This document shows positions 1 to 53,195 of a stretch of 53,195 nt of DNA, one piece after another. A model generated the notes under the pieces. That model searched no databases. It was not told where the DNA came from and saw only the letters and a list, made by a program, of their open reading frames with translations. The stretch is from Bacteroidales bacterium (lineage in GTDB: Bacteria > Bacteroidota > Bacteroidia > Bacteroidales > UBA932). The DNA lies in contig JAFYRK010000023.1 in the NCBI GenBank assembly GCA_017559545.1, forward strand, positions 1 through 53,195, written 5' to 3'. How positions within the stretch are numbered: position 1 is the stretch's first letter; the number at the start of each line of letters is the position of its first letter. A program made the position numbers and the translations under genes.

Positions 1-436
<436 letters not shown>

Positions 437-505
437 TCAAAACGTCTGCGGATCGCACTCCACAAAATCGCGTGCAAATTTAGAAAAAATTATGAATATA
501 TTATA

Positions 506-513
506 TATCTTTG
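506..513 (+). promoter_or_regulatory. Bacteroidota -7 promoter box for surE-lpxB
   Basis: The octamer TATCTTTG matches the TAnnTTTG consensus of the primary Bacteroidota sigma factor. It lies 21 bp before the surE ATG, in an A+T-rich divergent intergenic region. No clear -33 TTTG was found. Confidence 0.6.
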
Positions 514-534
514 TAAGAAAATAACACTAGAAAA

Positions 535-1350
535 ATGCGCATTCTCATAACCAACGACGACGGATTTAATGCAAAAGGCATAAAGGTCCTCGCAAAGATC
601 ATGGAACAGTTCGGCGAAGTCACCGTCATAGCACCTAAAACACACCAGTCAGGCATGTCTATGGCCGTTTCTCTCGGTTTCAAGCAGATAGCACATAAAG
701 ACCTGGGAAACGGATGGCATTATGTTGATGCCACACCTGCAAGCTGCGTTAAGTTCGGTCTGAATACAATGTTCCTCGGAAATTATCCTGATGTTGTGGT
801 GTCGGGAATCAACCACGGCTCAAATGCATCTACAGCATCCTGCTATTCCGGAACGCTGGGTGCAGCAGAGGAGGCCGCTCTGAACGGCATCCCTGCAATC
901 GGAGTTTCATTGGATACGCTCCATCCGGACGCTGACTTCAGTGCGGTCAGCGAGATGTTCGGCGAAATATTCACAAAACTTATGTCGGATCTGCCAGAAA
1001 AGCGTGGCATATATTATAATGTAAACTTCCCTGATATTCCGGCTTCGGAGATAAAGGGAGTCCGCGTAGGTTACCAGGGACACGGAAGATGGGTGCGTGA
1101 GTTCAAGGAATGGGATGTAAAGCATTATGCCAGGTACGGACTGACTCCTGAGATGTTGGGACAGAGTTCCAATCCTGTGCTGGAGGAAGGGGAAGACCTC
1201 TACATGATGGTCGGAGACTTTGAAAACGACCCTGAAAACACCCCTGAGGCTGATCACCTCCTCGTTCAGGAGGGTTACATCAGCATTGTCGCCCACAACG
1301 TAGACTGCACAGACTACGCAGAATGCACACGTCTGAAAAACATCTTCTAG
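535..1350 (+). CDS. surE: 5'/3'-nucleotidase SurE
   Basis: SurE is a metal-dependent nucleoside monophosphatase of the cytosol, linked to stationary-phase survival and nucleotide scavenging. This 271-residue protein has the family signature: ITNDDG with the metal-binding D8-D9 pair, S39 in the APKTHQSGMS segment, and the SGINHGSN motif with N93. The length is normal (about 250-270). The ATG at 535 starts directly at the conserved MRILITNDDG, so no alternative start is needed. lpxB follows one base after the stop, so the two are very likely co-transcribed, a common Bacteroidota arrangement. Confidence 0.97.
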   Translation: MRILITNDDGFNAKGIKVLAKIMEQFGEVTVIAPKTHQSGMSMAVSLGFKQIAHKDLGNGWHYVDATPASCVKFGLNTMFLGNYPDVVVSGINHGSNASTASCYSGTLGAAEEAALNGIPAIGVSLDTLHPDADFSAVSEMFGEIFTKLMSDLPEKRGIYYNVNFPDIPASEIKGVRVGYQGHGRWVREFKEWDVKHYARYGLTPEMLGQSSNPVLEEGEDLYMMVGDFENDPENTPEADHLLVQEGYISIVAHNVDCTDYAECTRLKNIF

Positions 1351-1351
1351 C

Positions 1352-2497
1352 ATGAAGTACTATATAATTGCGGGAGAAGCATCGGGAGATCTTCATGGAT
1401 CCAATCTGATGAAAGGCATCTATGCCGAAGACCCTCAGGCGGAAATCCGCTTCTGGGGCGGTGACCTGATGGCGCAGGCAGGCGGCGAGCTGGTAAGGCA
1501 TTACAAGGAAGGAGCGGTGATGGGATTCGTGGAAGTGCTCGCAAAGGCAGGCAGACTGCTTAAGAATGTGAAGTACTGCAAAAAGGACATACTCGCATGG
1601 AAACCTGATGTCGTAATCCTCATTGACTACCCGGGATTCAATTTCAAGATTGCAGAATTCGCACATAAGGCCGGACTTAAGGTTTTCTACTACATCGCTC
1701 CGAAGGTTTGGGCATCACGCGAAAGCCGCATCAAGAAGCTCAAGGCCTATGTTGACAAACTCTTCATCGTCTTCCCGTTCGAGAAACCGTATTTCGATGC
1801 CAAAGGAGTGCAATATATATATAAGGGCAATCCCCTTGTAGACGCAGTAGATGGCTCCCCTGCCATGCTCGAAACCAGAGAGGATTTCCTCAAACGCGCA
1901 GAAGTCGAAGACAAGCCGATCATAGCGATGCTTGCAGGCTCACGCAAAGGCGAAATCAGTACGATGATGCCTGTACTGACTGAGTTTGCTGCAAAGATGC
2001 ACTCAATCGCCAGATATGCCGACTACCAATTCCTTATCGCCGGTGCGCCGTCAAGGACAATGAAGGATTATGAGCCTTGGCTGACCGTAGAGAACAGGAA
2101 ATATATAAAGGTTTTGTTCGGTGAGACACAGTCCATCATTCGTCATGCTGAAGCAGGTGTCATCAATTCAGGTACAGCTTCACTTGAGACCGCCCTGTTC
2201 GGAACACCACAGGTTGTCGGTTACATAACCAACCCTATAACATACAGGATTGCTAAGAAAATCGTCAGGATCAAGTACATCAGCCTCGGCAATCTCATCG
2301 TAGACAGACTCGCATTCAAGGAATTCATACAAAACGATTGCAATTCCGATGCACTTGTGGCTGAAATTCGCGAACTCATTGAAAATCAGGGACGCAAAAC
2401 AAAAATGTTAGCAGACTATGCAGACATAAGGGCAGCACTTGGAGGCACAGGAGCATCATCTGCAATCGCTAAAGCTATGATCGAAGAGCTCGGTTAA
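1352..2497 (+). CDS. lpxB: Lipid-A-disaccharide synthase (GT19)
   Basis: LpxB joins UDP-2,3-diacylglucosamine to lipid X to make the beta-1,6 disaccharide of lipid A at the inner face of the inner membrane. The 381-residue frame has the GT19 landmarks: N-terminal YIIAGEASGDLHGSNLM, the PDVVILIDYPGFNFKIA segment, YYIAPKVWAS, the LAGSRKGEI donor-site motif, and the SGTASLETALFGTPQVVGY segment near residue 275. Length and motif order are normal. It begins one base after surE ends, indicating an operon and probable translational coupling. No damage is visible. Confidence 0.97.
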   Translation: MKYYIIAGEASGDLHGSNLMKGIYAEDPQAEIRFWGGDLMAQAGGELVRHYKEGAVMGFVEVLAKAGRLLKNVKYCKKDILAWKPDVVILIDYPGFNFKIAEFAHKAGLKVFYYIAPKVWASRESRIKKLKAYVDKLFIVFPFEKPYFDAKGVQYIYKGNPLVDAVDGSPAMLETREDFLKRAEVEDKPIIAMLAGSRKGEISTMMPVLTEFAAKMHSIARYADYQFLIAGAPSRTMKDYEPWLTVENRKYIKVLFGETQSIIRHAEAGVINSGTASLETALFGTPQVVGYITNPITYRIAKKIVRIKYISLGNLIVDRLAFKEFIQNDCNSDALVAEIRELIENQGRKTKMLADYADIRAALGGTGASSAIAKAMIEELG

Positions 2498-2527
2498 TGA
2501 CAGAACCACATTTTAATACACATAACT

Positions 2528-4111
2528 ATGTCAAACTGTTTTGAAATCACACATGACCGTGAATTCCTGAAGCGTTTCTGGGATTACAAAAAAGTATGCA
2601 GGCTGTCACAAGAGATGGTAGCGAAGCTTCGCTCCAGCGAGGATCCTTATGGCAGATACGGATACGGTCGCTGGCTGTATGCACTTCAGCCGGATGGACA
2701 GGAATCAGTCAAGGAAGCCTTCGGATGTTTCCAATACGCGTCTGAAAACGGCGTAGGAGATGCCACACAGATGCTGTCGTTGATGGCAAAGAACGGCGAC
2801 TACTACAACGAGAGCAAAGGTGGGATATTCGAGATGTCCCCTATCATAAGCATTATCCTTAACGGCAAAGCCATAACAGAAGGAAGCTGGCTGGCAGAGT
2901 TCCAGAGGAACAAGAACAAGTTCTGGGGATACGGAATGATCCCTGCAGACAAGGAAGCAGCAATGCAGGAGGCAAAAGAGAAGATAGCCAACGACGATGC
3001 GCCTTACATGTGGATGGAGATACTGGGTTTCTATCACGAATTGGAAGGCAATACACAGGAAGCTACCAAACTTTATGAAGAGTGCCTGAAGAATGGACAT
3101 TACGAAGTCTTGTACAGTCTGGCAATCATTGCCCTTACAGAGGGAGACAACGAAAAATCTGAGGAATACTTCAGACAAGGTATTGAGAACGAAGTAGCTG
3201 ACTGCTTCGTATGGGGTGTATATAAGATCAATGAATGGGAATCGCTGTCTGAAACAGAAAGGCAGGAGATTCACGACAGGCTGTCACTGAACCTTTACAA
3301 GGGTGTGGAACTGGGCAGCGACATATGCGCGGAGATGCTTGCCATGGCAAAGCTGAAGGGATACTGGGATTTTGAAATAGATCAGGCTGAAGGTATCAGG
3401 ATTGCACTTAAGGGCGTATCATACCGCAATGCAGGATGCGCAGATATGCTCCTTGACGAACTGCTGGACGAAGAACTTTGCAAGAAACTCAATTTTGAGG
3501 ACGCTGACCTTCTGATGCTCCTTCTTACAGCAGTAAGACTTGGCAACGTAGACCGAATATCACCGATGATGACGTTCACCGAAGAATACAGCAGGATGGG
3601 ATATGGCGACGAGATAAAATACTGGGCAGAGAAAATGGAAGAAACCGAAACAGTAGAGCCGGCACCGGAACCAAAGACGGAAATCAATCCGACAGTACTT
3701 GTTATCCAGCCTTCAGGATTCGTTGATTTCGTTGAAGCTGACGTCAAGGAGATGACATACAAGGAAATGGCAGAACTGATCGACGCTGAAGGACTGGACG
3801 CTGTGCATTTCTCCAATGCATTGACAAAGGTAAAGAACGCATGCGGTCTTGACATGAACGTAGCAATGTATGTAGACAGAAACGGAATAGCTAAAGACCT
3901 TCCTGACAACCCTGTCGGCTCAATGCTTTACGGCCGAGGATATGAAATCCGCGGAGCTGTGATCATAACAATGGAAGACAGCAGATATGAATCACAATCT
4001 TTCATCTACGAAGAGGATGTAGAGAATGTATACGAAGCAATAGACGACATTACAGGCCTCCTCAGTCGCGATTTCGGTCAGGAAGACGGTAAATTTGACC
4101 CTTGGGCATAG
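2528..4111 (+). CDS. Sel1/TPR-like repeat protein with a separate C-terminal domain, function unknown
   Basis: This 527-residue protein has no signal peptide or membrane segment, so it is probably cytosolic. Residues 1-380 are helical with Sel1/TPR-like units, for example the YGRYGYGRWLYALQ, AFGCFQYASENGVGDATQM and ATKLYEECLKNGHYEVLYSL stretches. An acidic, proline-rich linker near residue 380 (ETVEPAPEPKTEIN) leads to a compact alpha/beta domain of about 140 residues beginning PTVLVIQPSG. Its order of a short beta strand, a helix, then DLPDNPVGSMLYGRGYEIRGAVII is loosely like DUF3846-type domains of phages and plasmids; that similarity is a weak visual match. It lies 30 bp after lpxB and could be the third gene of that operon. 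Confidence 0.8.
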   Translation: MSNCFEITHDREFLKRFWDYKKVCRLSQEMVAKLRSSEDPYGRYGYGRWLYALQPDGQESVKEAFGCFQYASENGVGDATQMLSLMAKNGDYYNESKGGIFEMSPIISIILNGKAITEGSWLAEFQRNKNKFWGYGMIPADKEAAMQEAKEKIANDDAPYMWMEILGFYHELEGNTQEATKLYEECLKNGHYEVLYSLAIIALTEGDNEKSEEYFRQGIENEVADCFVWGVYKINEWESLSETERQEIHDRLSLNLYKGVELGSDICAEMLAMAKLKGYWDFEIDQAEGIRIALKGVSYRNAGCADMLLDELLDEELCKKLNFEDADLLMLLLTAVRLGNVDRISPMMTFTEEYSRMGYGDEIKYWAEKMEETETVEPAPEPKTEINPTVLVIQPSGFVDFVEADVKEMTYKEMAELIDAEGLDAVHFSNALTKVKNACGLDMNVAMYVDRNGIAKDLPDNPVGSMLYGRGYEIRGAVIITMEDSRYESQSFIYEEDVENVYEAIDDITGLLSRDFGQEDGKFDPWA

Positions 4112-4156
4112 TCTCTGATCCGATAAGACACTATTTGCTGTCACTTAAGTGGTGGG

Positions 4157-4858
4157 TTAATATCTCTCCCCAAAAATCATGGATCCGACACGGATCATGG
4201 TGGAACCTTCTTCGATGGCTATCTGATAGTCACCGGACATTCCCATTGAGATTTCCTTGCAATCTGAGTTTATGTTGCCACCTTCTCCTATCCAGTCCTG
4301 GAGAATGTCGGATATTTCCTTCAGCCGACGGAAATCTGCACGCACAACAGTCTCATCATCTGTGTAAGTTGCCATGCCCATGACACCGCAAATGTGGATG
4401 TTAGAGTATTTTCTCTCTCCGCAGATGATATCCTGCACCTCATGTTCTGAGAACCCTTGTTTAGTCTCATCACTTGAGATAAAGCACTCTAACAGAACAT
4501 TTAAAACTTTATTGTTAGCACTTCCCCAATTGTCAATTGCCTCTAAAAGACGCACAGAATCGACCGATTGGATGAGCGAAACATAAGGAAGGACCATCTT
4601 CAGCTTGTTAGTCTGCAGATGGCCAATGAAATGCCATTCGATGTCTGCCATATAAGCCGGATCGCCCAGTTCCACACGCCTTGCCTCCAAGGTCTTGACC
4701 TTTGCGGCAAGCTCCTGTGGACGGCTCTCTGCGAAGATCCTCTGACCTGCCTGATATGCCTCCTCAATGGCTTCGAATGGGTGGAATTTAGAAACTGCCA
4801 CCAGCTTTACAGCTGCTGGCAGTTCCAAATGTAACTTACTTATTGTTTCCTTTATCAT
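4157..4858 (-). CDS. YggS/PLPBP-family pyridoxal-phosphate homeostasis protein
   Basis: This is the alanine-racemase-fold PLP-binding family (YggS, YlmE, PROSC), which buffers pyridoxal phosphate in the cytosol and has no confirmed catalytic activity. The 233-residue protein shows the PLP lysine in KLVAVSKFHP (K24), the IEWHFIGHLQTNK motif, GVMGMATYTDDE, and the C-terminal MSGDYQIAIEEGSTMIRVG phosphate-binding stretch ending in IFGERY. The usual FGENR-VQE segment reads FAESRPQE here, a mild variant. It converges tail-to-tail on the Sel1-like gene with 45 bp between the stops. Its start faces a palindrome-ended element. Confidence 0.95.
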   Translation of the reverse strand: MIKETISKLHLELPAAVKLVAVSKFHPFEAIEEAYQAGQRIFAESRPQELAAKVKTLEARRVELGDPAYMADIEWHFIGHLQTNKLKMVLPYVSLIQSVDSVRLLEAIDNWGSANNKVLNVLLECFISSDETKQGFSEHEVQDIICGERKYSNIHICGVMGMATYTDDETVVRADFRRLKEISDILQDWIGEGGNINSDCKEISMGMSGDYQIAIEEGSTMIRVGSMIFGERY

Positions 4859-4908
4859 CCGCGTTAACCTTTTATAATGTAGGACAATGTTGAAAACTAT
4901 ATATTTTG

Positions 4909-5071
4909 TTGTGATGGAATTTTAAAACCATGGCCGCCCGTGGCCTTGTGAACGGTCGCGAGTGCCTTTAGAGAAAGTCCAGTGAACTTTCGTGCACGAG
5001 CAGTAGGGCTTTAGCCCGCCGGTCAAGGGCCCACGTAGTGGGAGGGATTTAGTTTTAAAATTTCATTACAA
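4909..5071. repeat. 163-bp palindrome-ended, MITE/REP-like element between yidC and yggS
   Basis: The left end (4909-4928, TTGTGATGGAATTTTAAAAC) pairs with the right end (5052-5071, GTTTTAAAATTTCATTACAA). Of 20 positions, 18 are Watson-Crick matches and two would be G-U pairs in plus-strand RNA. The interior is much more G+C-rich than its flanks and holds smaller hairpins: GAAAGT/ACTTTC at 4973-4991, GGGCT/AGCCC around 5006-5017, and CCCAC/GTGGG around 5030-5042. No open frame or clear target-site duplication is seen. It could be a non-autonomous mobile element, a REP-like repeat, or a structured 3' end for yidC mRNA. Confidence 0.6.
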
Positions 5072-5076
5072 TGTAA

Positions 5077-6927
5077 TTACCTACGGTTTTTCTGCATCTG
5101 CTCCTGCATCTTCTGTGCCTCCTCAAGCCTCTGCTGCCACTTAGACTTCTTCTTTGGCTGCTTGGCTGCAAGCATCATGTCGTTGCGTACCTTCTCCTCA
5201 GTCACAACATACTTACGGATGTACCATGTCATGATCATTGTTATGATATTTGAAAGAAGGTAATAGTAGCTGAGCGCTGCCGAAAGGTTGTTACAGATGA
5301 AGAACATCATGATAGGCATCATCCATACGCTCATGAACTTCATACCTGCCATGTTAGGATCGTCAGACATCTGAGACGAAGTCATCTTAGAGTAGAAGAA
5401 CATTGTCACAGCCATAAGAAGCGCAAACAATGAAAGGTGATCTCCTAGAAGCGGAATATTCACTCCGAAATCTACTATTGAATCATATGCGCTGAGGTCA
5501 TCTGCCCAAAGGAACTTCTGCTGGCGGAGCTCAATAGATGCTGGGAAGAAGCGGAACATTGCAAAGAGGATAGGCATCTGGAGAAGCATCGGGAGACATC
5601 CACCCATCGGACTGATTCCTGCCTTCTGGTAAAGCTCCATGGTAGCCTGCTGTTTCTTCATCGCATCCTTCTCGTTCGGATACTTCGCATTGAGCTTATC
5701 AATCTCCGGCTTGATGAACTGCATCTTTGCAGTCGACTTGTATGACTTGATAGTAAGAGGAGAGATGAGAAGCTTGATAAGGATGGTCATCAAAAGGATC
5801 ACGATTCCGTAGTTGCTTATGAATCTTCCGAGGAAGTCAAAGCATGGGATGATAACCAGACGGCTGAACCATGCTACCATCCATCCTCCGAGAGCCACGA
5901 TCTTCTCATAGTTACGATCATATGACTTGAGGGTACGGTAGTCGTTAGGTCCGAAGTAGAACTCATATGGAACTGTCACATTACCAGGCATCTGAGTGTA
6001 CTCAGAACGGAGTTTTGCGCTGCATGCCATGAGGTTACGTGAAGGATCATCCTCTGTAAAATACTTTACACTGAAGTCTGCAGAAGTGAACTCTGTACCA
6101 GGAGTCATGATTGCAGAGAAGAACTGCTGCTGGAATGCAAACCATTCAAGTCTTGTATCAACTCTCTTCGAACCATCCTTGCCACGTGCTATGAGCTCCG
6201 GCTTCTTGTCACCGGAAAAATAGTAGTTCATCTTAGAGTACTGCTTCTCGTTCTTGTAGCCCTTCTCAAGGCGTGGAATTACGAATGACCAGTCAATGTC
6301 GAACATAGAGACATTTCTTGGAATCAACTCGTCCATTCCGACGAACGAAAGCTCATTCTGAAGCATGTAGCTTCCCTCAGGAAGCCAATACTTCTGCTCA
6401 ATATATCCACCCTGCGCGAATGGGAGGCGCATAACTACCGAAGAATCAGTCACCTCATGCACGTTGAAAGCGAAATCCTTGGTATTCACGCTCTCACCAG
6501 CGTAGATATTGATATTGTACTGACTCATGTCAGGCTTGATAAGATAAAGCGCCGAACTGTCATAAGTCATGTAGTCATTGATCTTTACAGAGTATGGCTG
6601 CGCTCCCCTTGTGGTGAACTCAAGCTCAAGCTTATCGTTGCCAATCTTCACGATCTGAGCCTCCGCAAGCCTTGCATCTGTAAGAAGACTATCCTTGTAT
6701 GCAGGCATGTTCACGACCTTGACACCCGACATCTCGCCGTCTGTCACAAGTCCCTCTGCCCTCTTTGCCGAGTCAAGCGCCATCGCGGCCATCTGCTCGA
6801 CCATAGCGATGGAATCAAGCTGGGCCTGATATGCCATCTGCTCTCTCTGCTGCTTCGACTGGAACCATGAAAAACCGAACATGATAAAGCCGATCAGCAC
6901 AAATCCGATAATTGTATTCTTATTCAT
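5077..6927 (-). CDS. yidC: Membrane protein insertase YidC
   Basis: YidC inserts and folds inner-membrane proteins alone or with SecYEG. The 616-residue Bacteroidota-type protein starts with a signal-anchor helix (MNKNTIIGFVLIGFIMFGFSW). A large periplasmic beta domain of about 300 residues follows, then the conserved hydrophobic core from about residue 350. The core includes LLISPLTIKSYKSTAKM, YQKAGISPMGGCLPMLLQMP and later helices near FMSVWMMPIMMFFICNNLSAALSYYY. The tail is basic and Gln/Lys-rich, as is usual for ribosome contact. The gene follows the DUF349 gene by 17 bp and is probably co-transcribed with it. Confidence 0.98.
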   Translation of the reverse strand: MNKNTIIGFVLIGFIMFGFSWFQSKQQREQMAYQAQLDSIAMVEQMAAMALDSAKRAEGLVTDGEMSGVKVVNMPAYKDSLLTDARLAEAQIVKIGNDKLELEFTTRGAQPYSVKINDYMTYDSSALYLIKPDMSQYNINIYAGESVNTKDFAFNVHEVTDSSVVMRLPFAQGGYIEQKYWLPEGSYMLQNELSFVGMDELIPRNVSMFDIDWSFVIPRLEKGYKNEKQYSKMNYYFSGDKKPELIARGKDGSKRVDTRLEWFAFQQQFFSAIMTPGTEFTSADFSVKYFTEDDPSRNLMACSAKLRSEYTQMPGNVTVPYEFYFGPNDYRTLKSYDRNYEKIVALGGWMVAWFSRLVIIPCFDFLGRFISNYGIVILLMTILIKLLISPLTIKSYKSTAKMQFIKPEIDKLNAKYPNEKDAMKKQQATMELYQKAGISPMGGCLPMLLQMPILFAMFRFFPASIELRQQKFLWADDLSAYDSIVDFGVNIPLLGDHLSLFALLMAVTMFFYSKMTSSQMSDDPNMAGMKFMSVWMMPIMMFFICNNLSAALSYYYLLSNIITMIMTWYIRKYVVTEEKVRNDMMLAAKQPKKKSKWQQRLEEAQKMQEQMQKNRR

Positions 6928-6944
6928 CTATTTAATTTATGTTA

Positions 6945-8708
6945 TTACTCCTGCTCCTTTGCCTGTGCAAGCTCCCTGATCTGGGCTGCAAGTGCCTCAA
7001 GCTCCGCCTTTGCCTCAGCAATCCTCTGCTCCATCTGTCTGATGAGCGGTTCTGACGCCTTGGACGTCGAGAAGAATCCGATGTTGTTTTCGTATGTCAC
7101 GATATCCTGCTCAAGCTGGTGGTACTTCTGGATCAGACGCTCCTGCTCAGAAAGCTGACGTCCGCCACGGCCCTTGCGCTGAGGACGCGCAACTGCGAAC
7201 TTCGCCATTGCCTCCTTATATGCCTTTGCTACATTATCCTTCTCCTTGAATGGAACGAATCCGATCTCCTGCCATCTCTTCTGGAACTCACGCATAGCCT
7301 GCTGGTCGCTTTCATCACCTTTGAGTTCATATGCCTTGATTTCCTCGATCATACGCTGCTTCGCCTTAAGGTTGCCATAGTAGTCGTTCTCAGGTTTGGC
7401 ATGCTTGTCTCTCTCAGCGAAGAAATAGTCACAAGCTGCGCGGAATCTCTTCCAAAGCTGCTCTGACTTCTTGCGAGGAACTGCACCGATCTCCTTCCAC
7501 TGCTTCTGAAGAGCTATAAAGAGGTCTGTAGTCTTCTTCCATTCTGTGCTTGTCATCAGAGCCTCTGCCTGCTCGCAAAGAGCGATCTTCTTATCAAGGT
7601 TTGCGTTGATGCTGTCCTTATATTCATTGTAGAACTCACGCTTACGCTCATAGAACTTGTCACATGCAGCACGGAATCTGTCATAGATCTTCTGGTTTTC
7701 CTTCTTGGAAGCGAAACCGATAGTCCTCCACTCCTTCTGGATCTCCTCAATCTCCTTAGAGCAAGCGTTCCACTCGTTAGAGTCAGCGATCTCTCTTGCA
7801 GCAATTTCCTCTACCTTCTCACAAAGCACTGTCTTCTTTGCGAGATTATCTGCCTGCTGCTCCTTGATGCCCTCAAAGTGAGCCTGATATCTCTTGTTGA
7901 TCACAGCTGTAGCTGCCTTGAATCTCTCCCAGACGCTCTCTCTGAACTCCTTTGCAACCGGGCCATATTCCTTCCACTGCTCGTGGAGTTTCTGAAGCTC
8001 ACGGAACGCTTCCACAACGTTCTCATTTTCAGCAAGAGCCTCAGCTTCCTTGCAAAGCTGTTCCTTAGCCTCGAGATTCTTCCTGAAGTCAAGATCGCGG
8101 AGTTCGCGATTGATCTTTACCATATCATAGAACTGCTCCACATAGAGCTGATATGTCTCTGTCACATTTCTATAGTTCTGCGCAGGAACAGGACCGATTG
8201 CTCTCCAACGCTCCTGAATCTCACGGAATGCCGGGAATGTCGCATTAACATCCTCCTGTTTCTCGAGAAGAGCCTTAAGGTCAGCGATTACGGCCTCTTT
8301 CCTGGCAAGGTTATCCTCTCTCTCCTTCTCAAGAGCCTTATTATACTCTGCACGTTCCTTCTTATATTTGTTGTACTGCTCCTTGAAGCCAGCCTCGATA
8401 ACTGCAAAAGGGTTGTCCTGAGCAACCTCAGGCATATCCTCCGCATCATCACCCTCTACTGTCTCAGGAGCTGCATAGCCTGCATCAGCCTTCTCTTTCT
8501 GGAGTCTTTTGTAGAAAGCAGCCTTAAGAGCTTCTGCCTCCTTGGACATCTTCATCCTGTCCTCGTTCTGCATGAGCTCCTCAAAAAGCGTAACAAGCTC
8601 TGCCAATGTCTTTTCAGAATAGTTAACTGCCGATTCTGCGAGTTCCGCAGCCTCAGCTACCAGTACATCTGATGGGATTTCCACATCAGGAATAATCACG
8701 TCACTCAT
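6945..8708 (-). CDS. DUF349 repeat protein
   Basis: This 587-residue, highly charged, largely helical and probably coiled-coil protein carries five DUF349 repeats. Each has a W-x-x-I/Y-G-x-V/A core followed by a helix: RWRAIGPVPAQ (about residue 170), QWKEYGPVAKE (about 245), EWRTIGFASKK (about 325), QWKEIGAVPRK (about 400) and RWQEIGFVPFK (about 475). The N-terminus is acidic, with no signal peptide. The molecular role of the family is not established. A long open frame on the opposite strand (7878-8672) reflects the biased Glu/Lys codons rather than a second gene. yidC lies 17 bp downstream. Confidence 0.93.
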   Translation of the reverse strand: MSDVIIPDVEIPSDVLVAEAAELAESAVNYSEKTLAELVTLFEELMQNEDRMKMSKEAEALKAAFYKRLQKEKADAGYAAPETVEGDDAEDMPEVAQDNPFAVIEAGFKEQYNKYKKERAEYNKALEKEREDNLARKEAVIADLKALLEKQEDVNATFPAFREIQERWRAIGPVPAQNYRNVTETYQLYVEQFYDMVKINRELRDLDFRKNLEAKEQLCKEAEALAENENVVEAFRELQKLHEQWKEYGPVAKEFRESVWERFKAATAVINKRYQAHFEGIKEQQADNLAKKTVLCEKVEEIAAREIADSNEWNACSKEIEEIQKEWRTIGFASKKENQKIYDRFRAACDKFYERKREFYNEYKDSINANLDKKIALCEQAEALMTSTEWKKTTDLFIALQKQWKEIGAVPRKKSEQLWKRFRAACDYFFAERDKHAKPENDYYGNLKAKQRMIEEIKAYELKGDESDQQAMREFQKRWQEIGFVPFKEKDNVAKAYKEAMAKFAVARPQRKGRGGRQLSEQERLIQKYHQLEQDIVTYENNIGFFSTSKASEPLIRQMEQRIAEAKAELEALAAQIRELAQAKEQE

Positions 8709-8746
8709 AATGATGGAGTTATAGGTTTATAAATATATACAAGTCG

Positions 8747-8754
8747 CAAATATA
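8747..8754 (-). promoter_or_regulatory. -7 promoter box for the DUF349-yidC operon
   Basis: On the minus strand the octamer reads TATATTTG, a perfect TAnnTTTG match. It lies 38 bp upstream of the DUF349 start, in the divergent region shared with trmD. Confidence 0.6.
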
Positions 8755-8787
8755 CCATTTTTTTTAGTATAACTGACATCAAATTGC

Positions 8788-8795
8788 TATTTTTG
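8788..8795 (+). promoter_or_regulatory. -7 promoter box for trmD
   Basis: TATTTTTG matches TAnnTTTG and lies 31 bp before the trmD ATG. With the opposing box at 8747-8754 it forms a compact divergent promoter pair. Confidence 0.6.
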
Positions 8796-8826
8796 CAGTC
8801 TAAACAACTTTTAGAAACATTCTGAC

Positions 8827-9507
8827 ATGAGAATAGACATCCTTACGGTAGTACCAGAACTCCTTGACAGTCCGTTGAGCCACTCGATTGTAGGAAGAGC
8901 TATAAAAAAAGGACTCGTTGAGATCCACATCCATAACCTCCGCAAATACGGCAAAGGTCCCCGCCAGCAGGTAGACGATTACAGCTACGGCGGAGATGCC
9001 GGCATGGTGCTGATGCTTGAACCTGTGTTCAACATGATCCAGGAACTTAAGGCCGAGCGTGAATATGACGAAGTGATCTACATGTCACCGGACGGAGAAA
9101 TCCTCAATCAGAACATATCCAACGAGTTGTCCCTCAAAGAGAACATCATCATCCTCTGCGGACACTACAAGGGCATTGACCACCGCATCAGAGAGCACCT
9201 TATCACACGTGAAATATCATGTGGTGACTATGTCCTCAGCGGAGGTGAACTCCCGGCTGCAATCCTCGCAGACTCTATCATCAGGCTTATTCCGGGAGCA
9301 CTTTCAGACGAAACATCAGCACTGAGCGACAGTTTCCAGGACGGCCTTGTCTCCCCTCCCGTATACACCAGACCCGCAGAATTCAACGGCTGGAAGGTCC
9401 CTGAAGTCCTCCTTAGCGGAAACCCTAAGCTTATCAGGGCATGGCAGGACGAACAGGCTATTGAAAGAACAAAGCTTTTAAGACCGGGACTACTGGAAGA
9501 AAAATAA
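8827..9507 (+). CDS. trmD: tRNA (guanine-N1-)-methyltransferase TrmD
   Basis: TrmD methylates G37 of tRNAs with S-adenosylmethionine, preventing +1 frameshifting. The 226-residue protein has the SPOUT-class trefoil-knot motifs. These are [12 protein letters not shown] at the N-terminus, [13 protein letters not shown] (residues about 54-66), [15 protein letters not shown] (about 112-126), [17 protein letters not shown] in the SAM knot, and the [19 protein letters not shown] loop. [13 protein letters not shown] lies in the C-terminal domain. The length is slightly short of the usual 230-250 but complete. It stands alone, with its own promoter. Confidence 0.98.
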
Positions 9508-9554
9508 TCGATTCTATACAACGGTGGATTTTATTGATTTTTTAAAGTCATTTA

Positions 9555-9585
9555 TTTGTTAGTTACAAATTTTTACATAAATTTG
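9555..9585 (+). promoter_or_regulatory. Complete Bacteroidota promoter (-33 TTTG, -7 TAAATTTG) ahead of the candidate small RNA
   Basis: TTTG at 9555-9558 and TAAATTTG at 9578-9585 are separated by 19 bp, the textbook spacing. Transcription would begin near 9591. No protein gene starts close downstream, so the likely product is RNA. Confidence 0.65.
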
Positions 9586-9590
9586 CGCTT

Positions 9591-9710
9591 GACATAACGA
9601 TTTAATGTCAATCAGACGTTTCTAACCACTAATAATTAATCATCCCCAAAAAGGGAAATACACTACACTACTAACTAACCAAAAAATCCCGCAGTGATGC
9701 GGGATTTTTT
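9591..9710 (+). ncRNA. Candidate small regulatory RNA, about 120 nt
   Basis: The stretch starts about 6 bp after a complete -33/-7 promoter and ends at a perfect intrinsic terminator. The 5' part can form a hairpin (TGACAT 9590-9595 with ATGTCA 9605-9610). A G-poor, apparently single-stranded A/C/U-rich region (about 9621-9680) follows, then the terminator. This layout of 5' stem, open seed region and terminator is typical of trans-acting small RNAs. A six-codon frame, MSIRRF (9605-9625), lies inside, so a leader-peptide or attenuator reading is possible. However, the next gene has its own promoter after the terminator. I do not recognise a named RNA family. Confidence 0.5.
9681..9710 (+). 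terminator. Perfect intrinsic terminator, bidirectional in form
   Basis: AAAAAATCCCGC (9681-9692) pairs perfectly with GCGGGATTTTTT (9699-9710) around the six-base loop AGTGAT. It ends the candidate small RNA (or trmD read-through). The next promoter box begins three bases later. Confidence 0.88.
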
Positions 9711-9713
9711 ACG

Positions 9714-9721
9714 TATCTTTG
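9714..9721 (+). promoter_or_regulatory. -7 promoter box for the gene at 9742
   Basis: TATCTTTG matches TAnnTTTG, just after the terminator and 20 bp before the ATG at 9742. It argues against the earlier in-frame ATGs at 9694 and 9697, which lie inside the terminator and upstream of the expected transcription start. Confidence 0.65.
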
Positions 9722-9741
9722 CAAGCGGAAAACAAAAGATC

Positions 9742-10377
9742 ATGGAAGAGAATACACAATACTACGACACTTATGAGGAGAATCTTCTCAGGGAGATTCT
9801 CAGAATGTGCACCAGCCTTGGAATGTTGGACGGCGAACTGCTGGCATCAGAGGACATCGACCAGAAATGGAAGGAATGGGCACCGGAATACATCGCAGAG
9901 GCACTACCTGAGGTTAACACATATCCAGACTTTGCAATCGCTTGTGCAGGATATGCCGGCATGGCGGTAGCGCACTGGTGGGACGCAGACTGGGGCCGCA
10001 ACCACAGCGCCAGGTACGAGAGCCTGCATGGACCTCGCGGTTTCGATGACATGGATGAGCACATCGTCCAGAACATCCTCGGTCTTTCACTCGACTCTGT
10101 AGAGGCAAAGCAGATCATGAACATACTCCTCTGCTGCGCGCAGAAGGCCGGCACGTTCATCCACCACGAGCAGATCGAGCACCAGACTGTAAAGGCGTTC
10201 CATATCTTCGCCCGCACAGTCCGCGTCATGTACAAGATCGGTTCAGCCCTCGAACTCAAGCGCCTCGGCTACAAGTTCCAGAAGGTGGATATCACAAAAA
10301 ATGGGGCAACTAAAAACAGTTCATCTTCGGATACGATTCGCAACTGCACCAGCCTTCCCCTGTCTTCCTCGCATTGA
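9742..10377 (+). CDS. Uncharacterised Bacteroidales protein
   Basis: I do not recognise the family. From the ATG at 9742 the protein has 211 residues, no signal peptide and no obvious membrane helix. It starts MEENTQYYDTYEENLLREIL. Features are a Trp-rich stretch (AHWWDADWGRNHSARYESLHGP, about residues 76-97), a Cys pair in LLCCAQKAGTFIHHEQIEHQ (about 133-152), and a helical region ending KRLGYKFQKV. The His/Cys-rich centre could bind metal, which is speculation. The last roughly 30 residues are Ser/Thr/Asn-rich and low-complexity, unlike the body. This may be a degraded tail or read-through past the ancestral stop. It converges on the esterase gene. Confidence 0.75.
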   Translation: MEENTQYYDTYEENLLREILRMCTSLGMLDGELLASEDIDQKWKEWAPEYIAEALPEVNTYPDFAIACAGYAGMAVAHWWDADWGRNHSARYESLHGPRGFDDMDEHIVQNILGLSLDSVEAKQIMNILLCCAQKAGTFIHHEQIEHQTVKAFHIFARTVRVMYKIGSALELKRLGYKFQKVDITKNGATKNSSSSDTIRNCTSLPLSSSH

Positions 10378-10380
10378 TTA

Positions 10381-10408
10381 CAGAAACAGGCTTATAGTTC
10401 TGTTTCAA
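10381..10408. terminator. Weak hairpin between convergent genes
   Basis: GAAACAG (10383-10389) pairs with CTGTTTC (10400-10406) over a 10-base loop, between convergent stops at 10377 and 10420. There is no U-tract on either strand, so this is only a possible 3'-end structure for the long PUL transcript. Confidence 0.25.
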
Positions 10409-10419
10409 TCAACAATACG

Positions 10420-11832
10420 CTACTCAGTCGTAAACGGACTGGCTGGAATACCGGAATTATTGAAGAGGCTTGCGCTGAAATATGGACCTATTCCATATCT
10501 TACGGCAAGCGGCTTGGATACTTCAGGTGACTCTACGACAACAGTCCTGCCATCCTTGCCGATTCTTGCCTTGGCCGGGTGGAATATTTTGTCCCTGCCA
10601 GCTATCTCAAACCCGTCAAGCTCACGATTGATCGGACTCAGTCCCAGACGGTCTACTTCAAACTCGACAACTGCCTTTCCGTCTGAGAATATTACATTTT
10701 TATACAGCGGACCCTGCGGTTCAAGTCCCTTGACACCATAATCATTTGTCAGGGCGAAATATGCAAGCCTGTATCCTACCTCCTTCTTATCTGCCGGATG
10801 TATGCAGTACTGATCACCCAAGTCGCATACGGTAGCCATACCGCTGTAAGGAATGGTCTTGAGAGTCTTGGACTGTGCATACATGAAGCGTCCGCCGACA
10901 AGAGGATCTCTGTATCCATAAGGGGCTATCTGAGTAAAATAGAAAGGCATCTTGTCGTTCCCCCACTTCTGGCGCAGCATCTTGACGAAAGCTGGCTGGA
11001 GTCGTGTATATTGCTCATCTCTCTCCTTGTTCTGCTCTCCGTGATACCATAAGAATCCCTTTGCTGTGTAAGGTATTATTGAGTTCAGCATACCATTATA
11101 AAGGGTTCCAGGCAAGCGGTAAGAGTATTTTTCCGGAAGCACTCCAGCCTTATATGCCGACAGATCAAGTTCTCCGGCAAACTCCTTTTCGATAATGGAT
11201 TTTTCCATCCATGCTTCAATGGTCGATCCACCCCATGCTGCCACAATCAATCCGACAGGGACACCCTGGGAACGATTTATCATCTGAGCAAAGAAATATG
11301 CAACAGCACTACACTCAGGCAAAGACTCAGAAGTATGCTCACACCATTTCGCCTCGCATTCTGGCTGAGGTTCAAGCGAGCTGACCTTCTTCAGTTTGCA
11401 ATAACGGATAGGAACAGACGGTACTGCTGTAGCGATATATTCGGCAGCACCCTTGACAGGCTGATTCATGAAGCCTCTCATAGGCATTTCCATATTTGAC
11501 TGACCTGAGCATATCCACACCTCGCCTATCATAACATTTGTAAGAGTAAGTGATTCTCCATCATCAAATGTAAGTTCATATGGTCCACCTGAAGCAGGAG
11601 TAACAACTCTCGTGAACCACTTGCCCTCTGCATCTGTCTTCACTTTGATCTTTGATGCAGACCACGAGGGAGAAATCACTACCGTAGTTCCTGGCCTTGC
11701 GCTCCCCCACAATGCAGCATCACTCTTTTGCTGCAACACCATATTATCACCAAATATCGGAGGGAGCTTTACTTCTGCGTCAACCGTTGTTGATAGTAAA
11801 ATGAAAAATAAAGCAGTCAGAAATTTTCTCAT
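10420..11832 (-). CDS. Sialate O-acetylesterase-type SGNH esterase
   Basis: This secreted esterase probably removes acetyl groups from sugar residues. The 470-residue protein has a signal peptide (MRKFLTALFFILLSTTVDAE) and an N-terminal beta domain (LPPIFGDNMVLQQ). The SGNH catalytic domain has S112 in the CSGQSNMEMP block, an LWYHGEQN block near residue 265, and an Asp/His block near DQYCIHPADKKEVGYRLA. This is the usual SIAE order, with WYHGE where relatives have W-x-QGE. It is the last gene of the PUL operon, 11 bp after the agarase-type gene. In a PUL with GH28 proteins the target is more likely plant glycan acetyl groups than sialic acid. Confidence 0.9.
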   Translation of the reverse strand: MRKFLTALFFILLSTTVDAEVKLPPIFGDNMVLQQKSDAALWGSARPGTTVVISPSWSASKIKVKTDAEGKWFTRVVTPASGGPYELTFDDGESLTLTNVMIGEVWICSGQSNMEMPMRGFMNQPVKGAAEYIATAVPSVPIRYCKLKKVSSLEPQPECEAKWCEHTSESLPECSAVAYFFAQMINRSQGVPVGLIVAAWGGSTIEAWMEKSIIEKEFAGELDLSAYKAGVLPEKYSYRLPGTLYNGMLNSIIPYTAKGFLWYHGEQNKERDEQYTRLQPAFVKMLRQKWGNDKMPFYFTQIAPYGYRDPLVGGRFMYAQSKTLKTIPYSGMATVCDLGDQYCIHPADKKEVGYRLAYFALTNDYGVKGLEPQGPLYKNVIFSDGKAVVEFEVDRLGLSPINRELDGFEIAGRDKIFHPAKARIGKDGRTVVVESPEVSKPLAVRYGIGPYFSASLFNNSGIPASPFTTE

Positions 11833-11843
11833 AGGAAACTGAT

Positions 11844-14009
11844 TTAATCAAAATAGTCTATTAGTCTATACGCATTGTAATTGAGTTCTCTTGCAAATTG
11901 CGCAAGCCAAGGATATGCCCCATAATGGTTATCAAAAAGACCTTTATTCGAGCAATTATCTGATGTATCATCAGAATCATCATCCTGATATCTGAACCAG
12001 TCCCAGCCTACACAATGTTTTGACTCAAGAAGACCAAGTGTGAAATGCTGATATGCATATGCTCTGTCAATCTGTGTCGGCACGGCATATCCGGCACCAG
12101 AGACATTGTCGAGATTATTGTCAAGAGCCTTAGTATAGAACTCTGTCACCATAAATGGTGTATCAGGAGCCCAACTTTCCCAGTCAGATACCATCGTTGT
12201 CAGATCTACATCCCAACTTGAATAATAATTTATGGAGATCACATCACACCATCGACCTGCTGCCGTCACCACTCCCTGCATCTTCTTAGGTTTTCCGTGG
12301 AGTCGGCTACCAAGATAAAGAAGGCGAGGACGACCATCAGAGAGTTCCAGCAAGGCCTGCTTTATATGCTTGTAATACAACTCCGCAAGATGACCGGCAT
12401 ATTTATCATTTAATTCTGCAGTAACCACATCTGATTCTCCCATCAACTCCTTAGCAAGTTTATATGCAGGATGATCTTTCTTGTCCGATTCAAGAACACG
12501 AGAAAGGAGTTTTACACTAGCCGATGAAAAATCTATTTCATTGTCAGAGAAGAATCCTATCGTATTGGGATCATCCAGATATGGAGCAAGTGATGTGCGC
12601 AAATACTCCTTACAGAATGCTGGCCAACGTTCATCCAGCACAAGACAGATAGCGGTATTACTATTACCATTAAGATATGATATCGAATACTTCTGTCTGA
12701 AACTGCTTAACATTGAAAATGATGGAGACAATGTAAGCGGTTTATCCGGATGTATGGAGTTATGCTGCTGAATGTCATCATATGTATTGGTACAAAAAGC
12801 TCCTGTACCATGGAATCCCAGGTCTGACAATTCAGTCTGAGATTTGTTTATCCAATCAGACATGGTGCCATACTTTCGCTTGAAAGCATTTGCATTTCTA
12901 CTGGATTCTCCCTGTCTGAAAGAGGCCACTCCCCTATGATGATGGAGATATCCATCTGGATCAACCATATAAAATCGCTCATTGACCTTCTTTATATAAA
13001 AACGTCCGGTTGCAGTCTGACTAGGCATATCCGTACGACTTCCGTATCTATTAGTGTGCTGAGAATACCAGGTAATATCTGGTTCAAAACCTATCATATT
13101 ACCGACAATCCTCGTTTTTTCTCGAACCCATGAATTTACAGGGACCTTGCTGCTACGGTTGACATATATCGGATAATATGAATTATTGTTCGTTGAAGGA
13201 GTATATACTTCTGCTGCGAGCGTTTCACGTTCCGGACTATCAGCTACAAATTCCACGGAAGGGAAACGATACATATTTCCAGCCAGGAAAGTTTTTGACT
13301 CTGAAACTATACTCATCATTCTGTGGTCAGTCAGGACTGTTTCAAACACAACCTTAGTCGATGTTGTTATTTCTGGCAGGGAGACATAGAAACACTCTGG
13401 TTCGTCAGACAGTCCTACTCCCTCGTAAGCCATCACACGGTACTCAACAAACTCATCTTCTGACGAATACACTTTAATCCTAACAGAGGAAACATACATT
13501 TCAGATGTTCCGGTATATTTCAAACAGACTATAGCCATTTTATTTAAAAGGGTAATTCCATTGCTGGGAATACCTTTTTCACCATGCCATGCCAGATATA
13601 CTGCCGAAGGATCATATGTGCCGCATACATACTCCTGAATGCAAGAAACTGCAAAGTTTTCAGCACATAAAGACGCAGGGTAGATGACATCTACTGTGCC
13701 GCTGAAATCAACTTCTCCATTCAAATACCTGAACTCACCAGAAGAAGTGCCCCCTTTGCCAACTAATTCGAAGATCGCCATTTTTTGAGAAGCAGAGCCC
13801 ATATCAGATACTACAGCAATCTGATCACCTGAATTCCAGAACTGAGATATTTTCCCTTCAGATTCATCACCTAGATATACCTTGCTTGCAACTCCTTCCG
13901 GCATTGATACAACAATCGTCGTAACTGATGAATCGTTTTGCTTTGGTGTCTCAATAGTACATGACACAAAAACAAACAATGAAAAAATAATAGTTAAACA
14001 GGATTTCAT
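11844..14009 (-). CDS. Lipoprotein with fimbrillin-like module and agarase-type TIM-barrel hydrolase domain
   Basis: The 721-residue protein has a lipoprotein signal (FVSC, Cys17). Residues 30-255 form a beta-rich fimbrillin/Mfa-like module with the ISQFWNSGDQIAVV block, closely matching the module of the esterase at 29757-31319. From about residue 335 a clan-A-like catalytic barrel begins with RFYMVDPDGYLHHHRGVAS. GFFSDNEI supplies the probable acid/base E491, CDVISINYYS follows, and FMVTEFYTKALD supplies the probable nucleophile E623. The WDWFRYQDDD segment resembles GH50-like agarases and related uncharacterised families. It overlaps the GH13 stop by 4 bp (ATGA). Exact family and substrate are unknown; a retaining glycoside hydrolase on the cell surface is inferred. 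Confidence 0.82.
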   Translation of the reverse strand: MKSCLTIIFSLFVFVSCTIETPKQNDSSVTTIVVSMPEGVASKVYLGDESEGKISQFWNSGDQIAVVSDMGSASQKMAIFELVGKGGTSSGEFRYLNGEVDFSGTVDVIYPASLCAENFAVSCIQEYVCGTYDPSAVYLAWHGEKGIPSNGITLLNKMAIVCLKYTGTSEMYVSSVRIKVYSSEDEFVEYRVMAYEGVGLSDEPECFYVSLPEITTSTKVVFETVLTDHRMMSIVSESKTFLAGNMYRFPSVEFVADSPERETLAAEVYTPSTNNNSYYPIYVNRSSKVPVNSWVREKTRIVGNMIGFEPDITWYSQHTNRYGSRTDMPSQTATGRFYIKKVNERFYMVDPDGYLHHHRGVASFRQGESSRNANAFKRKYGTMSDWINKSQTELSDLGFHGTGAFCTNTYDDIQQHNSIHPDKPLTLSPSFSMLSSFRQKYSISYLNGNSNTAICLVLDERWPAFCKEYLRTSLAPYLDDPNTIGFFSDNEIDFSSASVKLLSRVLESDKKDHPAYKLAKELMGESDVVTAELNDKYAGHLAELYYKHIKQALLELSDGRPRLLYLGSRLHGKPKKMQGVVTAAGRWCDVISINYYSSWDVDLTTMVSDWESWAPDTPFMVTEFYTKALDNNLDNVSGAGYAVPTQIDRAYAYQHFTLGLLESKHCVGWDWFRYQDDDSDDTSDNCSNKGLFDNHYGAYPWLAQFARELNYNAYRLIDYFD

Positions 14010-15391
14010 ATTATAAGCTTTAAAATTTTATAAGAATATGCACTGAGACTGCTGGAATCAAATGTGAAATCATGACCAGTCAGCATATCTGTATAAGGAG
14101 CTTCCATATATCTTTCCGGAAGAGAAAATTCGGAAGTGACTCCTTTCACATTGACAAGAACAAGTATTTTCTGCCCGTCATACTCTCTGACAAATGACAC
14201 AACACCATCATTGTTGATTTGTGTCAGGGTTCCCAAGCGCAGAACCGGATCATCAGCCACGTCCATCAGGGAACAATATAGTCTGAAAGTCTCAGGATTT
14301 GATTCCCAATCCATCACTACTGCATTATTCTTAAAGAATGAGAGTTTCTGCGGATAGCCTATCTCCTGTGATGCGTATACCATTGGCACACCTCCCATTG
14401 TCATGGCAATCACAAACGCGGCGTTTGCTCCGTCCTGTGAATTATAAAGAGAAGATGGCGCATTTCTGGCAGCATAGTCATGGTTGGTTGAAAATCTCAT
14501 GCGTGACTTACCTGCACCATGTTCAGCTGCACTGGTCATCTCTTCCTCATTCTTGGTAAACAGAGAATTCACTGTCCATTCTCCGGTAAACACCTTTTCC
14601 AAAGTCGTACCGAAATGCCATCCATATACAAGATCAAACCCAGATCCCAGATAATCTGCCTGAGCGACTTCCGCAAGCATGACCAGTTTTCGGTCTTCCA
14701 GAGAGGAACGAAGAGTTGAAATGGCCTCAGACCACACTTCTAGAGGAACCTCCGAAGCAGAATCACAACGATAGCCGTCAATATTTGCTACTGCTATCCA
14801 GTATTTCATCAGCTTTACCAGTTCAGCTCTGAGCTCCGGATTGCTCCAGTCAAACTCTACCGCATCTGTAAACGACTCCGGAGTAAAAGCGGGCGATGTC
14901 AGTGTTTCTGTCAATTTATACCAGTCAGGGTGCGTCTTTACCCATTGACAATCACTTCCCGTATGCTTGGTAATGAGGTCCAGAATGACTGCAATACCTC
15001 TTGAATGTGCGTCTGCCACAAGTGCACGCAGGTCTGCCACAGTACCATATTCAGGATCAAGCTGATAGAAATCCCTCATGCTGTATGGTGAGCCATAAGG
15101 CACTCTTGTCTCAGATTTCAGGAAGACGGGAAGCACCCAGATCACATTGACGTTAAGCATCTGTATCGAGTCCAGCCTCTCTCTTACCGCCTGCAAGGCA
15201 TTCTGCTTGGCAAATGATCTTGGGGACAGAGAGTAGATCCTCATATCATCTACGGACGGCACATTCTGGAATGGTTCTCCATAATAGATGAAATCATCTA
15301 CAACATGGCTCCCTGCGTTCGTATTCTCGGGTTTCTCTGCACACGAGCACATGAACAGCAAAGCAAGTAGTACGTACAGATATCTTGTCAT
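14006..15391 (-). CDS. GH13 alpha-amylase-family lipoprotein
   Basis: The 461-residue lipoprotein (MCSC, Cys17) has a (beta/alpha)8 GH13 domain. Visible regions are MRIYSLSPRSF, the NVIWVLPVF strand, region I DLITKHTG (usually D-x-x-x-N-H), region II GYRCDSAS with the nucleophile D210, region III VMLAEVAQ with the acid/base E241, and region IV FSTNHDYAA with the transition-state stabiliser D305. A short C-terminal beta domain follows. All three catalytic acids are present, so it is probably active on an alpha-glucosidic link. It is coupled to the upstream GH28 gene by TAATG and to the downstream gene by ATGA. Substrate is unknown. Confidence 0.92.
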   Translation of the reverse strand: MTRYLYVLLALLFMCSCAEKPENTNAGSHVVDDFIYYGEPFQNVPSVDDMRIYSLSPRSFAKQNALQAVRERLDSIQMLNVNVIWVLPVFLKSETRVPYGSPYSMRDFYQLDPEYGTVADLRALVADAHSRGIAVILDLITKHTGSDCQWVKTHPDWYKLTETLTSPAFTPESFTDAVEFDWSNPELRAELVKLMKYWIAVANIDGYRCDSASEVPLEVWSEAISTLRSSLEDRKLVMLAEVAQADYLGSGFDLVYGWHFGTTLEKVFTGEWTVNSLFTKNEEEMTSAAEHGAGKSRMRFSTNHDYAARNAPSSLYNSQDGANAAFVIAMTMGGVPMVYASQEIGYPQKLSFFKNNAVVMDWESNPETFRLYCSLMDVADDPVLRLGTLTQINNDGVVSFVREYDGQKILVLVNVKGVTSEFSLPERYMEAPYTDMLTGHDFTFDSSSLSAYSYKILKLII

Positions 15392-16968
15392 TACTTTATA
15401 ACAAATGATACAGACTGTTCAACATTGCATGACTTCTCAGATCTGACCTTGGCAGGATCGGTATCCGAAAGCCTGATATCGGTATTAAGTTCTCCCCTGA
15501 GGTCAAACTGGAACTTAACCCCATCCTTTATATCGCAGTTTGCGAATCTTGCGCATCTTGTATTGACAAGTCTTACCGCAGAGTCTCCGATATAATTTTC
15601 ATCAAGTATCAGTCCATTGACAATGACATCCTGGGCATCATCAAAAATCACAGCCGGACGGTTATCCTCACCATCAACCTCACACCTTATCATGTTGCAC
15701 GCGACATCATCCACATGTCTGAAATAGAAGGAAGTGGCAGGGAGATTGCCCCACATGTTTGCATCCGGATAAGCATCGACCTTTTCGTCAACCACCTTGT
15801 CGACAAGCTTGGTATCGATCATCTTACGCATTGTAACATTGATGTTGCTCAGAGTGACATTCTCCACATAACTACCAGGAATAGCCGTAATAGATGAAGC
15901 GAACCACGCATTGCGTACATTGACATTATTTATCAAGATGTTACGGATCTTGCCAGGCTGAGTCGGCTTTACCTTCTGTACGCCTTCACCTCGATTTGCA
16001 AGGCGGATGAATATAGGACATTTCACCTCCTCCATAGTGATGTTTGATATTACAACACCATCAATAAGTGAACCGTCCACACTCTCGATCGAGATGCCTG
16101 AACTTGCTCGCAAAGGCCTCTTTGTCTCACTTACTCTGATTCTAGCAAGTGAATCGGTAGGCTGGGCAAAACGTACGGTAGAGTTGCTGAAGACAATATT
16201 TCTGAACTGTCCGATAGTTTCTGTGCCTATCTTGAAACAGTTACAAACCGAAGTCAGAATACAGCCGGTCACGGTTATATTCTTACAAGGCCGCATATTG
16301 TATTTCGGATGACGGTTCTTAAGGACAATTGCATCATCAGAAGTATAGATATCACATCCCGATATGGTCACATCCTGACATGCCTGAATGTCTATACCAT
16401 CGTTGGTTGGTCCATGAAGAGGATTCCTGATGGTTATATCCCTGATGGTCACATCAGAACATCCAAGAAGATGGAGTGTCCAGGCCTCGGGATTAGACAT
16501 ACGCACACCTGTCACCCTGACCCTCTTGCAGTTCTCCAGATATATCATATATCCCGGAACTGGCCTGTCATGGTCATAAAGTCCGTTTTCCTTTACATAC
16601 CAGAAAGAATATCCGCTTCCATCTATGACGCCATGGCCAGCAATACCGATATCTGTCGCATCCAGAGCGCGAATAAGATGCTTGGTATAATCCTCCTTAC
16701 GCGAACTTCCCTGAAGACGCGCACCATGTTCAAGATATAGCATGACACCTGATTTAAGTTCCAATGTGCCGCTCACAAACTCACCGCGCGGAATGACTAC
16801 ATATCCTCCTCCGTCCGCGCTACATTTGTCTATTGCTGCCTGTATCTTATCCGTATTCAGGTATTCCTTTCCGGCCTTTGCTCCGAAATCAAGGATGTTA
16901 TAACTCTCTGCCGATAGAGAAAACATCGGCAGAAGAGTCAGGATCAAGGTTATAATGCCTTTATTCAT
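15391..16968 (-). CDS. GH28-family (polygalacturonase-like) secreted protein
   Basis: The 525-residue protein has a signal peptide (MNKGIITLILTLLPMFSLSA) and a parallel beta-helix of GH28 type. It opens YNILDFGAKAGKEYLNTDKIQAAIDKC. Catalytic-type blocks are NDGID (N189-D193) and SDDAIVLK (D211-D212). The position of the usual GHG histidine instead reads VCNCFKIGTET (residues about 241-251), so one canonical residue is missing. The C-terminal 130 residues continue helix-like rungs. GH28 enzymes invert and cut alpha-galacturonide or related links of pectin in the periplasm or at the surface. It starts five bases after the previous GH28 stop and overlaps the GH13 start by one base. Confidence 0.92.
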   Translation of the reverse strand: MNKGIITLILTLLPMFSLSAESYNILDFGAKAGKEYLNTDKIQAAIDKCSADGGGYVVIPRGEFVSGTLELKSGVMLYLEHGARLQGSSRKEDYTKHLIRALDATDIGIAGHGVIDGSGYSFWYVKENGLYDHDRPVPGYMIYLENCKRVRVTGVRMSNPEAWTLHLLGCSDVTIRDITIRNPLHGPTNDGIDIQACQDVTISGCDIYTSDDAIVLKNRHPKYNMRPCKNITVTGCILTSVCNCFKIGTETIGQFRNIVFSNSTVRFAQPTDSLARIRVSETKRPLRASSGISIESVDGSLIDGVVISNITMEEVKCPIFIRLANRGEGVQKVKPTQPGKIRNILINNVNVRNAWFASSITAIPGSYVENVTLSNINVTMRKMIDTKLVDKVVDEKVDAYPDANMWGNLPATSFYFRHVDDVACNMIRCEVDGEDNRPAVIFDDAQDVIVNGLILDENYIGDSAVRLVNTRCARFANCDIKDGVKFQFDLRGELNTDIRLSDTDPAKVRSEKSCNVEQSVSFVIK

Positions 16969-16973
16969 ATTAA

Positions 16974-18356
16974 CTAGAATGTTCTGAGTTTAGGTGTTTC
17001 TGTCTCGCCCGGATTTAGAGGCATTGACTCTCCATTTATCTCAACATCTTCAAAGACGACATTATCAACATATTTGAGGATGTACGGATTAGGAGCATTA
17101 TTCATCTTCACATTGCGAAGGTGGATGTCTTTAAGATCATAGCCTTCGATTCCTACAGCATAGAATCCGCACTCCTTTGAATAATTACCAACTACATCTT
17201 CAATAAGGAAGTTCTGGAAAAGAGTAGGATGGAAACCACCTCTTGCTCCATGGTAATTGGTCTCGAAACGGATGAACGCAGTCCTGACGGTATCGCATAC
17301 GACATTCTTTACGTGCACACTCTTAATGAATCCGCCACGGTCAAGGTTAGATTTGAAATATATACCGCTGTGACAGTTGCCGATGCGGACATTTTCCATA
17401 TACACATTCTCCACACCAGCTGCCATCTCGCTGCCTATGCAGAGGCCATTACACTTCGAATTGAACTGGCAGTTTCTGATGATTATATTGCGGGTAGGTA
17501 CACCCCATGTCCACGCGTCATTGTCACGTCCTGCCTTGATAGCAATCGCGTCATCTCCTACATTGAAAACGCAATCCTCTACAAGAACATTTGTAGAGAA
17601 TTCTGGGTCACAACCGTCATTATTGAGGTTACGGCTGCTGATTGTCACTCCTCTTACGGTAACATTGTCACAATACACAGGATGAATTACCCAATAAGGA
17701 CTGTCCTTGATTGTAATTCCTTCAATAAGGATATTACGACATCCGAACGGCTGCACCATGCTTGGAGGAAGAATAGACTCCTCCCCGAAATATCTTTCAT
17801 GAATCGGAACCACATCTATACCCATCTGACGGAGAGTGTTCTGCATAGCAGAACGCTGTGGACGGAAGCGGGCAAAACCCAATGATGCCTGACCATTCAA
17901 GGTTCCCTTACCGGTCACGGCGATATTCTCTGCCTGATAAGCATATACAAGCGGAGAATAGTTATAGAGAAGCGTACCCTCGAAAATTGTAAGCACTGCC
18001 GGTAGATAATCCTTCGGATCTCCGCTATACAGAATCTCCGCGCCTTCTTCAAGGTGAAGATTCACATTGCTCTTCAAAATAATAGCTCCCTTGCTGAAAT
18101 ATACGCCAGGACGAAGCACTACCCTTCCGCCACCATCAGCTGAACATTTTACGATAGCCTTATTGATTGCCTCGCGACAATCTGTCACGCTGTCAGCAAC
18201 TGCCCCGAAATCCTCTACATAGTAATCCGCAGCACGGAAAGTCGGCTGACAGATATTGTCAAGAATCTCCTGTGGACACACAGGAATATCACATCTCTGC
18301 TGACATGACACTGCCAGCAGAGATATTAAAACATATAATAGACGACACTTCTTCAT
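16974..18356 (-). CDS. GH28-family exo-polygalacturonase-like lipoprotein
   Basis: The 460-residue lipoprotein (LAVSC, Cys18) is a GH28 beta-helix starting YYVEDFGAVADSVTDCREAINKAI. Conserved blocks are NNDGCDPE (residues 245-252) and GDDAIAIKAGRD (267-278), the second a hallmark of exo-acting bacterial members. Where relatives have GHG-x-x-IGSE this protein has CNGLCIGSEM (about 302-311), so the His is replaced. The protein is only distantly similar to the adjacent GH28, so they are not a recent duplication. It overlaps the upstream stop by one base (TAATG), in keeping with translational coupling. Pectin-derived galacturonides are the likely but unproven substrates. Confidence 0.93.
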   Translation of the reverse strand: MKKCRLLYVLISLLAVSCQQRCDIPVCPQEILDNICQPTFRAADYYVEDFGAVADSVTDCREAINKAIVKCSADGGGRVVLRPGVYFSKGAIILKSNVNLHLEEGAEILYSGDPKDYLPAVLTIFEGTLLYNYSPLVYAYQAENIAVTGKGTLNGQASLGFARFRPQRSAMQNTLRQMGIDVVPIHERYFGEESILPPSMVQPFGCRNILIEGITIKDSPYWVIHPVYCDNVTVRGVTISSRNLNNDGCDPEFSTNVLVEDCVFNVGDDAIAIKAGRDNDAWTWGVPTRNIIIRNCQFNSKCNGLCIGSEMAAGVENVYMENVRIGNCHSGIYFKSNLDRGGFIKSVHVKNVVCDTVRTAFIRFETNYHGARGGFHPTLFQNFLIEDVVGNYSKECGFYAVGIEGYDLKDIHLRNVKMNNAPNPYILKYVDNVVFEDVEINGESMPLNPGETETPKLRTF

Positions 18357-20245
18357 TAGTATTCTGTATCTTCGATTTCAAGGTCACCTAGTCCCGCAGA
18401 TGAGCCAGAAAGCCACCTTGGGTCACCGACATTGTTACCATATGCTGTTGTACCGCTCTTGAGTGTGAGGTCAAAGTTTGCAAGATCTGTGAACACATCA
18501 GCATTTGCAGAGGTAACTTCAAGGAAATCAGTTGTCTCCTCATAATTTGTGAAAGTGCTCTTCCAATCAGATGTAGCGAAGTTGTTTGAGTATGATGCAG
18601 TTACAAGGTTCTTGGCAAGAAGTCCGATAGGTGTTACATTGTTGCTTCCGCCGAACAGGTTGTTTGTAATGTCAATTGTACCCCTGACTCCATTCGCAAA
18701 TCTGACAAAATATGTTCTACCATTGCTTATCTTTCCTGTAGTATTTACAAAAGTATTCTTGTGGATATCTACATCAACGGTTCCTGAGGCAGATACCATA
18801 TTATTTACAAGCAGATACAGAGTTTTCTCAAATGTAGAATTTGTCACTGACACTGAACCAATATTATCTTCCTGTTTCTGGAAATACAACAGAGCTTTAC
18901 CCTCATCGGTGACGGCATTCATTCTGAAAATTGAATTGTTGATCTTTATATTTGAAATTGTAGCTCCTGTAAATGACACTCCAGAAGGAACATTGTTTCC
19001 GCCAGTTCTTACCAATGAATGTCTGTAACCTCTGAAAACACAATTATCAATTTCGAAAAGATTTATTGAGACACCGTTATTTGAAATCTGCAAAAAGTCT
19101 CCGTTAGACGTATTGTTAAACTCTACATTCTTAAATGAGAAAGTCAAACCAGTAAGGTCAGCAGCAGTAATCTCAAAAGAACATCCAGCACCGCCATTGA
19201 TTACCGGTTTCACATGTTCAGGATTACTCTTGATATAAATGGATTTTGTAGGATTGATACGTCCAGATCCTAATGAATAAGCAATAGCCTCAGTAGGAGA
19301 TGATTCCAGATAAAGCTTGACCTCACTTGCAGTAGAATTATTAATCTTGCTTCTCAAGTCTTCGCCACGCCTTACAAGAACATATCCCTTTGGCATATGA
19401 TCGTACTCACCCTCACCGATGGTATATGTGTTATGGTAACGTTTTCCTGCCTCTGTAGCCTTTGCAGGAGCCTTACGTGAGAATACCTCTTTAGTACCAT
19501 CCTCAAATGTCACAATCACATCAAGATCGGCATCTCCATTAGCTTCCATTGGGAAGATCGGGAAACGGGCAACGACATCCTCACCAGCCTTTGGCAAGCT
19601 GAACATATAAGTCAGGGTCTGTCTATACTGATATGTAGATGGATCTACAGCAATTTCCTTCGCAGACAGGTCAAGGTCTCCGATATATGGGAAGATCTTA
19701 TCAGCACCCTGCAGAGCTACTGATGTAATAGCCATATCTGATGTATTCTCAATAGTGATATCCCAAAGCCATGTAAGCTGCTTCATCTCTACTGATGCGT
19801 TATCAAAATCATTTCCGGCAACACTTCCCTTTCCTGCCATTAGAAGACGGGGGTAAAGCCATGAGTCTGTAATATCATAAGATATCGTCACACCTGTCAA
19901 CTTTGTACCTGTATACTTTGCATTATATGGATAGAAAGCGTAAACTGCTGTTCTCTGCTCGTTGGAACATACACTGCCATTAAATACTGCTGATTCAGAA
20001 TCTGCAGAAAGTTCCTTGACAGTAAACAAGTAGTTAGTCTGTCCATCTGCAACATCTGTATCAGAGAATACAGACAATTCGTCAAATGATTTCCATGTCA
20101 TTCCTCCATTTGCGTCTATAGCAGTCTTTGTAGGAACACCGATCTGAAGATCTACGTCAATTAGTTCCGGAGAAACCAATGCATCCTGTTTCTGGCAGGC
20201 AATTGCTGCAATCGCCACTGCGCATAATGTAAAATACTTTTTCAT
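18356..20245 (-). CDS. Surface lipoprotein: fimbrillin-like module plus DUF4957/DUF5123 beta-helix
   Basis: I chose the start at 20245, giving MKKYFTLCAVAIAAIACQ, a clean lipoprotein signal; an ATG four codons earlier (20257) is possible. The protein has about 629 residues. Residues 20-280 form a fimbrillin-like beta domain (PTKTAIDANGGMTWKSFDELSVFSD). The C-terminal 330 residues form the DUF4957/DUF5123 region, with repeated NNSIF and NSTFEKT rungs and the terminal NVGDPRW signature. Such proteins occur in Bacteroidota PULs, often with pectin enzymes, and probably bind glycan at the cell surface. The C-terminal half is strongly similar to that of the 20421-22394 product, indicating a duplication. 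Confidence 0.87.
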   Translation of the reverse strand: MKKYFTLCAVAIAAIACQKQDALVSPELIDVDLQIGVPTKTAIDANGGMTWKSFDELSVFSDTDVADGQTNYLFTVKELSADSESAVFNGSVCSNEQRTAVYAFYPYNAKYTGTKLTGVTISYDITDSWLYPRLLMAGKGSVAGNDFDNASVEMKQLTWLWDITIENTSDMAITSVALQGADKIFPYIGDLDLSAKEIAVDPSTYQYRQTLTYMFSLPKAGEDVVARFPIFPMEANGDADLDVIVTFEDGTKEVFSRKAPAKATEAGKRYHNTYTIGEGEYDHMPKGYVLVRRGEDLRSKINNSTASEVKLYLESSPTEAIAYSLGSGRINPTKSIYIKSNPEHVKPVINGGAGCSFEITAADLTGLTFSFKNVEFNNTSNGDFLQISNNGVSINLFEIDNCVFRGYRHSLVRTGGNNVPSGVSFTGATISNIKINNSIFRMNAVTDEGKALLYFQKQEDNIGSVSVTNSTFEKTLYLLVNNMVSASGTVDVDIHKNTFVNTTGKISNGRTYFVRFANGVRGTIDITNNLFGGSNNVTPIGLLAKNLVTASYSNNFATSDWKSTFTNYEETTDFLEVTSANADVFTDLANFDLTLKSGTTAYGNNVGDPRWLSGSSAGLGDLEIEDTEY

Positions 20246-20264
20246 TTCATTCTGCATTTAAGGT

Positions 20265-20405
20265 TTATAACTCTCCTCCATCAATGAAATCATTCATTGT
20301 GAAGCCATTATCACCAGCTTCTGGTGATGATGACGCGATGCATTGTTCCACTTCCAGGAAAATGCTTGTGACCTCAGGGGTCAGATAGTTGGTTTTTGTT
20401 TTCAT
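20265..20405 (-). CDS. Small 46-aa protein encoded between the two DUF4957/DUF5123 genes
   Basis: The minus-strand frame from ATG 20405 to TAA 20265 encodes 46 residues: MKTKTNYLTPEVTSIFLEVE, then QCIASSSPEAGDNGF, then TMNDFIDGGEL. It begins 15 bp after the upstream lipoprotein stop and ends 19 bp before the next start, so it fills the only sizeable gap in this part of the operon. Small Bacteroidota proteins of the form M-K-x-x-Y-L-x-P-E-x-x, with hydrophobic alternation, a small-residue stretch and an acidic Gly-rich tail, occur widely beside surface-protein genes, but their role is unknown. The single Cys is at residue 22. There is no cleavable signal peptide. Confidence 0.72.
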   Translation of the reverse strand: MKTKTNYLTPEVTSIFLEVEQCIASSSPEAGDNGFTMNDFIDGGEL

Positions 20406-20420
20406 AATGTTATAGATTGA

Positions 20421-22394
20421 TTAATTTATCCATCTTGGGTCACCCACATTAGCGGAATATGCTGTAGTTCCGACCTTGAGTGTCAGATCAAAGTTTGTCA
20501 GATCAGTAAACACTTCTGCATCAGAAGCTGATATTGTAACAAAATCTTTGGTAGTTTCCTTATACCACCCTTCAGTACAATAATTGTTTCGTACCGTTTT
20601 GGTTACCTGATTATTTGAAACCAGTGCAGATGTTACGAAATTCGACGTTCCTCCGAAAAGATTGTCCTGTATATTCAAGGTTCCTTTGACACCATTGACA
20701 AACCTCACAAAATAGGATGTTCCGGTACCAGCAGTATTCACAAAAGTATTATTGCAGATCGACACATCGACACTTCCTGATGATGAGTACATATTGTTCA
20801 CCAGGAGATAGATGGTATTTTCAAAGGTAGAATTAGTTACCGATACCTTATTCACATTATCTCCAGTCTGCTGAAGGTAAATGAGAGCTTTGCCATTATC
20901 ACTTGGCGCCTTCATTCGGAAAATACTGTTGTTGAATCTGATTTCCGAAATAACAGCTCCTGAGAAAGACACTCCCGATGGAATATTATTGCCTTTGGTC
21001 CTTATCAAAGAATGCTTATAAGTCTTTAATACACAATTGTCAATTTCAAGAAGTCTGATACCTACGCCATTATTTGACACCTGGAAGAAATCCGCATTTG
21101 AACTGCTGCTTGCCTGGAATTCCAGATTCTTGAATGAGAATGTCAGATTATCAAGATTTGCTACGGTAATCTCAAAGGTACATCCAGCACTGCCCTTTAC
21201 AACAGGCTTTACATTTTCCGGATCTGCTTTCAGGCATATTGATTTTGTCGGATTGATTCGATTTGAACCTATCGAATATTCCAGAGCTGATGAAGGTGAC
21301 GACTCAAGTTCAAGCTTTACAGTCCTGTACTTGGCATTATTCATTCTTGATTTTATCTCCTGAGCAAGATCTGATCCGGAAGCGACTTTTTCGAAAACAG
21401 GATTAACAGAAACAGGAACTACACATTCGCTGACCTTGCTTCTGGCATCCGTTACCACAACCTTGACAGATGTTATATAATCACGGATTTCATCACCTGG
21501 GATAGTCATGGCAATGTCATGCTCAACTGCACCTTCAACTGTCTGGCTTGCTACAAGGAACTCATAATCTTCGCCTGATGTATAGCACTCGACCTTTGAG
21601 ATACCGGTCCCGCTGGTTGCTGTACCTGTAATCACACATCCTTCAAACTCCGTCAGTGTTCCCGGCTGGACAAGACTAACTACCGGTGCTGGCAATGCCC
21701 TATAATTGATTTTCAGAGTACTTATGCTTGTCTTGCCGTAGGTGTCCACTGCAACTATTCTGATCAGCTGCGGAATGCGGTTGATGTCGTATGGGTTAAG
21801 TTCATACGTTGATGAATCGAACTCAAAATTTCTGGCATCAGTAAAATCAACTACCGGAGCGACGAGTTCTGAAGAGGTTGCACTTTGAATCAGTTCAATT
21901 GAGACAGACTCAAGGTCTGCATCAGAAGATACGGAAAAAGAGAACTGCGGTATCGGTTCACCTTCCGCAAATGCAATTCCTTCCGTATTCAGGGTTATGA
22001 CCGGTGCATTGACCTTTGATTTTATCTCAAAGGCGATACGTCCTTCCTTGACAGCACCTCCAAGGTCTGCAGCCCTTACAACAAACGCTGTCATATCATC
22101 AGTATAGACAGGTCTTTCATGAATCGAGCAGTGACGAGGGTTGAAGAACTCATTGATTTCTGTCTTATACGGCACAAGTTTACCATCATTCATCTCAATG
22201 AGCATCTGAACCTTGTCCAGACCAGTTTCCGAACGTACGATGCAGGTAATGAAAGGATTATCTACTACATTCAGATCGACAGGAAGAGATTCGAACTGAA
22301 ACTCTATGTCTATATTTCCCGGAGCGTATTCATCTTTTGTACAGGATGTGAACGCTACAAGAATCGCTAAAATATATATGGTAAATCTTCTCAT
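20421..22394 (-). CDS. Surface lipoprotein: Ig-like repeats plus DUF4957/DUF5123 beta-helix
   Basis: The 657-residue lipoprotein has MRRFTIYILAILVAFTSC as its signal. Residues 25-330 look like about three Ig-like/beta-sandwich units (for example KVNAPVITLNTEGIAF and LPAPVVSLVQPGTLTEFEG) in place of a fimbrillin-like module. The C-terminal 320 residues are the DUF4957/DUF5123 helix ending NVGDPRWIN. They share long near-identical runs with the 18356-20245 product (INPTKSI, VNNM, NFDLTLK, VGDPRW). A non-catalytic surface glycan-binding role is inferred from the architecture and its place just after susD and the fasciclin gene. The 46-aa gene follows 15 bp downstream. Confidence 0.88.
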   Translation of the reverse strand: MRRFTIYILAILVAFTSCTKDEYAPGNIDIEFQFESLPVDLNVVDNPFITCIVRSETGLDKVQMLIEMNDGKLVPYKTEINEFFNPRHCSIHERPVYTDDMTAFVVRAADLGGAVKEGRIAFEIKSKVNAPVITLNTEGIAFAEGEPIPQFSFSVSSDADLESVSIELIQSATSSELVAPVVDFTDARNFEFDSSTYELNPYDINRIPQLIRIVAVDTYGKTSISTLKINYRALPAPVVSLVQPGTLTEFEGCVITGTATSGTGISKVECYTSGEDYEFLVASQTVEGAVEHDIAMTIPGDEIRDYITSVKVVVTDARSKVSECVVPVSVNPVFEKVASGSDLAQEIKSRMNNAKYRTVKLELESSPSSALEYSIGSNRINPTKSICLKADPENVKPVVKGSAGCTFEITVANLDNLTFSFKNLEFQASSSSNADFFQVSNNGVGIRLLEIDNCVLKTYKHSLIRTKGNNIPSGVSFSGAVISEIRFNNSIFRMKAPSDNGKALIYLQQTGDNVNKVSVTNSTFENTIYLLVNNMYSSSGSVDVSICNNTFVNTAGTGTSYFVRFVNGVKGTLNIQDNLFGGTSNFVTSALVSNNQVTKTVRNNYCTEGWYKETTKDFVTISASDAEVFTDLTNFDLTLKVGTTAYSANVGDPRWIN

Positions 22395-22401
22395 ATCTCA
22401 A

Positions 22402-23007
22402 TTATTTGACATATACACAATTGCGGGAAAGAATATGAGCAGGGCCGTTGGTCATCAGCAGGTCGCTTGTACGGGCATAGATCACAGTACTGCTGCCACA
22501 CTGGTCCATAAGAGTGACCTTGTCCTGACGTTTGCTTGAAAGTGACTTGTCATTGTTCAGCTTGATGGTCATGACTGCATCAAGACTATTCCATAAAGTC
22601 AGCACATGAACAGGTTCATATCCAAGCATGCCATTATAACTGCTGTATTCTCCTTTTATGATATGGAAAAGCAGAATATCACGAAGCTTGTCAGCATCTG
22701 CATCAGCTATAGATCCAGCCTCGAGTTGAGTAAATACGTAGGAATTAAAAGCTGTATCATCAAGCAGAAGATAGGTATATTCGGCTTTCTGTTGAGCATA
22801 TAACTCCTCCATACCGCATTTCTCTATAGCCTGCTTCATTATTGCAAGGTCATAAGTCTTGGAGATGTATTCCCAGCAGGTAATCCCCTGATGCGGATCA
22901 AGAGGCTTCGGATCGAAATCATGGCTCTTCTGCAATGGCAGTTTATCACATGATACTGCCAGCAGGGCTATTGTCATCAATATAAAATATATCCTTTTCA
23001 TAATCAT
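22402..23007 (-). CDS. Fasciclin (FAS1)-domain lipoprotein
   Basis: The 201-residue protein has a lipoprotein signal (LLAVSC, Cys20). It carries a single FAS1 domain of about 135 residues, with YTYLLLDDTAFNSYVF as H1 box equivalent, LLFHIIKGEYSS, and the final NGPAHILSRNCVYVK as H2 region. FAS1 domains mediate adhesion or scaffold binding. In Bacteroidota PULs such lipoproteins accompany SusCD and DUF4957-type proteins at the outer surface. The ATG at 23007 overlaps the susD stop (TAATG), and a second ATG lies two codons later. Exact ligand is unknown. Confidence 0.85.
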   Translation of the reverse strand: MIMKRIYFILMTIALLAVSCDKLPLQKSHDFDPKPLDPHQGITCWEYISKTYDLAIMKQAIEKCGMEELYAQQKAEYTYLLLDDTAFNSYVFTQLEAGSIADADADKLRDILLFHIIKGEYSSYNGMLGYEPVHVLTLWNSLDAVMTIKLNNDKSLSSKRQDKVTLMDQCGSSTVIYARTSDLLMTNGPAHILSRNCVYVK

Positions 23008-24434
23008 TATTCTGTTCCGTAACCAGGGTTCTGGGTAAGTTTATCATTTTCATCAAGATGGGTCTTGGATATAGGGAAAAGATATTTGTTGACATCTTCA
23101 ATTCCTCCTACATCACCGGCATGTCCCGTTCTGACAAGATCAAACCAGTATTTTCCTTCACCAATGAGTTCTATCGTCCTCTCCTTCAATACTGCAGATA
23201 TGAGTTCCTCCGGAGTCATGAACTGCAAAGCTGAATATTCAGGCAATCCTGCTCTTACACGGATCCTGTTCAACTGAGCAACTGCATTTTCAAGTTGTCC
23301 TGTCGCTGCAAGCGCCTCTGCATGGAGCAGTACAAGGTCGCTCACGCGATACAGGATCAGATCGCCGTCTGAAACTACACCGCCGCTGCCGAATGTCGCA
23401 TTGTCCGGCCAGAATTTCAAGGTCAGTCTTTTGGTCGAACCGGATGAATATGTTGCCGCATATCTGTAATCGCCTGGCTCATAAAGCGACAAGAGTTGGT
23501 CAGAAGGCATCGCCTTGGCTACTCCTGTGCAGAAATATGATGTATTTCCGTTTGTTCCGTTTTCGAGTTCATCATAGGAGATATAGAAAATCCTTTCCTT
23601 GTTGAGCTTGTCAAAGGTCTGAGTTCTGTCAAACTTGGAGAATATCGCTCTCCACTGTGTTGAGAATGTACTCTGGCTCGCACCGGAAGAGAGTGTCATC
23701 AGCTGCCAGTATGACTTGGACTTTATAAGTGAGTTGACCTTATCCATCACTCCGATGACCTTATCATATTCATGCATCCATGCATAGACATCAGCCATGA
23801 TTGCATAGACGGACATTATATTGATTCTCGAACGAGAGAATGTTCCGTTTGAAACAGGTTGAGCATACATTTCGGCCATCTCAAGATCCGAGATGATCTG
23901 TCCCAGAATTTTGGTAGCAGAAGTCCTTTCCTTGAATACATTTCGGGCAGAATATTCCTCCACAGGTTCAAGGAAAAGCGGTGCGTCACCCCAGACCCTG
24001 ACGATATAGAAATAAGCCAGAGCTCGTACAGCGTAACTTTCCGAGAGATATCCGCTCTTTACAGAAGACATCATGCTCACATCAGGACCATAGGTAATGA
24101 TCAGGTTTGCCCTGTTGATTGTCTGATAAAGTTCAGTCCACTTCGCTGCCGAATTGGTTGATTTTATGTTATCGGTTATGATATCATACTGATCGGGACC
24201 ATTCGGCTGATTGCCGGTCCAGTTTCCGCCTCTCAGTTCTCCCCAATCGTAATATCCCTTGGACATTGCTTTTGAAAGGGAATAATACATTGATGTGACT
24301 GAACTCGCGACATCAGACTCTGACTTCCAGTAGCTGTTGCCGTCAAGAGAACTTTTTGGACTAAAGTCAAGATTACATGACATGACGGTGACCATCATAC
24401 CAAGACATAATGCTGTTCTGATTAAATTTCTCAT
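23007..24434 (-). CDS. RagB/SusD-family surface glycan-binding lipoprotein
   Basis: SusD-like proteins form the lid over the SusC channel and hand glycan to it. The start at ATG 24434 gives MRNLIRTALCLGMMVTVMSC, a lipoprotein signal; an upstream in-frame GTG (24440) is less likely because it lies inside the ribosome-binding site. The 475-residue protein has the SusD fold marks: LDFSPKSSLDGNSYWKSESD at the N-terminus, TPR-like SYAVRALAYFYIVRVWGDAPL, and the C-terminal LNRIRVRAGL, LKERTIELIGEGKYWFDLVR and LFPISKTHLDENDKLTQNPGY. A perfect Shine-Dalgarno precedes it, overlapping the susC stop. Confidence 0.97.
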   Translation of the reverse strand: MRNLIRTALCLGMMVTVMSCNLDFSPKSSLDGNSYWKSESDVASSVTSMYYSLSKAMSKGYYDWGELRGGNWTGNQPNGPDQYDIITDNIKSTNSAAKWTELYQTINRANLIITYGPDVSMMSSVKSGYLSESYAVRALAYFYIVRVWGDAPLFLEPVEEYSARNVFKERTSATKILGQIISDLEMAEMYAQPVSNGTFSRSRINIMSVYAIMADVYAWMHEYDKVIGVMDKVNSLIKSKSYWQLMTLSSGASQSTFSTQWRAIFSKFDRTQTFDKLNKERIFYISYDELENGTNGNTSYFCTGVAKAMPSDQLLSLYEPGDYRYAATYSSGSTKRLTLKFWPDNATFGSGGVVSDGDLILYRVSDLVLLHAEALAATGQLENAVAQLNRIRVRAGLPEYSALQFMTPEELISAVLKERTIELIGEGKYWFDLVRTGHAGDVGGIEDVNKYLFPISKTHLDENDKLTQNPGYGTE

Positions 24435-24446
24435 GATCACCTCCTT
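24435..24446 (-). promoter_or_regulatory. Unusually strong Shine-Dalgarno site of the susD-like gene
   Basis: The minus strand reads AAGGAGGTGATC immediately before the ATG at 24434. This is a 12-base perfect complement to the usual bacterial 16S rRNA 3' end (GATCACCTCCTT). Bacteroidota rarely rely on Shine-Dalgarno pairing. The site begins within the susC TAA, so ribosomes ending susC could re-initiate directly on susD. Confidence 0.8.
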
Positions 24447-27400
24447 ATAATGTTACATTGATACCAAATCCATACTCCCTCTTGCGCGGATATCTGCCGC
24501 TGTCAATGCCGAAGCTCAATGCATTCGCACCGGAGAATTCCGGGTCAAAGCCCTGGTAAGCTGTAAATGTAAGAGGGTTATTGCAGTACACAAACGCAGT
24601 CACATCCTTCATATGAGCCTTCTTCATCCACTGCCTAGGCAACTTGTAGGACAATTTGATATTGCGGATCTTGATGTATGAAGCATCTTCAATCCAGAAA
24701 TCAGACGGAGCAATCCTGTTGTATTCTACCGTAGATACAGGGCGGGCATACATTGCCAAATCACCTGGCTTTGTCCACATATTTGCAATCACGTCAGGCT
24801 CTGGAGAAGTATAAGTCCTCTGGAAGGTATTCCTTACCTTGCGTGCATAATTATAAATCTGTCCGCCGAACGAATAGTACAGCGAGACAAAGAGTGAGAG
24901 ATTCTTATATGACAAGGTTGTGTTAAGACCACCGAAGAAGTTCGGCTGGGCACATCCAATCTTCACTCTGTCGTCAGTATCGATGACACCGTTCCTTGAA
25001 TTTGGAGCGTCAAGCCAGTTTACATCTCCTCCCTTGAACGGAGTGCCGTCAGAATACTTCTTCTGGTATACAGTACCGTCATACATCTTTCCGTCCAGCA
25101 TATACTGATGCATGAATACACCGTCGCTGAATACCGGAGTAAGCTGTTTCCAATCCTCTGTAAAGGCATTTGACTCGTCGTACTGGAATATTCCGTCGTG
25201 CTTATATCCGTAGAATTCGCCGATTCTTGCACCCTCCTGGACATAGATGGCACTGTCTGAACCTGTATAGAAAGGAACACCGTCTGCCAGAGCAAGGATA
25301 ACACTGTTGTTTCTCGAGAGATTGAATCCCAGTTCCCATTTCCAGTCACGGCTGCGAAGGATATTTGCTGAGATTGCAAGTTCGAAACCCCGGTTTCTCA
25401 TTGCACCTACATTTCTTGTAATGGTAGAGAAGCCTGTTTCCTTTGGCAGCTGGCATGAATAAAGCAGGTCTGTAGTGTGCTTGTCATACCAGTCGAAGAC
25501 AACACTGAGACGATTGTCAAAGAATGCCAGATCGAGACCTAGATTGATCTGATTGGTCTTTTCCCAGCTCAGATCCGGATTGCCTAGACGTGACGGAGCG
25601 ACTCCTGACACACCTTCATAATAATTTCCGCTATTGTAGATCATCTGGGAATCATAATTACCGATGGCCTCATTACCTGTTACACCATAACTTGCTCTGA
25701 TCTTACCCTCATGAAGGAATGATGCACTCCATTCCATGAAATCTTCTTCCGAGAATCTCCAGCCGACAGATGCAGAAGGGAAATATCCCCATCTGTTGTT
25801 GCGTCCGAAACGTGAAGAGGCATCCGCACGCACATTTGCAGCAAGAAGATACTTACCAGCATATGAATATGTCGCCCTGGTAAAGAATGAAAGCATTGCA
25901 TGCTCTGAAATTGTCGTCGTAGTCGACGCGGTCTTTATCTGAGATGCGAAATTCAATGTATACAAGGCGTCTGTGACATAGTCGAGACCGGTTGTCTTGC
26001 CATAGTCGGTCCTCCAATACTGCCAGCTATGACCTAAGACAGCAGAAAACTCATGCTTATCCTTCTGAAGACTATAGTTGAAGTAGTTTTCATTAAGCAA
26101 TGTATATGAGTAGGTTCCTATATCCTCACCTGTAGTCTTGTCTGTGGCTGTAGTTCCGAGCAGGATAGATGGCTTGTACTTCTGGTTTCTGTTCATATAG
26201 AATGACCCAGTCAGGGTACTCGTGAACTTCAATCCCTTGACAATAGAAACCTCAGCATAATTAGTCATATTAGCATTGAGTTTCTGTGTCTTGTTCACTG
26301 CCTCCATCGCATAAGTAAGAGCACTGTTACGGTTCTCTATGTTATGCATATGATTGCCTTCTGCATCATAGATATTCCAATATGGCACCCAGTCATATAG
26401 GTATGAGAGTACGGATGACTCCGAATAAAGTCCATCATATGAAGCGAACGATGCAAAGACCTTATGCCCTATCGTGATGAACGGAGCAGCAGGGTATGAG
26501 ATATTAAGTCTCATGGTAGCCTTTGTATAATCCGTATTCGAGATGATACCTTCCTCGTTGATGAGTCCCATTCCGGCATAATACTTTATCTTGTTGGCTC
26601 CGCCACTGGCACTTATTTCAGCCTGATGCTTCAGAGCTGTCTGGAACAGATGGTCAAGGACATTGGTTCCCGAGTTCTGAAAACGGTTATATGGATCTGT
26701 ATTGGTCGATGCTACATTCTGTCCAAGACTCTGGCGCACAGAGTCGTAATATCTGAACTGCTCAGGAGTTGTCATTGCAATACAGTTGGCAAGCTGGTTG
26801 GCACTGAACTGGTACTTCACTCCGATTCGTGACTTGCCGGGAGTTCCTGTCTTGGTAGTTATCAGAACGACACCATTTGCGGAACGTGAACCATAGATTG
26901 CGGCCGAGGCGGCATCCTTGAGGATTTCTATGGATGCAATATCACCAGGAGCAATCATATCGGCACTTTCCACCGGCACGCCGTCTACTACATAGAGAGG
27001 CTCTGCTCCATCTCCGAAGGTAGATGTACCGCGGACCTTCATCACGGCACCTTCTCCCGGAGCGCCTGAATTTGTCACGATCTGCACGCCGGCCACCTGG
27101 CCCTGCATGGCCTCGAATATATCCGTAGGCATGCGGTTTTCAATTTCTGAACTTGAAACGGACACGACCGAACCTGTCATATCACGCTTTCTAATAGTAC
27201 CGTAACCGACTACCACGGCTTTATTGAGCTGATTGACATCCTCGCTGAGAATGACATTCATCTCCTTGGCTGTAGCATTCACTTCTATGGACTTGAAACC
27301 AAGGTATGACACAGTCAGCACTGCACCTTCGGTCACTCCTTCCATGGTGAACTTTCCGTCGAGGTTGGTGATTACTGCCTTCTTGCCTGACTTCTCCATG

Positions 27401-27528
27401 ATTGTGGCTCCGATAAGCGGTCCACCATCATTATCCGTGACTGTTCCAGACACCTTTATCGTCCGTTGGGCATAACCGACGGACGATATCAGAATACAAA
27501 GGAACAGCAACAGGGTTTTTATCTTCAT
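24445..27528 (-). CDS. SusC/RagA-family TonB-linked outer-membrane transporter
   Basis: The 1027-residue protein has a signal peptide (LLLFLCILISSVGYAQ). A carboxypeptidase-D-like beta domain follows (KVSGTVTDNDGGPLIGATI, residues about 25-100), then the plug with VVVGYGTIRKRDMTGSV and GAPLYVVDGVP-type motifs (EPLYVVDGVP, LKDAASAAIYGSRSANGVV). The 22-strand barrel ends in REYGFGINVTL. Length is typical of SusC proteins. It imports oligosaccharides across the outer membrane powered by TonB-ExbBD. It follows the GH31 stop by one base and leads into susD. The SusCD pair is the defining feature of the locus; the neighbouring GH28s suggest galacturonide-containing oligosaccharides. Confidence 0.98.
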   Translation of the reverse strand: MKIKTLLLFLCILISSVGYAQRTIKVSGTVTDNDGGPLIGATIMEKSGKKAVITNLDGKFTMEGVTEGAVLTVSYLGFKSIEVNATAKEMNVILSEDVNQLNKAVVVGYGTIRKRDMTGSVVSVSSSEIENRMPTDIFEAMQGQVAGVQIVTNSGAPGEGAVMKVRGTSTFGDGAEPLYVVDGVPVESADMIAPGDIASIEILKDAASAAIYGSRSANGVVLITTKTGTPGKSRIGVKYQFSANQLANCIAMTTPEQFRYYDSVRQSLGQNVASTNTDPYNRFQNSGTNVLDHLFQTALKHQAEISASGGANKIKYYAGMGLINEEGIISNTDYTKATMRLNISYPAAPFITIGHKVFASFASYDGLYSESSVLSYLYDWVPYWNIYDAEGNHMHNIENRNSALTYAMEAVNKTQKLNANMTNYAEVSIVKGLKFTSTLTGSFYMNRNQKYKPSILLGTTATDKTTGEDIGTYSYTLLNENYFNYSLQKDKHEFSAVLGHSWQYWRTDYGKTTGLDYVTDALYTLNFASQIKTASTTTTISEHAMLSFFTRATYSYAGKYLLAANVRADASSRFGRNNRWGYFPSASVGWRFSEEDFMEWSASFLHEGKIRASYGVTGNEAIGNYDSQMIYNSGNYYEGVSGVAPSRLGNPDLSWEKTNQINLGLDLAFFDNRLSVVFDWYDKHTTDLLYSCQLPKETGFSTITRNVGAMRNRGFELAISANILRSRDWKWELGFNLSRNNSVILALADGVPFYTGSDSAIYVQEGARIGEFYGYKHDGIFQYDESNAFTEDWKQLTPVFSDGVFMHQYMLDGKMYDGTVYQKKYSDGTPFKGGDVNWLDAPNSRNGVIDTDDRVKIGCAQPNFFGGLNTTLSYKNLSLFVSLYYSFGGQIYNYARKVRNTFQRTYTSPEPDVIANMWTKPGDLAMYARPVSTVEYNRIAPSDFWIEDASYIKIRNIKLSYKLPRQWMKKAHMKDVTAFVYCNNPLTFTAYQGFDPEFSGANALSFGIDSGRYPRKREYGFGINVTL

Positions 27529-27529
27529 T

Positions 27530-29776
27530 TTATCTATACGGGTTAGTTATCTTTATTATCTGTTCCTTGCGGATGCTCTGCTCCGGGATATGTACATAGG
27601 TAATACCATCCCTATGCTCTATCTTAGACTTGCGAGGCGCCTTGATCGTTGCCTTCTCATACAGACCAGGAAGTTCAACAATGATGCTTCTGCTCTGAGG
27701 CTGACCTGCAAATGTTCCTTCTGCTGCACCGACTTTGACTGTCATCACTCCATCAGCATTCCTGCAGCTCATGTAAGTCTTTGAATAAGCTCCGGCCTCA
27801 TATTCACGAGTCACGCCGTCATCTTCATAAAGCATTGTAACTGTCTCGTCAGTTGTATAGGAAGGATATATCCTGCATCTGAGAGTTTCTATCTGAGAAG
27901 TTCCCATCCTGCGGGTGTAAGGCTGCATAGGAAGCACAGCGCCTCCCCTGACGAATACCGGAATCTCATCGATATCTGCTTTCAGTTCATGCTCACAGCC
28001 TCCCTCATAACATTTTCCATCATATAGTCCGTACCATTTCTCTCCGTCAGGAATCCATACCTTGACTTTGGCTGTCCTTGCAGGGCCTTCACCAACAGAT
28101 GCAACCGGAGCAACGATCATATTATCACCCAAAAGGTACTGCTGAGGCGACGAATAAGCCATTTCCAATGATGGATAATCAATGTACATCGCCCTTGTAA
28201 GCGGAACCATACTCTCATGCGTCTGACGTACGGATGTATATATGTAAGGGAAGATCTCAGAACGGAGATGATATGCCTTTCTCATGGCATCAATCGCCCA
28301 ATCGTCCCAAAGCCAAGGCCTTCTGTCAACAGGACCTGCCGAATGTACGCGAAGCGTCGAGCTCAAAGCTCCGAACTGGGTCCATCTGACATAAAGTTCC
28401 GAGTCACGCGACACATTGTAATGTCCACCAATGTCATGAGCCCAGAAATAGCAGCCCGCATTTCCGCTTGAAGCAGTCATCTCCACCTGGAAGGCAAGAG
28501 ACTCCCATGAAGCATATACATCACCGGAGAACTGAATCGGATATCTCTGTGTTCCGAGTCCTCCCCAACGGCTGTAAAGATTGCCGCGAAGATTGTTATC
28601 CTTCATCGAATGAGTGAAATACAGGTGGTTGAGCCACTCTGTATGCTTGGTATGGGTTCCCGGAACAAACGGATATATATAGTTCTGCTGCCAGTCAAGC
28701 CACCAGAAGTCATTTCCTATCTTGTTATGAGGTGTCAGCGCATGATCAAGGAATGCCTCCATGTACTTCCTGTCGGATGCATCAAAAAGAGGTGTCCTGT
28801 CCTTTTCCGGATCCATACCGAGAGATTTCATGAAATCAGGATATACAGTCTCATGAGGTCGGATACCGTCGGCAGGATGATCATTCATGGTCACAGCAAT
28901 GCTGTCGCGCTCAAATTCTGCAAGGAGATTCTCCGGATTCTGGAAATATTTAGGGTTCCATGTATAGCCGGTCCAGCTTTTCCTGCCGCCATGTCCTGAT
29001 CCTATCTTGGCGTCCATAGTATGCCAGTCCATATCGATAGCCATCACGTCAAGAGGAAAATCGTTCTCATTATATTCCCTTGCAAGCTGTCTGAAATCGT
29101 CTTCTGTATATTTATAGAATCGGCAATACCATACGCCATGCATGTACTTTCTGGACATAGGAGCATAGCCACTGATCTCACCAAGACTCTTCAATGCAGA
29201 CTTGTAGTCATCTCCGTAAACGAAAAGATAGTAATCCTGAATATGATTCTCTGACGGACCTGTTATCCAGCCGTCGACAATCCTGTCCTTGCCTGTATCA
29301 TTCACGAGATAAAATCCATCGCGAGATATTATACCCTCATCAAGTACGCACCTTCCGTTCACATTATCCAGAGTGGAAACGGCTCCACGCAGATTGTTTT
29401 CCGACGGGAATGCAGACTTTCTTGTATTCCAGACTGTCCTATTTCCGGCATTGTCAAATGCGACATTCATATTGAAGATACCGAACGGATAGTTGTCCGC
29501 GACATAGGTGATTTCCATCTTAGGTGTCCTGATGATATATTTGATCGAATCCACCTTTTCTATCGTACAGTCCTTGTAAAGTCTGTCACGATTCCATGCG
29601 AACATAGTCCTGTCATCATTGAACTTGCCGTCAACAGCATACTCCATGCGCACCAGACCTTCAGTAATAACTGTAATCCTCACGTTTTCGAAGACGTAAG
29701 GATTAGCAGAAATCAAAGTCAGATTTGCGAAAAGAACAGCAAGTAATGCAAATAACTTAATCAGCCTTGATTCCAT
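27530..29776 (-). CDS. GH31-family alpha-glycosidase
   Basis: The 748-residue protein has a signal peptide (about residues 1-24) and the GH31 order: N-terminal beta-sandwich, TIM barrel from about residue 210, and C-terminal beta domains. Catalytic blocks are PLDVMAIDMDWH, NDFWWLDWQQ with the nucleophile D361, and YPIQFSGDVYASWESL with the acid/base D419. GCYFWAHDIGGHY, WTQFGALSSTLRVHS and PYIYTSVRQTHESMVPLTRAM match the family. Members cleave alpha-glucosides, alpha-xylosides or alpha-galactosides; the WLDW motif here does not settle which. The start overlaps the preceding esterase stop by 20 bp; no other Met occurs before residue 44, so this start is retained. Confidence 0.94.
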   Translation of the reverse strand: MESRLIKLFALLAVLFANLTLISANPYVFENVRITVITEGLVRMEYAVDGKFNDDRTMFAWNRDRLYKDCTIEKVDSIKYIIRTPKMEITYVADNYPFGIFNMNVAFDNAGNRTVWNTRKSAFPSENNLRGAVSTLDNVNGRCVLDEGIISRDGFYLVNDTGKDRIVDGWITGPSENHIQDYYLFVYGDDYKSALKSLGEISGYAPMSRKYMHGVWYCRFYKYTEDDFRQLAREYNENDFPLDVMAIDMDWHTMDAKIGSGHGGRKSWTGYTWNPKYFQNPENLLAEFERDSIAVTMNDHPADGIRPHETVYPDFMKSLGMDPEKDRTPLFDASDRKYMEAFLDHALTPHNKIGNDFWWLDWQQNYIYPFVPGTHTKHTEWLNHLYFTHSMKDNNLRGNLYSRWGGLGTQRYPIQFSGDVYASWESLAFQVEMTASSGNAGCYFWAHDIGGHYNVSRDSELYVRWTQFGALSSTLRVHSAGPVDRRPWLWDDWAIDAMRKAYHLRSEIFPYIYTSVRQTHESMVPLTRAMYIDYPSLEMAYSSPQQYLLGDNMIVAPVASVGEGPARTAKVKVWIPDGEKWYGLYDGKCYEGGCEHELKADIDEIPVFVRGGAVLPMQPYTRRMGTSQIETLRCRIYPSYTTDETVTMLYEDDGVTREYEAGAYSKTYMSCRNADGVMTVKVGAAEGTFAGQPQSRSIIVELPGLYEKATIKAPRKSKIEHRDGITYVHIPEQSIRKEQIIKITNPYR

Positions 29777-31319
29777 ATACCTTGTCTAAGATTATTTCCG
29801 AATATCTTTTACCTAATGTAATGTAGCCAGAACGCGTAAAGTGCACATTATCACTCTGAGTATCACAATTTTCTGAAGATACACAGAAAGCATTCGGAAT
29901 TACGTCTGCACATTTCAAAAGCTGCGGATTTATGATTGATGCCTTAGCGTTGACCGGACTGACCTCTCCCAGCACAAATGGTACACTCTCATCCACTCCG
30001 ACCTCTTTTCTAAGATCGGCAACCAGAGATTTCAGGCGATCCACATATAACGAAGCCGAATAATCAGAAGCGTCACCCTCTCCCTGATGCCAAAGGATGG
30101 CTTTAAGAGTACCATGATTCATAGCCTGTAATGTCCTTCTGACTGCCTCATCATAAAATCCCGGAACTTCCTGACCCCATAATTCCTCCTCATCATTGCG
30201 AGCTTCACTGCGTATTACCGGAGCTGCTCCTTTAAGCCAGCTTGGAATGGATGTACCACCTCTTGCATTTACGACAAGAAGTATTTTCCTTCCAGTGTAA
30301 GCATATATCTCATCAGCAAAGACATTATGCAGACCGAAACGCTGCGAAGCAGTTCTTCCGCGAATTGTCGAATAGATATTGAACGGGATTGACGCAGGAA
30401 CAACCATACCATCACCATCAAGAAGATAAATGCCGTCCTTGACGCCATAATCATCTGACAGGATCTCGCCTCTACCCGCCATATTTGACTGTCCGATGCA
30501 CAGATAGACATCATATCCATCCTGCTCATCAGAACTGTCAGCATTCTTTTCAAAATCCACTACCGGAAACCTGTAAACTTTTCCTGCCTCGAAAATCCTG
30601 TCTTCAGATTCGATTCTCATCGTAGAACCGTCTGCAAGAACAGTCTCGAAAATCACATCACTTGCCTGGGATACGGCAGGTATCGAGATATAAAAATCAG
30701 AAGCCTCTGATGAAAGAGATAAATTCTGCTTGACTCTGAGCACATATATATCATACTGACCGTCCGCAGTCTCTATCTTGACCCTGATTCGAGCAATTTT
30801 CTCAGACTGCTCACCTGTATATCGAAGACAAAGCAACGCAGTTTCATTTTCAAGGACTATATCCTCCTCGCCGATTCCGTTTTCTAAATGACACGACAGA
30901 AACACCGACTTTGCATCGTAATTTCCCTCTATGTATTCCTGCATATGAGGAATCGAAGAGCCATAGGCCGCTTCTACGGGATAGACCACGTCTACCTCAC
31001 CGCTTACATCAGCATTTCCGGAAACAAATTCAAATTCTCCGGACGATGTTCCACCTTCACCGATAAGAGCATAGACAGACAATTTCATCGACTCTGTTCC
31101 ACGTCCCTGAACAACAGCTATACGATCACCGGAGTTCCAGACCTGCGAAATGGAATTGCCGGTCTGCTCCCCCATGCTCACCTTCGTGCCAAAGCTCTCG
31201 GGCATTGATATCCTGATAGTGTTTCCAGATTGAAAATCAGTATCTTGCACATGCTTTGAACAGGAAAGCACAGAAAAAACTGACAAGAGAAAGAGAATAA
31301 ATGATTTAGAAAATTTCAT
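29757..31319 (-). CDS. Lipoprotein fusion of fimbrillin-like module and SGNH (SASA/CE6-type) acetylesterase
   Basis: The 520-residue protein starts with a lipoprotein signal (VLSC, Cys20). Residues 33-255 form a beta-rich fimbrillin/Mfa-like module (ISQVWNSGDRIAVV, GEGGTSSGEFEF, YRFPVVDFE). A second, catalytic domain begins near residue 268 with YLCIGQSNMAGRG (S278). It continues with ILWHQGEGDASDY (H411) and ends with SDNVHFTRSGY (D490/H493), the three SGNH blocks of SASA/CE6 acetylesterases. It probably deacetylates plant glycan at the cell surface. This is the first gene of the PUL operon, next to the regulator. The module matches that of the 11844-14009 protein. Confidence 0.87.
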   Translation of the reverse strand: MKFSKSFILFLLSVFSVLSCSKHVQDTDFQSGNTIRISMPESFGTKVSMGEQTGNSISQVWNSGDRIAVVQGRGTESMKLSVYALIGEGGTSSGEFEFVSGNADVSGEVDVVYPVEAAYGSSIPHMQEYIEGNYDAKSVFLSCHLENGIGEEDIVLENETALLCLRYTGEQSEKIARIRVKIETADGQYDIYVLRVKQNLSLSSEASDFYISIPAVSQASDVIFETVLADGSTMRIESEDRIFEAGKVYRFPVVDFEKNADSSDEQDGYDVYLCIGQSNMAGRGEILSDDYGVKDGIYLLDGDGMVVPASIPFNIYSTIRGRTASQRFGLHNVFADEIYAYTGRKILLVVNARGGTSIPSWLKGAAPVIRSEARNDEEELWGQEVPGFYDEAVRRTLQAMNHGTLKAILWHQGEGDASDYSASLYVDRLKSLVADLRKEVGVDESVPFVLGEVSPVNAKASIINPQLLKCADVIPNAFCVSSENCDTQSDNVHFTRSGYITLGKRYSEIILDKVYGIKAD

Positions 31320-31337
31320 AGGTTCTATTTATTAATG

Positions 31338-31345
31338 CAAATATA
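31338..31345 (-). promoter_or_regulatory. Probable -7 promoter box of the PUL operon
   Basis: The minus strand reads TATATTTG 18 bp before the first PUL gene; a second match, TAAATTTG (31356-31363), lies 10 bp further upstream. Either could drive the roughly 21-kb operon. HTCS binding sites would be expected nearby, but I did not see a clear direct repeat. Confidence 0.5.
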
Positions 31346-31410
31346 TCATTTTCTGCAAATTTAGCATAAGGCATCAAGGCCATACGGGTAAGATTGTGCC
31401 TATTAAAGGG

Positions 31411-31418
31411 TACTTTTG
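31411..31418 (+). promoter_or_regulatory. Probable -7 promoter box for the HTCS gene
   Basis: TACTTTTG matches TAnnTTTG and would give a leader of about 50 nt. The divergent arrangement with the PUL promoter leaves about 65 bp between the two nearest boxes. Confidence 0.45.
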
Positions 31419-31475
31419 TGCACAGGTTTTTTTTGATTTAAGTTTTTAGTTACATTAGCAGAAAATTACACCGTG

Positions 31476-34400
31476 ATGAGAAAAACCCTCATATCGCTTC
31501 TGATGACGACCGTATTTGCCCTTGCAGCAAATGCCGGAACCAACTACACCAGACCTTCCAGTCTGCAGTCAATCGAAAACGGTTCAATATATTCCATATA
31601 TCAGGATGGACTGGGAGCATTGTGGATGAACACCAATTATGGCATATGCAGATATAACGGCCAGTCCCTGGAGTTTGTTCACGGCCCTCTTCCTATGAGC
31701 ACGATCATAGGTAACGGAAAGGACAGGTTCTATATACCCGCTGTAACATGCATATTACAATTCAACCTGGATTCATCAGTTCCTGAAAAACTGACGCCAC
31801 AGGGTATAAACATATCACAGAGTATCTATTATGCAGAAGAGGACATATTATGGATCGGGGCGAAAGGAAGCATATATAATTTCAAAAACAATGTCGTAAC
31901 CCACCTGGCCGACCTTCCCGAAGGTTCCGGAAATATCACAGCAATATCAAGAAGCACTAACGGGGATCTGCTCGCCGGTACGACATCCGACGGATTATAC
32001 AGAATTGCACCAGAGGGCACATGTGAAAAGGCCTTTGACACAAAAGACAATATCTGCTCCATATTCAATGACTCAAGAGGTAACATACTGATAGGCTTGA
32101 AGGAAAAAGGTATAACAATCATTACAAAAGAATACAGCTTCATCAGATCTCACATCAGGACAGATGACCCGAAGGGTGGCAAGCCGATCAGAAATGCCCG
32201 TACATTCTGTGAAGATGCAGACGGAAAGATATATGTAGGCACTCTGGACGGACTCTTCATCATATCGGAAGACGGCCAGTGCCACACCGAGTCCTCATAC
32301 GCACCGGAAGGCCACTCGATCTGCTCACTTCTGCGTGACCGTACCGGCAATATCTGGATAGGAACATTTTATAGCGGAGCCTATATATGCGAAGTGGAAA
32401 ACAACCCTTTCAAATCAATCATTCCACCTTCCGACATCAGTATAAGACTGATCAACGCCATGATTGAGGACAGAAGAGGAGACATCTGGGTAATAACCGA
32501 CCATTATGGGGTTTTCAGAATTGACAATAAATCCGGAAAATACAATCTCATCAATGACACTGCCGATAAAAAGCTGAAAACCGCCTGGTACGACAACAAA
32601 AACGACATATTGTGGCTTGGAGATTATTTTGGAAGACTTTACAGCTATAATATTTCTGATAGGAAATGGCAGACATATAGATTCAGAAGCGAAAAAGACT
32701 CGACACCGACCCGTAGCATCTATGACATTACAGTGATGAATGGGCAGATGTATATCGGAACCGACAAAGGCATATATAAATTCAGCCCAAATGAGGAAAA
32801 GGAGATATCCAGACACCTCAAAGGGTACGAAAGCATGGTCTTTACGATGTCTGCAGGAGCTGACGGCAAGCTTTTGATCGGAGGTAACGGACTATGGATA
32901 TACAGCGAAACGGAAGGCATGATGCATGAAGAAAGACTCGGCAACATGCAGTGCGCAGGTATTGACATTGCTGATAACGGTGATATCTATGTTGCAACTA
33001 TCGGCTACGGAATAATACGTCTGTCAAACGACTCTTTGAAAAGATTTGACAACACAAGCATTGGATTGGCTGACAACTATACATATCTTGTCAGATGTAT
33101 CGGCAACAACAGAATGGTTGTCGGTTCCCGCACCGGCTTGTCAATAATTGATGTCCGAGCGGACAAATGCCTGAATTTCAATACTCTCAACGGACTCTCA
33201 CTCAGTTCGGCGCGAGAAGGTCAGATCATCGAGAGAAGGAACGGAGACATATGGGTCGGTGGTACTGATGGCATGGTGATGATGAATCCGGACAGGATAT
33301 ATTTCCCGACACATTCATACTCCCCTATACTTGACAAACTGTACATCAATAACCAGATGGCGTTGGGCAAGAAAAGCGACAAGCCTCTTCCTTATATGCA
33401 GTCCCTCAAACTCAAGCACAACCAAGGAAACATCTCGTTTGAAATTGCCACATTCAATTATTCAGACATCACACCAGTACTATATGAATATAGGATGCAC
33501 GGAATGGACCAGCTATGGACCAGATTCACGCCTAATACTCCTGTAGTATATACTAACCTGTCACCTGGAAAATATCGCTTTGAAATAAGATCTACGGACA
33601 ATATCAGCAAACCTGATTTCACATACACGTCATTGGACATCAAGGTGGCTCCAGCATGGTACGCCTCGATCCCTGCAATCATACTCTACATATTGATATG
33701 TGCCGGCATCTGCTTCTACATCCTCAATGCGACATATTCGAAACTACTTCTTTCACAGCAACTAAAAGACAAGGAGAAAGACAACAAAGACAGGATACGA
33801 TTCTTCATAAACCTGTCGCATGAACTTAGGACTCCACTTACTCTTATAAGTGCACAACTTGAACTGATGTTGAGAAATCCTCAGAACTCACATCTGGACA
33901 AAGACTTACGTAATGCCTGGAGCAATACTCAGAAGATGCAGGAAATCGTATCAAATCTTCTTGACTTTGAGAAACAGAATCAGGGATATTCCAACCTGAC
34001 TGTTTCTGACTATGACCTCTGCGAATTCCTTCTCGAAAACAAGGAGTCATTTGCACAATATGCCAATTACAGAAACATTTCGTTATCCCTGAAACTGCCG
34101 GCTACAAAGGTTCCGGTTGTCATGGATGCCACTCAGATGCAGAAAGTGATATACAACCTTCTTCTTAACGCATTCAAGTTCACTCCTGACGGAGGCTCAA
34201 TCGAAATGAACCTGAAGACGATCAGAAAAGGAAAGGGAATATATGATGCTACCGTCTCCATATCCGACACAGGCTGCGGAATAGCGGAAAAAGCGCTGGA
34301 CAAGATATTCAACCCTTTCTACCAGGAAAAGAAGAACAAAGGTAACATACGCAATACGCAGGGTACAGGTATCGGACTGGCACTGTGTAAAGGTATAATT

Positions 34401-35363
34401 GACCTTCATCATGGAAAGATTTCTGCCGAAAACAATCCGGACGGCGGTGCGACATTCACCATCAGCATTCCTATGGGAAATTCCTGGTATGTTGACGACG
34501 AACGCATATTCAGGGCTGACAGCACCATGACTGTCGAAAGATACTCTGTACCGATAAATGATAATGTCAGGCAGACAAAGGATGCTCTCAATGAAGAAAG
34601 ATATAAAATGCTGATCATTGAAGACGACTTCCAGATGAGAGGACTTCTTGTATCTATTTTTGAAGATAAATATGAGGTAACAGAAGCATCAGACGGGGCA
34701 GAGGGTATTGAGAAAGCCCAAGCGCTTCAGCCGGATATAATCATAAGTGACGTACAGATGCCAGTAATGGATGGACTGAGCCTGTGCAGCAAATTGCGCC
34801 AGGACTTCTCAACATGCCATATTCCTATCATACTTCTTACAGCACATACCTCCGTATCAAACAATCTGGAAGGCATCAATGTCGGAGCTGACGAATTCAT
34901 TCCAAAACCATTCTCCATAGAATTACTCGAAGCAAAGTGTCATAATCTACTGGAAAACAGAAGATTGCTGCGCAAGAAATTCAGTCAGACCATCGACAGT
35001 ACAGAAAGCATAGCTAAAACAGATAAGGATGCAGACTTCCTTAATTCACTTATAGAAGTTATACAGGAGCACATATTGGAGCCTGAAATCAGCGTTCCGT
35101 TCCTTTGCGAAGAGATGCATATGAGCAAAAGCCTGCTCACACGGAAAGTCAAAGGCATAACAGGCTATTCCCCTCGCGAATTCATAGAAAACATCCGTAT
35201 GAAACATGCAGTAAGGCTCCTTTGCGACGGAGGACATAATATATCGGATGTATCATACGAACTCGGTTTCAGTTCACCTAAGTACTTCACCATCAGGTTC
35301 AAGAAAATATTCGGCATGAGCCCGAGCCAATATATCGGGCAAAAGGCCAATGAGAAGGGCTAA
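31476..35363 (+). CDS. Hybrid two-component system (HTCS) regulator of the PUL
   Basis: HTCS proteins join sensor kinase and response regulator in one chain and switch on PULs after binding an oligosaccharide in the periplasm. I prefer the ATG at 31476; a GTG lies one codon earlier. The protein has about 1295 residues. It has a signal peptide, two-component propeller repeats (GALWMNTNYGICRYNG, GNIWIGTFYSGAY, GDIWVGGTDGMVMMNP), a Y_Y_Y domain, and one membrane helix (about 728-750). HisKA follows with the phospho-His in FINLSHELRTPL (about 781), then HATPase boxes (DTGCGI, GTGIGLAL). The receiver carries DIIISDVQMPVMDG (Asp near 1090) and KPF, and a C-terminal AraC-type HTH completes the chain. 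All catalytic motifs are intact. Confidence 0.97.
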   Translation: MRKTLISLLMTTVFALAANAGTNYTRPSSLQSIENGSIYSIYQDGLGALWMNTNYGICRYNGQSLEFVHGPLPMSTIIGNGKDRFYIPAVTCILQFNLDSSVPEKLTPQGINISQSIYYAEEDILWIGAKGSIYNFKNNVVTHLADLPEGSGNITAISRSTNGDLLAGTTSDGLYRIAPEGTCEKAFDTKDNICSIFNDSRGNILIGLKEKGITIITKEYSFIRSHIRTDDPKGGKPIRNARTFCEDADGKIYVGTLDGLFIISEDGQCHTESSYAPEGHSICSLLRDRTGNIWIGTFYSGAYICEVENNPFKSIIPPSDISIRLINAMIEDRRGDIWVITDHYGVFRIDNKSGKYNLINDTADKKLKTAWYDNKNDILWLGDYFGRLYSYNISDRKWQTYRFRSEKDSTPTRSIYDITVMNGQMYIGTDKGIYKFSPNEEKEISRHLKGYESMVFTMSAGADGKLLIGGNGLWIYSETEGMMHEERLGNMQCAGIDIADNGDIYVATIGYGIIRLSNDSLKRFDNTSIGLADNYTYLVRCIGNNRMVVGSRTGLSIIDVRADKCLNFNTLNGLSLSSAREGQIIERRNGDIWVGGTDGMVMMNPDRIYFPTHSYSPILDKLYINNQMALGKKSDKPLPYMQSLKLKHNQGNISFEIATFNYSDITPVLYEYRMHGMDQLWTRFTPNTPVVYTNLSPGKYRFEIRSTDNISKPDFTYTSLDIKVAPAWYASIPAIILYILICAGICFYILNATYSKLLLSQQLKDKEKDNKDRIRFFINLSHELRTPLTLISAQLELMLRNPQNSHLDKDLRNAWSNTQKMQEIVSNLLDFEKQNQGYSNLTVSDYDLCEFLLENKESFAQYANYRNISLSLKLPATKVPVVMDATQMQKVIYNLLLNAFKFTPDGGSIEMNLKTIRKGKGIYDATVSISDTGCGIAEKALDKIFNPFYQEKKNKGNIRNTQGTGIGLALCKGIIDLHHGKISAENNPDGGATFTISIPMGNSWYVDDERIFRADSTMTVERYSVPINDNVRQTKDALNEERYKMLIIEDDFQMRGLLVSIFEDKYEVTEASDGAEGIEKAQALQPDIIISDVQMPVMDGLSLCSKLRQDFSTCHIPIILLTAHTSVSNNLEGINVGADEFIPKPFSIELLEAKCHNLLENRRLLRKKFSQTIDSTESIAKTDKDADFLNSLIEVIQEHILEPEISVPFLCEEMHMSKSLLTRKVKGITGYSPREFIENIRMKHAVRLLCDGGHNISDVSYELGFSSPKYFTIRFKKIFGMSPSQYIGQKANEKG

Positions 35364-35405
35364 AAAATATTATTTTCCTCTTGCAGAGTCATCAGAGAAA
35401 AGTTT

Positions 35406-35449
35406 TCTTTGCATTCCGTATGAAAACGGGATTTGATAACGAAAAGAGG
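35406..35449 (+). pseudogene. Possible remnant of a DUF1846 gene start
   Basis: Between the HTCS stop and mtgA, the sequence from TTTG through an ATG at 35420 encodes MKTGFDNEKR. The complete DUF1846 protein at 46137 begins MKMGFDNNKY. The DNA also matches upstream of the ATG (TTTGCATTCCGT against TTTGTATCCCGTT). Similarity ends abruptly where the HTCS terminator starts. It may be a truncated duplication or a chance match over about 40 bp. Confidence 0.35.
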
Positions 35450-35476
35450 CTGACTAAATTAGTCATCCCCTTTTTT
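35443..35476 (+). terminator. Intrinsic terminator of the HTCS gene
   Basis: TGACT (35451-35455) pairs with AGTCA (35461-35465) around AAATT. The stem is extended by AAAG-GG/CC-CTTT pairs with two mismatches and followed by six T residues (35471-35476). It lies 80-113 bp after the HTCS stop, and the convergent mtgA ends at 35480. Confidence 0.65.
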
Positions 35477-35479
35477 GCA

Positions 35480-36160
35480 TTATTTGAACGGATAGGCGGT
35501 CTGCTGAGTCCGTTTGTATGTCGTATTGTATTTGGTCTTGTTGGTCTGACTGACCGTCTTTGGATTGCGCCTCAATGGATTAGGGAGCACACATGCCATT
35601 GAAACCGCCTGATGTGTCGTCAGCTTTGCTGCACTACGATTGAAATATTTCCTGGACGCCGCTTCTACTCCAAAGACTCCAGGCCCCATCTCAGCAATGT
35701 TCAGGTAAACCTCCATGATCCTCTTCTTACTCCATAGCAGTTCTATCAGGAATGTATAATAGGTCTCGAATCCTTTTCTCCACCAGCTTCTCCCGCAGAA
35801 AGTAAAGCAGTTCTTTGCAACCTGCTGACTTACCGTGCTACATCCGCGGATCTTCTTGCCTTTAGTCTTATGCTCACGCTTCATCTTGCGGAGTTCCTGC
35901 AGGTCGAAGCCACCATGTTCCATGAACCTTCCATCCTCTGATGCTAAGATTGCACGCACCATGACAGGAGCCACATCCTCTATCTCTACCCAAGTGCGGA
36001 CATTCCGATAATTCTCCACTTTTGAATTCTGCACACTTCGCTTTAGCATCAGCGGAGTCCACTTCACCGGCACCCACTTATAAAGCAGCACCCAAGTGAC
36101 ACTCAGCGCCACAAAAGCGATCACCAGACGCAAACATATTTTATATATAAATCTTAACAT
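35480..36160 (-). CDS. mtgA: Monofunctional peptidoglycan transglycosylase (GT51)
   Basis: MtgA polymerises lipid II into glycan strands without a transpeptidase domain. The 226-residue protein has an N-terminal membrane helix (about residues 8-28). The GT51 motifs are ILASEDGRFMEHGGFD with catalytic E75, RGCSTVSQQVAKN (usually RGGST), and RIMEVYLNIAEMGPGVFGVEAAS. The C-terminal 25 residues are Lys/Asn/Thr-rich. Length is normal. It is the last gene of a five-gene minus-strand run of wall enzymes, 36 bp after the GH25 stop. It supplies the synthetic activity in a cassette otherwise made of hydrolases and an L,D-transpeptidase. Confidence 0.95.
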   Translation of the reverse strand: MLRFIYKICLRLVIAFVALSVTWVLLYKWVPVKWTPLMLKRSVQNSKVENYRNVRTWVEIEDVAPVMVRAILASEDGRFMEHGGFDLQELRKMKREHKTKGKKIRGCSTVSQQVAKNCFTFCGRSWWRKGFETYYTFLIELLWSKKRIMEVYLNIAEMGPGVFGVEAASRKYFNRSAAKLTTHQAVSMACVLPNPLRRNPKTVSQTNKTKYNTTYKRTQQTAYPFK

Positions 36161-36196
36161 GTTGCAAAGGTATCAAATTACCAGTAAAAAATGTAC

Positions 36197-36988
36197 TTAC
36201 CTAGGCTTGACATTCAAGTCTACAGAGCCAGCTCCTCTGACCAAGGCTCTGTCTGAAAACTGCCAATAATGCCATCTTCCATAAGAAGGTCTGTTTACTT
36301 TGTAATTCGCTACCCAAACCGGATAATTCTGCGTGATCCTGGAATCGATCACATTATTGAGATAATAAGGATTAGCATAGACTATCGGCTTTCTTCCGTA
36401 ATGCTTCTCGACTATCCTGAGCCATTCGAGAGCACGTTCGTTAAGGGTTTCTACCGAACACTCGTCCATCTTCTCGATATCCAGCACAGGAGGAAGATCA
36501 TTTTCATCCAGCTTTCCGACCTGACCAATGAAGTTCTGAGCCTGACTTAATGCGCTCTTGCCTGGTCTGAAGAAATGATATGCACCACGACTTATGCCTG
36601 CCCTTTTCGCCTTCTTCCACCTTCCGCGGAACCTCCAATCCTTGAAAGTTTCGCCTTCGGTCGCCTTCATGAATACATAATCGATAGATTCAGATCTCAC
36701 AGCCTTGGCTTTCCTCCAAACCGTCCTGCCATTCTCATCGACATGAATCTTCAGTCGGTTCCATCTGATGATAGGTTGATGGTGCGAGATATCTATTCCA
36801 TAGCTCCAATTACCTTTGGGCAGGACAGCACCCTGAGTCATACCATCCAAATGTTCTTTGACCAGACTGAATGTCAAAGGTTTACCCAAATACTCCTTGC
36901 ACATCTTATTGGCATACCTATACCCTATGACACCGCAGGACAGCACCACGAGGCAGACTATTCCCCAGATTATTATTCTTTTACTCAT
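36197..36988 (-). CDS. GH25-family lysozyme (membrane-anchored muramidase)
   Basis: I chose the ATG at 36988 (MSKRIIIWGIVCLVVLSCGV), which lies two bases after the preceding stop; a start 20 codons earlier would overlap that gene. The 263-residue protein has a signal-anchor or lipoprotein-like N-terminus, then the GH25 barrel. Motifs are WSYGIDISHHQ with the first catalytic Asp, DYVFMKATEGETFKDWRF, RGAYHFFRPGKSA, and PPVLDIEKMD with the DxE pair. Pro-x-WVANY and HYWQFSD complete the fold. GH25 enzymes cut the beta-1,4 MurNAc-GlcNAc bond. An inward role in the periplasm is likely given the anchor. Confidence 0.94.
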   Translation of the reverse strand: MSKRIIIWGIVCLVVLSCGVIGYRYANKMCKEYLGKPLTFSLVKEHLDGMTQGAVLPKGNWSYGIDISHHQPIIRWNRLKIHVDENGRTVWRKAKAVRSESIDYVFMKATEGETFKDWRFRGRWKKAKRAGISRGAYHFFRPGKSALSQAQNFIGQVGKLDENDLPPVLDIEKMDECSVETLNERALEWLRIVEKHYGRKPIVYANPYYLNNVIDSRITQNYPVWVANYKVNRPSYGRWHYWQFSDRALVRGAGSVDLNVKPR

Positions 36989-36990
36989 GT

Positions 36991-37740
36991 TTATCTTCTT
37001 ACCGTTATATGGAAGCAATGTTGGCTTTTCTCGTATTTGACATAGCACTGCCTGTCATCACGCAGATCGCGGAGAACCTCCGCCAGTACAGCTTTCAGTT
37101 CATTTCTATTTGACCTTGTCAAAACACCATCAGGCACGAACTGAGTGTATGAGATATCGAAAGTTGTAGCATGTCTATGCGCAGAGTTCTTAACTGCGAC
37201 GGAATTGTTCTTCATCAGTCTTGCCACATCGGCGTCCGTGCGCAAGATGGAAGTGACGACAATCCTGTGGCTGCTTATACCTTTGACATCCAGTGAGTCT
37301 TTAAAATTCTGACCGATGCGATTAAGAAGAATGGCAGCATTCTCTGTCAGATATGGTATGGAATGTCCCATCGGAGCAAGTTGATAAGATCTGCAGCTGT
37401 TCACTCGCTTAAGGGTCCCATCCTTTATCAAGGGTTCAGTCTGGCTCCTGTCCTTCAAGGGTTCAATGCCATATTTTCTGGCTGCAACAATCTGTGTTTT
37501 CTGCACATCATTGAAATGGGAACTGTAGTTTGCATGTTCCGCACTGGTGTCCAAGATAGGATTCAGGTATCCATAGATTCTGAAGCCACAGATTGCGACA
37601 CACCCGAAAAACATCAGAGCGATGGCGGATAATACAACCCGCTTCTTTCTCCATTTCAGTATTCCTGTGAGTAGAACTGCCAGCACAACTGTCACGAGAC
37701 AGAAGATCGCACAATGCTTCAAGGCGATTGACCAATACAT
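36991..37740 (-). CDS. DUF5715-like protein with LAS-type metallopeptidase signature
   Basis: The 249-residue protein has two N-terminal hydrophobic segments (about residues 8-28 and 36-58) followed by a periplasmic domain. The end of the domain carries a LAS/VanY-like arrangement: VVTSILRT with R167, then NSAHRHATTFDIS supplying the S-x-H...D pattern (S186, H188, D195), and QHCFHIT near the C-terminus with H241/H244. Those are the positions of the zinc ligands in D-Ala-D-Ala carboxypeptidases and L-Ala-D-Glu endopeptidases. It resembles the DUF5715 family. Peptidase activity is inferred from the motif and from neighbours that all act on peptidoglycan. Confidence 0.82.
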   Translation of the reverse strand: MYWSIALKHCAIFCLVTVVLAVLLTGILKWRKKRVVLSAIALMFFGCVAICGFRIYGYLNPILDTSAEHANYSSHFNDVQKTQIVAARKYGIEPLKDRSQTEPLIKDGTLKRVNSCRSYQLAPMGHSIPYLTENAAILLNRIGQNFKDSLDVKGISSHRIVVTSILRTDADVARLMKNNSVAVKNSAHRHATTFDISYTQFVPDGVLTRSNRNELKAVLAEVLRDLRDDRQCYVKYEKSQHCFHITVRR

Positions 37741-37760
37741 ATTATCACATGATTACGATA

Positions 37761-38306
37761 TTATCTTGGGAGATGGTCGGCAGGGTCAAGCCAGAACATC
37801 AGGCGCCAGTTGAAGCGTTTCGGCGGATTACATGTGCCCTCATTAGAGAACGCCTTCCACACGTATGGAATCGGAGTAATGATGCCATAATGAACATGTG
37901 CAGGGGTCGAAGCTGCATTACCGGACTTTCCTAGCGTGCCGATCAGTTCGCCAGGCTTGACAAAATCCATTACCGAGCAGTCGACAGTGTTAAGGTGGAG
38001 ATACTCATGGATCCTCCACTTAGGTCCGAGCACAAACACGCTCTTGCCTGCTTTGCCAGGCATTTCTTTGGCATAGATTACGAGACCGCCGGTCTGAGAA
38101 GACACCGGAGCCCCTACCCTTCCAAAGATATCCACACCAGTATGAGGACATCCTGCTGTACCTCTGGTCCACGGCCAATGCCAGAAGCTCTCATGGTTAT
38201 AGTCTGCCGGAGTGCAGCATGGCATAGCCTTTCTCTCAGGAATCAGGAAGCCTATCAGAATTACTACTCCGATGGTAATGATTACAGTCTTAAAAAATCG
38301 CTTCAT
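37761..38306 (-). CDS. M23-like peptidoglycan endopeptidase
   Basis: The 181-residue protein has an N-terminal anchor (FKTVIITIGVVILIGFLIP) and a compact M23/LytM domain. The zinc site is visible as CPHTGVDIF (H55, D59) and HVHYGI (H139, with H137), plus LH in HEYLHLNT (H104). The C-terminal WRLMFWLDPADHLPR closes the fold. M23 enzymes cut peptide cross-links in the periplasm. There is no LysM or coiled-coil region, so this is a minimal form. It lies 20 bp after the L,D-transpeptidase gene and 20 bp before the DUF5715-like gene, in the same operon. Confidence 0.92.
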   Translation of the reverse strand: MKRFFKTVIITIGVVILIGFLIPERKAMPCCTPADYNHESFWHWPWTRGTAGCPHTGVDIFGRVGAPVSSQTGGLVIYAKEMPGKAGKSVFVLGPKWRIHEYLHLNTVDCSVMDFVKPGELIGTLGKSGNAASTPAHVHYGIITPIPYVWKAFSNEGTCNPPKRFNWRLMFWLDPADHLPR

Positions 38307-38326
38307 ATCGTTACAAAGTTAACAAA

Positions 38327-38869
38327 TTATACATATACCCACATAACCACATTTTTAGGCTGAGTCTGCAGTATTTCAGCAACTTTCTTGAATCTATCCG
38401 GACGTAACGTCACGCATCCATGACTGATCAGCCATTCGGACTCATGTAGAAGGATCGATCTTGAACGAGCGTTTGAGTTAGTCTTGTCAAGGCCATCGAG
38501 TTCAAAGGCCATAGCGTCACGTGAGTACATCTTACGCTTTAAACCGATCCTGTAATGTCCAGGCGAACTGCAGTGACTGCCAGGGACATTGCTAAGTTCT
38601 ACTTTAAGGATGCTGCTCCCGTTGCCACACCCATGTCCGCACAGACTCCTCATTACAACGTCGCCCGTCTTCAGGTCAACGAGATAGAATCGTCTGGATA
38701 ATATAGTCCTTCCATAGTCAACCAGGATACCGTAATTGGCATTATATCCATGAGAGTTACAATAGGATGCAAGTTCGGTTACCTTGTCATCAAAATCAGC
38801 AGGTTTCATGTTCGAAATCAACAGAAAACCGCCCAATAAAACAGCTAAAGTGCAAAGGATCTTCTTCAT
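38327..38869 (-). CDS. L,D-transpeptidase catalytic-domain (YkuD_2-type) protein
   Basis: The 180-residue secreted protein (MKKILCTLAVLLGGFLLISN) matches the murein L,D-transpeptidase catalytic domain family. The active site is ISHGCVTLRP with nucleophile C152 and H150, and a further His lies in SILLHESEW (H142). YGILVDYGRTILSRRFYLVDL and GHYRIGLKRKM complete the fold. Such enzymes form 3-3 cross-links, attach proteins to peptidoglycan, or trim it. It is the first gene of the five-gene wall cassette, preceded by a 21-bp-period direct repeat in the 144-bp gap after the TonB receptor gene. Confidence 0.93.
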   Translation of the reverse strand: MKKILCTLAVLLGGFLLISNMKPADFDDKVTELASYCNSHGYNANYGILVDYGRTILSRRFYLVDLKTGDVVMRSLCGHGCGNGSSILKVELSNVPGSHCSSPGHYRIGLKRKMYSRDAMAFELDGLDKTNSNARSRSILLHESEWLISHGCVTLRPDRFKKVAEILQTQPKNVVMWVYV

Positions 38870-38952
38870 AAATTATAAAAGTGAAATGATGAATCGTGAG
38901 ACAAAATTGAACAAACGGAATATAGATTCCAAGTGATTTCACCCTCCATTTA

Positions 38953-38985
38953 TGAAGTGCCCTTTGCGCTTTACGAAATGCCCTT
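38953..38985 (-). repeat. Two-copy direct repeat upstream of the wall-enzyme operon
   Basis: On the minus strand AAAGGGCATTTC and AAAGGGCACTTC occur with a 21-bp start-to-start distance, two helical turns. They lie 84-116 bp upstream of the L,D-transpeptidase start. This spacing suits a dimeric regulator, but the region is short and no promoter box is clear, so the role is open. Confidence 0.4.
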
Positions 38986-39013
38986 TTCTACGGATTAAAT
39001 TTACGTCATTCCC

Positions 39014-41332
39014 TTAAATGTTCAGCGTAACCTTGAACATGATGTTGAGAGGAGCCTGTGGATAGAGTCCGGTCTCGGAGTAGTAGAGATCATCCTGCTG
39101 GAAATAGGCGCGCCACAGCCAGGCATCTGCATAGTACTTATGATTGAAGATATTGTGGATGTGGAAGCTGAAGGTCAGAGAGCCTTCCCTATCATCACGA
39201 ACAAAGCCAAGGAACTTTCTCAAAGGCACACTATAACCGACTGCCATATCAGCCACGAAATAAGCCGGGATGGCACGCTCGTCTGATGATGTGTTGTCAT
39301 AGTACTGGCGACCCACATATTTACCGTTCAATGTCAGATAGGCAGAACTGAGAGAACCGACAGAGGAAACGAACGGGCGGAACGTGGCGGAAGCCATGCC
39401 GACAAGGGACGGAGACATGAGGATATCTGTATTTCTGAAATCCACTGTGTGCTGTCCAAGGAAGTTCCAATCGTTCATGTTGTCATACATTTCATAGTAC
39501 GCAGTATAGGCTTTTATCTTATTGGTAGACAATGTCATATTTCCGCCCACCTGAAGCCATGAAAGAGGTTCCCAAGAAGCGGCAAACTCCACTCCGCGGC
39601 GCCAGCTGCGAGGCACATTTTCCTTGACCGCATAACCCACATCAGTAAGCTTTCCAGTCTCTATGAGCATATCCCAATACTCCATCATATAAAGGTTTGC
39701 AGCCAACGAGAAACGCTCTCCTACATACTCGTAGCCGAGCTCGATATCCAACATCTTCTCTGGTCGGATATCCACTCCACGTGAAGCCACGCCGGCCTCA
39801 ATAGATTTGTTGGCATCCAGAATCAGCTCCTTGATGTCGCTTCGGCCCGGCTCACGATGTCCCAGAGCCGCAGATGCATACACGCGGGACGAAGGACTCC
39901 AGCGGTATGAAAGACCTGCACGCGGATTGAAGAACTGCCAGTTATCCTTATGATCCAACAACACACCGTCATCCTCCGGTCCAGCCATTGAGAGCCATAC
40001 TCCCCTGTATTGAAGATCAGCAAACGCAGTAAAGCCATCAAAGCAAAGCACTTCCCCACGAACAAAAGCGTTTGCCTCATGCTTCAGACCACGGTTGAGA
40101 TACCATTCATGGTTGTCATAATCAAAGGAATCTCCGAGTATATTGCTCCATAGTACGGAACCGATATGGTCACCGTCATAACGTGAGAGATTGATACCTC
40201 CTGTCAGAGTCAGAACTTCAGAAGCATAACGGAGATCGGAACTCAGCACGAAATAATCGTTCGCCAGCGCCTCCTTGGTTATGAAGTCCCCCTCATCATA
40301 AGTCACTCCGTCAACCACAGGATCCGGCATCAAGTACTTCGAGAAGGATTTCCCTGCCTTATAATTCTCATAATACCCGTCACCACGGGTATAATTGAAT
40401 GTCGTGCTCCATGCGAGCTGGTCTGTAAACGCATGTGTATAGTTCAGCTGAAGGTGATGCTGAGCGTAGTTATCTGTTTCATTATCATAATAATGCACAT
40501 TGCCGAACTGATCATAATACTCTCCAGCAGGATTATATCGACGGTCAACCGCATACATCTCCGGGCTTATGCCCTCCCATGTGATTCCTGTGCGCTGAGA
40601 TCCCATGAGCCATGTCAGACGCAAGGAATTACGGTCATTCATCCAGCCAAGCACCGCCATTGCAGAATGCACATCGGCAAAGGCATTGCGGATATATCCG
40701 TCTGTCATTCCACGAGAATATGCGGCATTGAAATAGACTCCCGAATCCAACAATCCGGAACCTGCAGCAAACGAACCTATATAGGTTCCATATGAGCCCA
40801 AAGCCATCTCGGCGGAAGCGAATGGATCTGCACCTACGGCCGCAGTGCTCATGTTTATACTTGCGCCGAAGGCACCGGCGCCATTGGCAGAGGTGCCGAG
40901 TCCGCGCTGTAGCTGGACACTTGAAATCATAGACGACAAGGCTGGGATGTTTACCCAAAAGACCTCCTGAGACTCCGCATCATTCAGAGTTATTCCATTA
41001 AGAGTCACATTGATCTGCGAACCTTTTGTACCACGTACCGTCATCTTGGAGTATCCAAGACCTGTACCGCCCTCATTCAGTGAGATCACCGAAGGCTGAA
41101 GGCCAAGGTTCATAGGAAGTGAGTTGAGAGGATTGGCGCGGCGGAGTTCCTCCTTGCCGACCATCGTGAATGTCACAGGCGTATTCCTGCCTGCGCGTGA
41201 TGTTGAGACGACGACACTGTCCAATCTCTCGACCTTCTCCTCATTACCGGAGAGAGCCGCTTCTTTCTCCGCACCTTGTGCGGAAAAAGGGATCAGCGAA
41301 CAAAGCGCTGCTAAAAACAAAAAACCTCGCAT
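39014..41332 (-). CDS. TPP-riboswitch-controlled TonB-dependent receptor, probable thiamin-compound importer
   Basis: I chose ATG 41332, giving MRGFLFLAALCSLIPFSAQG as signal peptide; an earlier ATG (41371) adds 13 residues without a sensible signal. The 772-residue protein lacks a SusC-type N-terminal domain. It has the TonB box region RLDSVVVSTSRAGRNTP, a plug with MTVRGTKGSQINVTLNGI and VQLQRGLGTSANGAGAFG, and a barrel ending LNIMFKVTLNI. The upstream TPP aptamer predicts repression when thiamin pyrophosphate is plentiful. Known Bacteroidota relatives under such riboswitches import thiamin or its precursors. No inner-membrane PnuT-type partner lies next to it here. Confidence 0.93.
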   Translation of the reverse strand: MRGFLFLAALCSLIPFSAQGAEKEAALSGNEEKVERLDSVVVSTSRAGRNTPVTFTMVGKEELRRANPLNSLPMNLGLQPSVISLNEGGTGLGYSKMTVRGTKGSQINVTLNGITLNDAESQEVFWVNIPALSSMISSVQLQRGLGTSANGAGAFGASINMSTAAVGADPFASAEMALGSYGTYIGSFAAGSGLLDSGVYFNAAYSRGMTDGYIRNAFADVHSAMAVLGWMNDRNSLRLTWLMGSQRTGITWEGISPEMYAVDRRYNPAGEYYDQFGNVHYYDNETDNYAQHHLQLNYTHAFTDQLAWSTTFNYTRGDGYYENYKAGKSFSKYLMPDPVVDGVTYDEGDFITKEALANDYFVLSSDLRYASEVLTLTGGINLSRYDGDHIGSVLWSNILGDSFDYDNHEWYLNRGLKHEANAFVRGEVLCFDGFTAFADLQYRGVWLSMAGPEDDGVLLDHKDNWQFFNPRAGLSYRWSPSSRVYASAALGHREPGRSDIKELILDANKSIEAGVASRGVDIRPEKMLDIELGYEYVGERFSLAANLYMMEYWDMLIETGKLTDVGYAVKENVPRSWRRGVEFAASWEPLSWLQVGGNMTLSTNKIKAYTAYYEMYDNMNDWNFLGQHTVDFRNTDILMSPSLVGMASATFRPFVSSVGSLSSAYLTLNGKYVGRQYYDNTSSDERAIPAYFVADMAVGYSVPLRKFLGFVRDDREGSLTFSFHIHNIFNHKYYADAWLWRAYFQQDDLYYSETGLYPQAPLNIMFKVTLNI

Positions 41333-41392
41333 AATGTATGCACATTTATGCAAGGGGCAGACATGGCGCACATGCGCACATATACAATGAGA

Positions 41393-41474
41393 TTATGCGT
41401 CCCTACGCCGGCATTATCCGGATCAGGTTCATGGGTATGATCTCAGCCTCGGTCACCCGTGGCACCCCTGCAAG
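41393..41474 (-). promoter_or_regulatory. TPP (thiamin pyrophosphate) riboswitch aptamer
   Basis: The minus strand carries the conserved THI-box pieces in order: GGGGTGCC (about 41461-41468), GGCTGAGA (41441-41448), ACCC (41433-41436), GAACCTGATC (41421-41430) and GCGTAGGGA (41400-41408). A leader of about 60 nt separates it from the receptor ATG at 41332. It contains repeats of TGTGCGC that could form part of an expression platform. There is no U-tract terminator, so translational control is more likely. The aptamer begins only 10 bp after the preceding stop codon. Confidence 0.96.
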
Positions 41475-41483
41475 TATTTTATA

Positions 41484-42239
41484 TTACTTCTTCTCTATTA
41501 TTCTGACCTCATACAATCTAGGCCAGTTCTTGCCGGTCAGATAAATCTTTCCGGTCCTGGAGTCATAAGCAATTCCGTTCAAGACGTCAGTGCCCACAGC
41601 ACGGAGCTTGTCGGGAAGGAGTCCGTGGCAGTCAATTACTCCTTCTACACGGCCGTCCTTAGGATTGATCATGACTATCTCGTCGGTAGTATAGACATTC
41701 GCCCATATCTTTCCGTCGATGTATTCAAGTTCATTGAGCCAACGTACAGGTCTGTCTTCCAACTTAACCACAACCTTGCGGCCAACCTTGAAATTCTCAT
41801 CCATGAAATATAACATGGATGAACCATCCGATGCGATAAGCTGCTTTCCGTCTGTTGTTATGCCCCAGCCTTCACGTGGATATTTCCATGAAGTCTTGAA
41901 TTCCAATGTATTGGCATCATATACAAAAGCCGCTCGGCTCTCCCAGGTAAGCACATAAAGATTGTCCTTGAACATTACGGAACCTTCAATGAAGTATTTC
42001 TCGTTAAAGGTAATCTTCTCCAAAGCCTCGCCAGTCTGCATGTCCACCTTACGGAAAGTGGACTTGCCATGCAGTCCTGTGCTCTCATACATCTGTCCGT
42101 CCTGGAAGAAAAGTCCCTGGGTATAAGACTCGACATCATGAGGATATTCAGCTACAACCTCTGCCTTATACTCCCTGACTTCGGCCGGCCCGCAAGAGAT
42201 AAGTATAAGTGACACAAGTATTGAAAGAATTAACCTCAT
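41484..42239 (-). CDS. Glutaminyl-peptide cyclotransferase-family lipoprotein
   Basis: The 251-residue lipoprotein (MRLILSILVSLILISC) belongs to the plant-type glutamine cyclotransferase family, a five-bladed beta-propeller that forms N-terminal pyroglutamate. Blades are seen in ESYTQGLFFQDGQMYESTGLHGKS, YVLTWESRAAFVYD, EGWGITTDGKQLIASDGSSMLYF, VRWLNELEYIDGKIWANVY, and the final VLNGIAYDSRTGKIYLTGKNWPRLYEV. These contain the conserved Glu, Trp and Asp residues of the family. In Bacteroidota the enzyme acts in the periplasm or at the outer membrane, modifying signal-cleaved proteins with N-terminal Gln, including many SusC proteins; the role here is inferred. The TPP aptamer starts 10 bp downstream. 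Confidence 0.94.
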   Translation of the reverse strand: MRLILSILVSLILISCGPAEVREYKAEVVAEYPHDVESYTQGLFFQDGQMYESTGLHGKSTFRKVDMQTGEALEKITFNEKYFIEGSVMFKDNLYVLTWESRAAFVYDANTLEFKTSWKYPREGWGITTDGKQLIASDGSSMLYFMDENFKVGRKVVVKLEDRPVRWLNELEYIDGKIWANVYTTDEIVMINPKDGRVEGVIDCHGLLPDKLRAVGTDVLNGIAYDSRTGKIYLTGKNWPRLYEVRIIEKK

Positions 42240-42267
42240 ATTGTTCTATTTTGCTCTAAAACACCGA

Positions 42268-42299
42268 CAAAAGTAGACAAAAAATCCTAATCTGACAAA
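42268..42299 (-). promoter_or_regulatory. Complete promoter for the glutaminyl cyclase gene
   Basis: On the minus strand TTTG (42296-42299) and TACTTTTG (42268-42275) are 20 bp apart, the expected -33/-7 spacing. The transcript would start about 20 bp before the ATG at 42239. Confidence 0.65.
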
Positions 42300-42316
42300 G
42301 CTAATCAAATTTTGAT

Positions 42317-42324
42317 TACCTTTG
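42317..42324 (+). promoter_or_regulatory. -7 promoter box of the steroid-reductase-like operon
   Basis: TACCTTTG matches TAnnTTTG, 26 bp before ATG 42351. It rules against an upstream in-frame start at 42312, which would precede the expected transcription start. Confidence 0.6.
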
Positions 42325-42350
42325 CGCGACGTAGATTTGAGGTTGATGAT

Positions 42351-43130
42351 ATGAATACATATTATATCATAATGGCATGCATGGCAGTGATGGCGGTGAT
42401 CGTCTTCGTTGCCCTATTCTTCTTTAAGGCCGGATACGGCTATCTATCAACCTCGAACTGGGGGCCGAAGATAGGAAACAAGACTGCATGGGTCCTCATG
42501 GAGGCACCCGCATTCATCTTCCTGCTATATTACACCATAAGGTTCGCACTTTCCGGAGCTGATACAGGCAACTCAAAGGCTGTTCTCTACATTATGGCTG
42601 GATTCTACCTCCTGCACTACTTCCAGAGGTCGTTCATCTTCCCACTGATGATGCGAGGAAAGAGCACCATGCCGATTGCCATAATGCTGATGGGACTGGT
42701 ATTCAACACATTGAATGCATATCTGATTGCAGGATGGCTATATGGCGAAGCACCGGCAGGCATGTATGGAACCGAGTGGCTCTGGAGCCCTCAGTTCATC
42801 ATCGGAACAATAGTGTTCTTTGCAGGAATGGCAATCAACCTGCACTCTGACCATGTGATCCGCAACCTGCGCAAGCCAGGTGATACAAAGCATTATATCC
42901 CCCGCAAGGGATTTTATAAATACGTAACATCTGCAAACTACTTTGGAGAGTTTACCGAATGGATAGGCTATGCCATTCTGACTTGGTCACCTGCCGGACT
43001 TCTCTTCGCCGTATGGACCTTCGCAAACCTCGGTCCACGCGCCAAGTCGTTGACAGAGAAGTACGTAAATGAGTTTGGAGAGGAATACAGCAAGCTTGGC
43101 AAAAAACATATTATACCATTCATCTGGTAA
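42351..43130 (+). CDS. Steroid 5-alpha-reductase-family membrane protein
   Basis: The 259-residue protein starts MNTYYIIMACMAVMAVIVFV and has about six hydrophobic segments. Its C-terminal half is the steroid 5-alpha-reductase domain, with the NLHSDHVIRNLRKPGDTKHY segment, GFYKYVTSANYFGEFTEWIGYA (the conserved N-Y-x-x-E motif), and a terminus of FGEEYSKLGKKHIIPFIW. The family reduces the C4-C5 double bond of 3-oxo-4-ene steroids with NADPH to the 5-alpha product. Its start codon follows a -7 box, and its stop overlaps the next ATG by one base (TAATG). With the next gene it resembles the 5AR/5BR pair linked to allo-bile acids. Confidence 0.93.
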   Translation: MNTYYIIMACMAVMAVIVFVALFFFKAGYGYLSTSNWGPKIGNKTAWVLMEAPAFIFLLYYTIRFALSGADTGNSKAVLYIMAGFYLLHYFQRSFIFPLMMRGKSTMPIAIMLMGLVFNTLNAYLIAGWLYGEAPAGMYGTEWLWSPQFIIGTIVFFAGMAINLHSDHVIRNLRKPGDTKHYIPRKGFYKYVTSANYFGEFTEWIGYAILTWSPAGLLFAVWTFANLGPRAKSLTEKYVNEFGEEYSKLGKKHIIPFIW

Positions 43131-44386
43131 TGAGCGAATTGTTTACACCATATAAGATCGGCCCGATAGAGCTGAGGAACAGAACCGTACGATCTGCGGC
43201 TTTTGAAGCGATGTGCCCTGGTCAGAGACCTTCAAAGGAGCTTTTTGACTACCACACAGCAGTGGCACGCGGCGGTATCGGAATGACTACGGTAGCATAC
43301 GCTGCCGTTTGTCAGAGCGGACTTTCGTTTGAAAACCAGCTTTGGATGCGTGAGGAAATTGTTCCGGAGCTGAAGAAACTCACTGACGCAATCCATGCCG
43401 AAGGGGCCAAGGCATCGATCCAGCTGGGCCACTGCGGAAACATGTCCCACCGCTCGATCTGCGGATGTATGCCTTACGGTGCAAGCCGTGGGTTCAACCT
43501 GTACTCACCCACATTCGTCCAGAAGATGAACATTGAGCAGATCAATGAGGTTGCAGACGCATACGGAAAAGCTGTAGAGCTTGCCATCGAGGCAGGTTTT
43601 GATGCGATTGAGATTCACGCTGGACATGGATACCTGATCTCACAGTTCCTCTCGCCGTACACAAACAAGAGGCGTGACGAGTTCGGAGGAAACTTGGAGA
43701 ACCGAATGAGGTTCATGAAGATGTGCGTGAGCAAGGCTGTTGCAGCAGGAAAAGGCAAGGTTGCCCTTTTCGCGAAACTGAACACCCGCGACGGATTCAA
43801 GGGCGGCCAGGAGACAGACGAACTTATTGAAGTGGCAAAGGAACTGCGTAACCTCGGAATCGAGTCCATAGTATTGTCTGGAGGCTTTGTAAGCCGCCAC
43901 CCACAGTACGTCATGCGCGGACAGTTCCCCGTAAAGGCAATCGTGCATTACTTCCCATGGAGCAAATGGTGGCTTAAGCTCGGCGTGCTGCTCGGAGGTA
44001 AGATTGTAGCTCCTGCAGTGCCGTTCAAGAAGCTCTTTTTCATGGAGGATGCGTTGAAGTTCCGTGAAGCGATGCCGGACTTCCCGTTCACTTACGTGGG
44101 CGGCGTGACAGACCGCAAGAGCGCTGACGAGGCTATCGAGAAGGGTTTCCCTATGATCCAGATGGGACGCGCCGTGCTCGAAGACACAGACTTCGTGAAC
44201 AAGATGCAGGCTGACGAGAACCACTGCAGCGGCTGTACACACAGCAACTTCTGCATCGGTCGAATGTACTCGAAATCAATGCAATGCCACAAGCATTGCG
44301 AAGACATAACCCCAGCGCTCCGCAAGGAAGTCGAGCGCCTCGACCGCGAAAACGATAAGATCGAGCGCAAGCTGGGTTATAAATAA
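43130..44386 (+). CDS. Old Yellow Enzyme-family flavin reductase, probable 5-beta-reductase partner
   Basis: The 418-residue protein is an FMN TIM-barrel NADH:flavin oxidoreductase (MSELFTPYKIGPIELRNRTVRS). The active-site block EIHAGHGYLISQFLSP (H163, H166), the RRDEFGGNLENRMRF segment, and the phosphate-binding GGVTD and MGRAVLED segments are intact. A Cys cluster (C366, C369, C375, C386, with C390) suggests a 4Fe-4S site as in dienoyl-CoA reductase-type members. The C-terminal FAD/NAD domain of long BaiCD/BaiH proteins is absent. Similar short flavoenzymes pair with 5AR in Bacteroidales to reduce 3-oxo-4-ene steroids to 5-beta products. Substrate here is inferred. Confidence 0.92.
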   Translation: MSELFTPYKIGPIELRNRTVRSAAFEAMCPGQRPSKELFDYHTAVARGGIGMTTVAYAAVCQSGLSFENQLWMREEIVPELKKLTDAIHAEGAKASIQLGHCGNMSHRSICGCMPYGASRGFNLYSPTFVQKMNIEQINEVADAYGKAVELAIEAGFDAIEIHAGHGYLISQFLSPYTNKRRDEFGGNLENRMRFMKMCVSKAVAAGKGKVALFAKLNTRDGFKGGQETDELIEVAKELRNLGIESIVLSGGFVSRHPQYVMRGQFPVKAIVHYFPWSKWWLKLGVLLGGKIVAPAVPFKKLFFMEDALKFREAMPDFPFTYVGGVTDRKSADEAIEKGFPMIQMGRAVLEDTDFVNKMQADENHCSGCTHSNFCIGRMYSKSMQCHKHCEDITPALRKEVERLDRENDKIERKLGYK

Positions 44387-44423
44387 CCGAGGCTATTTAT
44401 AATCCCGGCCCGGGTAGGGCCGA

Positions 44424-44474
44424 AGTTCCCCCTGACAGGGGGATGTCATGAGTGAAACGAATGACAGGGGGTTA
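44424..44474. repeat. Short G/C-tract hairpin repeat of a type seen in Bacteroidota
   Basis: TCCCCC-TGA-CAGGGGGA-type hairpin (about 44427-44442) is followed by a second TGACAGGGGG copy (44463-44472), with AACGA and ATGTCATGAGTG between. The near-palindromic preceding block (44403-44421, CCGGCCCGGG and GGGCCG) adds to the structure. It lies between the reductase stop and rnpB. I recall such blocks as multi-copy intergenic elements in related genomes; copy number here is not testable from one window. Confidence 0.5.
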
Positions 44475-44483
44475 AGACAGAAT

Positions 44484-44491
44484 ATTTTTGA
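44484..44491 (+). promoter_or_regulatory. -7 promoter box for RNase P RNA
   Basis: TATTTTTG matches TAnnTTTG. It is followed 11 bp later by the 5' stem of the RNase P RNA. Confidence 0.65.
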
Positions 44492-44501
44492 TAAAAAATA
44501 T

Positions 44502-44818
44502 AGGTAGAATGACTTGTCGCGCCGAAAGGTGAGGAAAGTCCGGACTGGAAAGGGCAACCTGCTGTGGAAAGCACAGATGGGAGTAATCTTATGAATGCCG
44601 TAACAGAAAACAAACCGCCCGCAAGGGCAAGGGTGAAACCGTGAGGTAAGAGCTTACGACATCGTGTGGCGACATACGGTGGTGACGGCACCAGGACCAG
44701 AAAGATCATGTATACCGGAACGCCCGCAAGGGCAAAAGGGCTGCCCGCTCTTTTCCGGGGGGTAGATCGAGAAGATAAATGACAAGATAAAACAGAAACC
44801 GGCTTACTGTTCTACCTA
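44502..44818 (+). ncRNA. rnpB: RNase P RNA, bacterial class A
   Basis: The catalytic RNA of ribonuclease P removes tRNA 5' leaders. The stretch is bounded by TAGGTAGAA (44502-44510) and TTCTACCTA (44810-44818), a perfect P1 stem. Inside are the universally conserved pieces: GAGGAAAGTCCGGACT after the P3 region, ACAGAAAACAAACCGCC, the GGGCAAGGGTGAAACCGTGAGGTAAGAGC block and the final AGAAACCGGCTTACTG pairing to the 5' core. Length, about 317 nt, is normal for Bacteroidota. It has its own promoter and terminator. Confidence 0.96.
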
Positions 44819-44828
44819 TATTCATATA

Positions 44829-44861
44829 GAGTGATGGCCATACGGCTGTCACTCTTTTTTT
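44829..44861 (+). terminator. Intrinsic terminator of rnpB
   Basis: GAGTGATGGCC (44829-44839) pairs with GGCTGTCACTC (44844-44854) around ATAC with one internal mismatch region, followed by seven T residues (44855-44861). It lies 10 bases after the mature RNA end. Confidence 0.9.
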
Positions 44862-44887
44862 GTTTCCATAGAAAAGCATAGAATTGC

Positions 44888-44895
44888 TATCTTTG
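44888..44895 (+). promoter_or_regulatory. -7 promoter box almost touching the acyloxyacyl hydrolase start
   Basis: TATCTTTG ends only six bases before the ATG at 44902, so the transcript would be leaderless or have a leader of at most a few bases. Confidence 0.6.
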
Positions 44896-44901
44896 CACGA
44901 T

Positions 44902-46065
44902 ATGAAGAATAGACACCTTGCGACATATATCATCAGCCTGATGACTCTTTGTGCAACAGCTGTGAATGCTGGGGCAGACAATAAGGTGAGTCACAGAGTG
45001 AGCGCGGAAGTGAGACCAGTTCTGAATATGCCGACACATGGATTCTACAGAGGGTACAATGATATGGGCAAGGCTGTGCCGTATGCCGCATCGGCCCATC
45101 TGAAATACAGTTTTAGCCTCAGTCCGGATAGCAGGTTAGGTCAGCTCTACCCTACTACGTATCAAGGAGTTGGAATTGCTGCTCACTCATTCTTCAGCCA
45201 CGATCTAGTAGGTACACCTGTAATAATGTATCTGTTTCAGGGAAGCCGCTTGGCAGACCTTGGGAAAAGCATCTCACTTGACTATGAGTGGAACCTCGGA
45301 GCGTCATACGGATGGAAGGTCAATGAAGTGGTAGGCTCAAGATGGAACATCTACATAAATGTCGGACTTCCGCTCACATGGCATGTCAGCCCTAAATACG
45401 ATATCTCATTTGGACCGGAGTATACACACTTCTCTAATGGCGACACCACATTTCCGAACGGAGGAGCAAACACAGTCGGTCTGAGATTGGGAGTAACATG
45501 GAAGAGTACCGGATGCGATACCATAAAAGACACAGACATCAATTGGGAGAAGGCTCCCGGCAAACTGCTGATCCAAGGCGAACCTGAACTGCAGAAACAG
45601 AAACCGGCCGAAAGGATGTCATACGACATATTCATATATGGCGCATGGAGAGCTGACAGGTACATCCATGAGGGCAAGCTGCAGCTCATCAACGAACCGC
45701 ATGCAGTTGCTGGACTGACTTTCAATCCGCTCTACAGGCTTAACAGGTACTTCAGCGTAGGTCCGGGACTGGACATCATGATGGACAGGAGCGCAGACAT
45801 GAACAGAGAAACCTCAAATCTCCCGCTCATAAAGCAGACAGCATGCGGAGTATCAGCGAAAGCCGAGCTCACAATGCCATACTTCTCCATAAACATCGGC
45901 GCAGGATACAATGTCCTGACCAAGGCGAACGACCTCAAGGGTTTCTACACCACCTATAACCTGAAAGCATTCATTTCGCAGAGGCTGTTCGTCACCATGG
46001 GATACCGTCTCGGTTCGGTGAACTATGCCCACAATCTCATGTTCGGAGCCGGCGTCAGACTGTAA
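44902..46065 (+). CDS. Acyloxyacyl hydrolase (PagL-like lipid A deacylase family)
   Basis: The 387-residue protein has a signal peptide (MKNRHLATYIISLMTLCATAVNA) and an outer-membrane beta-barrel. The ISFGPEYTHFSNGDT segment (H176, S178) resembles the His/Ser active-site pair of PagL, which removes an acyl chain from lipid A. The protein is about twice PagL length. A second barrel-like half begins near MSYDIFIYGAWRADRY and ends VNYAHNLMFGAGVRL. This long form is common in Bacteroidota. Activity in this species is inferred from the family. The start at 44902 follows a -7 box by six bases, making the in-frame codon at 44884 untenable. Confidence 0.88.
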   Translation: MKNRHLATYIISLMTLCATAVNAGADNKVSHRVSAEVRPVLNMPTHGFYRGYNDMGKAVPYAASAHLKYSFSLSPDSRLGQLYPTTYQGVGIAAHSFFSHDLVGTPVIMYLFQGSRLADLGKSISLDYEWNLGASYGWKVNEVVGSRWNIYINVGLPLTWHVSPKYDISFGPEYTHFSNGDTTFPNGGANTVGLRLGVTWKSTGCDTIKDTDINWEKAPGKLLIQGEPELQKQKPAERMSYDIFIYGAWRADRYIHEGKLQLINEPHAVAGLTFNPLYRLNRYFSVGPGLDIMMDRSADMNRETSNLPLIKQTACGVSAKAELTMPYFSINIGAGYNVLTKANDLKGFYTTYNLKAFISQRLFVTMGYRLGSVNYAHNLMFGAGVRL

Positions 46066-46119
46066 GTTTGCAACCGAACTTTTTTAAGATTTAGTCTTGC
46101 AGACTAGCACAAGATTGGT

Positions 46120-46127
46120 TATCTTTG
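46120..46127 (+). promoter_or_regulatory. -7 promoter box for the DUF1846 gene
   Basis: TATCTTTG ends nine bases before the ATG at 46137, again giving a near-leaderless transcript. Confidence 0.6.
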
Positions 46128-46136
46128 TATCCCGTT

Positions 46137-47603
46137 ATGAAAATGGGATTTGACAATAATAAGTATCTTAAGATACAGTCTGAGCAGATCAAGAAACGCA
46201 TCGCTCAATTCGGTGACAAGCTTTACCTCGAGTTCGGAGGCAAGTTATTCGACGACAATCACGCCAGCCGCGTGCTGCCTGGCTTCAAGCCCGACAGCAA
46301 ACTTCATATGCTTCTCCAGTTGAAGGAGGAGGCTGAGATCGTCATGGTTATCAGCGCTCTTGACATTGAAAAGAACAAGGTCCGTGGAGATCTTGGAATC
46401 ACATACGACGAGGACGTCCTCCGTCTACGCGAAGAGTTCGAAAACATCGGCCTCTTCGTCAGCAGCGTTGTGATCACACACTATAATGGCCAGGCAAGTG
46501 CCGACGCATACAGAAAGCGCCTTGAAAGAAAGGACATCAAGGTTTATTACCACTACACTATCGAAGGCTACCCTAACAATGTAGCCTTGATTGATTCCGA
46601 AGAGGGATTCGGAAAGAACGACTACGTTCAGACCAGCAGACCTCTCGTTGTGGTGACTGCACCAGGACCGGGCAGTGGAAAAATGGCAGTATGCCTCAGT
46701 CAGCTCTACCATGAGAACAAACGCAATATCAAGGCCGGATATGCAAAGTTCGAGACCTTCCCTGTATGGAACCTCTCGCTCAAGCACCCTGTAAACCTCG
46801 CATACGAGGCTGCCACAGCCGATCTGAACGACCTTAACATGATCGATCCGTTCCATCTTGAGGCATACGGCGAGATTGCTGTAAACTACAACCGAGACAT
46901 AGAGATCTTCCCTGTACTTAACACCCTTTTCGAGAGCATCTACGGAGAGAATCCATACAAATCCCCTACAGATATGGGTGTGAACATGATCGGATTCTGT
47001 ATGAGCGACGAGGATGTATGCTGCAACGCTGCACGCGACGAGATCATCAGACGCTACTACTCTGCCCTTGGACGTCTTGCAACAAACGGAGACAACGAGA
47101 ACGAGGTAAACAAGATCGCACTCATCATGAAGCAGGCAAAGGTAACTACAGAATATCGCAAGACCACTGTTGCTGCACGTGAGAGAAAGGAAAAGGAAGG
47201 CGTTGCATGTGCAGCCATCGAGCTGCAGGACGGCTTCATCATCACCTCTCGCACAAGCCCGCTCCTAGGCCCGAGTGCCGCGCTTATCCTTAATGCGACC
47301 AAATACCTCGCTGGAATCAAGCACGACACACAACTCATTCCTGAAAATATGATTGCACCGATCCAGAGAACCAAGGTAAACTTCTTGCATGGACACAATC
47401 CTCGACTACATACTGACGAGGTGCTTGTGGCCCTCTCGATGCTCAGCAATCAAGATGAGAACTGCCGCAAGGCACTTGAGCAGCTTCCTAAGTTCGACGG
47501 TTGCCAGGTACACTCGACAGTGATGCTCAGCGAAGTAGACCGAAAGATCTTCAAGAAGTTAGGAGTGGGTCTGACATGTGACCCAGTGAAGAAGGGAGAA
47601 TAA
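46137..47603 (+). CDS. DUF1846 family protein
   Basis: The 488-residue protein begins MKMGFDNNKYLKIQSEQI, matching the conserved MKIGFDNEKY start of DUF1846, which fixes the start at 46137. The family has a kinase-like N-terminal Rossmann domain, with the VVVTAPGPGSGKMAVCLSQ P-loop-like segment, and a middle domain. The C-terminal part includes SRTSPLLGPSAALILNATK and LHTDEVLVALSM. It is cytosolic, with no signal peptide; the reaction is not established. No truncation is seen. The downstream terminator is shared with the convergent lipoprotein gene. Confidence 0.94.
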   Translation: MKMGFDNNKYLKIQSEQIKKRIAQFGDKLYLEFGGKLFDDNHASRVLPGFKPDSKLHMLLQLKEEAEIVMVISALDIEKNKVRGDLGITYDEDVLRLREEFENIGLFVSSVVITHYNGQASADAYRKRLERKDIKVYYHYTIEGYPNNVALIDSEEGFGKNDYVQTSRPLVVVTAPGPGSGKMAVCLSQLYHENKRNIKAGYAKFETFPVWNLSLKHPVNLAYEAATADLNDLNMIDPFHLEAYGEIAVNYNRDIEIFPVLNTLFESIYGENPYKSPTDMGVNMIGFCMSDEDVCCNAARDEIIRRYYSALGRLATNGDNENEVNKIALIMKQAKVTTEYRKTTVAARERKEKEGVACAAIELQDGFIITSRTSPLLGPSAALILNATKYLAGIKHDTQLIPENMIAPIQRTKVNFLHGHNPRLHTDEVLVALSMLSNQDENCRKALEQLPKFDGCQVHSTVMLSEVDRKIFKKLGVGLTCDPVKKGE

Positions 47604-47629
47604 GACTTCACGGCAGAAGGAGACCCAAC

Positions 47630-47669
47630 AACGAAAGAAAGAAGTCGGTTAAGACTTCTTTCTTTCGTT
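47630..47669. terminator. 17-bp perfect-stem terminator inside the end of the convergent gene
   Basis: AACGAAAGAAAGAAGTC (47630-47646) pairs perfectly with GACTTCTTTCTTTCGTT (47653-47669) around GGTTAA. The right arm also encodes the last five residues (ERKKS region) of the minus-strand lipoprotein, whose TAA is at 47649-47651. It can end the DUF1846 transcript; on the other strand it lies within the coding end. Confidence 0.75.
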
Positions 47670-48470
47670 TATACGCTTTCTGAGATTATCTGAATGCGTG
47701 AGCTTGTTGACTTTATCAGAGTAGTCGAGCCATTCAGCGGCGAGGTCGTAGTCGGCCAGCATGAAGCATGCCGTCGCTATGTTGTAGGCCGCGCATGAGC
47801 GTCGTAGAGGATCGTTAGAAGACATGAGTGCCAGCCACATGTCAATAGCTCCTTTCCAGTCATATGCTTCTGCACTATCCAAAGCCTTGTACCACTTCTC
47901 ATTATCAAAGTACATGAGGCTGAACTGCTCGTTCTTCCACTGTGACGTGAAAGAGGATGCTACTGTTGTTCCGGACTTGGCAGCTCCGTCAGCCAAGACT
48001 GCATTACTGGTCCCTTTATAGGTGCGCACCTTCTCATCCTTATCCATGCCGTCAAAGGTATATAGAGCCATGGTAAACTGAGTGCTGCCATCGTTTAAGG
48101 TTGGTCCGAACTTCAACGTATCAAAGAGGAAAACCACGTCTGCATCCGTATCTACAAGAAGACCTAACATGAAATCGCTATCGGAATAATCCGCTCCATC
48201 TTCAACACGCATCCTATATATTCCTACACTACCCTCACCTGTGCCATAATCCTTCTCCAAAGCATAGGCAAAGGCATCAGCCACACCTTCATTGAACTGA
48301 TTGCTCTGCTCATCATCATTCTCAAGATACACCACAGATACTGTCTTTCCCGACAGATCAAGGCCTGACTTGGAAGGATAACGCATCTCTATATGTATAG
48401 CATGCCTTGAAGGGCCGCATGACACAGCCACAAAAGCCAGTGTAAGGAATATTGTAAGCAAACGTCTCAT
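47649..48470 (-). CDS. DUF6340-like lipoprotein with C-terminal TPR-type helices
   Basis: The start at ATG 48470 gives MRRLLTIFLTLAFVAVSC, a lipoprotein signal; the preceding in-frame TTG two codons earlier overlaps the rimO stop. The 273-residue protein has a beta-strand-rich domain (KTVSVVYLENDDEQSNQFNEGV, DADVVFLFDTLKFGP). A helical tail of TPR character follows, with the WKGAIDMWLALM and SCAAYNIATACFMLADYDLAAEWLDYS segments. This layout fits Bacteroidota DUF6340 proteins, whose role is unknown. It starts two bases after rimO ends, so the genes are co-transcribed and probably coupled. Confidence 0.8.
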   Translation of the reverse strand: MRRLLTIFLTLAFVAVSCGPSRHAIHIEMRYPSKSGLDLSGKTVSVVYLENDDEQSNQFNEGVADAFAYALEKDYGTGEGSVGIYRMRVEDGADYSDSDFMLGLLVDTDADVVFLFDTLKFGPTLNDGSTQFTMALYTFDGMDKDEKVRTYKGTSNAVLADGAAKSGTTVASSFTSQWKNEQFSLMYFDNEKWYKALDSAEAYDWKGAIDMWLALMSSNDPLRRSCAAYNIATACFMLADYDLAAEWLDYSDKVNKLTHSDNLRKRINERKKS

Positions 48471-48472
48471 AA

Positions 48473-49789
48473 TCAAACTTCTAATGGTTCTGCTATAAGG
48501 TCATACTCATCTGCGCCGATGATACGGACCTTGATGAATTCTCCGATAAGCGAATATGGATCCAAATCTCCCATGACCGAAGAGTCATGTCTGACGAGAA
48601 TCTCACCATCAACCTCCGGACTCTCGAACTCGCTTCGGCAAACATAGACACCATCAACGAAATCATCGACAATCACATCGATCTCCGATCCTACACGTGA
48701 GTTGTTAAATGCCAGCGAAATCTCGCTCTGAAGTGTCATGAGTGCGTCCAGACGCTCCTGCTTAACCTTCTTGGTTATGCTGTCCTTGAAGTTCTCAGCA
48801 CCATATGTCCCCTCCTCTTCAGAGTACATGAACGCACCAAGTCGCTCAAATCGTGCCTCCTGTGCAAAATCAAGAAGTTCCTGAAAGTCTCTCTTGCCCT
48901 CACCAGGGTGGCCAACGATCATGGTTGTCCTTAATACTACTCCAGGCACCCTCTCGCGCATCTTGCCGATGAGCTCTCTTGTCCATGCCCCGTCAACATG
49001 TCTGTGCATGTTGTCGAGGACCTTGTCTGAAATATGCTGGAGCGGAATATCCATGTACCTGCAGACCTTTGGATTGTCTGCCATCTGGTCAAGCACATCC
49101 TCCGGGAATGAGGCAGGATATGAATAATGAATACGGATCCACTCTATTCCTTCTACCTCAGAAAGCTTCTGGAGAAGCTCTGCAAGTGCCCTGCGATGAT
49201 ACAGGTCAATTCCATAATATGTTGTATCCTGTGCTATGATTATCAGCTCACGTACACCCTTGGCTGCGAGATTTGTAGCCTCTTCCACCAGCACTTCCAT
49301 AGGAACTGACTTATGCTGTCCGCGGATGAACGGAATAGCACAATATGAACATCTGCGGTCACATCCCTCAGAGATCTTCAGATACGCATAATGCGACGGA
49401 GTGGTAAGATAACGGTCAGCAGCCTTCCTGGCGCAAGGCTCGGCTCCGAGCTCACGTATCACAGGATCGAACTCACGCGCTCCGAACCATGCATCAACCT
49501 CCGGTATAAGTTCCGGAAGCTCAGAAGCATATCTCTGTGAAAGGCATCCAAATACGATTACCTTCTCAGCCTCACCGTTCCTCTTCCTTTCAACAGCCTC
49601 AAGCACTGCCTGGATAGACTCCTCCTTGGCATCGCCTATGAACCCACAGGTGTTGAGCAATATGGTATCAACGGGAATATCCTCTCCCTCGGGAACAATC
49701 TCATAGAGATGTTCCACCTGGGAAAGGATATGTTCTGTGTCAACCTTGTTCTTCGAGCAGCCCAAGGTGACTGTCTGAAGCTTCTTCAT
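48473..49789 (-). CDS. rimO: Ribosomal protein uS12 (Asp88) methylthiotransferase RimO
   Basis: RimO adds a methylthio group to Asp88 of ribosomal protein S12 using two 4Fe-4S clusters and SAM. The 438-residue protein has the UPF0004 domain with three Cys ligands (C11 in TLGCSKNKVDTE, C48 in LLNTCGFIGDAKEES, C82 in FGCLSQRY). The radical-SAM motif is EGCDRRCSYCAIPFIRG (C143, C147, C150), and a C-terminal TRAM domain follows (about residues 370-435). The SKNKVD and FIRGQHKS variants favour RimO over MiaB. It begins two bases after the DUF5606 gene stop. Confidence 0.97.
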   Translation of the reverse strand: MKKLQTVTLGCSKNKVDTEHILSQVEHLYEIVPEGEDIPVDTILLNTCGFIGDAKEESIQAVLEAVERKRNGEAEKVIVFGCLSQRYASELPELIPEVDAWFGAREFDPVIRELGAEPCARKAADRYLTTPSHYAYLKISEGCDRRCSYCAIPFIRGQHKSVPMEVLVEEATNLAAKGVRELIIIAQDTTYYGIDLYHRRALAELLQKLSEVEGIEWIRIHYSYPASFPEDVLDQMADNPKVCRYMDIPLQHISDKVLDNMHRHVDGAWTRELIGKMRERVPGVVLRTTMIVGHPGEGKRDFQELLDFAQEARFERLGAFMYSEEEGTYGAENFKDSITKKVKQERLDALMTLQSEISLAFNNSRVGSEIDVIVDDFVDGVYVCRSEFESPEVDGEILVRHDSSVMGDLDPYSLIGEFIKVRIIGADEYDLIAEPLEV

Positions 49790-49791
49790 GA

Positions 49792-50217
49792 TTACTCTGC
49801 AGCCTCTTCCTCAGCCTCCTCAGGATTTACGAAATCGAGGGAAGCGTAGTTCTTGAGGGCGTTGTACCACTCTACGACCTTCTTCATATGTGACACATAG
49901 AAACGGTCACGGTCGTAATCAGGAAGTGCCTTCTCGAAAAGAGCCTTGAGTTCCTCTGGTGATGACTTTGCAGACGGAGCGTCATTGTCTCCGAGAACCT
50001 CCTTCATGTTAAGGAAAACCTGCTGGAGCTTTACCTCCTCATCATCAGTATAGATAGAGATATCAGCAAGCGATGTGATCTTGCTTGTAGCACTAACTGC
50101 GCTTCTCTTCTTGTCAGCAAGAGCCTCAACTACAGCACCTGTTCTTGTTGCTGAAATATAAAGGAAAAGTCCGCTCTGGCCAGAAACCGCCAGAATCTTA
50201 GTAAGATCAGTCTTCAT
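49792..50217 (-). CDS. DUF5606 domain protein
   Basis: The 141-residue cytosolic protein starts MKTDLTKILAVSGQSGLFLY. It matches the Bacteroidota DUF5606 pattern: an N-terminal small beta domain (LADKKRSAVSATSKITSLADISIYTDDEEV), then the PSAKSSPEELKALFEKALPDYDRDRFYVSHMKKVVEWYN helices, then an acidic tail. Family function is unknown. It lies between coaE and rimO in the same strand run, 18 bp after coaE, a position the family commonly shares with housekeeping genes. Confidence 0.9.
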   Translation of the reverse strand: MKTDLTKILAVSGQSGLFLYISATRTGAVVEALADKKRSAVSATSKITSLADISIYTDDEEVKLQQVFLNMKEVLGDNDAPSAKSSPEELKALFEKALPDYDRDRFYVSHMKKVVEWYNALKNYASLDFVNPEEAEEEAAE

Positions 50218-50235
50218 TTCAATATATATTAATCG

Positions 50236-50847
50236 TTAATAATTTCTTATTTGGGCCAGGACATCAAGAACATTGCGTTCAAGTTCCTGTCTGGTGCCGT
50301 CATTCCGCACCTTGTAGCTTATACGTGGATCCTCAAGACCCTCGGAAAGCTCGTTCATAAGTCTCTGGCTCTTCATCCTCGCCAGAATCGCCTCTTTTGA
50401 GGCTCCATCCCTTCTGCATGCACGCTCAAGACGTACGTCAAAAGATGCATCGACCAACAGAACAATATCTGCAAAGCCATCAAACTGCTTCTTTTCAAGG
50501 AATGTCGCGGACTCGAAAACCACTATCTGGTCTTCAGCCGCCTTTGCCATTACCTTGTGGAAGTCCCTTATCATCTCAGGGAAAAGCAACGCTTCCACTT
50601 TCTCCAATGCTGCATTATCCGAAAATATGACTGCAGCAAGGCGTGACGGAACAAAATTACCTTCCCTGTCTCTGAATCTGCCACCTAAAGCTATCTCTAT
50701 CTCATCCAGGAGTCCCGGGCACTCCAGATATAGGCATTTTGCCCGAGAATCAGCATTATACTGAAGCGTCAGGCCGTTTTCAGCCAATATACGACAAACT
50801 TCAGACTTACCGCTTCCGATGCCGCCTGTTACCGCCAGCACCTTCAT
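50236..50847 (-). CDS. coaE: Dephospho-CoA kinase
   Basis: CoaE phosphorylates the 3'-hydroxyl of dephospho-CoA, the last step of coenzyme A synthesis. The 203-residue protein starts MKVLAVTGGIGSGKSEV with the P-loop at residues 8-15; a start seven codons earlier would overlap ybbR more. The LQYNADSRAKCLY, FVPSRLAAVIFSD and VVFESATFLEKKQFD segments fit the family, as does VDASFDVRLERACRRDGASKE in the lid. ATG 50847 overlaps the ybbR-like stop by one base (TAATG). The usual DxD after the P-loop reads NADSRA here. Confidence 0.96.
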   Translation of the reverse strand: MKVLAVTGGIGSGKSEVCRILAENGLTLQYNADSRAKCLYLECPGLLDEIEIALGGRFRDREGNFVPSRLAAVIFSDNAALEKVEALLFPEMIRDFHKVMAKAAEDQIVVFESATFLEKKQFDGFADIVLLVDASFDVRLERACRRDGASKEAILARMKSQRLMNELSEGLEDPRISYKVRNDGTRQELERNVLDVLAQIRNY

Positions 50848-51818
50848 TATCTGGTCTCCTCCACACATCTTACCGAGACCGGGTCGGTCTCATATGAAAG
50901 AACTCCTTTCGGCAGATTCTTTACTCTTACCGGACAATTTCCACCTACAGAAGACTTGAAATCATTATAGTCAACATATAGAGTCTGCTTGCCGTCAACA
51001 TCGTCCAACAGTGGGAATTCGCACCTCATCCTCAGGGTCATCACCGATGGAATGATCATCAATGCCTTACCCGCCGGCACGTTTACTGCCTCGACATGAG
51101 ACTCTGATGCAAACTCAACATAACGAGCTACATCCATAGAGTAGTATATCTCCTTCGCCTGAATGTTGACCCCCTTTATAGGCTCGATTCCTACAAGACC
51201 ACTGACATTCTCAGATATATCCAGACGTCTGATAGGAGCTGTATATACCTGCTTCACGCTTTCCAAAAGATATGACTCACCTGCTACCACCACAGAATCC
51301 GGAGTAACTTCAAGTGGTCCTCTTGGCATATACTGTCCTTTATAGGTCAGAATAGATACCGGTACTACCGGAACCTTCTTATGGTTTACAGACGGGAAAC
51401 GGAAAAACAGCGTATCTGTGATGTAATGGTCAATGGTCACATCCTCTCCGAAGATCAGATGGGAGTATTCATTGAGCTTGTCTCCGGGAACAAAGAAACG
51501 CTCTGAATCATACCTCTGCATCACGGAAGGGTTGAATTCAACCTTTACAGGCCTTCTCGACCTGATGTTAGCCTCGATGATATTATATCCGGTCGCCCTT
51601 CCTCTGGCTAACGCTTCAGCGCTCGCGGCAGATACATTTTCATGTCCGTCAAGGCCGCATACGGCTATGACTTTGGCGCTTAGGTTGGCATTATACTTCA
51701 GCGAGAGATTGTGGATCATCCATACACTGAATGCCAAGAGGAGAGACAGGGTCAGTATGACCCAATCTCTCCCGCTGATATTCAATGCTTTCAGCAATCT
51801 ATGGAACAGATCTCTCAT
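50847..51818 (-). CDS. YbbR-like domain protein
   Basis: The 323-residue protein has one N-terminal membrane helix (ISGRDWVILTLSLLLAFSVWMIHNL). A periplasmic region follows with YbbR-type repeats, for example PVVPVSILTYKGQYMPRGPLEVTPDSVVVAGESYLLESVKQVYTAPI. In other phyla YbbR proteins work with the cyclic-di-AMP synthase CdaA; whether the Bacteroidota form does so is not shown. It lies between yajC (25 bp upstream) and coaE (one-base overlap), a common Bacteroidota order. Confidence 0.9.
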   Translation of the reverse strand: MRDLFHRLLKALNISGRDWVILTLSLLLAFSVWMIHNLSLKYNANLSAKVIAVCGLDGHENVSAASAEALARGRATGYNIIEANIRSRRPVKVEFNPSVMQRYDSERFFVPGDKLNEYSHLIFGEDVTIDHYITDTLFFRFPSVNHKKVPVVPVSILTYKGQYMPRGPLEVTPDSVVVAGESYLLESVKQVYTAPIRRLDISENVSGLVGIEPIKGVNIQAKEIYYSMDVARYVEFASESHVEAVNVPAGKALMIIPSVMTLRMRCEFPLLDDVDGKQTLYVDYNDFKSSVGGNCPVRVKNLPKGVLSYETDPVSVRCVEETR

Positions 51819-51843
51819 CTTTTCCTGAAGATTGTGCCAGCTG

Positions 51844-52158
51844 TTACTGCTGTGCAGGATCAGTGAAATCCTTTACAAGAGCCTGCTTGCTCACGCGTAT
51901 CTTGACGTTGTTGTCAACCTCAATGAGAACTGTGTTCTCCTTGATCTCGCTTACTGTTCCGTAGATACCACCGATTGTAACTACCTTGTCACCCTTCTTA
52001 AGAGCATTACGGAAGTTCTCAAGCTCCTTCTGCTGCTTTCTCTGTGGACGGATCATGAAGAACCACATCACCACGAAGATGAGCAGAAGCATAACCCACA
52101 TTGACCAACCACCGCCCTGCGCTGGCTGCGCAGCCTGTAAAAGTGTAAATGTATTCAT
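51844..52158 (-). CDS. yajC: Preprotein translocase subunit YajC
   Basis: YajC is a small partner of SecDF in the Sec translocon. The 104-residue protein has one membrane helix (MWVMLLLIFVVMWFFMIRPQ) followed by the conserved basic RPQRKQQKELENFRNALKKGDKVVTIGGIYGTVSEI block, the family signature. The Gln/Ala-rich short N-terminus is outside the helix. It lies 16 bp after nusB, in the same orientation. Confidence 0.97.
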   Translation of the reverse strand: MNTFTLLQAAQPAQGGGWSMWVMLLLIFVVMWFFMIRPQRKQQKELENFRNALKKGDKVVTIGGIYGTVSEIKENTVLIEVDNNVKIRVSKQALVKDFTDPAQQ

Positions 52159-52174
52159 TTCTTATAGATTTAAA

Positions 52175-53134
52175 TTATTGTAATCCTTTTCCTTTCTTTA
52201 CAATGGTTCCCTCCTCAGTAAGCCTCTGGATAAGTCTGTCAAGAAGACCATTCACGAATGCACGGCTCTTAGGAGTTCCATAGAACTTCGAGATCTCCAC
52301 ATACTCGTTGAGTGTCACCTTTACAGGAATCTCCGGGAAGGCAACCGCCTCAGAAAGTCCCATAGCGATAAGCACCACATCCGTAGAGAACAGACGCTCT
52401 CTCTCCCAGCCTGTAACAGACTCTGCTATCATTGCTGCATATTTGTCGTAAGACGCATATGATGTCTGGAGAAGCTTGTGCACAAATCTGTTGTCACTCT
52501 CGACATCCGGTCCTTCAAGCATGTCACTCTGGTAAAGCGGAAGCATGTTCCAGCTCTTTCCTGCAGCGAAATCCTTGAACGAGCGGCAACACCATGTCAA
52601 AGCGTATGCCAGATCATCGTTCCAGTAAAGAGATTTCTCCTCAAGCATCATCTCGAGCTCCTCAAGATCGACAAACTCCTCCTCAAAGATCTTTGTAAAG
52701 AGCTTGCAGTCCTCTGAAAGAGACACCTTCTCTGAGGCCATGTACTTCTGAAAATACTCCTTTGAAGCTACAGAATTCATGATCTTCTTGAGAATAAGGT
52801 CGTACTGCGCCCATGAGAACTTCTTCTTTGCGAGAAGCTTATTGAGATCAACGTCCTCAGCAATGAGCTTTGCAAGGGCATTGTCAACGAATTTTGTATT
52901 TGGATTGAGATCCTCCTCGGTAGGTCTGAGCTTTGTCTTTGCAGCATCAAGCCTATCCTTTGCGATCTGAGTCAGCGCCGGAACCACCGACAGCATATAT
53001 AAATAAAGGTCTCTTGTAGCCTCACATGACTGATCAAGCTGTGTCTCTGCCTGGGCGAGCGACGAATTACCTGCCAAAATGTTTGCGTAGAGCACCTTGA
53101 AGGCCTTTATTCGCAGTATTCTTCTGTTAAGCAT
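52175..53134 (-). CDS. nusB: Transcription antitermination factor NusB (long Bacteroidota form)
   Basis: NusB binds boxA RNA with NusE (ribosomal S10) and supports rRNA antitermination. The 319-residue protein is about twice the E. coli size. It has the N-terminal MLNRRILRIKAFKVLYANI signature, an extended helical middle, and the C-terminal NusB block VVLIAMGLSEAVAFPEIPVKVTLNEYVEISKFYGTPKSRAFVNGLLDRL. The extended form is usual in Bacteroidota. It heads the nusB-yajC-ybbR-coaE-DUF5606-rimO run. Confidence 0.96.
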   Translation of the reverse strand: MLNRRILRIKAFKVLYANILAGNSSLAQAETQLDQSCEATRDLYLYMLSVVPALTQIAKDRLDAAKTKLRPTEEDLNPNTKFVDNALAKLIAEDVDLNKLLAKKKFSWAQYDLILKKIMNSVASKEYFQKYMASEKVSLSEDCKLFTKIFEEEFVDLEELEMMLEEKSLYWNDDLAYALTWCCRSFKDFAAGKSWNMLPLYQSDMLEGPDVESDNRFVHKLLQTSYASYDKYAAMIAESVTGWERERLFSTDVVLIAMGLSEAVAFPEIPVKVTLNEYVEISKFYGTPKSRAFVNGLLDRLIQRLTEEGTIVKKGKGLQ

Positions 53135-53157
53135 ATAAATAATCGAATTTTATAATG

Positions 53158-53165
53158 CAAATATA
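53158..53165 (-). promoter_or_regulatory. -7 promoter box of the nusB run
   Basis: The minus strand reads TATATTTG, 23 bp upstream of the nusB ATG, a perfect TAnnTTTG match. Confidence 0.6.
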
Positions 53166-53187
53166 CACCGATTTTCAGAAAAATCCT

Positions 53188-53195
53188 TAACTTTG
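53188..53195 (+). promoter_or_regulatory. -7 promoter box at the right edge for a plus-strand gene outside the window
   Basis: The last eight bases read TAACTTTG on the plus strand, a TAnnTTTG match. This predicts a divergent gene starting just to the right. Confidence 0.4.

Follow-up and report, generated by a model that had tools for sequence, protein, structure and literature searches.

A steroid 5-alpha-reductase family gene and an Old Yellow Enzyme gene form a conserved pair in Bacteroidales with a probable role in steroid A-ring reduction

The window studied here, a stretch of 53,195 nucleotides that forms one contig (C113) of a Bacteroidales genome of 2.13 Mb in 150 contigs (69% complete), carries a two-gene operon which, judging from the families of its products, probably serves to turn the steroid A ring from the bent 5-beta to the flat 5-alpha form. 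The first gene encodes a membrane protein of the steroid 5-alpha-reductase family (AR) and the second an Old Yellow Enzyme (OYE). Profile matches place AR among the steroid 5-alpha-reductases and OYE among the Oxidored_FMN proteins, and at this family level the original prediction of a bile-acid type reductase pair is supported. For the substrate class, the stereochemistry, the direction of the reactions and the pathway role of an unlinked short-chain dehydrogenase (SDR) gene, we infer the assignments described below.

Locus organization

The locus consists of the following features.

41484..42239, minus strand: glutamine cyclotransferase gene (PF05096), divergent and upstream of AR
42317..42324, plus strand: promoter element TACCTTTG, a Bacteroides-type -7 box, letters read directly
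42351..43130, plus strand: AR, steroid 5-alpha-reductase family membrane protein, 259 aa (PF02544)
43130..44386, plus strand: OYE, Oxidored_FMN protein, 418 aa (PF00724, HxxHxY)
44225..44287, plus strand: OYE Cys cluster C366-x2-C369-x5-C375-x10-C386, last three Cys invariant
44501..44822, plus strand: RNase P RNA class A (178.5 bits), directly 3' of the OYE gene

The AR frame runs from an ATG at 42351 to a TAA at 43128-43130, and the OYE frame from an ATG at 43130 to a stop ending at 44386. The two genes have one base in common at the junction TAATG, so that the predicted one-base overlap of an AR gene with a Cys-cluster OYE gene is found in the letters. A single promoter ahead of the pair had also been proposed. 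The element TACCTTTG begins at 42317, the start coordinate given in the original prediction, 34 bases ahead of the AR start codon, and agrees with the Bacteroides -7 consensus TAnnTTTG. To place the locus among its relatives, genome contigs were searched with an AR profile, which gave at least 571 relatives, the best 80 of which are the named AR loci; 48 of these belong to the window's lineage. A TAnnTTTG box was located no more than 130 bases upstream of AR in 47/47 same-lineage loci among these best 80 of at least 571, the 48th (L101) being excluded as its blast match starts inside the protein.

The glutamine cyclotransferase gene was matched in 48/48 lineage loci of the same set; it is a marker of the chromosomal site of the pair and is not taken as a functional partner. 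On the other flank, an opposite-strand ORF of the RNase P stretch was matched in 22 of the 48 lineage loci (best 80 of at least 571), from which the site may be a stable one. Further out, a TPP riboswitch (41382-41479, minus strand, Rfam RF00059, 65.3 bits) lies directly upstream of a gene at 39014-41371 (minus strand) that by eye looks like a TonB-dependent receptor and is perhaps a thiamine-regulated outer-membrane transporter.

The AR family and its catalytic residues

Grouping with non-steroid DUF1295 membrane proteins was the outcome that the original prediction set against itself. AR scored 136.1 bits with PF02544 (cut-off 22.6) versus 27.3 bits with DUF1295, which rules out a DUF1295 protein; there were zero matches to NCBIfam models. 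The AR profile matched the structures of PbSRD5A (PDB 7c83, E=9.2e-66) and human SRD5A2 (7bw1, E=1.1e-49), and art-1 at E=2.2e-14. Apart from the window gene, Steroid_dh gave one further, weak match in the same genome, of 26.8 bits (G000:C61:61699-61998, L002).

Residues were numbered on PbSRD5A (7c83), a Proteobacterial enzyme, after the portion of PMC7815742 available to us, and their descriptions were taken also from part of PMC7591894. The catalytic Glu (codon 42501-42503) and Tyr (codon 42618-42620) are present in the window AR and, mapped to PbSRD5A, are kept in 133/133 close Bacteroidales ARs (131 distinct sequences, as L079/L135 and L093/L136 are the same contigs) and in 7/7 distant ones. 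At the Gln position of the QEY motif there is a Met (codon 42498-42500), so that the window AR carries a Met-Glu-Tyr variant instead of the full motif. As the mutations Q56A/L are described, in the portion of the source available, to abolish the activity of human SRD5A2, this Met is a peculiarity of the family. Since it occurs in all 133 close and all 7 distant homologues, we regard it as a family feature. A homologue from Nocardia farcinica (NZ_LN868939.1, L232; 33.5% identity) by eye also reads Met-Glu at this position, and the variant thus extends beyond Bacteroidales. Plant DET2 has Met there too.

The cofactor site shows a mixed picture. Of the 133 close ARs, 130 to 133 retain the NADPH contacts N159, D163, R170, N192, E196 and R226, whereas R34 and Y177 are substituted in most of them and H230 in all 133. 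In the seven distant ARs, R34 and Y177 are kept in 7/7 and H230 in 6/7. Mutations of NADPH contacts impair PbSRD5A activity, according to the part of PMC7815742 that we could draw on. Overall, the Bacteroidales ARs have the family and the catalytic Glu and Tyr in common with PbSRD5A and human SRD5A2, and differ from them in the Gln to Met exchange and in the mostly replaced R34, Y177 and H230.

The OYE family and its Cys cluster

OYE scored 178.4 bits with PF00724. A second (FAD/NAD) domain was looked for in its 418 aa and none was found. The best NCBIfam model was that of BaiCD (NF041087) with 192.1 bits over a best stretch of residues 3-255; the BaiCD cut-off is 825 bits, and no other NCBIfam model gave a score up to its own cut-off either. 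The 2,4-dienoyl-CoA reductase or FadH type has the Cys spacing CX2CX3CX11C. This spacing was found in 0/118 rows of an alignment of the window OYE with those of 117 loci (116 distinct sequences). By contrast, the residues H163, H166 and Y168 (HxxHxY) and the Cys pattern CX5CX10C (C369-x5-C375-x10-C386) occur in 118/118 rows, and 117/118 have an extra Cys of variable position no more than 10 residues away. BaiCD and 2,4-dienoyl-CoA reductase OYEs have the FMN barrel in common with the window OYE, but differ in Cys spacing and in the second domain; BaiCD and FadH are ruled out as identities, the scores lying far below cut-off.

An ordinary OYE of the order is ruled out by identity to the window OYE. 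Pair-associated OYEs in the order comparison are at least 53% identical to it, whereas the other OYEs of the order reach 31-36% over about 190-255 residues and 30-46% over shorter stretches. The second grouping named against the prediction was one with enoate reductases of other pathways; the OYE of the pair is set apart from the other OYEs of its order. Identity to the window OYE is 60.3% in Phocaeicola massiliensis and 58.0% in Parabacteroides distasonis. With an FMN barrel, HxxHxY and co-encoding with an AR, the protein is a putative 5BR-type OYE like that of the Bacteroidetes cluster. The steroid 5-beta-reductase of Clostridium innocuum shares the FMN barrel, a likeness drawn by description and not from its sequence. 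In a plasmid search with OYE, 2 of the 10 matches listed of 2417 records were from Bacteroidales; the remaining matches listed were at most 40% identical and came from Nocardia, Tsukamurella, Rhodococcus, Sphingobium and others, and the two non-Bacteroidales match regions inspected contained no 5-alpha-reductase annotation.

Conservation of the pair

The OYE gene is present in 80/80 named AR loci, and in 79/80 it follows AR directly, no more than 600 bases away and on the same strand (best 80 of at least 571). Some arrangements depart from this order: L126, from a goat omasum MAG, has a permuted operon OYE-SDR1-SDR2-AR, and G468 and G482 have SDR1-AR-OYE. Interrupted OYE frames were seen in L104 (two ORFs, 9129/9130), G470:C63 and G018:C78, by decay or assembly error.

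We then sampled the genus with 150 genomes, all of 80% completeness or more except the window's own, which stands at 69%. AR was found in 74 of them and OYE likewise in 74; 72 have both, 74 have neither, and two each have only one, a co-occurrence beyond what chance would give. The two AR-only genomes (G475, G518) have partial AR matches, and the two OYE-only genomes show an in-frame stop (G470) and two fragments (G529). In all 72 genomes with both, OYE is downstream on the same contig and strand, with 5-116 bases between match ends. Pairwise identities of AR and OYE are correlated (Pearson 0.85, 118 rows), which kinship alone could give as well.

At the level of the order, 110 of 392 genomes had an AR match. 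The 60 loci taken, with two close (G244, G360) and many distant ones left out, showed OYE beside AR in 40/53 close loci, none nearby in 13/53, and 0/7 among distant loci. One of the 13, G039, has a related OYE on a separate contig. In one genus, AR is conserved in L169, L174 and L177 with an OYE (about 48-49% identical) downstream after a gap, and in L168 and L171 (G381, G424) AR is conserved with OYE missing nearby. L112, L114 and L102 have an AR 57-63% and an OYE 72-73% identical to the window, a discordance that may come from OYE transfer or recombination between lineages. Altogether, it is probably the AR-OYE pair, and not the three-gene cluster, that is conserved as a unit.

Dehydrogenases beside the pair in other Bacteroidales

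Frequently, one or two SDR genes, referred to below as SDR1 and SDR2, come after the pair in other Bacteroidales. The 32 other named loci (of the best 80 of at least 571) have SDR1 in at least 23 and SDR2 in at least 8; for the 53 close order loci the figures are at least 26, at least 23, and at least 33 for either, all of these being lower bounds because contig ends cut some loci. Such AR-OYE-SDR arrangements were seen in records of Phocaeicola, Alistipes and Muribaculaceae. In Phocaeicola massiliensis (OY726067.1), for example, the order is AR-OYE-SDR2, and identity to the window proteins is 50.8% for AR and 60.3% for OYE. AR is absent from the locus of Parabacteroides distasonis (NZ_OY725754.1), where an RND pump and ribosomal protein L25 flank OYE-SDR1. 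L162 has AR-OYE-SDR2 with L25 on one side and, by eye, an RND-like ORF on the other; this synteny with P. distasonis makes it a probable Parabacteroides in which AR has been retained.

The cluster for isoallo-bile acids was reportedly first described by Sato (2021) and Li (2021). Judging by gene content and taxa, we infer that the loci found here are these published clusters. In the sections of PMC11271093, PMC12697870, PMC9645264 and PMC12789469 that were available, a species with the epithet merdae, Odoribacter laneus, Bacteroides dorei and Alistipes are linked to 5-alpha-reductase. The Bacteroidetes 5AR-5BR-3-beta-HSDH cluster for isoallo-lithocholic acid, as far as covered by the same parts of PMC11271093, PMC12697870 and PMC9645264, combines a PF02544 reductase with an OYE in one Bacteroidales operon, as seen here. 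The presence of this pair together with SDRs in records of Phocaeicola, Alistipes and Muribaculaceae supports, at family level, the predicted resemblance to the bile-acid 5AR-5BR cluster. The window lineage differs from it in that an adjacent SDR is absent and an SDR1-family gene is unlinked.

An unlinked candidate for the missing dehydrogenase

The original prediction had found no dehydrogenase gene adjacent to the pair and suggested that it might be encoded elsewhere. Indeed, SDR1 or SDR2 stands beside the pair, up to 8 kb on each side, in 0/48 window-lineage loci (best 80 of at least 571), so that the lineage lacks the dehydrogenase inside a 5AR-5BR-3-beta-HSDH cluster. Searching the rest of the genome for a 3-beta-HSDH, as had been proposed, yielded an SDR1-family candidate. 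The SDR1 profile gave 204 bits with a gene at C99:3424-4218 of the own genome (G000), the next SDR reaching 70 bits; cluster SDR1s score about 226-482 bits and other SDRs at most 105, save one of 123 in G029. The SDR2 profile had no counterpart above background, with 38 bits in the own genome and at most 63 bits in 7 sister genomes, versus 300-507 bits in three cluster-bearing genomes. The C99 SDR has the YxxxK site and is 34% identical to a cluster SDR1. Its surroundings follow the order FUR-SDR-trxB-bamD-recN in 7/7 regions (own genome and six sisters), where FUR, Pyr_redox_2 and YfiO are family matches and the names trxB and recN were given by eye. In G155, from a sister genus, the SDR adjoins bamD and trxB gave no match.

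In a maximum-likelihood tree of 71 rows, the C99 SDR falls with the cluster SDR1s (group support 99/90), split from a few generic SDRs with support 100/100. The 123-bit gene (L226), on a long branch, is also inside the SDR1 clade. As the rows were picked by profile (69 ORFs by the SDR1 profile plus 2 SDR2) and long branches were flagged, the tree is support and not proof.

Next, the distribution over the genus was compared by AR type, split by match length, with 3 long and 2 partial AR matches kept separate. Among the 32 genomes with the window AR type, 31 have an SDR1-family match, unlinked in every case, and G029 has none. In the case of the second AR type (37 genomes), SDR1 lies within 6 kb in 30, is unlinked in 6 and is lacking in 1. 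Over the 150 genomes AR and SDR1 occur together in 69, AR only in 5, SDR1 only in 23 and neither in 53 (Fisher p 1.6e-16, uncorrected for descent); shared descent could be the cause as well, and 23/76 genomes without AR have an SDR1-family match. A generic SDR was considered for the C99 gene, which we keep as a candidate 3-beta-HSDH; such a gene would fit the suggestion of a dehydrogenase encoded elsewhere.

Host lineage and bile-acid context

The window's genus is probably Candidatus Cryptobacteroides, as the genus-named MAGs in its lineage bear this name. By record titles and species epithets, the genus inhabits ruminant hindgut, poultry and horse. By title, 17/18 RGIG (ruminant) loci come from the large intestine, 12/12 in the window lineage (best 80 of at least 571). 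The large intestine makes up 48.3% of the unknown species-level genomes in the RGIG study, according to the excerpt of PMC8199421 at hand. The excess has a binomial p of 4e-5, calculated with an all-taxa base rate and for a lineage that may itself be of the hindgut.

The own genome also has a choloylglycine-hydrolase family gene (C98:2898-3833, 192.9 bits), present in 5/7 sisters. Four AR-less genomes gave one strong match (G022), two of 36-37 bits and one none, and G033, of the second AR type, had a match of 38 bits only; this gene does not follow AR strictly. Because of the choloylglycine-hydrolase family gene and the hindgut origin of the relatives, bile acids are, on circumstantial grounds, the likeliest substrate. 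A limited literature search gave no mention of Cryptobacteroides, which is said of the texts covered and not of print at large.

Proposed function and alternatives

In the proposed scheme, OYE would act as an FMN-dependent 5-beta-reductase in either direction, interconverting 3-oxo-5-beta and 3-oxo-delta-4 steroids. AR, in the membrane, would then reduce the 3-oxo-delta-4 steroid from its alpha face, with NAD(P)H donating a hydride to C5, and yield a flat 5-alpha (allo) steroid. Jointly, both enzymes would take a bent 5-beta bile acid or steroid to its flat 5-alpha isomer. Oxidation and reduction at C3 would be left to dehydrogenases encoded apart, the candidate being the SDR1-family gene beside the trxB-like gene. 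Several observations speak against this scheme: the Met in QEY, the replaced R34, Y177 and H230, the AR without OYE in 13/53 close loci, the NCBIfam scores of both proteins, the 34% identity of the C99 SDR to a cluster SDR1 and its link to the pair through co-occurrence, and the choloylglycine-hydrolase family gene that does not follow AR strictly.

A tentative variant, specific to the Cryptobacteroides lineage and in our view rather unlikely as a whole, would see the pathway pared down to a core, the pair being a self-contained, redox-balanced C5 epimerase, in which the electrons taken by OYE from a 3-oxo-5-beta steroid pass via NAD(P)H to AR for the 5-alpha isomer, with no net redox change and no obligatory C3 step. 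The Met-Glu-Tyr motif, the altered cofactor contacts and the three-Cys cluster would then be adaptations, and the dehydrogenase would be uncoupled at a trxB redox locus.

Next to this, the substrates could be steroids that do not stem from bile acids, namely host hormones, products of cholesterol or ketones of plant sterols, and the pair would take away the delta-4 bond as an electron sink without a meaningful 5-beta to 5-alpha flip. AR stands without OYE in 13/53 close and 7/7 distant order loci, as such a sink would allow, but bile acids are far more abundant in the hindgut. In the available parts of the sources, hormone-active gut 5-beta-reductases of the OYE family are described (PMC12238238), and the structurally known AR-family enzymes reduce progesterone or testosterone. 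Against this, a 5-alpha-type and a putative 5-beta-type enzyme on one transcript fit interconversion better than a single sink, and we consider the reading unlikely. Reduction of an endogenous non-steroid lipid or enone (polyprenol, enoyl lipid or quinone) in the cell's own metabolism is very improbable, since, although the AR fold takes in enoyl-CoA reductases (the art-1 matches) and also polyprenol reductases, and OYEs are promiscuous, AR is far closer to the steroid 5-alpha-reductases, both genes are missing from 74/150 genus genomes, unlike a core lipid function, and SDRs are frequent neighbours in other Bacteroidales.

Conclusion

The isoallo-bile-acid cluster, whose gene content the AR-OYE-SDR loci match, was already known. 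New are the pair without an adjacent SDR, the unlinked SDR1 candidate, the Met-Glu-Tyr motif and a CX5CX10C Cys cluster unlike textbook forms. A genome search for the complete three-gene cluster would overlook the window lineage, for which a concrete candidate for the missing dehydrogenase, the unlinked SDR1-family gene, can now be named. The flat bile acid isoalloLCA promotes regulatory T cells and inhibits Clostridioides difficile, according to the portions of reviews available to us. If the proposed function of the pair is true, the genetic capacity for flat bile acids would extend to an uncultured genus.
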